A stretch of 64,000 nucleotides of DNA, from contig JAIQDT010007637.1 of assembly GCA_021521415.1 (NCBI GenBank), forward strand, positions 53,250-117,249, given 5' to 3'. The notes beneath the pieces were generated by a model that saw nothing but the letters and a program-made list of their open reading frames with translations, was not told where the DNA came from and did not search any database. Below are positions 1-64,000 of this stretch, one piece after another (position 1 is the first letter of the stretch; each line of letters begins with the position of its first letter). The position numbers were made by a program, and so were the translations under genes. Origin of the DNA: Bidens hawaiensis. Its lineage: Eukaryota > Streptophyta > Magnoliopsida > Asterales > Asteraceae.

Positions 1-680
1 TCATCTCTATCTCTGCAGAGTCTCCCAGGGTATGGCACTCTAGGTTTGTAGACTCTCGGTGGCTCGCTCGGTAACTGCTGTCTCTCGGCTTGTGCTGAAC
101 TCCCTGGACTGCTCCTCTGATGCACCTGGGCCAGCGGAGACTCCATCTGAATCTCCTCATCCACCTGCTCCTCTATAACTACTGCAGGCTCCTCGACAAC
201 TCCTCCCCTGGACATCTGCTGAATCACGGGCTCATCACGTGGCCCTGCACCGCTGCTCGTCATCACAGCTTTCGCGAATCCCTTCGGGTTCTGCTCGGTA
301 TTACTCGGTAGCGTACCCTACAGCCTCTCGTTCAATCGACTAGCTATCTCTCCCATCTACCACTTAAGACTCTGAATCGACGCTCCCTGATTCCTCATGA
401 ATGACTCGTGCTCCCGAAACTTCTCCCGCGTCTCTTTATGACGGGAATCATCTTACGCCATAAGCTGTGACAACATCTGCATCTGTTGCGCCATCATCTC
501 CTCTAAAGTGGGCTTGCTTCTCCCTACTGCTCGCTCCTTCACCTGCATCCTGGAATAGGCTCTGACGCTGCTGAAAACCGGACTGATTCCCGCTCCTCCA
601 GTTGGAATTCTGATTGCCTCTCCATCTCGAATTATAAGAATTGAAAGAATTTTGATTTCGGTTTGGATTGCCTATAAAGT
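1..680 (-). pseudogene. Athila/Tat-type Gypsy element: gag C-terminal part, decayed
   Basis: Reverse-strand reading continues the gag of 681-1571 toward the polyprotein but with stops and frame changes. A Gln/Asn/Arg-rich stretch is followed by a Glu-rich stretch. At the very left edge a proline-rich segment contains YKPRVPYPGRL, resembling the conserved gag/protease junction of Athila/Tat polyproteins. Protease, RT and integrase would lie left of the window. Reading through stops is inference; the PYPGRL-like motif is directly seen. Confidence 0.6.
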
Positions 681-1571
681 CTACGGCCTCCTCCTGCGAA
701 CTGACTGTGCACTGAACCGTATCATGCCCTCCTCTGCATATCTCACAAACTTGCTCTTCGTCTGCAAGTCCTTCATAACCTTCGCCAACTCCTCGACCTG
801 TGCCGTAAGTACGGTGTTCGTATCCACCGAATGCATGTCGCGTGATATGGAATCGACGGTCTTACCACCTCTGACGGGTGGTCTCTGGTATCCACTTATA
901 GCTAACCCATTAAATAAAGCAATGCACTCATCTGGGTCCTTCGTCGTCAACAGATTTCCTCCCGCCGCCGTGTCAAGCATGTTCTGCGTCACGTACGCCA
1001 CTCCATAATAAAACTTCTCGAAAACCGCCCAATCTTGCAAGCCATGGTTCGGGCACAACGCTAACAGATTTTTAAAACGCTCCCATGCCTCATAAAAACT
1101 CTCAGTGTCCTCCATCTGAAAAGAATGAATCTGATTACACAAACGAGCGGCCTTAGCCGGAGGATCGTATTTCTCAAGAAATTGGGTCTGCATGGCAGCC
1201 CAAGTAGCTATAGAGCCCTGTGGGAGGGACTCGAGCCACAGACTCGCATGATCAATGAGTGAAAACGGAAAGACGCGGAGCTTAATGACTTCTTCGGATA
1301 CGCCGGCAAGATGGAAAGAGTCACAGATACGCACGATGCGGGTAAGATGAGAATGCGAGTTCTCGTGAAGCAACCCGTGAAACTGAGCAGAATGAGAAAT
1401 GGTATTCAGAATATTCGACGGAATTTGCCAGTTTGTAGTAACTCCAATGGCGGGTGGTGCAATGCTGGATCTCGTGCCAGCATTGGTCGGACGGGCCCAG
1501 TCTGCAACTGTCCTCCTCGGTGGTAGATTGTCGCCCATAATCCTATCCCTATCGTTGAAGTCAGAAAACAT
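681..1571 (-). CDS. Athila/Tat-type Ty3/Gypsy gag (capsid) protein
   Basis: Open frame of 296 codons on the minus strand, just inside a primer binding site and LTR. Gag packages element RNA into cytoplasmic particles. The capsid core is recognisable by LRVFPFSLIDHASLWLESLP, then TWAAMQTQFLEKY, then FYEAWERFKNLLALCPNHG, which is the order and spacing of the Retrotrans_gag family (PF03732) in Athila/Tat elements. The first codons may not be the true start, since another overlapping frame upstream also looks retroelement-derived. The zinc-knuckle part is not seen, and sequence downstream (1-680) is broken, so the element is probably dead. Family assignment is firm; activity is not implied. Confidence 0.85.
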   Translation of the reverse strand: MFSDFNDRDRIMGDNLPPRRTVADWARPTNAGTRSSIAPPAIGVTTNWQIPSNILNTISHSAQFHGLLHENSHSHLTRIVRICDSFHLAGVSEEVIKLRVFPFSLIDHASLWLESLPQGSIATWAAMQTQFLEKYDPPAKAARLCNQIHSFQMEDTESFYEAWERFKNLLALCPNHGLQDWAVFEKFYYGVAYVTQNMLDTAAGGNLLTTKDPDECIALFNGLAISGYQRPPVRGGKTVDSISRDMHSVDTNTVLTAQVEELAKVMKDLQTKSKFVRYAEEGMIRFSAQSVRRRRP

Positions 1572-1833
1572 ACGAGAAGAGGATAAACTGCCAACGGATG
1601 ACGAAGCGGACGATGGTGAAACGGTGCGACGTCTCTCACGAAACTCTCTCTCTGGCTCGGGAAATGCTTCAGTGTCGGAGGTCCTCGAGATCGAGTCTGT
1701 CGCATAAAACTATAAAAATCAATAAAAGTAGCCAAACTATTCTAACAAATAAGCAAAGCAAAACCAAAATAATTACAAGTAGCACACAAGGTAAATCCTA
1801 ACTCGAGTCGCTCTCAAAATGCCTAAAACCGTG

Positions 1834-1851
1834 TCCCCGGCAACGGCGCCA
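1834..1851 (-). other. Primer binding site, tRNA-Asp type
   Basis: The minus strand reads TGGCGCCGTTGCCGGGGA, complementary to the 3' end of plant tRNA-Asp including its CCA. It lies 6 bases from the LTR end at 1858. This primer is typical of Athila/Tat Gypsy elements, fixes the orientation (minus) and marks 1858-3534 as the 5' LTR. Confidence 0.85.
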
Positions 1852-1857
1852 AAAACT

Positions 1858-3534
1858 TGATGTGCATCGGATATGTCTAAAAGAATGACCCTCACAACTA
1901 AGTTTTAAATTTAAAACGAAAATCCTAAAACCACACACAACTGGCAAGTGTACCAATCGCAAGTAGTATAGACCTAGGAAGTCCGAGTATCGAACACGAA
2001 GACATGTAAGAACGGTAAAGATCACTAACCCTAGACAAGACCTACCTAAGAATAATATTTAATTGATTTTTAATTTTTAATGACTAATTGGACTAACCGG
2101 ACTGACTGACAAAAGTAACCAAAAATAGAGAACTTAACGGGAAACTAACTATGTTGACTTTGAATGGAGAAAAACGTCTACCTAGGTTTGAATCAAATTG
2201 TAGGCCTAACAAGCAAATAGATTTGATGATATCAAGACACCGGTTCCTAAAGATGACACGACTAAGGATCGCTCAGGCTCACTGGATTACCTCTCGGTCT
2301 CACTCAACAAACCTTAACTACTCTTAATCGGCTAAAACGACCAAACCCGAAAATAATTGTTAACGTGTTCTAATGTTGACTCGCCTCTGGGTCTCACCAA
2401 CACTCGACCCTAATGGTAATGAATACTACACAACCAAGGATAGAGGAACAATTCACCTTAAACCAAATAGATCAACTAGTCGCTCAAAACACCTAAACCG
2501 GACAAGAAACGAACTCGCTCTCGCGCAATTTTAATTCTAGCATGGAAAGGCAATGAGACAACCCTAACTTCTTATCACTTCTGGGTCTCTAAGAAGGTGT
2601 CTAACCACTGCACTTTAACCACAAATTCATGCAACAAAACCCTACGGTTGTCCCTACCGCAAACAAACCCTAAACACTAAGTCTAGAATTAAACAAGCAC
2701 CGATCAATCAATACAAAACTAATCAACCAACGAAAGATGTTTAAGCAATGAATTACCAAAATTTCCAGACCTTAAACACAACCTATTTCATGTCTAAATC
2801 AAACTTTACCATAATAATTTAAAGTCTATCAATCAAACAATCCAATAAACTCATCAAACCTAACAATAATCATCATTCCTAGGTAGAACCAACAAGTTTA
2901 GCCTCTAATCATATTTGGACAGCAGCTATTCATCAATAAAAACATTGTGTAACTCATCTCAAACATCAATTCAATCATTCAATGATCAACAATAATCATA
3001 AACAAGTCAATATCTCAAGCAATTGCAAAACTACTAATCAATTGAACAAGAAAATCAAAGTGTTGAACAATGTTATGAAAGAAAGGATATATGATGAATA
3101 TGGGCTGCTCCTTGACTGTGAAAACTGATGGTGAACGATCCCGAGGCTTGTTCTTGACTCCTTCTTCCTTCCTTAGCCGCCACACGCTCCAACCCTAGCT
3201 GCATAAAACTTTTTTCTCTTCTCTTTCCCTGCTCACTGTTGCAATCGGACCTAGGGGGCTACCCTAGGGTTTTATTTTTTCTTTTTTATATTCTAATTAG
3301 TGTAAGTAATGGGCTTGTATAACATGTAATCGGGCCGGGCTTTGAGCTTTGTCTTCAAATCGTATGCGTAAAAGGCCCGTAAGCTCCTCGAAAGGGTTTC
3401 TTATTCTTTAACCCATAACCTACAAGATCATTAAAATTATGTAAAACCTATATAAAACAAGTTAAAATACATAAAATATAATATAATAACGTAGATAAAA
3501 GGTGCGAAAAATAAGTGTGTTTTACAACACATCA
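1858..3534 (-). repeat. 5' LTR of the Athila/Tat-type Gypsy element
   Basis: Segment of 1677 bp bounded by TGATGTG and CACATCA (inverted termini). It is next to the tRNA-Asp primer site, and gag follows on the minus strand. A second copy of nearly identical length (1678 bp) is a solo LTR at 37664-39341; the two share long stretches such as GGCAAGTGTACC and TCCGAGTATCGAACACG. It abuts a copia gag at 3535, so it inserted into that element; the five bases after the LTR are CTCAT. The matching duplication would lie outside the window. Confidence 0.85.
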
Positions 3535-3872
3535 CTCATTCCAAAGAATCTGAGCAGTTTCAGCATACAAGACACTACTACTGATGTACCGGTGAGAATG
3601 TTGAGAATTCATGAGATCACCATGTCATTACAACACTGCCAAACCGCCAGCTGTTGCTTGTTATCCGTCATGGTTAAAGAGTTATTGATGAAACCAAGCT
3701 TGTTTTTATCTGAAAGAGCAATCATCATTGCTTTTTTCCAAGCTCCGAAATCAGTACCATCAAAGAATTTGGAAACGAGGATCACACCGGGGTGATCCGA
3801 AGGATGAAGGTAAAGAGGGCTGGAGAAATCAATGGTCACATTTGAAACAACAGAACTGTTTGAAGATGCCAT
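3535..3872 (-). pseudogene. Copia-type gag N-terminus, truncated
   Basis: Minus-strand frame starting MASSNSSVVS contains SPLYLHPSDHPGVILVSKFF, then WKKAMMIALSDKNKLGFI, the conserved start of Ty1/Copia gag polyproteins in plants. After about 87 codons a stop occurs; a one-base frame change continues with SSSVLYAETAQILWNE, also copia gag. It is cut at 3535 by the Athila-type LTR. A primer-like site at 4334-4345 lies upstream, so this is the 5' part of a copia element on the minus strand whose pol is not visible. Confidence 0.75.
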
Positions 3873-4333
3873 TGAAAAACACAGAAAAACGAAACAAACG
3901 CACGAAAAAAAGGAACGAAAGGCTTATGCGCCGTATATCTTATACGGCGTATAAGTATATACGCTGGAGACTTATGCGCTGTGTAAGTAAAAAAATTATA
4001 CGGCATATAAGTTGATCAAAAAGAAAAATACAAGATTTTGAGCGAGAAAGAATGAAAAAAGATCTGAAACTTTGAGAGACTGTTCAGAAACAAGAATATT
4101 ACATGTTTTGAACTTTTGATGAAGTTTGAATGGTTAAAACTTCTGTAATGATGAAAAAGGGAGAAAAGAGAAGAAATCTTACAAGAGATTGAATGAAACA
4201 AACGAAATTGATCAAAGAACAATCAATTCCCGAACAAAAAACAAGAATGATCAAAGAAAATGATCAGATGAAGATGAGAAAACCGACGAAATGAGAGACG
4301 TCGGTTGAAATGAAGAGCAGAATTAAGAACCTT
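3873..4333 (-). other. Copia leader with TATACG palindromes
   Basis: Untranslated leader between gag start and primer site. It holds several copies of a palindromic motif such as TTATACGGCGTATAAG (3920-4015). No gene is seen. Confidence 0.4.
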
Positions 4334-4345
4334 GTTTTGATACCA
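4334..4345 (-). other. Primer binding site, initiator tRNA-Met-like
   Basis: The minus strand reads TGGTATCAAAAC directly after an LTR-like end CGATTACA. The first eight bases match the usual copia primer site TGGTATCAGAGC. It orders LTR, PBS and gag on the minus strand. Confidence 0.55.
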
Positions 4346-4600
4346 TGTAATCGTTGAAGAACAATGACGCAGAAAGAAAACAAGAACTGAAGCAAGGAAG
4401 GAAAATTCTATTATCTCATAATGAAAAAATTACATCTAAGAAACAAACAAACCATACATACATACATACATACACTGTTTATGTTATACGGCATGTAAGT
4501 TATACATCGTATAACATATACTGCGCGTATGCCCTTATACGCTCACAAATTGCATGGTTATTGTTGAAGAATGGAATGTTTTGTAGTTAATGAGCTGCTT
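4346..4600 (-). repeat. Probable copia 5' LTR, outer boundary not resolved
   Basis: Sequence upstream of the primer-like site. The inner boundary (TGTAATCG on the plus strand) is placed by the PBS; I could not find the outer terminus or a target duplication, so the right end is a guess. It contains a CATA microsatellite near 4459-4478 and further TATACG/GTATAA palindromes at 4483-4545. Confidence 0.35.
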
Positions 4601-5843
4601 CAACTTCTCCATCAACGTCTAGATACCTGCATATGTCATCTTGTCTTTCATGAGATCCAAAAAGAGCAAACACCCAGTCTGAATGAAAAAAGAAATTTAT
4701 CTCATCCATTTTTAATTACTTTTATCAAAACGAGAATTGAAAAAATTATCTCGGCCACTTTAAAAATTACTTATCAAAACGAGAATTCTGCTTTAATTCT
4801 GTATTTGCTTTAATGTCCTTTTATTTAATGAAAAACAAACTCACACGTAGGTGATTAGTTTTGGAAGAACTCAGATTAAAACCGAGACTTACAAAATACA
4901 AATTTATCAAACAACACATGTGCTGCACTGCGCACGTTTCAACCACTTGCTATTTTTAAAAGCACCACATCAAACACGCAGATTTGCTTCACATTTTACC
5001 ATTGCTCGTGTTGTCATTGAAAACCATTTAATATAAGTTAAAGAAAAGAAAAAGGAATAGCTAAAACTAGTCATGGCAATCTCGACCCATTAATTTAAAA
5101 TTGTGTTATTTAGAGCCTTTAAAGTTTGTGGGTTGAGGAAAGAGAACAAGGTCAAATTGGGCTGAATCAAAAATACAAAATTAAAATGGGCTGATTCTTA
5201 CAATGCATGTGCAGTTTCATGTTTTGATCCTACCAACTTGATTAATCTACTATATTTTGATTTTGTTAACGGTTTTGATTCTTTTGGAATACATACTTTA
5301 CGAAAATTTCTGAATACATTTTGATATTTTGGTCACTAAATACTTTTACCTTTATTTTCTGAAACAATATGTCTGGACCATTTTCTAAAAACACCACCTC
5401 TGACCTCTCACCTTGACCTGAATCTGTTCTAACCCATTACCCTGCCCATTTTGCCAAGTATAGTTAAAATTATTACGTGCAACACGTTAGTGTAAAACCT
5501 TGTTAAGAATTTAAACAAAATAAAAACAGATTTCATTTCAAAGTAATAAAAATATACCAAAATAAACTATTTATACAAAGAACTAATATTGAGTATGACT
5601 ACAATCCGAACAAGTTGCTAATTTCAGTTTAGTGATGGCCCCGTTTAAGTAGCGATAAGAATCGAATTGATCCCTTCTCCACCCGCTTTTCCTCCATTAT
5701 TTCAACCTATAATATAATATTTATAAACATATTTAGCACATTAATAAATTATTAAAAAATATATATATTTAATATCTAAGACTAACATGTCTAATACGAG
5801 TCATCCTAATCCAACCCGACCCATTTTGACAAGAGGTGACGAA
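4601..5843. other. Intergenic, no gene seen
   Basis: AT-rich sequence between the copia remnant and the kinase stop codon. Part of it (about 5650-5843) should be kinase 3' UTR and terminator. No convincing frame or repeat boundary was found. Confidence 0.5.
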
Positions 5844-8800
5844 CTACAAGTCTTGTACCTCGGTAGTTATTCTCTTCAGAATATCAATGATTTCAGAGAA
5901 ATTAGGTCTTAAACTCGGGTCTTTTTGCCAGCATCTTCCAAGCAGCTCGGCAAGTTTCGGATGAGTGTTCTTTGGGATAGTGGGTCGTAAGCCCTGAAAT
6001 ATTCAAACATATGCTACATTTTGTTTGTAAGAAAAATAATATTTGGTTGTATGTTGTAACAAAAATAATATTTGGTTGTATGGTTGTAACAAAAGATTTA
6101 AGAAAAGTAATATTTGGTTGTATGGTTCTTAACATACTTAATGTTTTACCTTTTGAACCACCCCAATAGCTGCCTGCACTGGGGTCAAGTACTCGTATGG
6201 AAGCTGAAAAAAAGATACATTATAAATGAAGATAAACCTTAATTTACATAAAATAATCCAAAGTGAATGTTGAATAGTTCAATGACCAAAAGGTAAAACC
6301 TTTCCAGTTAGTAACTCCCATAAAACGACACCGAAACTGAAAACATCCGCCTTGAGATCATACGGCTTGTGTTCAATAACCTTCATTGTAAATAAAAGTA
6401 TGTTAAGAAGTTTCTGTAATAATTACAGTAAACAAACATGTAGTGTTGTAAACAAGCCAAGCTACTCGTAAGCTACTAAGATCGGCTTGGTAAAAGCTTG
6501 AATCAAACAAATTTCAACAAGCTCGAGCAGAATTTGGAGCTTATTTAATATCCGAGCTCGAGCTCAGGCTTCACATACTGAGCTTGATCGACTCACAAGC
6601 CTAAATGAATCTGCTGTTTCATAAAATGCAATAACTTTTATTTTATATAATAAAGCACCTCGGGAGCCATCCACCTATATGTTCCAGTTTCTGCTGTCAT
6701 CACACCAGTCTGAGCCTTCACTCTTGCAACACCAAAATCAGCCACCTTAATAACCTGTATGCAAAACATCCCGCTTTTTATACCATAAAATTAAAAATCA
6801 AATATACAAGACTGAGAATCTCACGTCATTTTCATCCATAAGAAGATTTGCAGCCTTCAAGTCCCTGTGTATTATATTATTTTGGTGCAGGTAGTCCATC
6901 CCCCTTGATATATCAATTGCTACCTTGAGTAATATTGGAAGTTTAAATGTACCCTTTTGTTTGTGCAAATAATCATACACACTTCCCCCGCTCATGAACT
7001 CTGAATTAAGATAATAGCCATGAAGAAAAATCAAAATCATATGTCACGTGTTTTGACTTTTGACACTGTTTCAAAGTGCATTCAAGATTTACCGGTTACA
7101 ATGCACAAGTTTGAAGGCTCAGTACATGCTCCTATAAACTGCACAACGTTCTTATGTCGAATTTTCCTGCGTTTTGTAAATCTTTATATTTATTTCCCTT
7201 TTAAAGAGAGAAATGCATAAAACATACATGATATAAAAAGTCAGCATGGTCAAAGTTGCTGGCACATCAGCTACCATGCCATATTTGACTAGTGTTACTG
7301 TTATAATACCATAAATAAAAAAATTAAGAAGTCAACATGGTCAAAGTTACTCACAAACCTCATGATATAAACTTCTTGGGCAAACTCCTGTTGCATTGTT
7401 GTGGTTATGTGCTCGGCCTTAAGCATCTTAATAGCCACCTCTTGACTACGATATGTACCTTTATATCTAAATTAACATAGATAATAAATGTTAATTTGAT
7501 ATCCATTATAGCATATAGTCTTTCATCTGAACATAAATAAACATAGTTGCATAAAAGACTTACAGATCACCAAAGGATCCAGAAGCAACCTTGTGATCAA
7601 GTCTTAGAAACTTAGGATCGATTTCCCATTCATCTGTTCCGTCATTGGGAATGTGCAAGTGATTAAATACAAAAGACGATGACCGCTGATCTGGTAAAGT
7701 CTGCTTCAACACAGAAGTCAAGCTTTAGTCAACATTAGCATGGGGATAACCACTGAGTAAGCTTTCAAATGTATGCATACCTCAAGCTTTTTAAGCTTTC
7801 TTTCTATTGCATCTCGAAGCTCTTCGGTTTCCTGAAAAATTGTATAAAGATCATTCCGTAAATACAAAACCTGAAAGATCTTTTAAGAGTGTGCATGAAA
7901 CCGAAATAACTGACGTAACCAAACCGAACTTAAACCCAACCCAAAACCGACTGTTTTCTAAAAACGAGCCTGACTTCTGATTTGATTTCGGTTTTGCATA
8001 TACCAAAAACCGAACAAACTGAGCCTGTAAAAACCGAAAACAATCATCTCTTGTTATTGCATTTCTTAATTACAATTTTAATTTTTGAATGTTAAGTAAT
8101 TAACAAGAGATTAATAAACGGTGTAGCCTCAAACTTAAAGCCCAAATGTGCAGTCATCAATTAATTTTTTATTAACATAACCGTTTAGGCACAAAGTTTC
8201 AGACATAAATTCATTATTTTGGGCTTTTTTTCGCCCAAAAACTTAAGCCCAAATGGCAAAATAAAAATTATAAAAAAAAACGAAACCGAACCTATTGTAA
8301 AAATCGAAACTGAATGATTTTCAAAAACCCATAATAAACAGAACTTTTGGCTTTCGGTTCACTTTGAGCCCAATACCAACCCATGAAAACCCTTAAGCTT
8401 CTATGAAATTTGTATTGATAGAACAGAAAAAAAAAATTATTAAAAAATGTAATTGAAAAACTTTCATCAAACAAACTACAAGCATACAGTTCATGGTTCA
8501 GAGTTCAGCTAGGGCAAAATATATACGATTATACAGCAAATTATATAGAAAAGTTCCATCAACATCAAAAGACAACTTATAATTTAAAAATTATGTAACA
8601 TGGAACTAAATATGAATTCATTATGTTAACCGAGTGTAGTACAATTACTTAAATGAGGAAAGTACCTCATGTGGCCAACCATCAACAACAAAGACGTCTA
8701 ACGAGTAGTGATCTACTGTAGAAAATATGTGTGCTTCCTGAATGTTGAGTCCTACTTCAGCCAGTAAACATGTCAACTGCAAATTTTGCACCAATGAGAA

Positions 8801-11029
8801 CCAAAATATGTTTGGTAGTAAGGACTAAGGAGAACAAATAAGTACCTGATTCAGAAGCTTGGGTTTGTCATCTGATGAAAAGGTAATTCCATGCAACGGC
8901 CTGTATTTATTAATCAATAACATAGTGAATTGTACAAGAATTTCACATGACAACTAGGCGTGTTAAATGGATCATGTTCATGCGTTGGTGGTCACCATTT
9001 ATAACCACAACCAAAAGTCTAACCAGAAACAACTTATCATTTTGGCTGCTGTACATTATCATTAATACTTGTTCTTTACTTTTTAAATTAAAATAATTGT
9101 GCATTTAAATGAAAATGAGAATACTAATGTACCTAGGACAGTTTGTGTTGGTATTGACAGAATTATTCCCACTGCTAGCTGATAGTTCAGTCGCTTCAAG
9201 TGCAAGGGCTTCAAGATTCGGTGATGATCCAAAGGCAGGCGGTGGATGAACGCTGTCATAAATTAATCATTACTTAACATTAACAACACTAGAGATCCCA
9301 TAATCTAATTAAGACATAAGTGAACAAGAAGACAAACAGTATATTTAAAATGGGCCTGAGGAATTATGATAATCATATAATTGCCACTTGCATAAAACTA
9401 TGATTAGCTAAGAATATAATATGCACTCGGTTCGGTTACAACGTTTAACTATCTAAGATTGTACCTTTGAGATAGCTGCTTCCCAGGTGAGCTGTAGTTG
9501 ACTAAATCATCTGAGTTATTCTCAGTCACTGAGCAAACCTGTGCATACGCTTTTCGGTTATAATGTTAAGCATCTAAAGTAAGCTTTGGGGATACTGAGA
9601 ACAAAACAGACCTGTACTAGCCGCACGTCTAATGCAGGCCCGTTAGCAGGATCATGTGCTAGACTCAGCAATCGCTTGTGCATGAGTACATCTTCCGCGC
9701 TTTCAACATTTACATCAAGTGCATACCTTCAATTCATTTACCACATACGAATGAACAATTCAACTTTTGTTACAAGACTTAAAAAGAATAGATAGTCCAC
9801 TTATTCGACTTTTGTTACAAGCATGACATAACCGCTTTATGTATTACAGTTAAAGCCTAATACATACGGTTCTCTCAACCACCTAATATATTTAACATTT
9901 CATATTTGATAAAAGCACTTGCACTGCCTTATTCATGTCTCTATGCTCTTTAATTTGTTACTATTAAAGTTATTCACCTTTTTGCGTTGTAAGTAGCTTG
10001 TTATTTGTAGCATTCTTTGTTTTATTGTCGTTTTTAACTCCTTGTGCCACGGTTAGATTATTCGCTAGTGCGCTACGTGTCAACAACAAAGGCTTTTGAA
10101 GCCATGAGTCTCAGTAGAAGCAGCCTCTCTATCTCCTGAGATAGGGAACCGTGTGCACTCATATTTGATAAAAGCACTTGACTCTACCAATATTAGCGTA
10201 TAGTTTGTTTGTATGTATTTGATTTCCAAACAGTCAAAAGAAAATCAAAAATAATTTTTCCAAGTTATTAAGAAACAAAGAATTCTCCAAGATAAACATG
10301 CACATAGACAGATAGACAAATTAACCACTTATACAAATTCATCATCATCATCGTACTCAGTATATCCCACCAATAGCAAAGCTATGGTAGGGTCTGAGGA
10401 GGGTAAGATGTAGGCAGCCTTACCTCTACCCCATAGGGATAGAGAGGCTGCTTCCGGTGAGACCCCCGGCTCGATAGTAGTTTTGCATCAAGCCTTGGAC
10501 ATAAGGCACATAGCACTCAATCATCGAGACACCGGCTGATCGGTGCATGTACCCTTATCTTTCAGCTATCAACGCCATGAACACTTATACAAATTAAATA
10601 AACAAAAAGAAAAGAAAATGCTGTTCATTATTAACTTATAAGAAAAACATTAATTAAAAAGACACAACCAACCACAAACACCAAAAACATGTTTCATGAT
10701 CGACCAAACAAAAGTTTCAAAACATGAGATCTAGGGTTATTTTATTAAAATAAAAAAAATAATAAAAAATAATGACAAATGATCATAATCTCATACATAC
10801 ATACATACATACATACATACCTGTTCGGAAGACGGTTGAAATGAGCCAAAAGCTCATCTTCAAAACCAGGTTGTCTTGCTTCATCATTGCCTGAATCTTT
10901 TAAACGCCGAAGAATCTCGTTATACACCTCTAGCTTCTGATGCCGATTATTATTATTATTATTATTATTCACCGCCGTGAACTTCCGGGAAGATTCCGTA
11001 ATCAAACTCTCGTTATCCACCGTCACCAT
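5844..11029 (-). CDS. STY46: ACT-domain Raf-like protein kinase, STY8/STY17/STY46 group (15 exons)
   Basis: Spliced from 10821-11029, 9612-9726, 9465-9538, 9133-9252, 8846-8900, 8666-8776, 7781-7831, 7564-7700, 7359-7466, 7093-7166, 6825-7000, 6659-6754, 6300-6380, 6150-6203 and 5844-5993. All introns are GT-AG and phases agree, giving 1611 nt and 536 residues, near the family's usual length. The N-terminus has an octa-Asn run (21-28). An ACT domain lies at about 173-245 ([20 protein letters not shown]). The kinase domain starts near 280: loop ASGSFG, Lys304 in VAIK, HRD 396-398, DFG 416-418, activation segment [13 protein letters not shown] ending at 442. The loop has Ala at the first Gly, as is usual in this group. 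Arabidopsis relatives are cytosolic kinases that phosphorylate chloroplast transit peptides; that role is inferred by homology. Assignment among STY8, STY17 and STY46 is unsettled. Confidence 0.9.
6441..6604. mobile_element. hAT-like MITE remnant in kinase intron
   Basis: Between exons ending at 6380 and starting at 6659. It begins GTGTTGTAAACAAGCC and ends with CTCACAAGCC, and contains the GAGCTCGAGCTC repeats typical of small plant hAT-like elements. No exact target duplication was found; boundaries are approximate. Confidence 0.4.
7235..7355. repeat. Short direct repeat in kinase intron
   Basis: AGTCAGCATGGTCAAAGTTG near 7239 recurs with two changes near 7331, just before the splice donor region of exon 9. 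Likely a local duplication of about 92 bp spacing. Confidence 0.5.
7885..8400. mobile_element. AACCGAA-rich hAT-like MITE in kinase intron
   Basis: Clusters of AACCGAA/TTCGGTTT at both ends and an AT-rich centre, inside the 834-bp intron between 7832 and 8665. Termini TAAGAGTGTGCATG and (reverse) TAAGGGTTTTCATG resemble one another. It looks like the better preserved element at 27365-27996. No clear target duplication is left. Confidence 0.4.
10358..10478 (+). mobile_element. SINE-like fragment in kinase intron 1
   Basis: Contains GGGTCTGAGGAGGGTAAGAT followed by GTAGGCAGCCTTACC, resembling the conserved 3' 'Angio' domain found in many plant SINE families. A tRNA-like head and a poly-A tail are not clear, so this is probably a fragment. 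It lies in the large first intron (9727-10820). A partial inverse match (CAGCCTCTCTATCTCC) is near 10122. Confidence 0.5.
10796..10820. repeat. CATA microsatellite at the intron 1 donor
   Basis: About six CATA units on the plus strand; on the gene strand the intron starts GTATGTATGTATG directly after exon 1. The splice donor is therefore the first unit of a length-variable repeat. Confidence 0.8.
10946..10969 (-). repeat. In-frame ATT/AAT trinucleotide repeat coding poly-Asn
   Basis: Eight consecutive AAT codons in exon 1 of the kinase, giving Asn21-28. The frame is unaffected by unit gain or loss. Confidence 0.85.
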
Positions 11030-11257
11030 TGATATATACTGTATCAATTAATATATGTGTGTATCTCCGAAACCGAATCAAACAAAACAGCAAAGATTCC
11101 AAGATTGTTTCGAGATCCAAATAAATCACGAATGTAGTTTTGAAACCTTAGATGTCGTTTGTTTTCATGCCTGCTCTGTTTGGTGTAACTTTGTTGCACC
11201 GTCGTTTGTTTGTATGATTTCAATGTATATGTATAGTATGTGTAGGAGGATTTGTTA

Positions 11258-11265
11258 TATTTATA
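11258..11265 (-). promoter_or_regulatory. Candidate TATA box of the kinase gene
   Basis: The minus strand reads TATAAATA about 230 bases upstream of the kinase ATG at 11029, leaving room for a 5' UTR of roughly 200 nt. AT-rich context makes chance occurrence possible. Confidence 0.35.
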
Positions 11266-11332
11266 TTTTCCAAGTGGGAGACATGGAAACTTTTGACGGC
11301 GACTTTGATATTTTATAAACAACCAGTTTATA

Positions 11333-11733
11333 AGGTGTTTTGCCTAGCTTTTTTTTTCTTTTTCTTTTTTTTCACTTATGTTTATATTTTAAAGTAGTTT
11401 ATAGTTTATTTTTTATTATTTGATAAGCTTTTTTTAAGTGTTTGGATTAGCTTAAATTCTACAAGTTAATAATAAGTTGTTAAATTCATCATTCTTTAGT
11501 TTGTTAGAGTAATAAGTTGCTTCAATAATTATTAATCCATCACCATTTTAGAGCAAATTAGTAACTTACACCCTTATACAAATAAGCTTCTTCAAATAAG
11601 CTAAAAAAACCATATTCAAAGAAGCTTCGTCAAATTAGCTTATATAAGCTTGTAAGCATAAGCTTAAAAAGCTAAACCAAACACCAAGTTAAGCTTATTT
11701 AAAAAAACTAAAAAAGCTAGGCCAAACACCCCC
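11333..11733. mobile_element. MITE with GGTGTTTGGCCTAGC-type inverted ends
   Basis: Left end AGGTGTTTTGCCTAGCTTTT and right end (reverse) GGGGGTGTTTGGCCTAGC are inverted copies. The interior is AT-rich with many AAGCTT/AGCTTATT repeats and no coding. Flanks are TATA on both sides, a possible duplication. It sits just upstream of the kinase promoter. Confidence 0.6.
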
Positions 11734-12060
11734 TATATATCGGTTTAAGGGAGATCTAAATCATCAAGTGAGTCTTTCTTAGAGGGGAATGGGCACTAGT
11801 GTGGGTAAGATTTATGGGTAGTTTATCATATGGCAAACCCACCCCTAACTATGTGGATAGTTTGCCAAATTACAATTTGTGGCAAAGATTTACCATGTGT
11901 TTATATGACCGTTGGAGACTTTTGAAGAAATTAAAGCACCCATTAATAATCAATTTATTACATATAAAGACCACTAACTCTTCTTCATCTTTATTCACTT
12001 AAACATTTCATAATTTTTATTCACTCAACCTTCACCATTTCTATTCACTCAAACCTGCAA

Positions 12061-12345
12061 TGGCTAATTTCTTAAACGATGATCTCAGGATATTCATACC
12101 ACCGAACGATTCTAATAACAATATTTTTTTCAAATGATAGTAGCATACGCTTTTTCAAAGATCTCATCGAGCAAGCCGAATGGGAAGACACGGCAACTTC
12201 ATCGCGCATTTCTAAAAACAACCGTTTGACGTGATCGTGAAAAAGGTAACGAAGTTCTTATGAATGATTATTTTGTGGAGGAACCAAAATATAATGATGA
12301 TGTTTTCCGCTACCGGTTTCGTATGTCGAAACGGTTTCTTAAAAA
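12061..12345 (+). pseudogene. HARBI1-like nuclease, N-terminal remnant
   Basis: Starts with ATG (MANFLNDD) but stops after 26 codons. A later frame reads EVLMNDYFVEEPKYNDD, then FRYRFRMSKRFL, the conserved segment just before the DDE domain of plant Harbinger nucleases. The catalytic domain is absent. Broken by stops and frameshifts. Confidence 0.6.
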
Positions 12346-12497
12346 TTGTTAGTGATGTGGAAGCACAATAGAAAATACAATTATCGGTGGTTCAAGCAAA
12401 AAATCCCAAGGGGGTCGTTCGACCACACAAGGTGGCGGCTCGAACACACGAGGGGGCAGTTCGAACGCACTTCGAGATTACTGAGAGCAATTAAACC

Positions 12498-12949
12498 AAG
12501 GTTTCAAGCATGTTGATGCATGGAAGGTTGTTAAAGACCATGAGAAATGGACTAAGATCGTGTTGTTAGGCGGGGTATCCGTTGGATGTTTAGGCAAGAG
12601 AAATCATCGAATTCTACCAACTACACACAAGGTGCATTCGACGATTTTTACATAACGGACGCGTCGATGCCAGACTTGAACGATGAAATTGGTCCTACGA
12701 AACCGAAGAAAAGGGGTAAAAAGGTCCTTTGGTTCATCAAACCAAATTGGATTGGGTGACAAACTAGATGCATACACGTTAAGAAAGGAAGCAACGCTTC
12801 AAGATTTGGTGGATGCTAAAAAACAACAAGTGAAGGATTCTAGAGCGTTGATTGCGGAACAACACGAGAGTGTAGCCAAAGGGAAGTATGATAAAGACTT
12901 TAAGGCATATACCTGGCCACACGATCATCTAGAGGACGAGGCGCTATAA
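12498..12949 (+). pseudogene. Harbinger-associated Myb-like/NAM-C protein remnant
   Basis: Begins FKHVDAWKVVKDHEKWTK, the Myb-like motif of the accessory protein that accompanies plant Harbinger nucleases. A different frame reads GAFDDFYITDASMPDLNDE then IGPTKPKKRGKK, and 12683-12949 is an open charged C-terminal helix (QDLVDAKKQQVKDSRALIAE). The pieces are in at least two frames. Family name rests on motif order; the accessory protein normally binds element ends with the nuclease. Confidence 0.55.
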
Positions 12950-12995
12950 CCCGCAAACGAGAAATTACGAAAAAATATAATTGACCGAAGGATCA

Positions 12996-13219
12996 TGATG
13001 CAGTTTTGGAAGCGATCAATGGCTCAAGACACTCGTGATAATCAAAGACAATAATTTGAACCAAAGTTTCAAGAACAAAGTTCTTATTAATTATAATTCA
13101 ATATCAAAAACTAATGAAAACTTAACAACCTTCAACCCTATTTATAACTAATATATGAAAAGATAAATATGGAAACTAGATAAATTAAAATAACTCAAAT
13201 AAGGAGATAATCTGAATCA
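12996..13219 (-). repeat. 3' LTR of the short element
   Basis: Direct copy of 14396-14638, sharing TTTTGGAAGCGATCAATG and the terminal AAGGAGATAATCTG. Polypurine tract lies just right of 13219 (minus-strand upstream). Confidence 0.8.
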
Positions 13220-13826
13220 TACTCCCCATCTTTGAAAAAAACTCGTCCTCAAGTTTTACCTTCGAACGGAAGCCACTCGGATCAAACGGAAGATCAACCT
13301 GATTCTTATTTAGTATCATCGCCATCAGCTCACTAGACAGTTCACCTTCATTGGTCGTTTCGCCGCACTCTGGAACAATGCCACCTGGGTCGAAGGGATG
13401 GCTGAATCGATTCTCGTTTGCTATCAATTTTGGGCTCACACATTTACAACTATCAAAACCTTTTCGTGGACCATCATTTGATTTCAACTTGACAAATAAG
13501 TTTTCAACCGACTCATCATTTTCAATCTTTTTATCCTTGGAATTATCTTTTCCAATTACCAAATATGCATGCTTCCCACGTGGATTACCACGTTTATCAC
13601 CCACAACATTATCAAAAGTCAAATCACCATAATTATTAGCCATATTCATAATGCAAATAACACAAGATTCTCCAATTACTTGATAACCTATTCTCTTTTT
13701 AGTTTCCACCAAATTAGCCTTAGTCAAATCTCCTTCCATTTGAATTCCCATATTATCAGGAAAGTTGGTAGGACTTATCATGGACGGATAATGAGGCCCA
13801 GTAGGAGCCATCGAACCACCTAACAC
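13185..13826 (-). CDS. Gag/polyprotein-like frame of the short LTR element, function unknown
   Basis: Open frame of 213 codons that runs into the 3' LTR. It has an internal repeat of PFDP (SHPFDPGGIVPE and DLPFDPSGFRSK) and a Lys/Asp-rich middle. No catalytic motif, zinc knuckle or membrane segment is visible. Sequence to its right, read through stops in a related frame, resembles linker regions of Gypsy polyproteins, so this may be a shrunken gag-pol remnant. The role is not known. Confidence 0.5.
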   Translation of the reverse strand: MLGGSMAPTGPHYPSMISPTNFPDNMGIQMEGDLTKANLVETKKRIGYQVIGESCVICIMNMANNYGDLTFDNVVGDKRGNPRGKHAYLVIGKDNSKDKKIENDESVENLFVKLKSNDGPRKGFDSCKCVSPKLIANENRFSHPFDPGGIVPECGETTNEGELSSELMAMILNKNQVDLPFDPSGFRSKVKLEDEFFSKMGSMIQIISLFELF

Positions 13827-14179
13827 CGTAAGAACATCACCATTTTTAACGATCGTACATTCTTCCTCATCTCCATACTTGTCATATATGGGTTGAGATG
13901 CATAGATAAAATCATCACCGTAATGATACTCCTTCCCAGAATACTCATCTTCAGGGAAATCAATCCTGTCGTCATATAAAAAGGGATCTACTGACGAACA
14001 ATATTGATTTATCGGTTCGTAGAACTAGGGTAGGTGAACGCCAAACGGATGCGGCTCTCCATCGCCACCTTTGTCCCAGACGACGGTGCTCGACTCGGTT
14101 TCCGCCTTGCACATCTCCTGTTGTAATTCAAGATAGCGGACTCGTTTTCGGAGCCTTCAATCTCTTCAAGGTCATGTAC

Positions 14180-14395
14180 TCATTGTTGGAGTCGTTTGAT
14201 ATTCTTAAGATCTTGTGGGTCGGAACATACTCCACCGCTGCCTCGGTCGGTGACTCTGCGAGGAGGAATTCGATCTTCACCACGAGCAGGTGAATAGAAA
14301 ACACTTATGTCGTTGCCTCTGTCGGAGACTCTACGATCAAACAAGTATTCACCTCCATGTCGAGCCATTTGAGAACCAAAATCTCTGATACCAAC
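14180..14395 (-). pseudogene. N-terminal gag-like frame of the short LTR element
   Basis: Begins just inside the primer site (MARHGGEYLFDRR) with two similar Arg/Asp-rich units (RRVSDRGND and RRVTDRGSGG), and ends in a short helix DLKNIKRLQQ before a stop. It resembles the charged N-terminal region of some Gypsy gags. Continuation into 13185-13826 needs frame changes. Confidence 0.45.
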
Positions 14396-14396
14396 T
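14385..14396 (-). other. Primer binding site, initiator tRNA-Met type
   Basis: The minus strand reads TTGGTATCAGAG immediately after the LTR end, the common plant LTR element primer site. Confidence 0.75.
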
Positions 14397-14638
14397 GATG
14401 CAGTTTTGGAAGCGATCAATGACTCAAGACACTCATGATAATCATAGACGATAATTTGAACCGAAGGTTTAAAAACAAAGTTCTTATTTATTCTAATTCA
14501 ATATCAAAAACTAATGAAAACTTTAACAACCTTCAACCCTATTTATACTAATACATGAAAAGATAAACATGGAAACTAGATAAACACAAAATAATAAAAG
14601 ATATTAAAATAACTCAAATAAGGAGATAATCTGCATCA
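14396..14638 (-). repeat. 5' LTR of the short element
   Basis: 243 bp, TGATGCAG to TGCATCA, followed by the duplicated target GATCA. Confidence 0.85.
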
Positions 14639-15040
14639 GATCATCTACTTTAGATGTTCGGTGTTTTAATTTTTTTGGTTTTGATCGTCATATTTTATTT
14701 TTTTGGTTTTCAATTATGTAATATTTTTAATTTTAATTACATTTAATTGTTTTATTTATTTTTAAATTTTAACAAAAAACAAAAAAAGTTTTAGGGTACT
14801 TGTGGGTAGGTGTTTCCAGTATTTTCAGGTTTGTGGGTACTTAAGTGTAAATATAAAATAACGGTGTATAATTGGTCGATGCATGGGTAGTACCTATAAA
14901 TGCCCCTTCCCCTCTTATCCACCCTTCAAAAGTTCAAATTGCCTCCATCTAAAAGCCTTTTTGGATTAACTTTGTATAATTGTTCTCTTTTTTTTTCTTT
15001 TTAACTTTTGTTACAAGTAATTTCACATCACAATAGTTAA

Positions 15041-16982
15041 TGTCACACCCCGACCTAGGGCCTAGGCGAAAGACCAATAGTTGGTACCTGTTTTGAAAAT
15101 ACATGAGAGTTACGTTCTTTTAGTGGAAGTCTTTTGAATAAAATATCTTTATATTGAAAACTCGGGATTTAATACCCGTTATATATTTCAAATACCTTTG
15201 TGATTTGAAAGTATCATTCTTTATAATATTTGGAATTAAATATCTGAGCCATCAGATCATCTCTAATGACTATATCCCAATCTTCAAATCTGTTTTGCTT
15301 ATCTATTCTAACATTTACTGTTTCCCTGAAATGAGGGGAAAATACGTCAGCTATGTGCTGGTGAATAACGCTGACTCAATAAAAGGTTTCATGATTCATC
15401 ATAACATAATCACATTCTTTAATACAAAATCACCTTCGTAATGACACAACACCAATAGCATTCAACGACTCAGTGGGCCTTATCCCATCTCATTGGAACT
15501 AAAAAATACCAATAGACCACATAATCAGACTTCACTCGCCCTAGAGACAGTCACTTGCCTCATGGTTAGTATGTTTGTAGTGTGCCCACTACAAATCATA
15601 TATGTATGGATCCATACACATATATTTTAGCTTGAGTGTTTTGTACTACCTTGTATCAAAACATTTTTAGAGGATTTAAACCAACCCTCATGCAAATACT
15701 TTCATAACTCTTTACATATGGATAACAGTCCGTAGTTTATAAGAGTAAACATTTCATAAGCATAGAGGATTCGTACCAATCCGCATATAAATCTTTTCTG
15801 ACTCTTTATCTATGGATAACCCTCCATAGTAATCTTTAGTACATAGACGTATTCACGTCATAAAACATTCACAAAAAGGTTGGACGTATTCACCTTTGTT
15901 CTTGATCAGTGTATCTTACTGATTTATGCTTTCTTTCCATCTCGGACCTATAGTACGAGAATAACCTTTGTATAAATACCTAGATCAACGATCTAGCTTC
16001 AGATTTATAGTATGTTTCGTATAGCTTAACCTTGATAAATCATTTCTTTCTATAAAATATATGGACCTTTAGTCCTTTTGTTTATTTAACGATCATATAC
16101 TATGTTTCTTCTTTAGGAAGAAACATCTATACTGGGTTTCTTCTTCAAGAAGAAACATTAATCTAATCATAACCTTTGCATCCATTTCTTAATCACAAAG
16201 AAGTATTATTTTATTCCTTACGTTTCTTACTCACAAAGAAACAATACTTTACTATAATCTTTACTTATGAAAAAGTATATTATGTTTACTGTAATCAAGG
16301 TTCGGGCTATACCCCCCCCCCCCCCCCGACTATAGTCTAAATCATTATAATAATAAAATAATATTTAAGCAGAACCCCTACCTTTTGCGGGTATTCGAAG
16401 TTTATTTGCCTAAGCTTGTACGGGCAGCACTTCTACTTTCGTATCACGTACTTAAAGCTTAAACTGTCAGGATCTTGCTTCCAGCTTTCTTAACAAATCT
16501 ACAGGGCGTCCAAACTCCAATACTTGCACAAATCATGAGAAATCAAGACCTCGGAATCTCACAATAGTCGGGCACGCGTCCCAAGGTTATGTGTGTGTAA
16601 AGAATGGTGTTTTTTGGGATAAATATGCTTCAAACCCGTAGCCTTCTTTTATAGGCAATGTTTTGGCCACCATCGCGTAGCGCGATGGGGCTTTCCGCTG
16701 GCCATCGCGTAGCGCGACGCCACAATCCACCAGATTATGCCACGTGTTGACACATGGTTGGACAAGTGTATCCGGTTACTTAACGTGGTCATCGCGTAGC
16801 GCGACGCCCCCTTTTTCTTATTTTTTGGGAACCATCATCGCGTAGCGCGATGCTTAACATATCCTACCCATCGCGTAGCGCGATGGGTCTAAAAACTAAA
16901 AATTTTTATTTTATACCCTTTAAGTTTCAAAATTGACATTTTTAATCCAAAACTTAAATAGGGTATTTCTCGAGATGTTACA
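15041..16982 (-). repeat. Solo Gypsy LTR with GTTAA duplication
   Basis: Reads TGTCACACCCCGACC at the left and CGAGATGTTACA at the right, i.e. TGTAACAT... to ...GGGGTGTGACA on the minus strand. It is flanked by GTTAA at 15036-15040 and 16983-16987. No gag, pol, primer site or purine tract adjoins it, so it is a solo LTR of 1942 bp. Termini resemble those of the Gypsy LTR at 33650-36017. It holds a C16 run (16312-16327) and a five-copy palindrome array. Confidence 0.85.
16671..16885. repeat. Five copies of the palindrome CATCGCGTAGCGCGATG
   Basis: Copies start at 16671, 16703, 16790, 16836 and 16869. The 17-mer has 7-base arms around TAG and can form a GC-rich hairpin; two copies end CGACG instead of CGATG. 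Spacers differ and are unrelated, so this is not a simple tandem repeat. Confidence 0.9.
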
Positions 16983-17686
16983 GTTAATTAATTTATCAAC
17001 TGCATATACAATGGAAGCAATTGTTACGGGCGATTGTGTATTTGTAACATAGTATATCGAGGTTGATATAGATCATGGTATGTTTTAACCTAAACAATGA
17101 TATAAATTTACAAGTTATACGATTAAGTAAACATGTCTCAAAAGTTAGATTCAATTACAATATGTTAATAAAAAGAAGACTTAATTGCAGTTATGGTCCA
17201 TATGGTGAAACCTAAAACATAGATTTCAACTCCGTGATGGCATTTTCGCAAATAAGGCCCCTGTGGTGGTCCTTCTTTACAATTTGGGTCCATCGTTAAC
17301 TAATGTCTTTTAAAAAATACTGCAATTACGTTATTACCCCTGATCAATTATTATTATTATTGTCGTCGTCATCATCATCATCATCATCATCATCCTTATT
17401 ATTATTATTATTATTATTGTTATTATTATATTTGCTTGAACCATTTCATTATCTTCAGATGTAATTTGGGAAGATTTTCTTTACTCAAATCCAAATATTC
17501 ACACTCGTTAAAACTTCTCCATTGCCACGCTACTGAATCGATGAGAACAAAGCGTTAATCGCTGGTGACGGGCGGGCATGGATTGTTAGGGTTTTTCCGG
17601 GAAGCTGCAGGTTTTTTTCGGGGAGTTGTGATTAGGGTTAAGAAGGGTGTGTGTGGCTTTGCTACAGATTCGTGGTGAAGGTAGGT

Positions 17687-18309
17687 AGGGATGGCAACGA
17701 GTCAGGTTCGGGCCGGGTATTACTAATCCCATACCCGTACCCGGTTATAAAATTCAGTCCCATACCCAGCCCATCACCTGTTGGGTATGTGTCGGGTATC
17801 TGGTATACCTGCGAGTATCATTTATACCCATTAAATTGTTAAAAAAAAATCGTTAGGATTTTTAAGTAGATTTTTTTATCAATAAAGTTATCGTGTATAT
17901 TTTTATTTATATATGAACTGTTACAAACTAAAATATGAAACATTACATTTATATAAACGTTATCATAAATAAAATACTAATACTATAACTTCTGTATAAC
18001 TTTATGTATAAACTTGGTAACAAATAAAACGTAAATAATACTTTTTAATACATATCTTAAATAAAAATGATTAAGAAAAATTGAAAGTAATAATAAAAAA
18101 TTTTCGGGTATATAGTTCGAGTAAACGAGTAGGTCTTTTCGGGTAATCGGGCCGGGTATCACCAAATCGCATACCCAGCCCGTACCCGCGAAAAATTTTA
18201 AAAATAATCCCATACCCGGTCCAATACAAGTCGGGCTTCGGGTATACCCGTCCCAAGTGATTCGAGTTTCCGGTATAACCATCAGGTTCGGGTTATTTTG
18301 CCTTCCCTA
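17687..18309. mobile_element. Non-autonomous hAT-like MITE with GGGTACCCG-type repeats
   Basis: Termini TAGGGATGGCAA and (reverse) TAGGGAAGGCAA match at 11 of 12 bases. Subterminal regions are full of CATACCCG/CGGGTAT repeats on both sides, and the middle is AT-rich. This is the usual build of small plant hAT elements. The flanking 8-mers are only partly alike, so the duplication has decayed. Nested in the long-TIR element. Confidence 0.6.
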
Positions 18310-18365
18310 TGTGGTAGGTATTTGGGGGTTTGGAGAAGGTGGTGGTGATGGCGGTTCCGATGATC

Positions 18366-18368
<3 letters not shown>

Positions 18369-18400
<32 letters not shown>
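18369..18400. repeat. GA microsatellite
   Basis: About 15 GA units inside the long-TIR element. Confidence 0.9.
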
Positions 18401-18403
<3 letters not shown>

Positions 18404-19062
18404 TGGCGGTGAGGTGGTGATAGCTAGCAGTAGGTGGTGGTGGTGAGATATGATCTTTAGGGTCCTGATATGGTGTGGGTGGATAAGGGATTTGACTTTT
18501 AAAAGTCAAAATTACAAGTTTTGGTGATAGATCTGGAACGAACTCGTTTGTAATCTGAACAACTCTCTCTTCAAATTCATCTATAATATTAAGCCCACGC
18601 CGGCATCCATGGAGGAACGAATGATGGTGGGTCATTAGTGGGTTAGGGGTTTGAGAGGGGATATGTAAAGGGGGCTGAGAAAGGAGCGTTGGACGGTGGT
18701 GTTGGGTGGTTTATGGCGGCAGAGAGGGCGGATGGTGGCAGTGGCGGCGGAGGAAGGGTGATTAAATTGGGGAGTGACTGTTGTAATTGAAGAAATCAGA
18801 TCGGCGCGGCGGACATTGTTTCTGTTGGAAGCGATTGGAGAAGATCAAGAATTTATTATTATATTAGGTTTATGTGTGAAAAGACCGGTTTACTCTTCAG
18901 TTTAACAGAAATCATTAATAGAAATCTAATAGAAAACCCAAATTGCAAAAAAAAATAATAAAATAAATGACCATCACAGTGGCCTTATATGCGAAAATAC
19001 CATCACAGGGTTGAAAGTTACGCTTTAGACGACCACAGAGGCCATAAGTGTAATTAAGTCTT

Positions 19063-22000
19063 AAAAAAACTTGCACGTATAGAAAAAAAATAAATGAAAG
19101 TATTATTAGGTTAGAAAAGATTAGAAAAAGTTAATGGTTAAAAATGTAAATTAATTATTAAAAAAAGCAACCGTCCAATGGTGAATTGCAACTATTCATC
19201 TCATTTTGAAATGTATACATGTATAATTAGGTTTTGTCCCCTCGTATTACACGAGTTTTTTTTACATTTTCATTTTTTAATATTTATCTTTTGAATTTTA
19301 ATTTTATTTATTGTAAAAAAGTTAATAATATACTTAGAGTTTAATGATGAAAGAGTTATACAAATAAATGATATGCTATAACCCGTTTAAAAATTATATG
19401 GATTTGGTGACCCATGACCCGTTTATTTTCTATTATAAAATTGTTTCTTAATTATAAATAATATATATTTTTTTTAAAAATCAGATATTAATTTTTAGTA
19501 TATCCCTCTTTTATAGGAATTCATGTCAAATATTTGGTAAAATTAATTTTTAATTTTATGAGGTGTTACCCGTTTAAGAGCTATCTGAGTTTGGTGAGAC
19601 TCATACCCATTAATTCGGGTTAAATGCATGAGAAGTCTTCTTACAAATAAAGCAACCTAGCGGCTTGAGAGAACTTAGGAAGCAACCATAGAGCTTTTAA
19701 ATGTTTGTTTATATATATTAGTAATATGTTTGTTTATATGATGTTAAATGTTTTATTATTTAATCCATATCAAATTAACCATTTATCATTTTAATTTGAA
19801 AAAAATAGGTATAAAGAAAGTCTAAAACCATAGCACCCCATACACACCACACTTTGTTATAACTCCATAGATATCACCAACTTAATGACATAAATGACAT
19901 CGGTGGTACCGACAAAATATCACCAACTTAATTGGAAAGATGTATGAGACCACGTATGGAACATTATGGTTTCCATTTGACCAGTGTGAGACACCAACTC
20001 ATGTGAAGATGATGTGGTGGAGCAACATTGACTAATGTTTTCTAGGTTTAATTAGAGAGGAACAACTTGAACTACGAGATCATGGGATCCACTAACACCG
20101 TTTTAACTAATTAGATTAGGTAAACATAAAATCTTATGTTAGATAGATAGCCTTCAAGGAGATGATTACAATCTTCTTGTAACCCACTCATAGGACTGAG
20201 TTGTATGATTAAAAAGGTATATCAAGGGTTGCCCAAAATCTTAACTTGAAGCGAATATGGTGGGAGGCAATTGAGAAGATAAAAAGTTGTGTATATACAC
20301 ACTAGATGGGTGCAAGCTTTTTAGATGTGAAGGCATAAAAAAGTTATAAAAAAAGTGAATATATAATCATATAAAATAAAATTTTCATAATACAAGAACA
20401 ACTTATCTTATAGTATATGTACTTTTCATGCTAAGAGTTTAATATATGGTTTCTTTCTAAAATGTATGATTATAAATTAAATTCAAACATGTGTGTATAA
20501 ACTACTAATGCGTTAATATATAAAAGTTGAAATTGTCCATTTAAAAAAAAAATTTATCAACAAGTGATAATTGATATTATGTTGAAGACTATCTGATTTA
20601 CTACGTAATTTCTACTTACATGAAGTCTCATTTAGGTTTTCTTAGTAGTTGCACATACACTTTGTATGGAAAAACCGAAAAACCATTAATTTGCTAATTT
20701 TTCCCGAGGGTCATGGGTATTATTTTATCCAAAATTTGTAACTTTGGATAAGATAGAGTAGTTGTAACTGATTAAAGTGGTCCATTTACATTTTTTATTA
20801 ATGATTAGTAATAATTATAGTAATCACTAATCAAGAAATATAAAAGGTCATTTGTTGCACCCTCTACTACGGACCTCTCTCTGAGTCTCTTCTTAATCCA
20901 CTACCATGCCACAAATATTTTTGTCCTTTTTCGTCGGAGGGCGTCGGTGTGAAGGCGCATGTCGACGCTCTAATATAGTTAATATGAGTTACTATAAATT
21001 ATAATGGGATATATGAGTTACCACTTACCACGGACGTTCGTTATGGTTTTTAATAACCTTAAAATAAGAACGCTTAAATGTAAAAATTGTTAAAGTTGTA
21101 CTGTTGTAGTGTATTATTTTATTACTTTTACCAAATTCCATAAAATAATAATTGGATTTTAACATATTCCAAAACGTGTTAATTACTTTGTAGAAAAACT
21201 ACTTAAATTCATTAAAATTATGTCTCAAAATCTTGCATCGCGATTGAAATCTTTTATATCAACCATCACTGATTTTGACGTCGATATAATAATCACCTTA
21301 ACTTATAAAAGTTTTATGTAAAATGCGTTCAAAATCCTTTATCTTAACAATCTATATTTATACGACGTCGTCACACAAAATTAGAAGGATTTGACTTTGG
21401 ATGTTGGCTAAACTTCAGGTTTTAACAAAAGTCGTAACTTCATGGGAGAAACGTGAATTACATATTTGACTCACCATCGTCTAAATATTTAATGTGATAA
21501 AAGTATTTTTTTTAACAAATATAACAGAAAATATAGTTGGATAATGAAAATTTATATATGAAATATTTAATATAGGATGCGTTTAGTAGAAGGTTGTTGA
21601 CGGTGCTTTAAATGATAATAGCATACAATTTACTTTATTTAAAATTGAAAGAGTTCTAAAAATAATAAAAGGTGCATTTAAGGTTGATCGGTCGGTATAC
21701 ACCACGCGACCGGGTGCGGTGCTCACGTGGCTCACGTGAGCTCATGCAAACACCACGCAGTTTAGCCTCACCTCATGTGTAACGGTTTCCCAGCCACCCT
21801 GGTCACGTGCCTCATTTCACCCTTTGGCCAATCAGGTTGTTTCTTCTCTTTTTTTTTCTTAACTTCTTTTTGTTAGTAAAGTTACAAGGAATTACTGAGA
21901 ATAGAACATGGGCTGAGTGGTAAGGTTGAATGATAAAAAAAACTGAGTTTGGCGTTGATGTGACGAATGATTAAAAATGAAAAGAATTGTGTATAATACA

Positions 22001-22486
22001 ACCTAACAGAAAACGTGTTAGTTTATGAAAAAAAAGATCAAATTCATTAAAAGCTTGACTAAAACATTAAATAAAATGAGGAGAATTGCCTATAAATGTA
22101 ATTTTATATGTTGCTGGTAACAACTTAAATACGTTTTTCTAATTTCATCATATAAAATAATTAATCAAATTTAATAAAGTTTTTTAGAAGGGAAAGAAAA
22201 TAATGGGACCGGACGGATGGACGCACGTGAAAAGAAGAGGTAGCAAAACAAAAGCGGCTTTTGGGCTCACGAAAGGGCAGGTCACTTTGACTTGTTTGCT
22301 AGAAGTTATAACGTGACCTCGTATAGGGTTTTATGCCACGTGGTCAGACAGGATCTTTCAACATCACATATTTTTAGTTGACTACACCATGGTATTCATT
22401 AAAAAAGAAAAAATATAACAAATCTATGGATTTTTATCTAAACCGTGTCACACATTTATAAGACCATCCTTCTTTATGGGATAAAT
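19063..22486. other. Intergenic, AT-rich, no gene seen
   Basis: No credible frame over 60 codons and no element boundary that I could pair. CACGTG-containing sequence at 21720-21810 and 22336 is listed separately. Confidence 0.5.
21720..21810. promoter_or_regulatory. Cluster of CACGTG boxes
   Basis: GCTCACGTGGCTCACGTGAG holds two CACGTG cores, and GGTCACGTGCC near 21803 holds a third, followed by a CCAAT-like GGCCAATCAGG near 21829. A further CCACGTGG is near 22336. G-boxes bind bZIP/bHLH factors. No gene start is visible nearby, so function is speculative. Confidence 0.25.
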
Positions 22487-23203
22487 ATTGGGGTATTTTG
22501 GTTTAAGATTATGAAATTAAAGGGGAATGAAATAAGAGAATAATTGGAATGGATAAATAAATGAAATAAATTATTATTATGTTTGTCTTGTTTGGTTAAC
22601 CTATATGATTGAAATGAATTATTACTTTATATGTTGTTTGGTATCCAAAAAAATTGTATGAATGAAATAGAAATAATAAAAACACTCATATCTCGAAATA
22701 TTTTTTACTACAAAAAAAAACTACATTGGCGGTGGTGGTGGGTGGTAGTCTGGTGACGAAAATGGGGGTGGCGGTGGCGACGGTGGTGGCGGTCAGGCGG
22801 CAGGGGGCGATGGTTGTGGTGGGGCGGCGGTGGCAGCATTGGTATTGATGGCGATGGTTGGGTGGTGGCAACGGTGGTGGCGGTCAGGCAGCGATAGTGG
22901 TGGTGGCGGAGATGGCTAAGTGGAGGCGAAGACAATGGTTGCGGTGGTTACCGCAACGATGGTGGCGGCGGCGGTGGTGTTGGTGGTGGCGATGGTAGTG
23001 GTGGTGTTGTTGAGAAAGTATGGTGAACGAGGAATGGAATGAAAAAAAAAAGAATGGGGGAGGGGAATGAATAGTTTTGATGGAATGAGCTTCCATGTGT
23101 AATGGATGATTCAATTCCATTGATCAACCAAATATCACTTTTTTCATTCCTACGCAATGAATCATTCTATTCCCTTTGTCATTACTACATATCAAACGCT
23201 ACC
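22487..23203. mobile_element. MITE-like element with GGTGGT-rich core
   Basis: Right end reads ATCAAACGCTACC followed by TTA, like the TTA-flanked MITEs at 54814 and 56980. The ends carry GGAATGAAAT/ATTCATTCC-type repeats, and the core (22730-23010) is a run of GGTGGT and GGCGGT triplets. The left boundary is uncertain. Frames here are low-complexity shadows. Confidence 0.4.
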
Positions 23204-23345
23204 TTAGAGGTTAAAAGCTGTCATATAACATGTTTTAACTCTTTAACCACTTCTTTAAACAAATGTGGCGCCAAAGGGGCCTTTTTCGGCTTTTTCATTA
23301 GTGTGTTAGCGTCTAAGAGGGCTAGATCTGGGATGGGGGTACAAG

Positions 23346-23571
23346 TAGAGGTGCACAAATCGGTTTTTTAAAAAAAACCGGTTCGGTTATTAACCGGACC
23401 GGTTTTTTTTGGCCCGGAAAAAAACCGGTTCGGTTAATAACCGGTTTTTGTATCTGAAAACCCTAACCGGTCTAACCGGTTAGGACCGGTTTAGAAACCG
23501 GTTAGAACCGGTTAATAAACCGGTTTTTTTATTAACCGGTTTTTTAATAACCGGTTTTTAGGTTAACCGGT

Positions 23572-23602
<31 letters not shown>

Positions 23603-26533
23603 CATTATTTTTTCACAGTATAAACAAACCGGTAACTACAAGGCAAACCGGTAACTACAAGGCAAAACGGACTGACTCCATTCTTTGCTTTCGTTGTTAG
23701 GGTTCTTTGCTTGGAAGATTAAAAACACATAACTTTCATTTATAGCTTTTACATTAAAAATACAAACATTAAATCGTTATCGCATATTCGTAACTCAAAA
23801 ATACAAACATTAAAGAATGCTTAGACACGATTACATTAACAACTTGCTGTTTCTTACTCATTATTTGCCTCCATGTTTGCTGTTTCTTTAACTAATTTTC
23901 TTCGCTACCCGATCCCGAGCTATTCCTTAGGTAATCGTCGTACGCGGCTTCTTCATCGGTCATTGGTTGAGTGTGTCCTTGATTGACCTCGTCTTCATAC
24001 AAGCCCGCCTCATAGTCCATTTCCCCCTCGAGTGAGCGTTGATGTTGTGCCCTATCTAAAGAGTCCAAGTAATCCTTGTAGCAAATCGACATCTCTACAG
24101 CTGGTGGAGTGAGTCGAGTCCTCCTAATCGATATAACCCTGCCAGAAACAGAAAAAGCAGACTCCGAAGCTACCGTAGTAGCTTGGACCGTTAGTAAATC
24201 TTTGGCCATGGCGGCGAGGATCGGAAACTCATCCTCCTTACCTCTCCACCAAGCCAGCAAATCAAGACTTCTAAATTCATCCGGAGTCATGTGTTTCACA
24301 AAGTTGGTACCACCATACCTTCCAAGTTCACTGCTTGGGGTGTTTACCTTTTGACGTTTACCGGCGTCTTCCCAAATCATGTAGTACATCCCCATTTCAA
24401 GGTCGGTTTGGGATTGGGATTGGGCAACAGCTCTTAACAAGTCATGAATTTGGGAAGACGACCCGTATTTTGTAAGGTAAACATCATACATGTTTGACAA
24501 GGTGGTGTTGAAAGCATTCTTTAAAGTTTGATTATAATAGGGGTTTTGATCGTCGTTTAACTCTAGCTCATCACAAATTTTTTCTATTAATGCTTCAACA
24601 CCACCAACATTGATGCAAGGGTTTAACGCAGCAGCACATGTCAAAACAGCGGGTAGTTCTTGAAAATATTTTCTAAATTTTTCTTTCATTTTTACACCTA
24701 TATCAAAATAAGGTGCACCCCTACAATGAAGTTCACTCAACTTTGTGCACATGACAGCAATTTTTGGTAAAGCAATGGGGCTTGTTGGATAGTAAACCCC
24801 GGATAAACTAGTTGTGCAAGATTTAAAAATTTGAATGACCTCCGTAACGATCTCAATCAATAACCAGTTTCTAGGATCGTACGGTGCACATTTACCCCTA
24901 CTTGACAAAACTTGATGAAACGCAATTAATGATTCTTTTTGTTGGATGGCTTTCTCAAACATATCACAAGTCGAGTTCCATCTTGTTGGACAATCCCAAT
25001 TTGGCCCCAACCATTGACAATTAGCTTCTACACAAAATTTTTTGTATCTTGAAAATGTTGTATTGTTGCTAAAAACATCTCGTAACATTCTTTTAAAATT
25101 GTTTCTTTGCGTTTCGATCACGTTTAACCCATCTTGCACGGCCAAGTTGATAATATGTGCAATGCATCGGCTATGAAAAAACGCTCCATCACAAATAGGT
25201 TTATACTTTAATTTTAAATTGCCAACCGCGGCCGTATTGTTGGACGCGTTATCAAACGAAATTGAAAAGATTTTATGTTCAATCTTGTATTGTCGAATGA
25301 CTTTATCCAAGAGTTTAAAAATATTTCTACCCGTGTGCGGGTAATCAAACAATTGAAACGCAACGGTTCGTTTCATCATTTGCCACGACTCGGGGTCAAC
25401 CCAATGAGCCGTCACACAAATGTATGAGTCGGGCGAACCATTAGGTACCGACCACACATCCGTTGTTAAGTTTACACCAGTTTGTAAGTTTGAAAAGTAT
25501 GAAATTAGTTCGGATTTAGCGTTTTTCCATGCTTTAAGACAATCTCTTCTAAGGGTCGAACGACTTACGTGTTGGTAGCGTGGTTGAACATACTTTTGCA
25601 TCATCTCCGTGAATTGAGGGTTGTCGAAGTGGTTGAAAGGAAGTGTTTGTTGAATCACAAAGTTTGAAAACTGTTGACGTACCGCTTCAAGGTCGTACGT
25701 AAACACCATTCCTTGATTCGTCATCTCCGGCTGCGAACTACTTCCCGATTCGTCCTTCAAGGCCTTGCAAAAGGGCCTTTGTACATGCGCTTTTAAAGTG
25801 GAGTTTGCATCTTTGCCATAAAACTTCAAACAATGTTTGCATCGAGCTTTTTGGCTACCGTTAGACATTTCGCATAGGTCGAAATGTTGCCAAACATCTT
25901 GGTTTCGTTTCGTGGGGATGACCCGAACGACCGTTTCTCCCGTGTTCGAGGCACCCATGTTGACGGATGAAGCAGCACTTTGAGAGGCCATGATAATCGA
26001 CTACGAAATAAGAGCGTATGGAGTGGTAATGTGGTATAATTGAGCGTGAGATAACAAAATAATCGCGTATGAAATAAACGTTTAGAGCGTTTGGAGTTGT
26101 ATAATCGAGTGTGATCTAACCAATACCCAACCTAAACTATATATAGATGTTTGTGGGGGTAAAATGGTAAAAAAAAAAAAAAACGGTCAAAAAAAAAAAA
26201 ACGGCTATATAGCCGTTATACAACGGAAAAAAACCGGTTTTTAACCGGTTAACCGGTTATAAAAAAACCGGTTAACCGGTTTTTTTATAACGGTCAAAAA
26301 CCGGTTTATAAAAAAACCGGTTACCGGTTTTTTTATAACCGGTTATTAAAAAAAACCGGTTTTTTTATAACCGGTTCGTTAACCGGTTTTGGCTCTAAAA
26401 CGTGTAACCGATATACAAACCGGCGGTTTGTAAACCGGTCAAACCGGTTTTTAAAAAACCGCTTTTCTTAAAAACCGGTTTCCGGTTTAAACCGGCAAAC
26501 CGGTTCCCGGACCGGTTTTTTTGACCACCTCTA
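23346..26533 (-). mobile_element. Complete hAT transposon (3188 bp) with perfect 8-bp duplication
   Basis: The target duplication GGTACAAG is exact at 23338-23345 and 26534-26541. Termini start TAGAGGTG on both strands. Each end holds many copies of ACCGGTT or AACCGGTT in both orientations (23361-23660 and 26220-26530), the likely subterminal transposase-binding sites. The single gene is an uninterrupted transposase on the minus strand. The perfect duplication and intact frame suggest a fairly recent insertion; autonomy is inferred, not shown. Confidence 0.9.
23892..25991 (-). CDS. hAT transposase (BED zinc finger, RNase H-like, dimerisation domain)
   Basis: Uninterrupted 699-codon frame. 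A BED finger lies near residues 28-80 (Cys51, Cys54, His69, Cys75) and would bind element ends. The RNase H-like catalytic core has Asp178 in NLTTDVWSVPN and Asp247 in SISFDNASNN; the insertion domain shows SRCIAHIINLAVQDGL and CPTRWNSTCDMF. The C-terminal hAT dimerisation domain includes LDLLAWWRGKEDEFP and VASESAFSVSGR (Glu near 610). The tail is acidic (EDEVNQ, SGSGSEEN). Domain order and length fit Ac-like/RICESLEEPER plant hATs. No intron is needed. It acts in the nucleus, cutting and rejoining DNA. It is the only intact transposase here and could act on hAT-type MITEs with TAGAGG or TAGGGG ends. Confidence 0.93.
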   Translation of the reverse strand: MASQSAASSVNMGASNTGETVVRVIPTKRNQDVWQHFDLCEMSNGSQKARCKHCLKFYGKDANSTLKAHVQRPFCKALKDESGSSSQPEMTNQGMVFTYDLEAVRQQFSNFVIQQTLPFNHFDNPQFTEMMQKYVQPRYQHVSRSTLRRDCLKAWKNAKSELISYFSNLQTGVNLTTDVWSVPNGSPDSYICVTAHWVDPESWQMMKRTVAFQLFDYPHTGRNIFKLLDKVIRQYKIEHKIFSISFDNASNNTAAVGNLKLKYKPICDGAFFHSRCIAHIINLAVQDGLNVIETQRNNFKRMLRDVFSNNTTFSRYKKFCVEANCQWLGPNWDCPTRWNSTCDMFEKAIQQKESLIAFHQVLSSRGKCAPYDPRNWLLIEIVTEVIQIFKSCTTSLSGVYYPTSPIALPKIAVMCTKLSELHCRGAPYFDIGVKMKEKFRKYFQELPAVLTCAAALNPCINVGGVEALIEKICDELELNDDQNPYYNQTLKNAFNTTLSNMYDVYLTKYGSSSQIHDLLRAVAQSQSQTDLEMGMYYMIWEDAGKRQKVNTPSSELGRYGGTNFVKHMTPDEFRSLDLLAWWRGKEDEFPILAAMAKDLLTVQATTVASESAFSVSGRVISIRRTRLTPPAVEMSICYKDYLDSLDRAQHQRSLEGEMDYEAGLYEDEVNQGHTQPMTDEEAAYDDYLRNSSGSGSEEN

Positions 26534-26541
26534 GGTACAAG

Positions 26542-27364
26542 TATCAACTTTTTTCTTTCTTTTATTTAATTTATAGTTACATCGCAATGCATTAGTTAAA
26601 TAATGGTTAGTTAAAGACCTACTACGTACGTGACATTTTAACTAGAGCCCTAGAGGTCTATAATTATCAGCGGAAAAGCTTGGATGAAAGCGTTGGGGAG
26701 ACCAACTCAAATTTCAACCGAAAACGAATAAATTTACATTACGTATACAAAATTTCGGACGGAAAACAAGAAAATTTACCATGTTGCGCAAAAAACAATG
26801 GAGGGATGAGGCCACCCCTCGGCCTCAATAAGCTTTGTCAATGATAATTAACCCACAATATATAGCCTAACTATTTATTTTTTACCACGGATATGAACTT
26901 ACAAATGGCTTATTAAAATTTATATGAAAGCTCCATTTAGTTATTTTTGTTAATTATATCTACATATACATGTATAGAGAGAATGCTTTTGAAACCCAAT
27001 ACATGAGAACTTTTGAAACCCACTCAAATCGTTCATATTAGTCCACGTCATACTCTTCTAAGATCTCTCCAACGGGCATTTTACATATATTATATATAAT
27101 AACTCCTCTATTCTTTTAAATCCACACACACCGATTGTACATATTACACATCCGAAAAGATCTCTCCTCTAATGTATATTGTCTCCAGCGGCAACCAGTG
27201 ACCATAACCGTTCATCTCGTGTTCACGCGGACACGGATCTTTATACGACACATTAAATATATGACACGTTAAATCTGTTTACATCTCAACCTATTGAAAT
27301 AGTTTACCATAGTCATAGTCATGCCTCATGTAGTTTAAAATACATGTTTCATGCCTCTTATTAG
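26542..27364. other. Intergenic, no gene seen
   Basis: AT-rich sequence between two hAT elements; no frame, repeat boundary or RNA gene recognised. Confidence 0.5.
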
Positions 27365-27996
27365 TAGGGGTGTACAAAACCGAATTAACCGAATCGAAAA
27401 CGAATTAACCGAAAAAACCGCGCCGAAAAACCGAACCGAAACATTAAATTTTTTTTTTTTTTGAAAAACCGAAAGTTCGGTTTCGATTCGGTTTTCCATT
27501 TTTAAAAAACCGAACCGAACCGATTGCCGAACCGATTGATGATGATAAAGATTATCAAGATGGTGAGGAATTGACTAAACTTCTATGATAAATAAATAAG
27601 ATAACGAATGAAGATTGAGACTAAACTTTTAATACTTTTTAATTTTTAAACTCTGTTTAGCAACTTTGTTTTCGTATAGTTTCACTTAACACGTGCCTAT
27701 TTTTGTTTTTTGAATTCAATATATATGTGGACTGTAGTACTCTAACACGTTCTTATTCAAGCTTAAAATATGCATTTTCATTTTTAAAATTTTTTTTGCA
27801 AGTCCAACACATAATTGTAAAAACCGAAAATAACCGAATCGAAACCGAAAATAACCGGACCGAAACCGAAATTAACCGAAAAACCAGAATACCAAAAACC
27901 GAACGATTTGCGTATTCAAATAAACGATTACTTCGGTTTCGGTTTGGGTTTCACCTAATAACCGAACCGAATCGAACCAAACTGTGGTCAGCCCTA
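27365..27996. mobile_element. Non-autonomous hAT element (632 bp) with perfect 8-bp duplication
   Basis: CTTATTAG is exact at 27357-27364 and 27997-28004. Termini are TAGGGGTGTACAAA and (reverse) TAGGGCTGACCACA. Both ends are packed with AACCGAA/TTCGGTT repeats, and the middle is AT-rich without coding. The repeat unit (AACCGAA) differs from that of the autonomous element (ACCGGTT), so it may use a different hAT transposase. Confidence 0.85.
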
Positions 27997-28004
27997 CTTA
28001 TTAG

Positions 28005-29212
28005 TCAACATCTCCCTTGTATGTCTAAGAATGATACTAAAATTACTAACTTATATGTATAAAAGTTATAATTTATATAGCTAAATTTTATAGAGTTAAT
28101 AAGTGCGTCCATTACGTTGTTTTACATTATTTCATAACGTTTTTTTACAAATGAAAGATTTTTTATAAATTTAATTTGTTGTCAATTTTTAGACGGTTCT
28201 GAACTATATATTTATAAACATCCTAAAATTATTAAAACTACAAGTATTACAAAGGTTCATGGGAACTCTTTTTCAATAATATTAATAGATTTTGTTTAAT
28301 GTAATTTTTCTTTAAAATAAAGTAATATATTTCAGGTACTTTATAATTCAATTAATTTAATTACTGAACCAGCTTTAAGCCTTATATATTTAGTTCACAT
28401 TATTGGTCCAAGTAATAATAAACATAGTGGCCTAAGAAAGGTAGTACGCTTGAGTCGTGACTTGTGACTGCTGGAGTTGAGCAAGATCAGCCCACGCATT
28501 TTTCTATTTTCTTTTTCTTTTATGTATTTTTTTTTAAAATAAGGACAAATACCATAGAAAAACCAATATACCTTTTGTTTTACCCATAAAAGTCGCTCAA
28601 CATTTTTTTACACATAAAAGTCCCCGTACATGCTAATTTTGAACACAATCGTGATTTTTTTAAATATAATAAATTAAAAAGATTGCTAATATTTTATTCG
28701 ATTCAACATATAATCGAGTTTTTTAATTGAAGTTAGCTTCAATAAACTAACGTTAAAGATGACGATGAACCTAACCATTTTTACAATAACCAAATTAGCC
28801 GAAGTGTTTATTATAACCAAAACCAATCATATATAAAATATCTAAGAGCTAAATCATTGGTTTTGAGTCCATATTAACCATTTACTATAGCTGTACCAAA
28901 CCGACCTAGTCTCAACATACTAGTTTCAAGTTCAACATTCGTAATAGAAGTGTATTATTTACAATAGTATAAAACCAGTTTTCTTTTCTCAGTATCCTTC
29001 AAGTGCATCGTTGTACATTTCAAAGCTTATAAACCTAGTTTCATTGTGATGTGCTCTAAATTACATAAAAATAAAGCAAGTATTTCTTACGCTTTTAATA
29101 GTTTTTGAGTGTGTATCAATAAAATATTAGTCTCATTTGGCTTATATTTGAATTTTATAAGGTTTTATGAGACCACGAGCTAAAATGTAGTATTTTATTA
29201 AACTTGAGGCTA

Positions 29213-29256
<44 letters not shown>

Positions 29257-29927
29257 AGGAAAAAAATCAAATGGGGAATTGGAAATTTGCATATATTATT
29301 TGAAATTTTGTTTTACTACATATTAACTTTCATAGTTTCATGTCTTGGATTTGTTTTTCAGCATGGGCCAAATGAAGTACAAGGAAGAAAGGAAAGAAAA
29401 TACATCAAGACCTTAAAAATTTCTGCTGGACTTACAACTAAATAGCCAAGTGGAAAGTCGATGGAAATTAACTTGGAAAAAATGTTTCTAACAAGAAATA
29501 TATTATATTAGTGGCGGCGGCTGGGAAGAGATTTCATGGATTGAATTTTTTTGGTCTACGGCCGACTTTTGGAGAGGTATATTTACAGCCCAAATTCTAC
29601 AGCCACCCCCATTTTTCTGAAAAACCGACTTATACATTGCGTATAGAGCTATACGCGACGTATTGGTCGGTGTTTCTAGAAAACACCATCAATTTTGTCT
29701 TATTATGTTTTTTTTCTTTTTTTCTTCGTTTTCTTTTATTTTGTTATTATTATTGTTATTTATCATTATTATTATTAAATATTATTTATCTATTTATTAT
29801 TTATTATTATTCGAAATCGTTTGGTAAAACTTCGGTCAAAACAATTAACACATATATACACCAAAAACCAGTGTTATATAGATAAAGTATACAAATAAAA
29901 GTAAATACGACAAATAAACATAAAAAT
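28005..29927. other. Intergenic, AT-rich, no gene seen
   Basis: No supported frame. Contains a TAA/AAT microsatellite (29216-29254) and a short stretch with TATACG/CGTATAG palindromes (29624-29660) like those in the copia leader near 3920. Confidence 0.5.
29216..29254. repeat. AAT microsatellite
   Basis: About 13 AAT units. Confidence 0.9.
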
Positions 29928-30219
29928 CTACACAAAGTCGTCGAAGATGTTGTCGGGGGCCCTGAACGCCGCGTCGCCAACGTCGTCGTCCTCTGCCTTG
30001 CGCCTAGCCCCCGAACTCTCACCAGCGGCATCCACGTCATCGCCCCGTCTGCGTCTCACACCAGACGTGCTCGTCTTGTGGTCAAAACTGGGAGGGGATG
30101 GCGCGGGCACGGGTTAGTGCTGTCCAGAATGCATAGCCGTCGGACAGCAGACCATCCAGCTGATCTGACGCCCCATATGGTCCATCCGCTACCCCTGTCG
30201 CAGCACCTCTCGCTCCGTG
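29928..30219 (-). pseudogene. GC-rich coding-like remnant, family not recognised
   Basis: Abrupt GC-rich island in AT-rich surroundings, cut at 30220 by the copia LTR. One minus-strand frame (60 codons, to a stop at 29928) is acidic and Arg-rich: VRRRRGDDVDAAGESSGARR, then AEDDDVGDAAFRAPDN. Another frame just upstream reads ASDQLDGLLSDGYAFWTAL. The pieces look like the C-terminus of one protein with a frameshift at about 30110. I do not recognise the family. Base composition sets it apart from everything around it. Confidence 0.35.
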
Positions 30220-31178
30220 TGTTGGGTTTTAACAAGATTATCAAAGTGATAAAATCCCAATTTTACCAAAAACGCAGCGGAAATTAGTTTTAAATCTTGT
30301 TAATTTGATATGTATAAAACCTATTTTACACATGCAAAACCCAAGCCCGGATCCAAATACGAAATACATACTATCAAACACATGCATGTCACTAAAAGTA
30401 CATGCATGTTAAAGCTACCTTTCAAGAGAATCAAATCCGGGTGAAGGAGAGGATGGATGGAAGGCAAGAACTTCAAAGGGAAGGTCCTCAAGCTTGCATA
30501 CCCCAAGCCTCCGACAATACACCTTGATTAAGCTAGGATTTTACACTTGAAAGCACTTCCTTCTTGCTCCTTCCTTTGGCTGAAATCACCAAGAGAGAAA
30601 GAAGAGTTGAGAGGATTTTTCATCTCTTGCTTTTGTGTTACTTGTGTTGTGTGTTATGAGAAAGAGAAAGAGAAAGAGAGGTGTTTGTTTTATTATTGCA
30701 CCACACCATCATCCAATAAAAAAGCTTGCATGCACCCACTTAGTTTGAAAATAATAATAAAATAATGCAAGAGAAAGGGGGGGGGGCTTCCATCTTTGTT
30801 GTTGTTATTATTATTATTATTATTATTATTCTTATACCTTTCCATTTACATTGTGTTATACACAATAAGTATATTATAGGTATTCATGCAAGGTAACATT
30901 TTCACATATTGTTACTTAATCATTTAAATAACACTATGGAATGCTTTCTTTCTCAAAATATAAATCATCCATATGATTTATTCATTTCACAAGTACATTG
31001 TATTTAAAAACCCCTTTCCAAATAACTCAAGCGTTAATATTTATTTGTTATGATCATATCATATATAAACAATATTGTAGGTGGTTGTCTAGCTTGTTAT
31101 TGGGTATGGCCCGACTTGGATCATGACATACTAGCCACAACAATAATAATATGTTTCTTGGGCATAACGAGTCCAACA
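30220..31178 (-). repeat. 3' LTR of a copia element
   Basis: 959 bp. On the minus strand it starts TGTTGGACTCGTT right after a purine tract and ends TTAAAACCCAACA. RNase H, RT, integrase and gag of copia type follow to the right on the same strand. The five bases left of it are CCGTG; the partner duplication was not found because the 5' LTR is lost. Confidence 0.8.
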
Positions 31179-31195
31179 GTCTCCCACTTGCACAA
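31179..31195 (-). other. Polypurine tract of the copia element
   Basis: The minus strand reads GTGCAAGTGGGAGAC just before the LTR start, the expected plus-strand primer for reverse transcription. Confidence 0.65.
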
Positions 31196-31947
31196 GATAC
31201 ATAGAAGATTGATGCAAGTAGCAAATACCGCCTAACTACGGTTTACTACCCCTAATACGCATGACGAAGTACCATTCAATAACATCATCCCCTTCAAGTC
31301 CCTTACTTGAAATGATTTAGGTACATCTATCATTTATCCTTTTGCCTCAGATGTCATGTTAAATCCAGAGACACAGGGTGATCATTCTCTGTTGATTTAA
31401 CTTTCAGGCCTTAGATATCTCACTCTCAACGAATAAGAGGGACAAATCACCTCTTGACTACATACGTCTCTCACAATCACCTTGTACCAGACCTGATCTT
31501 AGCCTTATGTACTGTCATGATTTAGAGTAGTGAAGAACTAAGTCAAAGTATAATACTTGGTGAATATCAAGACCTAATATGTATCTCAGGTCGGAGGATA
31601 CTATGATATTCGCCGTTACTCAAATTTACTTATGATCGATTCCATGTAGTAACATTTGAGAGCGGGTCAGTCCAATATTTATAACCCATAAATATCTATG
31701 AACCTTGTCAGCAACCCTTGCTCTATATTCATATCCCATGAATATCCATCAATCCAAGTTCATAATAGTCTTACCTTCATATTTGTTCCCACAAATATTA
31801 GCGACTATGGACATTTAGAATAAGTAACTTATTCACGGATTTAAACATGCTAAAATGGAACATAACTCAAAATGAAATAATCATAAACCATAATCATATG
31901 AATGAGTCAAAATAACAATTGTTCCGATATCCAAATACAAAATTCGA

Positions 31948-32340
31948 TCATATCCAATCACTAGAATACCGAAGTCCTAAGGCACAAGTATGACACTCAT
32001 GCTTTGGCCTTTCAAGGAGCTTCGTGAGTGGATCCGTAATGTTTTGATCGGTGTGAACTTTGCGAATACATATCTTTCCTTTTCCAACTTCATCCCTTAT
32101 GTAGTTGAACCTCCACTCAATGTGCCTCGTCTTTTGATATGCACGAGGTTCCTTGATTTGCGCAATCGCACCCTCGTTGTCACAAAAGATCTCTAGAGGA
32201 TCCTGAATGGTACGGGCTACCCCTAGGTCGGCAATGAATTTTCTAATCCACGCAGCTTTTTGAGCTGCCAATGAGGCGGCAATGTATTCCGATTCCGTGG
32301 TGGATAATGCTACCACGTCTTGCTTTGAGTTCTTCTAAGA
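31948..32340 (-). pseudogene. Copia RNase H domain
   Basis: Minus-strand frame with VALSTTESEYIAASLAAQKA, FCDNEGAIAQIKEP and KTRHIEWRFNYIRDEV, then KVHTDQNITDPLTKLL, the ordered motifs of plant Ty1/Copia RNase H. It would degrade RNA in the RNA:DNA hybrid. A stop just upstream separates it from RT, so the polyprotein is broken. Confidence 0.8.
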
Positions 32341-33649
32341 GATTACCCCACCATTCATAATGAAAACATATCCCGATTGTGATCTAGAATCATCTTGATT
32401 GGTTTGGAAACTCGCATCCGTGTAACCTTTTACAACGAGTTCCTCCTCACCCTAACCGTATATTAGAAACATATCCTTAGTCCTTCTAAGGTATTTCAAT
32501 ATACTCTTGACCGCCATCCAATGGCTACTTCCCGGACTATGTTGGAATCTACTTGTCATGCTTAAAGCGCATGACACATCCGGTCTAGTGCATACCATTG
32601 CATACATGATGGATCCAATAGCCGATGCATATGGGATTCCATCACTTTCTCTTGCTCATCCTTTGAGCTTAGACATTGAGACCTACTCAATATCGTTCCT
32701 CTTTGAATAGGTACCAAACCTTTCTTAGAGTTCTCCATCTTGAACCTCTTCAAGATTTTGTCAATGTATGCACTTTGGTTTAAACCTATCAACCGCATTG
32801 ATCTATCCCTATAGATCTTTATTCCCAAAATATAGGCGGCTTCACCAAGATCCTTGATAGAAAAACAACTTCTAAGCCATGCTTTTACCCCTTCCATGGT
32901 TGGAATGTCATTCCCAAATAGTAGTATGTCATCAACATACAATACTAAGAAGGTAATGATGCTCCCACTAGCTTTCTTATACACACAAGCTTCATCACCA
33001 TTCTTGATGAATCCAAATTTCTTAACTTCTTCATCAAATCGGTGATTCCAACTTCGAGATGCTTGTTTCAATCCATAGATTGATTTCTTTAACTTGCATA
33101 CCTTGTTAGGATGTTGTGGATCAACAAAACCTTCGGGTTGAACCATATAGACATCTTCCTCAAGATTCCCATTTAGGAAAGCGGTTTTGACATCCATTTG
33201 CCATATCTCATAGTCATAATATGCGGCTATGGCAAACAATATCCTAATAGACTTTAGCATTGCTACGGGAGAAAAAGTTTCATCATAGTCAACCCATTGA
33301 GTTTAAGTGAAACCTTTTGCTACAAGTCTAGCTTTATAAGTATCCAAGTTTCCATGCATATCGGTTTTCTTCTTGAAAACCCACTTATTTCCAACCGGTT
33401 TGGAATTAAGAGGTGGTACAACCAAATCCCATACTTGGTTGTCATGCATGGATTGCATCTCAACGTTCATGGCTTCTAGCCATTTGTCACAATCGGATTG
33501 TGACATTGCATCACGGTACGTGGTAGGTTCATCCGAATCTACCACATAGCATCCATCCATGAAAAATCCATATCTTTCGGGTGGATGACTAATTCTACCG
33601 GATTTGCGAACGTTTTGTGTGTCTTGATCAACCATTTGATCATTCTCAA
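32341..33649 (-). pseudogene. Copia reverse transcriptase domain, interrupted
   Basis: Two minus-strand pieces form an RVT_2-type RT. 33303-33649 has YRDAMSQSDCDKWLEAMNVE and KWVFKKKTDMHGNLDTYKAR. 32562-33260 has WQMDVKTAFLNGNLEEDVYM, YGLKQASRSW and the catalytic LYVDDILLFGND. A stop at about 33303 splits them, and frameshifts near 32600 break the C-terminal part before RNase H. At 33649 the frame is cut by the Gypsy LTR; the rest of the element resumes near 40150. Family certain; the enzyme is dead. Confidence 0.85.
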
Positions 33650-34929
33650 TGTCACACCCCAACCTAAGGCGGAAATGCCTTGGCGTGATCCGATTGCTCA
33701 CAGCTCGAGGATACTATCATATATAAAATGTGACAATATCTAATTAATTATTTAATTCAAATAATACACAACATTCAAATACAACAATACAATTCAAATA
33801 AATAAATACAATCAATTAAATTTAAGTTTGTCTTCAATGTAACCCTATGGTCTCTCTAAGTATCCATCCTTCAACTCAGGCAACCTGCATATGCGTAGAA
33901 AATGGAGTTTTGGTCAACAACACATGTTGAGTGAGTTTACCACCAGTTTTGTAATAAAATAATGTTAATATGATAAATAAGCAAAACATAATAAATGCGG
34001 CAATGAAATCAAATCATAAGCAAGTAAGTTGTCGATTAAACCATTGCCAAGCGAATCGGGCGCCTGTAAATCAACCATAAGCATATAAGAATAAGACGTT
34101 GCCAAGAGAATCAGGCGGTGGTCAATAAGAATGAGAACCCTCTCCTAGGGGATATGTCAAGCGAATCAATACAATAACACATAAGCACATAACAAGTAGA
34201 TTTGATTAATCACACACAATACGCGTTTGCTATTTTTGATATGTATGTATATATAGATATGTATGTATAGTATTATATACGCATATGTCCCAAAAACATT
34301 TATGAAAATCGAGTAAATAGGGGAATGATAAAACTCACCTGATCGATTAAGCCAAACGGGAATGAATACGACAAGAGAACGATAATCTGACTCCTCGAGA
34401 ATTACCGATAAGAATCCTAATCAAATAATATTATGAGAGAGTTATAAATGATATAATATGTACAATAAATTTAGGATTTCGATATGATTTGAGTTACAAT
34501 TATGATTGGTATATTATGGATTGAACAATTGATATCTACGGATTATTGTTATCATTTAATTATAAAATCATTGTTTATTGTATAATTGAATTTACATTTA
34601 ACTAGTTTAAATAAATATGAGTCGAGATCTATTATAAAAATATACGTTTAAATATATAATTATTATAAAATTTATATTTCAGAATCCTTAACGAATTTCG
34701 ATGGTAAAAATATAATTAACACCTTTAATACGTTTATTAAAAATAATACGTACATATATTCATATATATATATATAAATATATATAGATAGATAGATAGA
34801 TAGATATATATTTATATAAACACGAGCGAATTTATAAAGACGTTTCTTTTTACATCGAGAACATCAATATTAGTGTCGGTTTTTAATATAACAAAATAAT
34901 GATTTATTAATAATAATAAGGTATATATT

Positions 34930-34960
<31 letters not shown>

Positions 34961-36017
34961 TTATACGAAAACTAGTAACGAGATTATTTGACACGAAAAG
35001 TTTAACTTTTGGATGTCGGTTTTACTAAAATGTTGTTTATTTAATATTTATTATTAATTACAATATATTATATAACAATTAAACCATTAAAACAAGAAAG
35101 AATCAAAAATAACAAAAAAATCGGCCGGCAGAACTCGAACCCGCGACCTCAGCCGGCATACGGGATTGAACACACACACTCCAGCCACTCGCGCTGGTGT
35201 GTTAGTTGTTAATAGAATGGAAACGGTATTATTTATACAATTCTAATTAGAACCCAGTTTGAAACTAGGAACCCTAATTCTCTAATCGTTCAATCTACGC
35301 AACATGGGTTTAAATTGATTTAGGGTTTATGATTGTTGATGATATACGAGCAGAATGTGTCTTTTAATTACCTTATACGATGATGTAACCACAGAGAACC
35401 ACCACCACCGTCGCGGCAGCAAGAACAGGAGTCAAGCAGAGGTTTACGACCAAAAATAATGAAATTAAGTATAGGGGTTTTGCTCGTTGGGTTAAATAGA
35501 TGGTGCAGAGAAGAGCAATTGAATTATGATTAAGTTTAGAATATATAATTGATTTTGATTTAGGTCGGTTCTACTTATTATATCAATACATATTATTCTT
35601 GATCCTGTTTCTTAATACACAAGTTTGATTAGGCCGATTATGGCAAGTGTAATCACAATTATGATTCAATTCCGAGTTTAGATTGAAAATTGAGGCTCAA
35701 GTAATCTAAACGGGTACAGATTTTGGGTTAACGGGTCCTGGATCCATGGGTAAACGGGTCTGGTTATGGTTTACAAAGAAATAAGCAGAATTTGCACTTT
35801 GGTCCCTGAGATTTGATGTGGATACAGATAGAGGAATAAACATAAGTTTAGGGTAAAATATGTATATTCTTCATAGTTAAATATATATTAAGTAAATTTA
35901 AACAAATATAATTTGTATAGAACTTCCTAGATAAACGCGCCATTTTTAGTGATAATTTTCCCGAACGGGTCGGGTCATGAGTACCAAATACAGGTTTGAA
36001 AAATCCGAGATGTTACA
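33650..36017 (-). repeat. 3' LTR of a gag-only Gypsy element
   Basis: 2368 bp. Minus strand: starts TGTAACATCTCGG after a purine-rich GTAGGGGAGAC and ends TTGGGGTGTGACA. The flanks CTCAA (left) and GTCTC (right) do not match, so it is the LTR of a longer element, not a solo LTR. That element runs right to the gag at 36783-39867. It carries (TA)n and GATA microsatellites (34757-34810, 34935-34950). Confidence 0.8.
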
Positions 36018-36030
36018 GTCTCCCCTACTT
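36018..36030 (-). other. Polypurine tract of the Gypsy element
   Basis: The minus strand reads AAGTAGGGGAGAC immediately before the LTR start at 36017. Confidence 0.65.
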
Positions 36031-36782
36031 AGGGAATTTCGTCCCGAAATTAAGGAAAACCACCACATCATCGTTTTGAAAACAATTATACTTTTAATGA
36101 AAATATCATAACACAGAACTTATAATAACCGAAGCAACGCTTCAAATGACAATCCGATAAGGGCACTTATATATAGGATGTACCAGCGGCGTATCCACCA
36201 TGTCCTTATCATCTCATCATTCGTACCGTTACCCTAGCTAATTTAGATTCTAAATCATGACACATAATTATACGTATTATGATTTCTATGCGAGGATTCG
36301 GATAATTATGTTCCGGACCATAATTACTCTTATCGTCGGATGGTCCACATAACTTGTCTTATCATGTGGGTTTATAAAACAATTACATTTCTCATTTTGA
36401 AAGAAACAAACATTTTGATAAATTTAAAATCCAAAAGGTGATTAATATCCAAGTTTGAATTAATTAAAACAATGTAATTCTTGTTATATCTTTTAATTAT
36501 TAAGAGCAAGATTTGGAAGATCGAAAGAAAATGGATTTCTTGAGATAGACGCGATAATGAATTATGATGGATAAAAATAAGATAATAAATCAAGAGAGCA
36601 AAAACCTAACCAAGTATAAAAGAAAACGTCATTCATAAGAAGAAACATGCAACATAGTTCACGCAAAATCACCAAACGTCACAAGATAATCAAAGAGTCG
36701 ATACGATGCAAAAACATAAAAGATAGGATAGTCTTAAAACAGAAATAAATAAAGTAGTAAAAACTTCAATTCTCCAAGATCT
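36031..36782 (-). other. Non-coding 3' part of the Gypsy element
   Basis: About 750 bp between the gag stop and the purine tract, where protease, RT and integrase would normally lie in a full Gypsy element. No pol motif is visible on either strand. Confidence 0.5.
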
Positions 36783-39700
36783 TTAGGTATGGTTGACTTG
36801 ATTTCCTTGACTTGGAGCACTTGAGGTACTTGGATCCATGATGACTTGAGCAGTAGTGGTAGATGGATTTGGGATAGCTTGGATAGGTTGCACCTGAACA
36901 GCTTGTATCAGTGGGGCTTGGTTGAAATGAGTTGGGTAAACTTGAGCTTGCGGGTAGGGGGTTTGATAAGGTTGAGCCATGTTGGTGATAGGAGCTTGCA
37001 GTGGATATGGTTGATGGGTCGAGATTTGAGAAGCATTAGGGATGTAGGAGGGGGCAGGCATAGGTTGAGCTTGATGTGCATGGATCAGTCGAGGGCGTGC
37101 GTGACTAGGATCTCCATAATTATAGCAAGCACGGGTTTAGGAATACCGGGTTGAGAAGGTGGGGTAGTTTGAGCATCGGACGGTGCACGGCAAGTGTTAG
37201 CAAGGTGACCATAACAGTTGCATTTAGTGCACAAGCGACATGGAGATTGAGGCGGGTGATGGTAGTTGCAAACAGAGCATGAGGGAAAAGATCCAGTATA
37301 GTTCTTTTTGTTAGGAGCATCTTGGTTGGAGGGTTATGGGTTGGTTTTGTTAACAACATAATTGTGGTGATTGGCTTTACGTTTGTGGTGAGAAGGGTTA
37401 CCAGTGGGTTGGGTTCGGCCTTAGCATCGGTGGAGGAATCAGCTTTGGAGTTGTCGGGGGTAGGTTTAGCATCCTTACTAGGCAGAGTTCCATCTCTAAC
37501 ATGATCATCAGACAGTGAAGCAGCAAGGGTAATAGCTTCCTCGAAGGAGAGAGGGTCTCGACTAACCACAGCGTCACGAAAAATTGTCAGCAATCCACGG
37601 ATGTACTTTCGAAGATCACTATACAAAGGAGTTACAAGGTGAGGCACTATCAGGCTAAGTTCCTGATGTGTGTCTAATAACCCTATAATAATGACCCTCA
37701 CAACAAAGCTTTAATATTAAAACGAAAATCCTAAAACCACACACAACCGGCAAGTGTACCGATCGCAAGTAGTATAGACCTAGGAAGTCCGAGTATCGAA
37801 CACGTGGACACGTAAGACGCTAACGATTGCTAACCCTAGACAAGACCTACCTTAGAAAAATAATTAATTGATTTTTGATTTCTTTTAACTTAACTGAACT
37901 AACTGGACTAACTAACAAAACTTACTAAAAATAGAAAACTTAACGGAAAACTAACTGTGTTAACTTAGGATGGAGAAAAACGTCTACCTAGGTCTGAATC
38001 AAATTGTAGGCCAAACAAGCTAATGGATTGGATGACTTCAAGACACCGGTTCCTAAAGATGACACGACTAAGGATCGCTCGGGCTCACTGGATTACCTCT
38101 CGGTCTCACTCAACAAACCTAAACTACTCAAAATCGGCTGAAACGACCAAACCGGGAAACAATTGCTAACGTGTTCTAATGATGGATCACCTCTCGGTCT
38201 CAGCACCACTCGACCCTAATGGCAATGAATACTACACAACCAAGGATAGAGGAACAATTCAACTTAAACTAAAATAGATCAACTAATCGCTCAAAACACC
38301 TAAACCTGACAAGAAACGAACTCGCTCTCGCGCAATCCTTATTTTAGCATGCAAAGGTAATGAGACGACCCTACTTCTTATCACCTCTCGATCTCAAAGA
38401 AGGTGTCTAACCGCTGTACTTAATCCAATAAATCATGCAAAAAAACCCTACGGTGGTACCTACCGCAAACAAACCCTAAACACCAAGTCTAGAATCAAAC
38501 AATGCACCGATCAATCAATACAAAACTAATCAATCAACACACGGGGTTTATGCAATAAATTGATATAATTTCCAACCCTTAAACACAACCTATTTCATGT
38601 CTAAATCAAACTTTACAATAGCAATTAAGGTCTATCAATCAAACAATCCATAAAACCTATCAAAACCTAACAATTAACATCATCCCTAGGTAGAACTAAC
38701 AAGTTTAGCCGAGAATCATAATTAGACAGCCATGAACCTTTAATAAAACTATTAATAAACTCATCTTAAACATCAATTCAAACATCCAATGATCAACAAT
38801 AATCAATAACAAATCAATCTTTTAAGTAATTGCAAAACTAGTTAACAATTAAACAAGAAAATCAAAGTTGATGAACAATGAAAAGATATAAGGATATAGG
38901 CTGTTCCGAGGCTGTTCGTGGCTGTAAAAACTGATGGTTAATGATCCCGAGGCTTGGTTCTTGTATCTTTTTCCTTCCCTAGCCGTCACAAGCTTCAAAC
39001 CCTAACCGAAAAAACTTTTTCCCTTTGCTTCTTCCTGCTACCTGCTGCGATCGCAGCCCTCCTGCCCACTTAGGGTTTTTTTTTCTTTTTTATGTTATGT
39101 TATAATATGAGGCTTGGGCTTTTCCATGATGTAACGGACCGGGCCTTGAGTTTTTACTTGAAAACGTATGCGTAAAAGGCTCGTAAACTACTCCAAAAGC
39201 TCGGTTTCTCTCTTCCTTTCACCCAAAACCTACAATATGAATAAAATTATGTAAAACCTATCTAAAACGAGTTAAAACATATAAAATATAATATAATGTA
39301 GATAAAACGTGCGGAAAATATGAGTGTTTTACAACACATCAGTTCCTTAAAATGGTTTGAGTAAGTTAAATTGTCACCACCAATTTGTTTAAGCTCCCAA
39401 AACTCCGTCTCGAGCCTTTGCAGTTTGCTCTGGACAAAACTCTCTCTTCATCGCATCCTTGAGTTCCTCCCAAGACATAGCCAAAACTTCATCAACACCA
39501 TGTAAGGCTTTATAAGAGTTTCACCACGTGAGAGTTCGTTCTTCAAAGACGCGCGTTGCGAACCTAGTACGATTATCTTCCGGGCATTCGCAGTAGATAA
39601 ACTTGTTCTCCATTTGTTCAAACCAGCAGAGGAGCTTAGTAGCATTCTCCTCGCCAACACAAGAAGGGGGTTTAGCACTTGAAAAGTTCTTGTAGTGGAA

Positions 39701-39867
39701 ATTGTTTGGTGTAGCCGAAGTAGCGGATCCACTAGAGTTGATATTTTGCAGTTGAGCCACGATCTCGGGTAAAGCAGTAGTAAATTCCTTAGTGATTCTA
39801 GCAGCCAAACGGCGATCATGAGGGTCGACGAACGACGATGATTACGACGATGAGCGTGAGAAGACAT
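36783..39867 (-). pseudogene. Gypsy gag, split by a solo LTR
   Basis: The gag lies in 39342-39867 and 36783-37663. The N-terminal half reads ITKEFTTALPEIVAQLQNI, KPPSCVGEENATKLLCWFEQ and EELKDAMKREFCPE; the frame has a TGG-to-TGA stop after EERTLTW. The C-terminal half continues VPHLVTPLYSDLRKYIRGL and FRDAVVSRDPLSFEEAITLA, then a CCHC knuckle CTKCNCYGHLANTC in another frame, then a Pro/Gln-rich tail ending NQVNHT. The halves join across the solo LTR once one GTTCC copy is removed. No protease or pol follows. The tail stop, 750-bp spacer, purine tract and LTR suggest a gag-only element. Capsid role inferred from family. Confidence 0.75.
37664..39341 (-). repeat. Solo Athila-type LTR inserted in the Gypsy gag, GTTCC duplication
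   Basis: 1678 bp, TGATGTG to CACATCA, flanked by GTTCC at 37659-37663 and 39342-39346. Closely similar along its length to the LTR at 1858-3534, in the same orientation. No internal sequence remains, so LTR-LTR recombination removed it. Confidence 0.9.
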
Positions 39868-40141
39868 TATACGAGGATCAACAATGAAAATGTATAAGAT
39901 GTCAGGTGAGTTGTAGGAATGAGTTGATATGAGATAATGGGGATGCGTATGTGTATGTGTATGTATGTATATGAATTAGTATTAGTGAAGACTCAAGGGC
40001 GAGTCAAGAATTAAAATAATATGTTTGAGTTTGAAGCGTTTAAGTAAATAATGTTTTATAGAATTTCCCAAAAACAAAATTACCAAGCATATCAAACGAG
40101 TTGACCTCCCATGAGCTTTCCATGGCAATTTGAATGGTCCA
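39868..40141 (-). other. Gypsy 5' leader remnant; junction to copia near 40050-40150
   Basis: Sequence upstream of the Gypsy gag. No primer site or 5' LTR is seen, so the 5' end was lost. The copia frame resumes by about 40150; the exact junction could not be read. Confidence 0.4.
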
Positions 40142-40960
40142 ACTAAACAAAATAACATAAAGTTTGTAGATTGCTATTGTCAACCAAATGTGTATCGGCT
40201 TGTGGTTCTCGATCCTCCTCGAGTTCCACCGTTCTACTAGTACCTTCCATAAGGAACTTAGTTTCCATGAACTCGGCCTTTCGAGCAACGAACACCTTTT
40301 TCTCGGTTGGATTGTAGAAATAATATCATATAGAGTCCTTGGGATATCCTACAAAGATACACTTAGTGGATCTATTTTCAAGTTTGTTTTGGGTGTTGTT
40401 CTTGACATAAGCCTCACAACCCCATACCTTTAAATATGACAATGATGGAACCCTTCCATTCCATATTTCATAAGGTGTTTTGTCCACTTTCTTGGTTGGG
40501 CCATATTTAGAATACGGGCCGCGGAGAGCAAAGCGAAACCCCAAAATGATAGAGGCAATGTGCTTCTAGCCATCATAGATCGAACCATATCCAATAGAGT
40601 TCGATTTCTCCTCTCGGACACACCATTGTGTTGTGGTGTTTCGGGTGGAGTAAGTTGTGAGATGATCCCACAACTCATAAGATGATCTCGGAAAGCATCA
40701 CTTAGGTATTCACCTCCTCTATCCGAACGAAGTACTTTGATGGTTTTATCGAGTTGATTTTGTACTTCATTTTGGAAGACTTTGAACATTTCAAAGGCTT
40801 CATCTTTGTGTCTTAACAAGTACACATACCCATAACGACTATAATCATCGATAAAAGTAATGAAGTATCTTTCACCATTCCTTGTCATTGCCTCAAAGGG
40901 ACCACATACATCCGAATGTATGATACCTAATAAGTCTTTTGCCCCTTCATTTGGTTTGGT
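40142..40960 (-). pseudogene. Copia integrase domain
   Basis: Minus-strand frame beginning IIHSDVCGPFEAMTRNGERY, with YFITFIDDYSRYGYVYLLRH, then KVLRSDRGGEYLSDAFRDH and NGVSERRNRTLLDMVRSMMA. These give the Asp and Asp of the DDE core and the downstream Glu region of a copia integrase, which inserts element cDNA. It continues as VWGCEAYVKNNTQNKLENRS and LEEDREPQADTHLVDNS. A frameshift lies near 40430-40540. It abuts gag directly upstream, so protease and gag-pre-integrase are deleted. Confidence 0.82.
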
Positions 40961-41560
40961 GGTTCCACTTTAGCCTTTCCCTTGAACTTGCCCTTGACTT
41001 GTCCCTTACCTTTGGCAACCTTTTCCTTGGGTTCCAGGTGATGCCTTTTCTTATTGCCTCCCTCATTGATCGTGAGAACCGGTAAAACCTTTTTACCCAT
41101 TCCCGTCTCGGCCGTTTTAAGCATTGCATGAAGCTCACCAATGCTCTTGTCCTATCCATTCATGTTATAATTCATAACAAATGTCTCAAACCTTTTAGTT
41201 AGGCCATTTAGGATCAAATCCGTGGCTAACTCGTTTGAGACGCGACAATTAAGGCGATCGAGATGATCAATGTGGCTTTTCATCTTAAGTACATAAGATG
41301 AGACCGATTGGGTTTCTTCCATACGACATGCATGAAGCGCTCGAACAGTTTCGAAGCGTTCCACCCTAGCTTGTGTAAGGAACATTTCCTTAAGTTGGGT
41401 GATCATATCGTATGCCCCATGAAGTTCAAAATCCTTTTGAATCTCTGGAATCATAATTCCCAACATGAGGCAAGAAACTTGCACCGACTCCTCATTGTGC
41501 TTAACCTAATTGTTATGGTCTTCGGCATCGTCAATGCTAGGTTCATCGGTGCACTACAAG
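40961..41560 (-). pseudogene. Copia gag, internal part
   Basis: Minus-strand frames with KHNEESVQVSCLMLGIMIPE, HGAYDMITQLKEMF, LHACRMEETQSVSSYVLKMK and LILNGLTKRFETFVMNYNMN, the conserved UBN2-type gag of plant copia elements. A Lys-rich stretch (KVAKGKGQVKGKFKGKAK) follows where the knuckle region should begin, then integrase starts within about 20 codons. Hence an internal deletion of knuckle and protease. A stop sits just before KHNEES. Confidence 0.8.
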
Positions 41561-41629
41561 ACCTTCTGGCCAACATATTTGGATTATTGGATATTGACAT
41601 GCTTATCTCTTTGGTTTGATTTAGCAGTT

Positions 41630-42735
41630 TCTAATGATACTATTTTCGGTGTTAGCTTATGATTTGGAGTTTTATTTTATTAATATGAGTAGCTAAATAT
41701 TTGAACTACCTAAGTTGAGATGAATATTGATTTTGTTTGCAGCTTATCTGGTTTTGATTTGTTACACGACATGATTATTATTGAAAAACTTTTTATAATT
41801 TTATCTTGGATGTGTTAAAATATTGTTTTTATATAATTATTGCTTTCGATTCTGTGTATGACTTTGATTGATTGATTGTGTGTCGTTCGGTTAGGGTTCT
41901 ACGTTTAGCTCATAGACATGGTGTTTTTGATCTTATTTTGGTTAGTACTACCATAGGAATCTTTTGTGCAATTAATTATTAAAATACAATTGGTTCACCT
42001 TCCTTGTGACCGAGAGGTAATAGAGAGTCGGTTTGTCTCGTTTCTTTATTTGGCTAGGTTAGAATTGCGCGAGAGCGAGTTTTGGTTTTGTTCGGTTTAG
42101 ATTTGTGTGCGAATAGGTGTCCTAGATCAAGTTAAATATTGTTACCCCTTCATCCCTAGAGTTGCTAGTATCAATTTTTAGCGGGTTTTGTGTCGTTGAG
42201 TCCGAGAGGAGATGCGTCATTAGGTTACGTTAGTAATCTTTATCCTGGTATGTTAATTCAATCTTCTTAAATTCATGAGAGTTAGTTGGTGAGACCGAGA
42301 GGTGATCTAGCGAAATTTAGTGAGCCTTAGTTGATTTATTTTTTTAAGATCCTGGTGTCACGTGATTAGTTAATTCCATTAGCCATTGAACTGTCAATAC
42401 GATTCTTTCCTAGGTAGTCATTTCTCTATATTCGTAAAAAAACCTCGTTATGTCCCGTTAATTTTCCCGTTAGTCTCGTTAAGTTAAGTAAGTTAGTTAA
42501 ATTAGTTTAAATTAATTTAAATAAAATAATAATAGAAAAGTTAATATTTTTTTAGGGCAGGACTTAGTTAGGCTTTAGTATCCGAGCCACTTCTAGTGTC
42601 CTTGAGTTCGATACCCAGACTGCTTTCTCTTTGCTATACGCGACCGGTACACTTGCCGATTGTGTGAACTAGGTTAGGTTGTTTGGTTTTAAAGCTTAGT
42701 TGCGAATCGCTTTCTATTTATATATATATTTTCGT
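41630..42735 (+). repeat. Diverged Athila-type LTR remnant, opposite orientation
   Basis: Near 42600-42700 the plus strand reads TTCGATACCCAGACTG ... GGTACACTTGCCGATTGTG ... GGTTTTAAAGCTTAG, the reverse complement of the equivalent part of 1858-2000, but clearly diverged. GACCGAGAGGT blocks (42010, 42290) match the CTCTCGGTCTC blocks of that LTR. It replaces the copia 5' end. Outer limits are approximate; the LINE at 42745 lies in its end. Confidence 0.6.
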
Positions 42736-42744
42736 ACATGACAT

Positions 42745-43965
42745 TTTTTTTTTTGCACAGCAAGAATAGGGTAAATTTATTAAAACTGGCAAGAACGCCA
42801 CCAGCTGGAAGTTGGAAAACAGTTATAAACAGCTACAGATAATGGAAAAGTAAAAGGACAACGAAAAAAACAAAGTCTCTCAAGCCGCAATTCACGAAAA
42901 CGGAGAGTTCACCCAAACCGACCAATTGATTTCCTTGTGCAAGGACCTAAGTTTTAACCAATCGAACAAATTCCTTTTAATTTCTTCAACCATGTAGTCG
43001 GTGGAGAGAGACCGAGTTCTAAAAATCAACTCGTTCCTTTGTTACCAAATAAACCACAAAGAAGAATAGATAATCGCCTTCAATAAACGTCTATCCTTAC
43101 GAAGATGCGGTTCCTCCGCCACATCCAATAGTTGATTGAAGGTGCTCAAGCTAGTTAAATCCCAACCACACCAAACAGAAAGAACTCTCTAAATAGCTTT
43201 CGCGTGATCACAATCCAAGAAAACATGTTCCGTTGATTCTGCAACCGAAACCCACACCCGACAATCACTTGATAGAGAAGACATTCCCCTAGCAATGAGA
43301 TTAGGTGCGACCGGGATCTATTTTGCAGTAGCCTCCATATTAAACAATTAATCTTAATGGGAATCCAATTTTCCCACTCGCACAAAGGAGCGCTGTCATC
43401 GTAAACAACATCCGCCATAACTCGTCTCATGCCTTTAACCGTGAACTTTCCCAAAGAGTCTCCCGTCCAGAACCACCCATCTTCTTTACATCCATTGAAA
43501 GAGAACAATTCAACCATTTCCTTGAGATCGGCAATATCCGACCGCACCTCCGGAGAAAGATTATATTTAGACCACTCAAGAACCACATTCATAGGCCCGT
43601 TTTCATTTGAGGAAACCTTGTCAATGACCAAGCAACTATTGTTTACTTCTAGCTTATATAGAGCCAGAAATAAAACTTTCAACAGGAATCTACCTAGCCA
43701 CACATCTAGCCAAAAATGAGTCGATTGCCTTTCAAACCCGTCTAACAAAAGTTCCCTTCAAGTCAATACCCAGATTAAAATTTGTTTTTCCAATCTTAGA
43801 AATTTTATGCCAAGGTCCACGTACGGACCGTTTAGCCAAATGCCTGTCAACATGATGTTGAGTATTATGAATTGATTTCACACACCTCGTCCACAGTTGA
43901 TCTTTTTCGGTTCTCCACCGCCACCACCATTTGACGAGAAGAGCCAAATTCATTGATTTGAGAGA
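42745..43965 (-). mobile_element. 5'-truncated LINE with 9-bp target duplication
   Basis: ACATGACAT is present at 42736-42744 and 43966-43974. The minus-strand 3' end is an A-tract (T-run at 42745-42755). The body is the C-terminal end of an L1-type LINE ORF2 and lacks the RT core because of 5' truncation, as is common for target-primed insertions. Confidence 0.8.
43155..43965 (-). pseudogene. LINE ORF2 C-terminus (RT zinc-binding domain)
   Basis: Minus-strand frames start SLKSMNLALLVKWWWRWRTE (43732-43974), then, after a frame change, THFWLDVWLG, SLGKFTVKGMRRVM and ENWIPIKINCLIWRLLQNR, the zf-RVT region of plant L1 ORF2 (PF13966). The endonuclease and RT domains are missing. Stops and frameshifts show it is dead. 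Confidence 0.75.
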
Positions 43966-43974
43966 ACATGACAT

Positions 43975-44488
43975 CGTTTGTAGTTTTTATTGTTCATATT
44001 ATCATGTTATGTAAAAAGAGTTTGCAACGAGTATAAAATGATGATAATATCCAGAAGTGAATGAATCAACTTTGGCTTGCTCTTGAATCTCTATGAATGA
44101 GATTAAAGAATGGGAAGCCAATTTTATTTATATACTTTTCACAATTGTTAGTTTAGATTGGGCATTTACCCTAAAGACATTTTAATTTTAACTTGTATTA
44201 GCCGTCTCGCTAGCTCCGAACATTTTCTCATGGTCAACTTTTGGAATAGTTCCAGGTAGAACATGAGGGATATATTATTAATCCTAACCAACTATTATAA
44301 ATAGACATCTTAATGTAATTGTACATTATTCTATTTATGAAACAATGAAAAGATCACCTGATTATATCAATGTGCTCTTAATCGTTCTTTCAATTTCGAT
44401 CCCCACATATATAAGCCGAGGGAACCATCATTGAACTCATTTAAGCGGTGTCAGAACCGGCTAGTCGAACCTTAACCAGGAATCCTAA
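43975..44488 (+). repeat. LTR-like 3' half with TATA box and primer-like site, unresolved
   Basis: ATTATAAATAGAC near 44294 followed by AT-rich sequence with ATGAAACAATGAAAAG looks like the promoter and R region of a copia LTR. CGGTGTCAGAACC near 44447 matches 10 of 13 bases of the initiator-Met primer site TGGTATCAGAGCC. The left limit is unknown. Alternative: TGTCAGAACC starts another LTR whose end is at 52282. Confidence 0.3.
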
Positions 44489-44873
44489 TGTCACACCCCG
44501 ACTAGCACAATGCAGAAGCGTAAAACGGGAATGTAACAGACACCTCTGGTATCACCACATTGTTTATAAAGAAACATTATAAACTGATTTACAATATATT
44601 ACATTTCTTTGTTCTATCATTGTTTTACAGTCTAGGTGATACAAACAAAACTAGTTCGTTAACTATACATTTTTACTACTAACGCCCTTGCCTCTATTCA
44701 CATAGCATCAACCACACACCTTGGGCAAGTAACAGATCACCAAATCATTCCGATTTAGGTACACCTAAAAAGCAGTTTAAAACGGGTCAACTACTAGAGT
44801 TGGTGGGTTTCACGAGTTTCAAGAAAATAGTAATGAGTAGTCACAAGTCAACACTTGTAATAATGAAATAAGT

Positions 44874-44899
44874 ATGTATGTATGTATGTATGTATGTAA
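44874..44899. repeat. GTAT microsatellite
   Basis: Six or more GTAT units within the solo LTR. Confidence 0.85.
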
Positions 44900-47800
44900 A
44901 TGATTGTATGTGCCGCGTGCATCCATTTCCCACGCTCCATCAACCATTGTGGCCCCTTTCCGCCCACAACATGCCCCGGTAGCTATGTCTAACACTACAT
45001 AGCCTGTTTGTATAAATATGTTCATGTGCAAACGGGGCTATGTGACACGGCAACCAAGCCGATTCCGTTTGGGTTTGTCTAACCAATAGTACTATTCACA
45101 AGCCACCGGCTCGAAGTTAATCACTGTGATCGTAGGGACTTTCGTGTGTTAGCACTTAGATAATTCACATCAATACATGTTTCAGGTATGTATATGTAAT
45201 CAAACATGCTTTTCACCCCAAAAGTTCGTAAAATAGTTTAAAAGTGGGGTCATGAAACTCACGGTTTAGTAGATAATCAGTACTGTATCAGCTCGTGGTT
45301 TGTTCGGTCCGCTTATCAATAGTTCCTATAATAAATATTATAATAATATTAATATTTTAATATTATTATAATCTCAATACTAAACTGGGTTGTATAACTA
45401 ATCTGGGTATAGTTGGAATGCCCAGAAAGTGGCAATAGGCTTAGGTTGTGATGTTGTTCAATGTTTAATACTTAAAACCGAACTTGGCTCAGATTCCCGT
45501 TTTCCCAGCTGGGCCAAGTTGTTCGTTTACGCGTTCAGAAAACAGTTATGGGGAAATATGATTGGGTAAATGTATTAGTTAACAAAATGATTAAGTTATA
45601 AAGAAAGATCACATACTGGGGTCTCGAATTAGCCACAGGACCCGTTTCCGTTTATTCAGTTTGGTTTGAGAAGAAACGCGCACAATCCACCCGGAATGTC
45701 CAGGTTTCTCATGGAAAAGTTCATTTTCACTTAATTAGTCCAAAAATATGATTTTTGATCACTCTTGGTGTTTTGATATTCCCGCAGGTTTGTTAGTCTC
45801 GAACTTGCCGGTTTTTATAAAAACTGAATTTGTTTAATATTCAAATTAGCATAATTAATTAACCGTTAATCATTAAATTATGAAAATTTAACCACTTATC
45901 AATTAAAATATTTATATTTTTATAAAAATATTTATGGAATTATTTATTGATTTATTAATTTATAAAAATTCATTTTATCAGCTATATTTCGCCTGAAAAT
46001 CGTCCGTTTCCCCCAAACAATTTCCAAAAATTCCACAAAAATTCCTGTATGCTCAAATAATGTCCCAAATCAACCTGTATCAATTTCAAAATGTAAATAG
46101 TTTGTGCGATATTCTTTTCGGCTATAAAAATTCACACGAACGCATATAAACAAAACACCTTTAAACTTCTCCAAACGATCCCAAAATTCGTATGTGATCA
46201 AAATACATCAAATATGTGTTTCCAGAAAAATTTCATAATTTTTGAAGTATTTTAGCTATTTTTCCCAAATAAACGTCCCAATTCGGTAATAAATTCTACA
46301 AATATTATCGGATGGTCGAAAAATTACCAAATTTGAACAGGGACTCATTGACATGGTCCCTGATGTCCCTACAAAATTTAAAGTCCTAAAAATATGCACA
46401 TCATAACCTTAACCTAAATAGCCCGTAAGCAAGTGTTTTGGCATTACCTTAGCGGGTTTGGCTCGTTTCCGACTTTTTAATTAAGTTTTCAGGTTCTTGT
46501 GCTTCTAAGAAAGCTAGGTACAAGTCCTATATCACAAACCAAGCAATTTTTCATCAACATAACAGCCCTTAACTTAGGGTTTCGGCTAGTGCACAAAAAC
46601 GAATTTTTGAACCGTAAAAACGCCGTTTCAACCCTTTAATCCGTGTTTATGGCCAAAAAAAACTATCAAAACAGGTTCCTTACCATGTGTATGATCAAAA
46701 AATGTTTATGGATCATTTTTGGATTTTTACATGGTTAGGAATGATTTTTAGTAACCAAGACATGTTTTTATGGTATTAATCAAGGTTAAACAAGTACAAA
46801 AGCTACTTATTTGAGCTCCTTACCTTAGGGTTTGAAGGATTTCTGGAAAATTAGCTTTCAGCTGCTTGAACCTCAACTTTTATTAACCAAAATGAATAAA
46901 CAAGCTTGTAAAACAAGTTTTATAAAAAGAATGGGGGGTGGGGGTGGGCTGTTCGATCGGAACCCCCTTATGGCTCATGATGGGCTGTTTTGGCCCAATG
47001 ATCTGGTTTCTCAAGCCCAAATACGAAAAGCCCGGTCCAAATTTAGTTCGGGTTCGGTTTTTGGCGCGAAAAACTTATCAGGTGCGTTAAACAGCACGAA
47101 AACAAGTGTTTTTCGGCTAGTTTTGTGTAAAATTATAAAAACATACTATATGTTTGTAAAAATCAAAAATATTTTCACGGATCGCTTAAAACATTTCAAG
47201 TAAGTGTTTGGTAAGTATTTTTTGGCTTAACAGATGATACAATGCTTGGTTTGTAACTATCTTTTGCGTTTAAATCTATAGCGGGTTGTTAAACGAGCAT
47301 ATTTTCGTTTAACTTGTTTGCTATAAAACTAAGACCATATTTCTAATATTTTAGCTTGTATAGATCGTATATCACTTATAGATGGCCCCCCTGAGATATC
47401 TGGGTCATAACCCGACCCGTTCGATTAATCGTTCGTTTGTTACGCAAAAGGCGTTTATGTAACATCCTAAAATTTTTATAATGATAAATAAAAGAAAGTT
47501 ATGTTTAGTGATTTCACGTTTTAGTTATTTAATGTCGAGTAAGGAACGGGTCATGGGCTTAGATTACGTAAGATGGGTTAAATGAGAATGGGCCTTGGGC
47601 CCGTGGGCTCGAGAGTTACTACCACAAGACCCTACCTCCCATTTTTCACTAACTTCCTTCCACTCCCACACCCAAACACTCTCAATTCTAGAGAGAGAAA
47701 CTAGAGAGAGAAAGTTCTCAAATCACAAATCCGAGTCCACAATCTTGTTCCTAATCATTTTGGTAAGTCCCTCTCGAAAATCATCCGTTTTCATAACCAT

Positions 47801-48026
47801 TTTCGGCCTCAAATCGAGCAAAAACTCCCATTTTCGTAACTTGAGTTTTCGGGTCAAAAACCGTCTTGTTTTGGTGTCAAAATGCAACTTTTGATGTTTA
47901 AAATCACTGGGAATCGATAGCCCTTTCAATCCCGAACATTTCCATGTCAAAAACTTCGATTTTGGGTCAAAAATCTGGAAAATCCGGAAAACCCGTAGGT
48001 TTCTCCGTCGCCCAGCTTGAAGGCGT

Positions 48027-48345
48027 CGAATCAGTCCATTCGATCGAATGAGTCAATCGAATCAGTCCATTCGATCGAATGAGTCAATCGAATCAGTCCA
48101 TTCGATCGAATGAGTCAATCGAATCAGCCCATTCGATCGAATAGGGAAGCAACCGAATGGTCTCCATCTTATTCGACCGAATAAGCTGCATATTCGACCG
48201 AACGAGTTCCGATTCGATCGAACAAGTGCCATGTCCGACCGAACGAGTTTTCCCAACTGGTTCGATCGAGTGTGTGTCTAGTTCGATCGAGTGTGCCTCA
48301 GATTCGATCGAATATGTCCCTATTCGATCGAATCAAGCCAGAACC
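48027..48345. repeat. Array of the palindrome TTCGATCGAA
   Basis: Four tandem units of 31 bp (48027-48150, unit CGAATCAGTCCATTCGATCG...) run into irregularly spaced TTCGATCGAA decamers and one-base variants (TTCGACCGAA, TTCGATCGAG). At least seven perfect decamers are present in 320 bp. Confidence 0.9.
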
Positions 48346-48889
48346 AAGTTGTTTCCAAGATTCGCCTGAAGTGAAGTTCGTTTATGAAATAAATTAAAAA
48401 CCTAATGGAAAATGTGTTAAGGCGGTTATCGAAAATGAGTAGTAGTAATAGTAGTAGTGGTAATTGATATGTGTAAATATTATACAGTTAGCCGAGCCCA
48501 GTTAAAGAAAGGAATTACAATCAACGGCGAGCGTAACAGGATCCAGGTGAGTTTCTAGCCCCACTTATGTGTTATGTTTTCGGGGCTGTGTGCATACTCA
48601 ATATGTTTGTTAATACGCTTATCCTAAGAGATAAGTGTATGCCTTATGTGAATAATATGTAAGTACGAATGATTGCTTGATGGTGCGTGAACGATCTTCG
48701 GATATTGCACGTACTGTCAGGTTGTAAAGTTATGTATAAGGTAGGTATGTTATGTACGAATGATTGCTTGATGGTACGTGAACGATCTTCGGATATTGCA
48801 CGTACTGCCAAGTTGTACGCTAGCAGGAATGTAGATATGATATGTATGCTTATGTGTATGAATGTGATAATGTTAATAAAAGAAGGAAA

Positions 48890-49200
48890 TGACGGTTGTA
48901 TGGTTACGAAAAGGGTACCGAGCCCTAATAATACTCGAGGTATGATGTATGGTTGTATGGTAACGAAGAGGGAATCGAACCCTACTAATATTCGAGAACT
49001 AGGGAACCGAACCCTACTAATATTCGTGGAAAGAGGGAAACCGAGCCCTAATACTCGTGGAAAGAGGGAAACCGAGCCCTAATAATACTCGTGGAAAGAG
49101 GGTACCGAGCCCTAATAATACTCGAGGAAGGAGGGTACCGAGCCCTAATAATACTCGAGGAAGGAGGGTACCGAGCCCTAATAATACTCGAGGAATGTAG
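48890..49200. repeat. 33-bp tandem repeats (GGTACCGAGCCCTAATAATA)
   Basis: Units of about 33 bp, GAGGGTACCGAGCCCTAATA followed by ATACTCGAGGAA, are near-identical over the last three or four copies and more diverged to the left. Coding potential is absent. Confidence 0.85.
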
Positions 49201-49702
49201 GGCGTAACGCTCTTTATAACGTAAGATATGACAGTAAGTTAATACAGTATGAGAGTATGAAAGTATGAAAGTATGAAAGTATGAATGAAAGAAGATTATG
49301 TTATGTGAATAGTATGATTATGTGATTATCTAGAAATCACTCAGCGTAGCTGACTTTTAGTATGCACGCAGGTGAGTAGGATGAGGCAGCTCGCTTGAGG
49401 AGACACATGGCACCGAGCAAGAGCCTGGCATCTGATGATCTGATATGTTTTATAAGTTATGTTTTGATTTTGAAAGACAAGAGGAATGTTTTAAGACATG
49501 ATTATGAATTGTTATGTAATGTTTTATGAAAGTTTCATATTCCGCGTAAATGTTTTAATTAACTCTGATATTTAGAACTGTGTTTATGAGTAAATCCAAC
49601 GTGGAAAGTAGGGCTACCGGTAACGGGGCCTTACAGTTTATTTGCTTAATCGGTAAATACGTACTGAGGTGTACCTTGTTTTGGCTCAAATGTCACACCT
49701 AA

Positions 49703-50349
49703 AGACTAAAACCTAACCATAAAGAAAATTGACTCTGATGCGAATATACGATAGGCCCCTTTGTAGGCGATCAGTCCACGACCGACCAGGTAACAACCCA
49801 ATCGGTTCCAAGCAGGCAAGCAGAGATGATGTACCATTCGTTACTTTTCAAACCCGAAAACCTAACCCATTTCAAATTTTCGGTTTTTGTTTATAAATAT
49901 ATATATTATTAATATTCTCAAGTTTCACTTCATGTGACATTCGTCATTTTTGAGTGTGTATTGTATTCGTTATACCGACCCGGTTTGTCATTTTAATGTA
50001 CTTTTGTTCATCGTTTATCATACCTTCATCTTCTATTTGTATTGAATTCCGAGGATTTACGGTTATCATTTGTCGCTTTCAATTCATTTTGCGCAATTAA
50101 CTAAAGTAAACGTTTTAAAGTTAAAACAATTTGCAAAATGTGCGGGTAAAATATAAAAATATCCAAGTTATATAAATTCTATTTCATATAGATTACACCT
50201 CAAAGTTCAAGGACTAAAGAGTAAATATATTTTGAAAACTGATCCGTTTTATTAGTCGAGGTGATCCATTTAGTTATAAATACAATCATATGTTACATAT
50301 TTCGTATGTAATAACTTTTCCTAAAGTTATTTAAATATATTAACCATTA

Positions 50350-50394
<45 letters not shown>

Positions 50395-52282
50395 ACTTTA
50401 TTCAAATGTCACATAGATAACATTACTTATGCATAACCAAAATACATTTTTTTATTATTTAATTATGTCACATTTTTTTTCTACTTAGTTAGTTTTAAAA
50501 GATTAAGAAAAATACATTCCTACTACATTTAAATCTTGGTCAAAATTCTTTATGATGATAATAAATGTGTTTGAATATAAATTGTAGGTTACAATTTAAT
50601 TTTTATGACCAATTACAAGCTTTAAATGACATTCATGACCCATTAAGTACTTTGACCAATTTAATACAATTGAAACAACTCTAGCTCACTTCACTTATAA
50701 ATAGAGCTCCATTCCTTCCCATTTCCTCACAACTCAATTTACAAAAGATTCTTGTTATTCTCTCATTTTGGTGATTTTCACTTACTTTGATTTATGAAGT
50801 CAAACCGTGAAGTTCAAGATTTCTTCTTTTATTATCTAAGTTCTTGTTCCGGGTATGTTTTTAATTTCTGCTTGTTCGGGTCGTTTAGAACTTAATGTTA
50901 TATTATTTATTTAACACTAGTGTTAGTTCATCAAAAACGATCTTGACTCGCTTATTTATTTATTCGGTTCGGTTTAGTTATTTTATTTATCCAACATATA
51001 AAACTAATTCTTTTCATCTCACTCTCTAAAATAAAATACTTTTTACCATGTCGGAAACGAACCCAACCTAAAGTTGAGTCCGGGTCCAACCGGAAATGAA
51101 CCGAATTCTTTTAAGTCATCTTTATTATTAAATAAACCTAATAAATTATTAAAAATTATTTTAAATCAAATAAAATAATTTTAACATAAATAAATTATTT
51201 ATAAATTTAAGTTTAACATTTTTCACCTAAAAACTAACGTTCACCTTAATTAAACCCGATAAAATTATTTTATTTTCCGTTTCGTTAACTATAGCTCGTT
51301 ACCTTTTTTCGAGATAAAACTATCGTTAAAATCCATGATTCTCAAATATCATAATCTCGTATTAGCGTTAAGTTATTAATAAAATATTATTAAAATATTT
51401 TAAATCGTTAAAACCCGTTAAAGCTTAAAAAATATTATTATAATATAAAAATGTCATAAAATAATAAAAGCTATATTAAATAATGCTTAACTCCGTTTTA
51501 ATTATAGTTCGAGAAGTTCAATCGTTTCGGATTTCTTTAACGCATGTTCGACCGCTTCGGTTTCGTTATCATGCTTTCGGTTTTCATTGCAACATTTATC
51601 TTCAATTTCAAGTTGAATTCCTCACCACCCCTTTTTAAACGTTTTCATATTTTGGGGTAGCATATGTATCCTACAAAACTTCAAGTATTTATTATTGCGA
51701 TTACAAACTACAATTCACTAGATGGACTTGTGGGTTACTTGATTATTTGCTCGAATTTACTTGCACGTGGTATCCTCAATAAGTATGATCATACGCCCCC
51801 TCTTTGCACTCAGGTCCATTTGTATCGAGTGGAAAAGGGCCTCATTATCCGAGTACGTTGGTTGTTACCAACTGGAAAGGACCTTACTTGCGCGATTACC
51901 CGAGTATGTTGGTTGATACCAACTGGAAAGGACTTTACTTGCTCGTTTATCACTTGTCCATGAATTGTATGATTTTTTACGTATTATATCAAACTGTGGG
52001 AATCTCACCAGCTATGTTCATAGCTGACTTTATTTTATACATATGTTATAGGTGTAAAGATACGACGATGAAAGTTAGAAGACACATAGCATGCCTATAG
52101 GATATTTAAAGAACAACTTATCATTTGTTTATTTATTTGTTTCAACTTGTATTATTTGATAAACTTGTGTTACATGAAGATTTAAATGAAATAATGTTAT
52201 TATGGTCACCTAATAGTGTCACGTGTTTTTGAGCAATCTGTACGTCACAATCAGGCGTTTCCGCTTTAGCCGGGGTGTTACA
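49703..52282 (+). repeat. Gypsy-type LTR remnant, left end unresolved
   Basis: Ends TTTCCGCTTTAGCCGGGGTG then TTACA at 52282, a typical Gypsy LTR 3' end. A TATA box (CTTATAAATAGAGC near 50694) supports plus orientation. It hosts the solo LTR at 44489-49697. Candidate starts are TGTCAGAACC at 44449 or TGTCACACC at 49691; neither gives a matching duplication with CATGA at 52283. Contains a (TA)n run (50355-50391). Confidence 0.55.
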
Positions 52283-52454
52283 CATGATATTTGGGGGAAC
52301 TCCAAAGGAGCTACGAATTTATAAGAATGTAAAATATGGGCTGGCAAAATCACATCTCCTACTTCATCTGACGGTCCCTTGACTTTGGAGTCCAATCAGG
52401 CTAATGATACTCAACCCAATTATCAAGCCATCAAATGCACCAAACAAAAAATAT
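52283..52454 (+). other. Short coding-like fragment, unrecognised
   Basis: Plus strand reads IFGGTPKELRIYKNVKYGLA then KSHLLLHLTVP before a stop. It is bounded by a Gypsy LTR end and a hAT MITE. Too short for a family call. Confidence 0.2.
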
Positions 52455-52972
52455 TAGAGGCGGGCACAAAACCCAGTTCCAGACCTGACCCGACTCGTGT
52501 ACATGACCCAACTCACTGGTACGAACCAGGTTTCTGTTTCTTTCGAAACCGACTGGGACTGCCGAAACCGGTCAAGTCCTGGATCGATAATCAAACACGA
52601 ACTAAATGAATAAATCTTGTTTATATTAATCAGAAAATATAACTCAACAAACTGATTACATTTCTAAAACCCTAACTCGGTTTGACACTTGATGAACCTA
52701 ACTTGGTTGCATCTAGATGAACCCTAACTTGGTTACATCTCGTATGTGTCTCTAGATGAACCTTAAAACAGTTGCATCTCTCACGTTCTTCTATTGTCTA
52801 ACCATAACTCGGTTTATATAGACTAACCTAACTTGCTAGCCAAGACATTACCAAATATAATAAAACCCTAATTGCAACCCCATAAATCCATTACATATTA
52901 ATGAATCCCACGGCCTAATAGGTCCAACCTGGTCACCTACACGTGACTGGCCTATTAAGTTGGAAATTACAT

Positions 52973-53266
52973 CTAACAATCACTCCTTGCCGACTTGAAA
53001 TAGGTCGTCTTTGATTTAAACTTACATACTTTGACCTGTGTGGCTTGAGCCATGATCTTAACAATCTCGGCTTTTGCAACTCTCTTGGTCTTCATCATAT
53101 CGGTCTTGACGTCCAGGAACTCCTTTTGATCCATAGATGTGTTCTTTCGGCTCTCCCGAACTCGACTACTTCCATGACCCTGTCCCCGACCATTGCCTTG
53201 GTCGTATGAACTCGCATATCCACTCATCTGGCAACGATTCCAGTCATCTAATCGAGCGAACAACAA
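52973..53266 (-). CDS. Unrecognised frame in the short LTR element (gag-like remnant)
   Basis: 97-codon frame at the 3' end of the internal region, basic and Gln/Gly-rich (YDQGNGRGQGHGSSRVRESR), with a helix-forming stretch KTKRVAKAEIVKIMAQATQV. No catalytic or zinc motif is visible. Its position (3' of the primer site, before the purine tract) fits a shrunken gag. Could be non-functional. Confidence 0.35.
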   Translation of the reverse strand: MLFARLDDWNRCQMSGYASSYDQGNGRGQGHGSSRVRESRKNTSMDQKEFLDVKTDMMKTKRVAKAEIVKIMAQATQVKVCKFKSKTTYFKSARSDC

Positions 53267-53552
53267 TCTTCCTTTATCTTCTTTTTTTTTCCCGAATCAT
53301 AACAAGTGCACATCCTTCTTAAACCAAAAAATATCAAACCAACTTGTTTTTTTTTTTTCTGGATTTCCTCATGAGTCACCAAAAAAGAAAAGCAAAAATA
53401 TCAAAACTCCTTTTGACTTTTACAACCAAACAAACCAATCAAAGAATGTCTTTCTTTGCTTATAGTAGGTTAACATGCGAGAACCTTTATGTTTTTTTCT
53501 TCATAAAGCCGCAACCCCTTCTCCTTCTTTAATTACTATACACGAATAGTCT

Positions 53553-53804
53553 TTAGATCACAGGAACTTCCTTGGAAAGCTTAAGGAGAAACTGATCAGA
53601 CCCCTTGGACGAGAACAACTCCTCGCGTCTTTGATCGTCAACTATCAAGAAGCCACCTACAAATCTTCTACCGATGGCAAACCTCCTTTTTGATCGGTGC
53701 TTTCTTTGTTGGATTATTTTTCTTCTTCGTTGAAAGCAGATCACCTGAGCTTTTTTTCGCCTACCTTTGATTGAGCCCTCCTTACCGATCACGACTTTGA
53801 TCAA
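53553..53804 (-). CDS. Short basic frame in the short LTR element
   Basis: 83 codons, Lys/Arg-rich (RRRKIIQQRKHRSKRRFAIG). It is near the 5' end of the internal region, where gag would begin. No family recognised; may be an RNA-binding remnant or chance. Confidence 0.3.
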   Translation of the reverse strand: MIKVVIGKEGSIKGRRKKAQVICFQRRRKIIQQRKHRSKRRFAIGRRFVGGFLIVDDQRREELFSSKGSDQFLLKLSKEVPVI

Positions 53805-53872
53805 TGTCTTGAGTCTCTAGTCTCCTCCTTATCAATCACGACTTTGATTGATAAACACCAAGAGCGTAAACA

Positions 53873-53884
53873 CTCTGATACCAA
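53873..53884 (-). other. Primer binding site, initiator tRNA-Met type
   Basis: The minus strand reads TTGGTATCAGAG next to the inner end of the LTR at 53886. Confidence 0.7.
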
Positions 53885-54813
53885 TTCAACTCCTGGATCG
53901 ATAATCAAACACGAACTAAATGAATAACTCTTGTTTATATTAATCAGAAAATATAACTCAAAAAACTGATTACAACTCTCAAACCCTAACTCTTTTTGAC
54001 ACTTGATGAACCCTAACTTGGTTGCATCTAGATGAACCTTAACTCGGTTGCATCTCTCACGTTCTTCTATTGTCTAACCATAACTCGGTTTGTATATACT
54101 TACCTAACTTGCTTGCCAAGACATTACCAAATATAATACAACCCTAATTGCAACCCCATAAATCCATTATATATTAATGAATCCCACGGGTCCAATAGAT
54201 CCAACCTGGTCACCTACATGTGACTGGCCTATTAAGTTAGAAATTACGTCCAACAACCGGTTCCACCTCTAGACGATCAAAATCCTGACCCGCCCCGACC
54301 AAAAACCTATAAAAACCAGGCAAAAACCACCAAAAATCCGATCGAAAACCTGACCATACCGTATGCCATTTCCTACCCGACCCGGTTCTTGACTTTTATT
54401 GCCATACATGGAACCAGTTCCTACCTGGTTCTTTAAAAAAGCCGATTTGCCTACCTCTACTAGAGATAAGAAAATGGTACCAATTCATTACCCACTTTCT
54501 ATGATTTATGAGATCGGTACTTTTAGTAACAGTACCCATTTTTGATGATTTTCGAGACTAGTACGAAATGACGGACCTACCCTCTGGGTAGGGAGTCGGC
54601 CGACCCATGTGATTTTTTTTGGTAGTATATATGTGTAAAAGTCTTGCCCCACCCCGTGAAATTTTGATATCGAACTCTGTGGAATTTCAAAAACGATAGG
54701 ACGACCGTTGTAGAATTTTGAGAACCCCCATGAAATTTCAAAACCGACCATAATAAAAATAAATCTAAATATTACATTTATAATTCTAACTATATAAATT
54801 ATTTTTCTAATTA

Positions 54814-55472
54814 GGTGTTTTTTGCTTTTCTGAAAAAGATCCGCGCAGGCTCTTTTGCCTGCGTCACGCAGACCACGCATAGACATTGTCATCTGCAGAG
54901 TGTTTGTTTTTTCAAAGCCGTTTTATTAAAAAACGTCTGTGCAAGCTCTTCTTGGTGCAGAATTAGCCCATCCACTTCTGAGATATTCTTGGTGCAGACT
55001 TGGCCCAACACTCACTGTCCGCCGCCACCACCACCCATTGTTCACCACCACCACCCACCCACCGTCCGCCATCACCACCGTTCACCACCACCACCGCCCA
55101 TTGTTCGCCACCACCACCTTCCACCCCCACCCACTCACCATCGTCCACTACCCACCATCACCGCCCGCCACCACCACCCACCGTCTGTCACCATCATCGT
55201 CCACCACCCACTACCGCCGTCCACCACCCACCATCCACCACCACCACCGTCTACCACCATCATCCACCACCACCACTAACCACCACCGCCTTCTACCACT
55301 ACCACTACCGCCACGATCCACCACCACCTTTATTTTAGCAATCTACAAATGTTAAGAAACAAACAGTCTTCTTGTAGATTGTAGATGCTTGGTCCACTTT
55401 TTCTTCTACAGATATTTGCAGATGTGGCCCGCAGACTACAGACATTTTACCTCTAAAAAAGCAAACAACACC
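54814..55472. mobile_element. PIF/Harbinger-type MITE with CCACCA-rich core, TTA duplication
   Basis: Left GGTGTTTTTTGCTTTT and right (reverse) GGTGTTGTTTGCTTTT are inverted copies flanked by TTA at 54811-54813 and 55473-55475. The core (55015-55330) is CCACCACC-type low complexity giving Pro/His-rich false frames. An outer pair of AGATTGTAGATG/TTGTCATCTGCAG-like segments flanks the core. Confidence 0.7.
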
Positions 55473-55475
55473 TTA

Positions 55476-56979
55476 GTAATATATGCATTGTTTTTGTGAC
55501 GATTATGTAGCATTTTGTATTTCACTTTACCATCGTTTTAATTGTAATACACATGGTGTTGTCATCATGTATTTTTCTATTAATAAACCATAACGTCATA
55601 TCACCAGCCCGGTATTTCCGTAAGTTTATTTATTATTTTGTCGCTATTGTGACATTGATGGACGTCATGGATCACTAAACCTGCAACAGAGAAATGTGTT
55701 TTTGGAAAACTTCCAAAATGATAAACTTAATATTCAATTGAAATGAAATCCTGATTACAAAGTGTTTATAAAGCAAATACAAATCAAGCTAACATATAGA
55801 TAAAGATAAAGACTAAATAAAAAGTTCAAACTAAAAATTAAAAAAAAAAAGTAGATAAACTTGATTAATCTAGATTCTTGGAAGCAGGTAGGCAACCGGT
55901 TAGCCACTTTTGGTTGGGTCTTGATAAGGGTCCTGGGTCGTATCCAGGTCGGGATCCGGCTCGGTATCATATTGTTATATGTTTTCATGTTAATATGAAA
56001 CATAAATCTTTCGTGGAATTTGTTATCTTTAAGAATCCCTCCTCGTATCACACAAAACTGACTGTTCTATTTTAAGATCATTTAATCCATAATATTCTCA
56101 AACTCAGTTTTTACATCTATCTACTTTAAAATACTACTAATTCTTACCACTTGTCAATCTTATAACATTCCTCATCTTTTTTTTAAGTCATGTCATTATA
56201 TGGTACTTTTCTTTTAAACCATTTCAATATATAAATTCAAGCTTATTTTTATTAATCGTAAATCCTAACCGATTCATTCATTAACATCGATGGTGAAATA
56301 AGAAAACAAGGAAATATCAAAATTGAAATTATAGGCCTGTTAGAATGAAATTTTAAAGTCACATGTAAATGCAAATTAAAATAAAGGTTCATCATTATCG
56401 GAGAATTTGGATTTGTATGGTAATAAACTACAAATTGTTTTTAACTGGGATTCGAGTAGAAGTGCATAATTTTTTTTTATATAAGATTGGTTTTAGATTT
56501 GGACTTAAAATTTTCTCATATGCATTTGAACTCAGGAAAATGCTTATTTTCTTAATTTTCTTCTAACATTTTGTATAAATGTTGTAAACATGGAGGATAT
56601 CTATAATATATATATTGGTCTTTAGCATTAAATCATTAAAGTTGAATATTATAATTATAATCCATATGTATAGCAATTTACTATATGAAATATTTGAACT
56701 ATTTGTCATTTATTTAAATGACTTTTTTTTGTAGTATAAATGGTTTTAGCAATAAGAAGATCAATATTTAATTTTCAATATTTTCTTTCATAAGTCATAC
56801 TAAAATGTTTCATAAACATATATTTTATAACTTGATTTATATTTTTTTTTCTATATTTAAATATATTTAATTTAATATGCTTATAAGACAAATTACTTAA
56901 TTAAAAGCATTTAAAATTTTTAAACCAAAAAATCTGTTTCAATCCCATCTTACTATTTTCACTTACCAAAAATCATTTA
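55476..56979. other. Intergenic, no gene seen
   Basis: AT-rich sequence without a supported frame or paired repeat ends. Confidence 0.5.
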
Positions 56980-57702
56980 AGTAGTGTTTGGCATGAAAGA
57001 ATGGAGGACGGAATGGAATGACACATTGTGAGAGAATGGAAAAAAGTGTGTTTGGTTTATCTAAGGAATGGAATGACCCATTACCTAATCCCTTCAATTC
57101 TTTCTAAAACACTCCAATTTCATTCCGTCCATACTCCATGTTTTTTTTTTCACTCCATTCCCTCTTTCACCCTCCACCACCCTCCCACCACTACCACCCA
57201 CTACCATCAACACTCACCACCACCATCGCCGTTCACGCCACTGTTACCACCACCAACCATTTCCATTAGTGCCAGCCGCACACCCACGCCACCCGCCTGC
57301 CATCGCCATCAATCATTACCCCGTCCCTCACCACCACCACCCGTCACCCATCGCTCACTGTCACCGCTGCCTACCACCACCTCCACCGTTACCGTCACCA
57401 CCCACCACCACCCACTCCAGCCACCATTATTTCCCGTTGCCCTCCGCCACCCATTACCACCAACTACCATCACCGCCAACCAATGCCACGAAGGCACCTA
57501 CCTCCCACCACCGCCGCCACTCACTACCGTCTTAATCTTATTTTTTCTTTTTTCATACCTACCAAACAACGCAAAGTAATGATTCATTTCATTCTCATGT
57601 GGTAACCAAACATCTCATTGGAATGGTAATAGCCCATTCCATTCCTTTGTACTTTCCATTATCACGTTCATTCTATTCCATTACCTCATACCAAACAGTC
57701 TC
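56980..57702. mobile_element. PIF/Harbinger-type MITE with CCACCA-rich core, TTA duplication
   Basis: Left AGTAGTGTTTGGCATGA and right (reverse) GAGACTGTTTGGTATGA are inverted copies flanked by TTA at 56977-56979 and 57703-57705. Subterminal GGAATGGAATGA repeats occur in both orientations. The core (57170-57530) is CCACCA/CCACCG-rich. Same design as 22487 and 54814. Confidence 0.65.
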
Positions 57703-57705
57703 TTA

Positions 57706-58193
57706 GGATATTGAAATCTAAAATATCATTTGCATCAGTTATTTACATAATTTCAATATTATATTAACTTATTAATTTTATTTTTATACATATACAAAGA
57801 ATTAGGGTTACGTTAGTGTTACATGTTGGTTAGTACTTAATTATAGTAATTATTGTGGTTTATATTCAAAATAATAAATCTATGCACAAAATATATATTT
57901 TTTAAAAATACAGTATTTATTATTAAAATATGTTATAAAAAATTTATTAAGATTCACACCTTACTTTTAATGTAAATTAATAGAAATATTTATTATTATT
58001 TTTTTATTTTTTTATTATTTGTAACTTAATCATGCTACTCATTACATGGGATTATTATTCAAAATTTAAACATTCCTTATCCAATAGACCAATATTTTCA
58101 ACTATTATAAATAAGAATCACTACATTCATTTTATGCAACTTTAAATCTTCTAATATTCTGCTAACTCTGAAAAAATCATTGTTATTTGAACA
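57706..58193. other. AT-rich upstream region with TATA box
   Basis: No gene seen. TATAAATA at 58106-58113 lies 81 bases before an ATG at 58194, so this may be a promoter. Confidence 0.3.
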
Positions 58194-58430
58194 ATGGCGT
58201 TAAGGTTAGTATGTCTTTGTCATTTTTCTGGCAATTACATTCATATGAACTGAAACAAATCATTTTGTTATATTTTAATTTTTTATTTTTTATGTTGCCT
58301 GATTATACAATTGTTTATTACAATATATAAAATCAATTAAAATTTTATCATACACAGAATATTAATGACAATAAATTTATTGTCAGAAACAATCAGTGGG
58401 ATCAGTGGGAAGAGAGATGTTCGAGTTTGA
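58194..58430 (+). CDS. Candidate tiny two-exon gene or 5' remnant
   Basis: ATG GCG TTA AG at 58194-58204, then a GT-AG intron (58205-58357, acceptor ATACACAG), then 24 codons to TGA at 58430. The predicted 27-residue product starts MALRILMTINLLSETISG. Support is only a TATA box, a start and plausible splice sites. It may be the broken start of a host gene into which the CCHC/ARID sequence was placed. ATCAGTGGGAAGA occurs on both sides of the join (58400 and 58462 regions). Confidence 0.2.
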
Positions 58431-58628
58431 TCTTGGAGGGCAGAAAATAGTTAGAAACGATCAGTGGGAAGACCGGGGAAACCAAAGGTAATGTGTCTTC
58501 GTTGTCAAGAAACCGATCATATCGTTGCTTTTTGCCCAAGTAAGTATGTTGATGATTATGTGATACCACCCGGGATTAATTTTTCCGTAATTGGAACGGA
58601 TGGTAAAAACCCTAGTGAAATTTGGTAT

Positions 58629-61600
58629 TGTGACATTTGAGCCAAAACAAGGTACACCTCAGTACGTATTTATCGATTAAGCAAATAAACGCTTTTTGCG
58701 TAACAAACGAACGATTAACCGAACGTGTCGGGTTATGACCCAGATAATCCCGGGGGGGCCATCTATAAGTGATATACGTGTAATATAAGCTAAAATATTA
58801 GTAATATGGTCTTAGTTTGATAGCAAACAAGTTAAACGAAAACATGCTTGTTTAACTACCCGCTATAGATTTAAACGCGAAAGATAGTTACAAACCAAGC
58901 ATTGTATCATCCGTTAAGCCGAAAAAGACTTACCAAACACTTATTTGAAATGTTTTAAACAATCCGTGAAAATATTTTTTATTTTTACAAACATATAGTA
59001 TGTTTTTATAAATTTACACAAAAATAGCCGAAAAACGCTCGTTTTCGCTCCGTTTGTCGCACCCGATATATTTTTGTCGCCAAAAACCGAACCCGAAATA
59101 AATTTGGACTTGGAATTTCATGTTCGGGCACGTAAATCAAGAAAAGTGGGCCAAATGGGCCCAAAAAGTGGGCCCAACAAGCCAACCCGCCAAATTTGAA
59201 AAAAAAAAACTTTAATATTATTATTAGTTAATTAATATATATATAATAATCTAGATATTTTGTGTCCAAAATTTTCCAGAAATTTAACTTCTTCCCTGCT
59301 TTTCTTACACCAAAAACACCAAACCCTAAGGTAAGTAACTTATTTAAGCAACTTTTACACATGTTTAATCAAGTTTAATATCCTATAAACATGGTTTAAT
59401 TGCTAAAAATCATTCCTAACCATGTAAAAATCCTAGAAATGGTCCATAAACATGTTTTGATCATACACATGGTAAGGAACCTGTTTTGATAGTTTTTTTG
59501 GCCATAAACGCAGATTAAAGGGTTGAAACGGTGTTTTTACGGTTCAAAAGTTCGTTTTTGTGCACTAGCCGAAACCCTAAGTTAAAGGGCTGTTCTATTG
59601 ATGAAACCTGCTTGGTTTGTGATATAGGACCTGTACCTAGCTTATATAGAAGCACAAGAACCCGAAAATTGGATTAAGAGAGCGAAAACGAACCAAAACC
59701 GCAAAGGTAATACCGATTTACTCGATTACGGACTGTTTAGGTTAAGGTTGTGATGTGCATATTATTAGGACTTGAGATTTTTCAGAGACATCAGAGACCA
59801 TGTCATTGAGTCCCTGTTCAAATTTGGTAATTTTTCGACCATTCGAGAATATTTGGCGAATTTATTACCGAATTGAGACGTTTAATGGGGAAAAATAGTT
59901 AAAATACTTCAAAAATTATGAAATTTTTCTGGGAACTCATATTTTATGTTTTTTGATCACATATGAATTTTTAGATCATTTGGATAAGTCTAAAGGTGTT
60001 TTGTACATATGCGTTCATGCGAATTTTTTAGCCGAATTTGGGCTGAAAAGAATATTGAACAAGCTTTTTACATTCTGGAATTGATACAGGTTGTTTTGGG
60101 ACATGATTTTAGTATTCAGGAATTTTTGTGGAATTTTTGGAAATTGTTTGGGATAAACGGACGATTTTCAGGCGAAATATAGCTGATAAAATGAATTTTT
60201 AAAAATTAATAAATCAGTAAATAATTCCAGAAATATTTTTTATAAAAATCTACATATTTTAATTGATAAGTGGCTAAATTTTCATAATTTAATGATTAAC
60301 GGCTAATTAATTATGCTAATTTGAAGATTAAACAAATTCAGTTTTTATAAAAACCGGCAAGTTCGCGACTAACGAACCTGCGGGAATATCGAAACACCAA
60401 GAGTGATCAAAAATCATATTTTTGGATTAACTAAGTAAAAACGAACTTTTCTATGAGAAACCTGGACAATCCGGATAGAGTGTGCGCGTTTCTTCTTAAA
60501 TCAAACTGAATAAACGGAAACGGGCCCCAAGGCTAATCCGGTACCCCAGTATGTGATCCTTCTTTATAACTTAATCATTTTATTAACCAATACATTTACC
60601 CAAGCTTATTTCCCCATAACTATTTTCTGAACGCGTAAACAAACAACTTGGCTCAGCTGGGAAAACGGGAATCTGAGCCAAGTCGGTTTTAAGTATTAGA
60701 CATTGAACAACATCACAACCTAAGCCTTTTGTCACTTTCTGGGCGTTCCAGTTATACCCAGATTAGTTATACAGCCCAGTTTAGTACTGAGATTATAATA
60801 ATATTAAAATATTAATATTATTATAATATGGATTATAGGGACTAAGTGATAGCAAGGGAAACGAACCCCGTGCTGATCTCGCACTGAGTGCCTACAAAAC
60901 CGTGAGTTTCATGACCCCTCTTTTCAAACTGTTTACAAACTTTTGGGGTGAAAAGCATGTTCATATGCATTATCTATCTGAAAACGGTTCAGAACGAAAA
61001 ATACCTGAACTTTCATATATGAAAAATTCCTACAAACATAATGATAAACTACGTGCTGAGGAAAGGTGATTATCATCGTGATTGATATATTAAATGGAAA
61101 CACTACGAATGCCAAAACATAATGAAATCATACGTGACAACCTGTTTATACAAATACGCTATATAATGCTAACACAACAGGTTGAGGAAATAACGTGGTC
61201 TGTAATGGCCATTGGTGAATAACGTGGTCTGTAATGACCATGGGGCTATTGTTGGCGGAAGGGGGGGGGCCACAATAGTAATAAACTAAAGTTGAGTATG
61301 GCCTATGAGCCAAGTTCTGCTGCAACTTATAAACTAAAGTTAAGTATGGCCTAAGAGCCAAGTTCTGCTGCAACTTATAAACTAAAGTTGAGTATGGCCT
61401 ATGAGCCAAGTTCTGCTGCAACTTATAAACTAAAGTTGAGTATGGACTATGAGCCAAGTTCTGTTGCAACTTATTAAACAAACTAACTTGATTATGACAT
61501 GAATGTTAAGAAAATAATGTGATTATGCGTATTGTGGGCGGATGGGGAGCCACAGTATTGGTGATACGTGATAAATACTATATGTGTATATGTGTCTATA

Positions 61601-62331
61601 TACATGCTATGTGATTAGCCATAGGAAATACTATGTGTAGAATATACTAATTATTTGCGTGTACACTATATAATGTTTGAGTTTACGTGAATTATTGTGG
61701 GTGGAAGGGGGACCACAGTGGTTGATGTTAACGTGGAACCGTTGTGGACGGAAGGGGGGCCACAGTTGTTGATTTATGTGGAACCGTTGTGGGAGGAAGG
61801 GGGTCCAAAGTGGTTGGTTAAACACGGAAATTGGAAACAGGTAGTACGAACAAACAATCACGATTTTACCGAAATTTCGAATTCATATTATAAACTTACA
61901 TGTGTGCATATGCACACACAAGGATATGGCTTGTACATATTTATACAAACGTAAATACATATTTTTACATACGCGCGTACATACAAACTATGACTGTGTG
62001 GTACGCAGAACTGATTTCGTTAAACTTATGAAACTCACCACTATTCGTAGTTGACTTGTTTTAACATGCTTTTCAGGTAATCAGATATGAGAAGTAATTT
62101 CCTGTGCGTTACGTGTCTGACTGATGATTGATGTCGTGGGCATTTGAGTTAGAAGTAAAGTAATTGAAGAACTGGTTTGATTGTATCACCTAGTTTGTAA
62201 AAGATGTTAGAACGATGTAATATATTGTAAATTAGTTAGTAATGTTTCTTTATGAACAATGTATTTGATACCAGTTGTATCTGTTGCATTTCCGTTGTAC
62301 GCTTCCGCAATTCGCTTAACGGGGTGTGACA
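58629..62331 (+). repeat. Solo Gypsy LTR (3703 bp) with GGTAT duplication
   Basis: Starts TGTGACATTTGAGCC and ends TAACGGGGTGTGACA, flanked by GGTAT at 58624-58628 and 62332-62336. It is the inverted relative of the solo LTR at 44489-49697, and is longer partly through 48-bp repeats and repeats of GTGGGCGGAAGGGGGGCCAC type (61250-61810). It interrupts the CCHC/ARID frame between codons for Tyr and Val. Confidence 0.92.
61283..61474. repeat. 48-bp tandem repeat, four copies
   Basis: Units start AAACTAAAGTTGAGTATGGC at 61283, 61331, 61379 and 61427. Because 48 is a multiple of three, a false 111-codon frame appears on the minus strand. Confidence 0.9.
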
Positions 62332-63529
62332 GGTATGTTGATCCTCATGCCAAAAATCACTTTAATAAAAGTTTGTTTGTAAAGTTAAACGAATTTTTGG
62401 AATTCAAGACCAAGAGAAATCAGGAAAGTTTGTGTTTTCTCACGGTCTTGGAGAAATAAAAGTACCGGTTGATGGAAGGTTAAAGAAAATACCATGTGTC
62501 AGTTATAACCCGGAAACAGATAAGAACATCTTAAGTGTGAATAATTTGTTGTCTCAAGAAATCGAGACGATGATTCTTGGTGATCAGTGTGCGTTGAATA
62601 AGATGTTTGGGGGGAATAACAGGGTGGTAGATTCTTTCGGTGAAAGAATGAATCTGAATTAGAAAAAGATTATATGTGTTAGTTTAATAGTAAAAAAGGG
62701 GTTGAATCAAGTGATGAGTCGATGACTAAAGCATATAATCGGAAGTTTGATGAGATTATGAAGGAACTTGGTTCGTTTCATGAAAAGGAAATTAAGTTGG
62801 AACCGGAAGAAGAACCCGTAAAGAAGAAACGAGTTCATTTTGTGAAGGCAAAGAAGGCTTTGGCAAGGTATTTGGAAGCCATCAAAGAAAAACCCCATGT
62901 TACACATCATATCCTTAGAGACGATGTTTGGAAATATTCTCAAGTGATCCTTATTTGTCTATTGAAGAGTTTGACGACGATATCTCACGAGAAAGCATTA
63001 TAGACTTTCTTGATTTTGTGAAAATACATGAAAGGCTCATTAAGATTTGGAGATCCAGAAGCCCAAAGAATGTCTACCGGTATTGGCAAGCGGTAAGAAG
63101 GTTGATCTTTTGAATTTTAATATTCTGGTAAATGTTGAAGGTGGTTATGAACACGTGTGTAAAGAACATAAATGGGATCTTATGGCTATTCGATTGGGAT
63201 ATGAGTTTGGAGACGGAAAGACCTTAAAGTTGGCCTATGTGAAATATCTTGATCTGATAGATTGGTATTATCACGTTGTTAAAAGTGATGCAAAGTTTGG
63301 GGAAACAAACAAAGGGAAGAAAGATGCAAGCCAAGTATGGGGGGAAATAGTACATGTACATTTGGGGTTTTTCCACCAAGTTTCGGACCAAGTGGGTCAA
63401 ATAATGTTCAACTTCAAATTAAAAGGGAGCCAGGTTTGGATAGCGAGGACCCGAATGAAGACGATCTCGTCTACACGCTCATTAATGAAGATCCAAATGA
63501 GTGAAAGAACTTGAAGGACAAATGAATTA

Positions 63530-63544
63530 GGGGGGGGGGGGGGA
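63530..63544 (+). other. G14A tract, candidate polypurine tract
   Basis: Fourteen G followed by A, 26 bases after the ARID stop and directly before TGTTATCC. That is the position and form of a plus-strand polypurine tract of an LTR element. CAAATGAATTAGG just before and CCTTAATTCATTTG just after also form an inverted repeat around it. Confidence 0.45.
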
Positions 63545-63961
63545 TGTTATCCTTAATTCATTTGGGCTTGCTGTTAGTATTTAGTGTCTTTCGTTATATG
63601 TCAGTACGATTAACTTTGTTTGTTTTCAAGTTTGTTTTGTGTCTAGGCCCGTTTGGGTAGAAACTATTTAGGCCCGTTAGAGGCTGGTTTAAGTCCTGTA
63701 ATGGGCTTGTTTAATGTTTGTTGGGCTGCATGCTAACAAACATTAATATCTATCAGTTGCTTGAATATAGGGATGGTGGTTACAAACGGTTACCTCATAA
63801 CCGTTCTATGAAACATCACATCCTTTCAAGTAGTATATATAGGGAGAACATTCAGGAGGTTTTGTAATCATTATCATCAACATATGCTGTGTTTAATCAA
63901 TCTAAATTCCTGTTTATTCAATATATATTCTCTATATTGTTATTATACTTGGTGATTGATT
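63545..63961 (+). promoter_or_regulatory. LTR-like or promoter segment
   Basis: Starts TGTTATCC after the G-tract and carries a TATA box (TATATATAG, 63834-63842). It runs to an ATG at 63962. As an LTR it would be the 3' LTR of the ARID element. As a promoter it would drive the next gene with about a 90-nt leader. No primer site or CA end was found before the ATG, which weighs against a simple LTR. Confidence 0.4.
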
Positions 63962-64000
63962 ATGGTGTCCAAGAAATCGAAGTGTGATCCTGCAGAAAAG
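63962..64000 (+). CDS. Start of a frame cut by the window edge
   Basis: ATG followed by 12 open codons (MVSKKSKCDPAEK) about 120 bases after a TATA box. Too short to identify. It could be the first exon of another CCHC/ARID copy or of an unrelated gene. Confidence 0.3.
   Translation, partial: MVSKKSKCDPAEK

Follow-up and report, generated by a model that had tools for sequence, protein, structure and literature searches.

The stretch of Bidens hawaiensis DNA analysed here (64,000 nucleotides, hereafter the window) carries at 58407-63504 on the plus strand the remains of one protein, composed of zinc knuckle, Pol_BBD and ARID frames. This window copy belongs to a family of ARID elements; it is dead and lacks its 5' end, with frame changes in the BBD and ARID parts and a 3.7-kb insert. 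The first-pass annotation had already described it as broken. The truncation was deduced from the homology to relatives, which starts at 58407 both with L039 (89%) and with L041 (84%), two loci of the same genome.

Parts of the window copy

The truncated start (58407-58628, plus strand), delimited by homology to relatives, comprises a basic stretch that we take to be AT-hook-like, the CCHC knuckle and the protease-type domain from its beginning as far as EIWY. The CX2CX4HX4C knuckle announced by the first-pass annotation was recognised by eye at 58494-58535 (plus strand) and its pattern is shared with the relatives, although its Pfam match was weak on its own (Lin-28A-like_zf-CCHC_2, 0.031). 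Capsid sequence was absent and the knuckle is the sole gag part of the window copy, which corrects the first-pass annotation.

Downstream of this start, the frames are split by a 3,703-bp insertion unrelated to the ARID element (58629-62331, minus strand). It was read as a solo LTR, presumably of gypsy-type origin, with TGTGACA at both ends and a target-site duplication GGTAT on either side (58624-58628 and 62332-62336). A second copy lies in the window at 44489-49697 (minus strand) between two TTAGG sequences, and L038, L039 and L041 are devoid of the insertion. The motif WYVDPH, previously reported at the protease start, does exist, but it is interrupted by this insertion, which the earlier reading had not named.

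The protease-like part, at 62337-62659 (plus strand), belongs to Pol_BBD (Pfam PF22936), which we take to be the copia protease region. Its frame is broken and its D[S/T]G site reads DPH. The match reached 0.0037 on one frame and 3.9e-5 over two frames joined by X (profile positions 3-79 of 81), the joined score being slightly below the Pfam cut-off (24.3 versus 27 bits). It is followed by a charged linker (62683-62985, plus strand), read in an open frame 106 aa long, which contains IKLE, another psi-K-x-E motif (62791-62802), and has homologous counterparts in L039, L041 and L042.

The ARID domain (62986-63325, plus strand) displays a frame change and, as a gap against L039 and L041, a short deletion. 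The proposed ARID core was recovered by the Pfam scan, PF01388 being detected with an E-value of 2.3e-8 on the unaltered frame 63044-63511 and of 2.2e-9 once helix 1 of the neighbouring frame was added with X at the break. Its assignment relies on a score above the curated cut-off and on the ARID fold; the best PDB sequences were the ARIDs of KDM5/JARID1, and the domain is itself among the genome matches (G000:C7637:116263-116499). Single-sequence folding of the window ARID piece gave no confident structure (pLDDT 35), and ARID chains came on top in Foldseek, yet every E-value was 0.001 or higher. Likewise, no confident fold was predicted for the protease-type domain. The acidic C-terminal tail (63326-63504, plus strand), similar to those of L038, L041 and L042, contains the expected IKRE site at 63418-63429 and ends with a TGA stop at 63502-63504.

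The openness of these co-oriented frames is not due to chance. Region 62336-63501 is readable with 5 frame changes or stops, versus 14.0 +- 2.0 in shuffles, and 0 of 500 shuffles were as low; the frame was thus formerly continuous. By the same test, nothing remarkable was seen further upstream (57600-58454), within the insert (two stretches) or in the LTR region, and equally open test windows across both strands amounted to 77 out of 1258.

Beyond the stop codon, a polypurine tract (14 G, 63530-63543) is embedded in an inverted repeat, CAAATGAATTA / TAATTCATTTG, spanning the LTR junction (63519-63564, plus strand). The 11-bp arm was matched in none of 500 mononucleotide shuffles, and the purine tract followed by TGTTA occurred once in the window and in 0 of 100 shuffles. 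The 3' LTR, the only one of the window copy, extends from 63545 to the contig end at 64000 (plus strand), with a TATA-like box at 63834-63842; by comparison with L039 and L040, about 16 bp of its end are missing at the contig edge. It was recognised through 39 genome matches, several places being paired at element distance. LTRs of relatives continue into a primer site; near the window LTR no copia primer site was found beyond chance, the contig stopping before the corresponding position.

Relatives in the same genome

At least 149 ARID matches were recorded in the 3.47-Gb genome of the window. Nineteen loci were read with their flanks, 13 of the retro type and 6 ordinary ARID loci; all were collected via their ARID, and ARID-less members of these families are thus invisible here. 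LTR-like repeats bracketed 10 of the 13 retro-type loci versus none of the 6 ordinary ones. Such pairs were present in all four loci picked for long ORFs (L030-L033) and in three of the five picked for window-type LTRs (L038-L042). L020, L023, L024, L041 and L042 displayed no bracketing pair within the stretch read, and L019 and L022 kept their 5' LTR only partly. Most elements measure 2.0-2.6 kb. Besides the window type, their LTRs comprise the families of L010/L015/L021, L018/L019/L025, L022/L026/L029, L028/L033, L030/L032 and L031.

Target duplications of 5 bp were perfect in seven of the eight elements having two full LTRs; the ATTTA proposed for L017, at ends misfitting its LTR, was not counted. 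The duplication of L030 is CTAAT provided that its 5' LTR begins 2 bases ahead of the match, and those of L032, L033 and L040 agree in 4 out of 5 bases. A primer site TGG[TC]ATC followed the 5' LTR in 10 of 10 cases (9 with CAGAGC), and it was unmatched in L029 and L031; a polypurine tract precedes the 3' LTR of the relatives. With paired direct LTRs, target duplications, primer site and polypurine tract, these are class I elements of the LTR order.

Intact relatives, anticipated by the first-pass annotation, do exist: in L019 and L031, a single frame without breaks encodes CCHC, BBD and ARID, each scoring higher than its Pfam cut-off, contrary to the prospect that the CCHC/protease and ARID parts might always be separate genes. 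No reverse transcriptase, integrase or RNase H was detected by Pfam in 11 retro-type frames, nor was any pol enzyme recognised by eye in frames of at least 70 aa from 10 elements. Copia gag was matched in none of the ARID-type frames scanned and occurred only in the gag frame of the chimeric L042. None of the 17 copies with a readable position kept the protease D[S/T]G (variants DPH, DPL, DLA, NTS, NTC, NIN, NPS and NPN), the copia half of L042 (DNG) being left out of this count.

Between sub-lineages, identity dropped to about 30%, and the ARID was kept throughout. Within lineages, dN/dS ranged from 0.14 to 0.66 in 25 of 28 pairs, values biased downwards because only stop-free pieces were compared, and 9 of the 28 were not significant. 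Weak constraint was observed in three pairs (L030-L032, 1.23; window-L038, 0.95; window linker-L039, 0.71). These ratios show selection on the element protein. A first ARID tree placed the retro ARIDs on one side of a branch (support 61/54); in a second they did not form one group, a single clade not being rejected (p-AU 0.19). The trees are compatible with one capture or several.

Origin and possible working of the elements

The window is rich in transposon remains, so that an ARID pseudogene might have come to lie beside a piece of copia by chance. Such an origin is extremely improbable and was refuted by the shuffle test, which revealed a continuous former reading frame, and by the same domain order within one frame in relatives. 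The first-pass annotation itself had hesitated between a domesticated host gene family and a non-autonomous LTR element equipped with an ARID. According to the former, a copia gag/protease-ARID fusion would have multiplied as a host gene, the window copy being a pseudogene. Uninterrupted frames under purifying selection could be taken in its favour, as could the tandem array of L029, four copies at 1,969-bp spacing with neither a matched primer site nor the TTAAGGGG tract. Yet the spacers of these copies resemble the LTRs of L022 and L026 (76-77%), the window copy owns a 3' LTR, and in most retro-type loci the frame is enclosed by a pair of LTRs and accompanied by a primer site, a polypurine tract and a target duplication. 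Since retro-type copies are LTR-flanked and ordinary ARID loci never are (0 of 6), a host gene family is very unlikely, and the LTR and target-duplication evidence largely refuted it.

Plant LTR elements are able to transduce parts of host genes, as exemplified by maize Bs1, and part of a host ARID mRNA might have been transduced once as a functionless passenger. The three pairs with dN/dS of 0.71 or more are in line with this, but a passenger would be expected to decay, contrary to the lower ratios of the 25 other pairs and to the retention of the ARID across such distant sub-lineages; we regard it as quite unlikely. An autonomous copia lineage with both ARID and full pol, of which the small elements would be deletion derivatives (pol lost rather than traded), also seems unlikely. 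In its favour are L042 (C10062), which has a window-type LTR and in which a copia gag and protease frame is joined directly to the ARID part, and L039, which borders on a copia gag sharing 92.5% identity with that of L042. Yet no window-type LTR lies within 2.7 kb upstream of the gag of C10062, the 11 Pfam-scanned frames lack any pol domain, elements measuring 2.0-2.6 kb are too short to accommodate one, and the small form was present in every sub-lineage read.

The second reading of the first-pass annotation was supported by the paired LTRs with their target duplications, by the primer site and polypurine tract, and by the uninterrupted frames. The window copy and its relatives probably constitute a varied family of small LTR retrotransposons that are related to copia but not autonomous, and whose sole protein consists of a basic N-terminus, a knuckle, a disarmed BBD and an ARID. 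The latter is C-terminal, in the position expected for integrase and reverse transcriptase. The LTR would drive transcription of the element RNA, which the protein may bind via its knuckle. Because pol is absent, the enzymes are very probably supplied in trans, and an autonomous copia element could provide reverse transcriptase and integrase. ARID and basic tails might then tether the complex, either to AT-rich DNA of the host or to the LTR of the element itself, and thereby serve retention in the nucleus, the choice of targets or transcription. Whether the ARID is a DNA tether benefiting the element itself appears evenly balanced.

Comparison with known elements

Ordinary ARID loci of the same genome encode either ARID only (L011, L012 and L016) or JmjN-ARID-PHD (L009, L013 and L014), with Pfam applied to L012 and to the first 324 aa of L014. 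They display no CCHC-BBD in frame and no bracketing repeats, and the ARID of L012 shares about 37% identity with window-type ARIDs. Maize Bs1 is likewise a non-autonomous LTR element with host-derived sequence, but it is low-copy, whereas the ARID elements keep one DNA-binding domain under apparent selection across deep sub-lineages.

The chromodomains of chromoviruses are fused to integrase, unlike the ARID described here. Chromoviruses are also LTR elements whose chromatin-type domain presumably directs their targeting, yet they are Ty3/gypsy elements with a chromodomain, in contrast to copia-type, non-autonomous elements with an ARID (PMC6317226). Catalogues of plant LTR elements are based on the domains of the polyprotein; the accessible text of one survey lists eight such domains, two of which are chromodomains, and the term 'ARID' occurs 0 times in it (PMC6317226).

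Plant non-autonomous elements TR-GAG, TR-RT, TR-RT-RH, TR-RH and TR-INT-RT, described for sunflower, likewise consist of a pair of LTRs enclosing a single ORF that encodes some of the element proteins, and the portion of that article consulted does not list ARID among their domains (PMC9784723). The ARID elements differ by the lack of capsid, RT and IN, their ORF combining a knuckle and a protease-type domain with an ARID end; the capsid ORF between LTRs that defines TR-GAG was absent from the ARID-type frames scanned. Retroelement protein is also joined to host domains in HadGAG1-3 / Ctrg10, where plant GAG is fused to part of USP7, to DEK C-terminal and PC4, or to NTF2, but these are multi-exon, LTR-free genes as opposed to LTR-flanked, multicopy elements (PMC9784723).

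With the window ARID as query, the protein database yielded no relative, none of the word-sharing candidates (6, 33 and 41) giving a score. Seven pattern-matching stretches in viral contigs encode no relative either, and no ARID-bearing retrotransposon appeared in a literature search of titles and abstract openings, often covering a small share of the matches.

The many relatives, some with an uninterrupted frame, suggest an overlooked class of mobile elements that recruited a chromatin-type DNA-binding domain. Tentatively, and with slightly less than even confidence, we propose a long-lived, enzyme-less class of plant LTR elements with at least six sub-lineages, whose knuckle/disarmed-protease/ARID protein would act in cis, borrow copia machinery and steer itself by means of a reader of AT-rich DNA. 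If true, the ARID would be the equivalent of the chromovirus chromodomain, but one that arose in an element lacking autonomy. From a multicopy family whose ARID is under selection, it would follow that non-autonomous elements are able to retain a DNA-binding protein of their own, and the role of such a protein alongside borrowed enzymes would become accessible to experiment. Proteins annotated as ARID DNA-binding domain-containing are present in Asteraceae genomes. In genomes that harbour elements of this kind, transposons may inflate ARID gene counts.

The decayed ARID element and its neighbours

Fragments of a single former protein lay in overlapping frames at window 58407-63504 (+). The piece around 58494 contained a CX2CX4HX4C knuckle, frame 62369-62659 matched Pol_BBD (Pfam, E 0.0037), which we take to be the copia protease region, and frame 63044-63511 matched ARID (Pfam, E 2.3e-8). 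Joining two neighbouring frames for each domain with an X at the break gave E 2.2e-9 for ARID (profile 6-85 of 89) and E 3.9e-5 for Pol_BBD (profile 3-79 of 81), the latter score remaining short of the cut-off. The top PDB sequence matches of this ARID were of the KDM5/JARID1 type. In a reading-frame test, 62336-63501 displayed 5 events versus 14.0 +- 2.0 in dinucleotide shuffles (0 of 500 as low); the upstream stretch 57600-58454 was unremarkable (10 versus 10.4), as were two stretches of the insert described below and the LTR region. Equal openness occurred in 77 of 1258 windows on both strands, the best being hAT and retroelement frames. The copy is truncated at 58407 and damaged by several frame breaks, a short ARID deletion and a 3.7-kb insert. 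Its 3' LTR (63545-64000) is cut by the contig end, the window being the end of contig C7637 in an assembly of 3.47 Gb and 15,902 contigs.

The insert (58629-62331, 3,703 bases) separates IWY from VDPH, with TGTGACA at each end and GGTAT on either side. A second copy at 44489-49697 (-), on the other strand, displayed the same ends, TTAGG on either side and further sequence inserted within. The insert was absent from relatives L038, L039 and L041, and its two flanks, aligned to L039, overlapped by 5 bases that correspond to the duplicated target. Presumably the solo LTR of a gypsy-type element, it is no part of the ARID-element finding.

Other elements were also present. In a complete small LTR element at 12996-14638 (-), paired LTRs were accompanied by primer site TGGTATCAGAGA and the target duplication TGATC, and an open 279-aa frame (13185-14024) matched no Pfam family at E 0.1. 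This element, too, is non-autonomous and carries an ORF that is unexplained. A small LTR element at 52572-54255 (-) displayed primer site TGGTATCAGAGT, target duplication CCGGT and about 0.9 kb inside, with no internal frame of 110 aa listed. An uninterrupted hAT transposase frame (702 aa, BED finger and dimerisation domain) occupied 23892-26000 (-).

Structure of related elements in the genome

At least 149 PF01388 (ARID) matches at E <=1e-3 were found in the assembly (150 scored of 286 candidates), and 19 loci (ranks 1-18 and 20) were read with 6.5-10 kb around them. Six were ordinary ARID loci, either JmjN-ARID-PHD (L009, L013 and L014; Pfam on L014, L009 and L013 near-identical) or ARID only (L011, L012 and L016; Pfam on L012). 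The 13 others (L010, L015, L017-L026 and L028) were retro-type, of the CCHC-BBD-ARID kind. Direct repeats of at least 90 bp bracketed 10 of these 13 versus none of the six ordinary loci; L020, L023 and L024 displayed LTR-type sequence 3' of the ARID, with no 5' partner within the stretch read.

Two full LTRs (309-466 bp, 91.5-98.1% identical) were present in eight retro-type loci, seven with a perfect 5-bp target duplication (TATGT, ATAAT, GTTCT, GGTTT, TGAAC, ACCCT, AGATT). In L018 and L025 the duplication was identified by visual inspection because their LTRs begin with TA; the one that a script proposed for L017 lay at ends not fitting its LTR and was left out of this count. LTRs starting with TA (TATTGG, TATTAG, TATTGA) instead of TG were observed in L017, L018, L019, L023, L024 and L025. 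The 5' LTR was reduced to its final 204 bp in L019 and to 98 bp in L022. After the 5' LTR, TGG[TC]ATC occurred in 10 of 10 elements and TGG[TC]ATCAGAGC in nine of them, and the tract TTAAGGGG precedes the 3' LTR. This polypurine tract lies in the loop of an inverted repeat at the 3' LTR junction, examined at window 63519-63564 and at 12 junctions among L010-L028. At 10 of these 13 junctions, window included, no more than 10 of 500 mononucleotide shuffles matched the repeat, which was weaker in L024, L025 and L028 (reached by 19, 20 and 82 of 500). Complete elements measured 2.0-2.6 kb, and L017, with extra internal sequence, 5.3 kb. K2P distances between LTRs were 0.020-0.081 (11 elements), which at the rates we assume corresponds to about 1 to 6 million years. 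Locus L029 (1-8058) held four ARID-element units repeated in tandem every 1,969 bp; the units were 98-99% alike and were separated by LTR-type sequence.

The window LTR had 39 matches in the genome. Several were paired at element distance with a PF01388 match between or beside them (contigs C1094, C150 and C14205), and single ones accompanied such a match in C10062, C3608, C8266 and C12651. Five places were picked by these LTR matches. L038, internally deleted, and L040, whose ARID was detected only by DNA homology, had LTRs on both sides (93.9 and 88.6% alike). L039 displayed a 5' LTR, primer site, partial 3' LTR and a frame in two pieces (126 and 324 aa), and L041 an ARID and 3' LTR. In L042 (294-2189), a copia gag/protease frame (354 aa, Retrotran_gag_2 2e-21) was fused to an ARID half, followed by a window-type 3' LTR. 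A piece of this gag, 92.5% identical, adjoins the L039 copy (oriented 2635-2901). This hints at past recombination with a helper element of the copia type. L017 (oriented 1871-2135) contained a window-type LTR relic (72%) adjoining sequence that ends TGTCACA like the window insert.

Selection on the protein and origin of the ARID

Within sub-lineages, 25 of 28 pairs (15 in one set, 13 in another) displayed dN/dS of 0.14-0.66, computed on stop-free pieces only, which biases towards low values; 19 of the 28, which are not independent, reached p <0.05 by Fisher's test. Examples are L019-L025 (0.34, p 1.6e-7), L033-L028 (0.32, p 1.3e-4), L026-L022 for the ARID piece (0.22, p 2e-11), L039-L041 (0.22, p 1e-14) and L042-L041 (0.14, p 6e-13). 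Little constraint was seen in L030-L032 (1.23), window-L038 (0.95) and window linker-L039 (0.71). The window ARID piece gave 0.42, 0.19 and 0.27 against L039, L041 and L042, respectively, and eight further pairs, between sub-lineages, were mostly saturated. This pattern fits constraint during element multiplication and free decay once inserted.

Retro ARIDs formed six or more sub-lineages, with about 30% identity between some of them, and were nearer to L011, L012 and L016 than to L009 (BLAST). In one tree they fell to one side of the host ARIDs at low support (61/54); in a second, with better window-type rows, they did not, and a single clade was not rejected (p-AU 0.19). As far as these alignments go, the trees are compatible with one ARID capture or with several.

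A non-autonomous LTR element family

These elements form a non-autonomous LTR family whose protein, under selection, combines a CCHC knuckle, a protease-type domain that lacks its motif, and an ARID. Like TR-type elements they lack pol, yet they are not TR-GAG members, since TR-GAG requires a capsid. Like chromoviruses they carry a chromatin-type domain, but they do not belong there because chromoviruses are gypsy elements. The enzymes would be supplied in trans by a copia element, while the knuckle would bind RNA and the ARID may tether to DNA.
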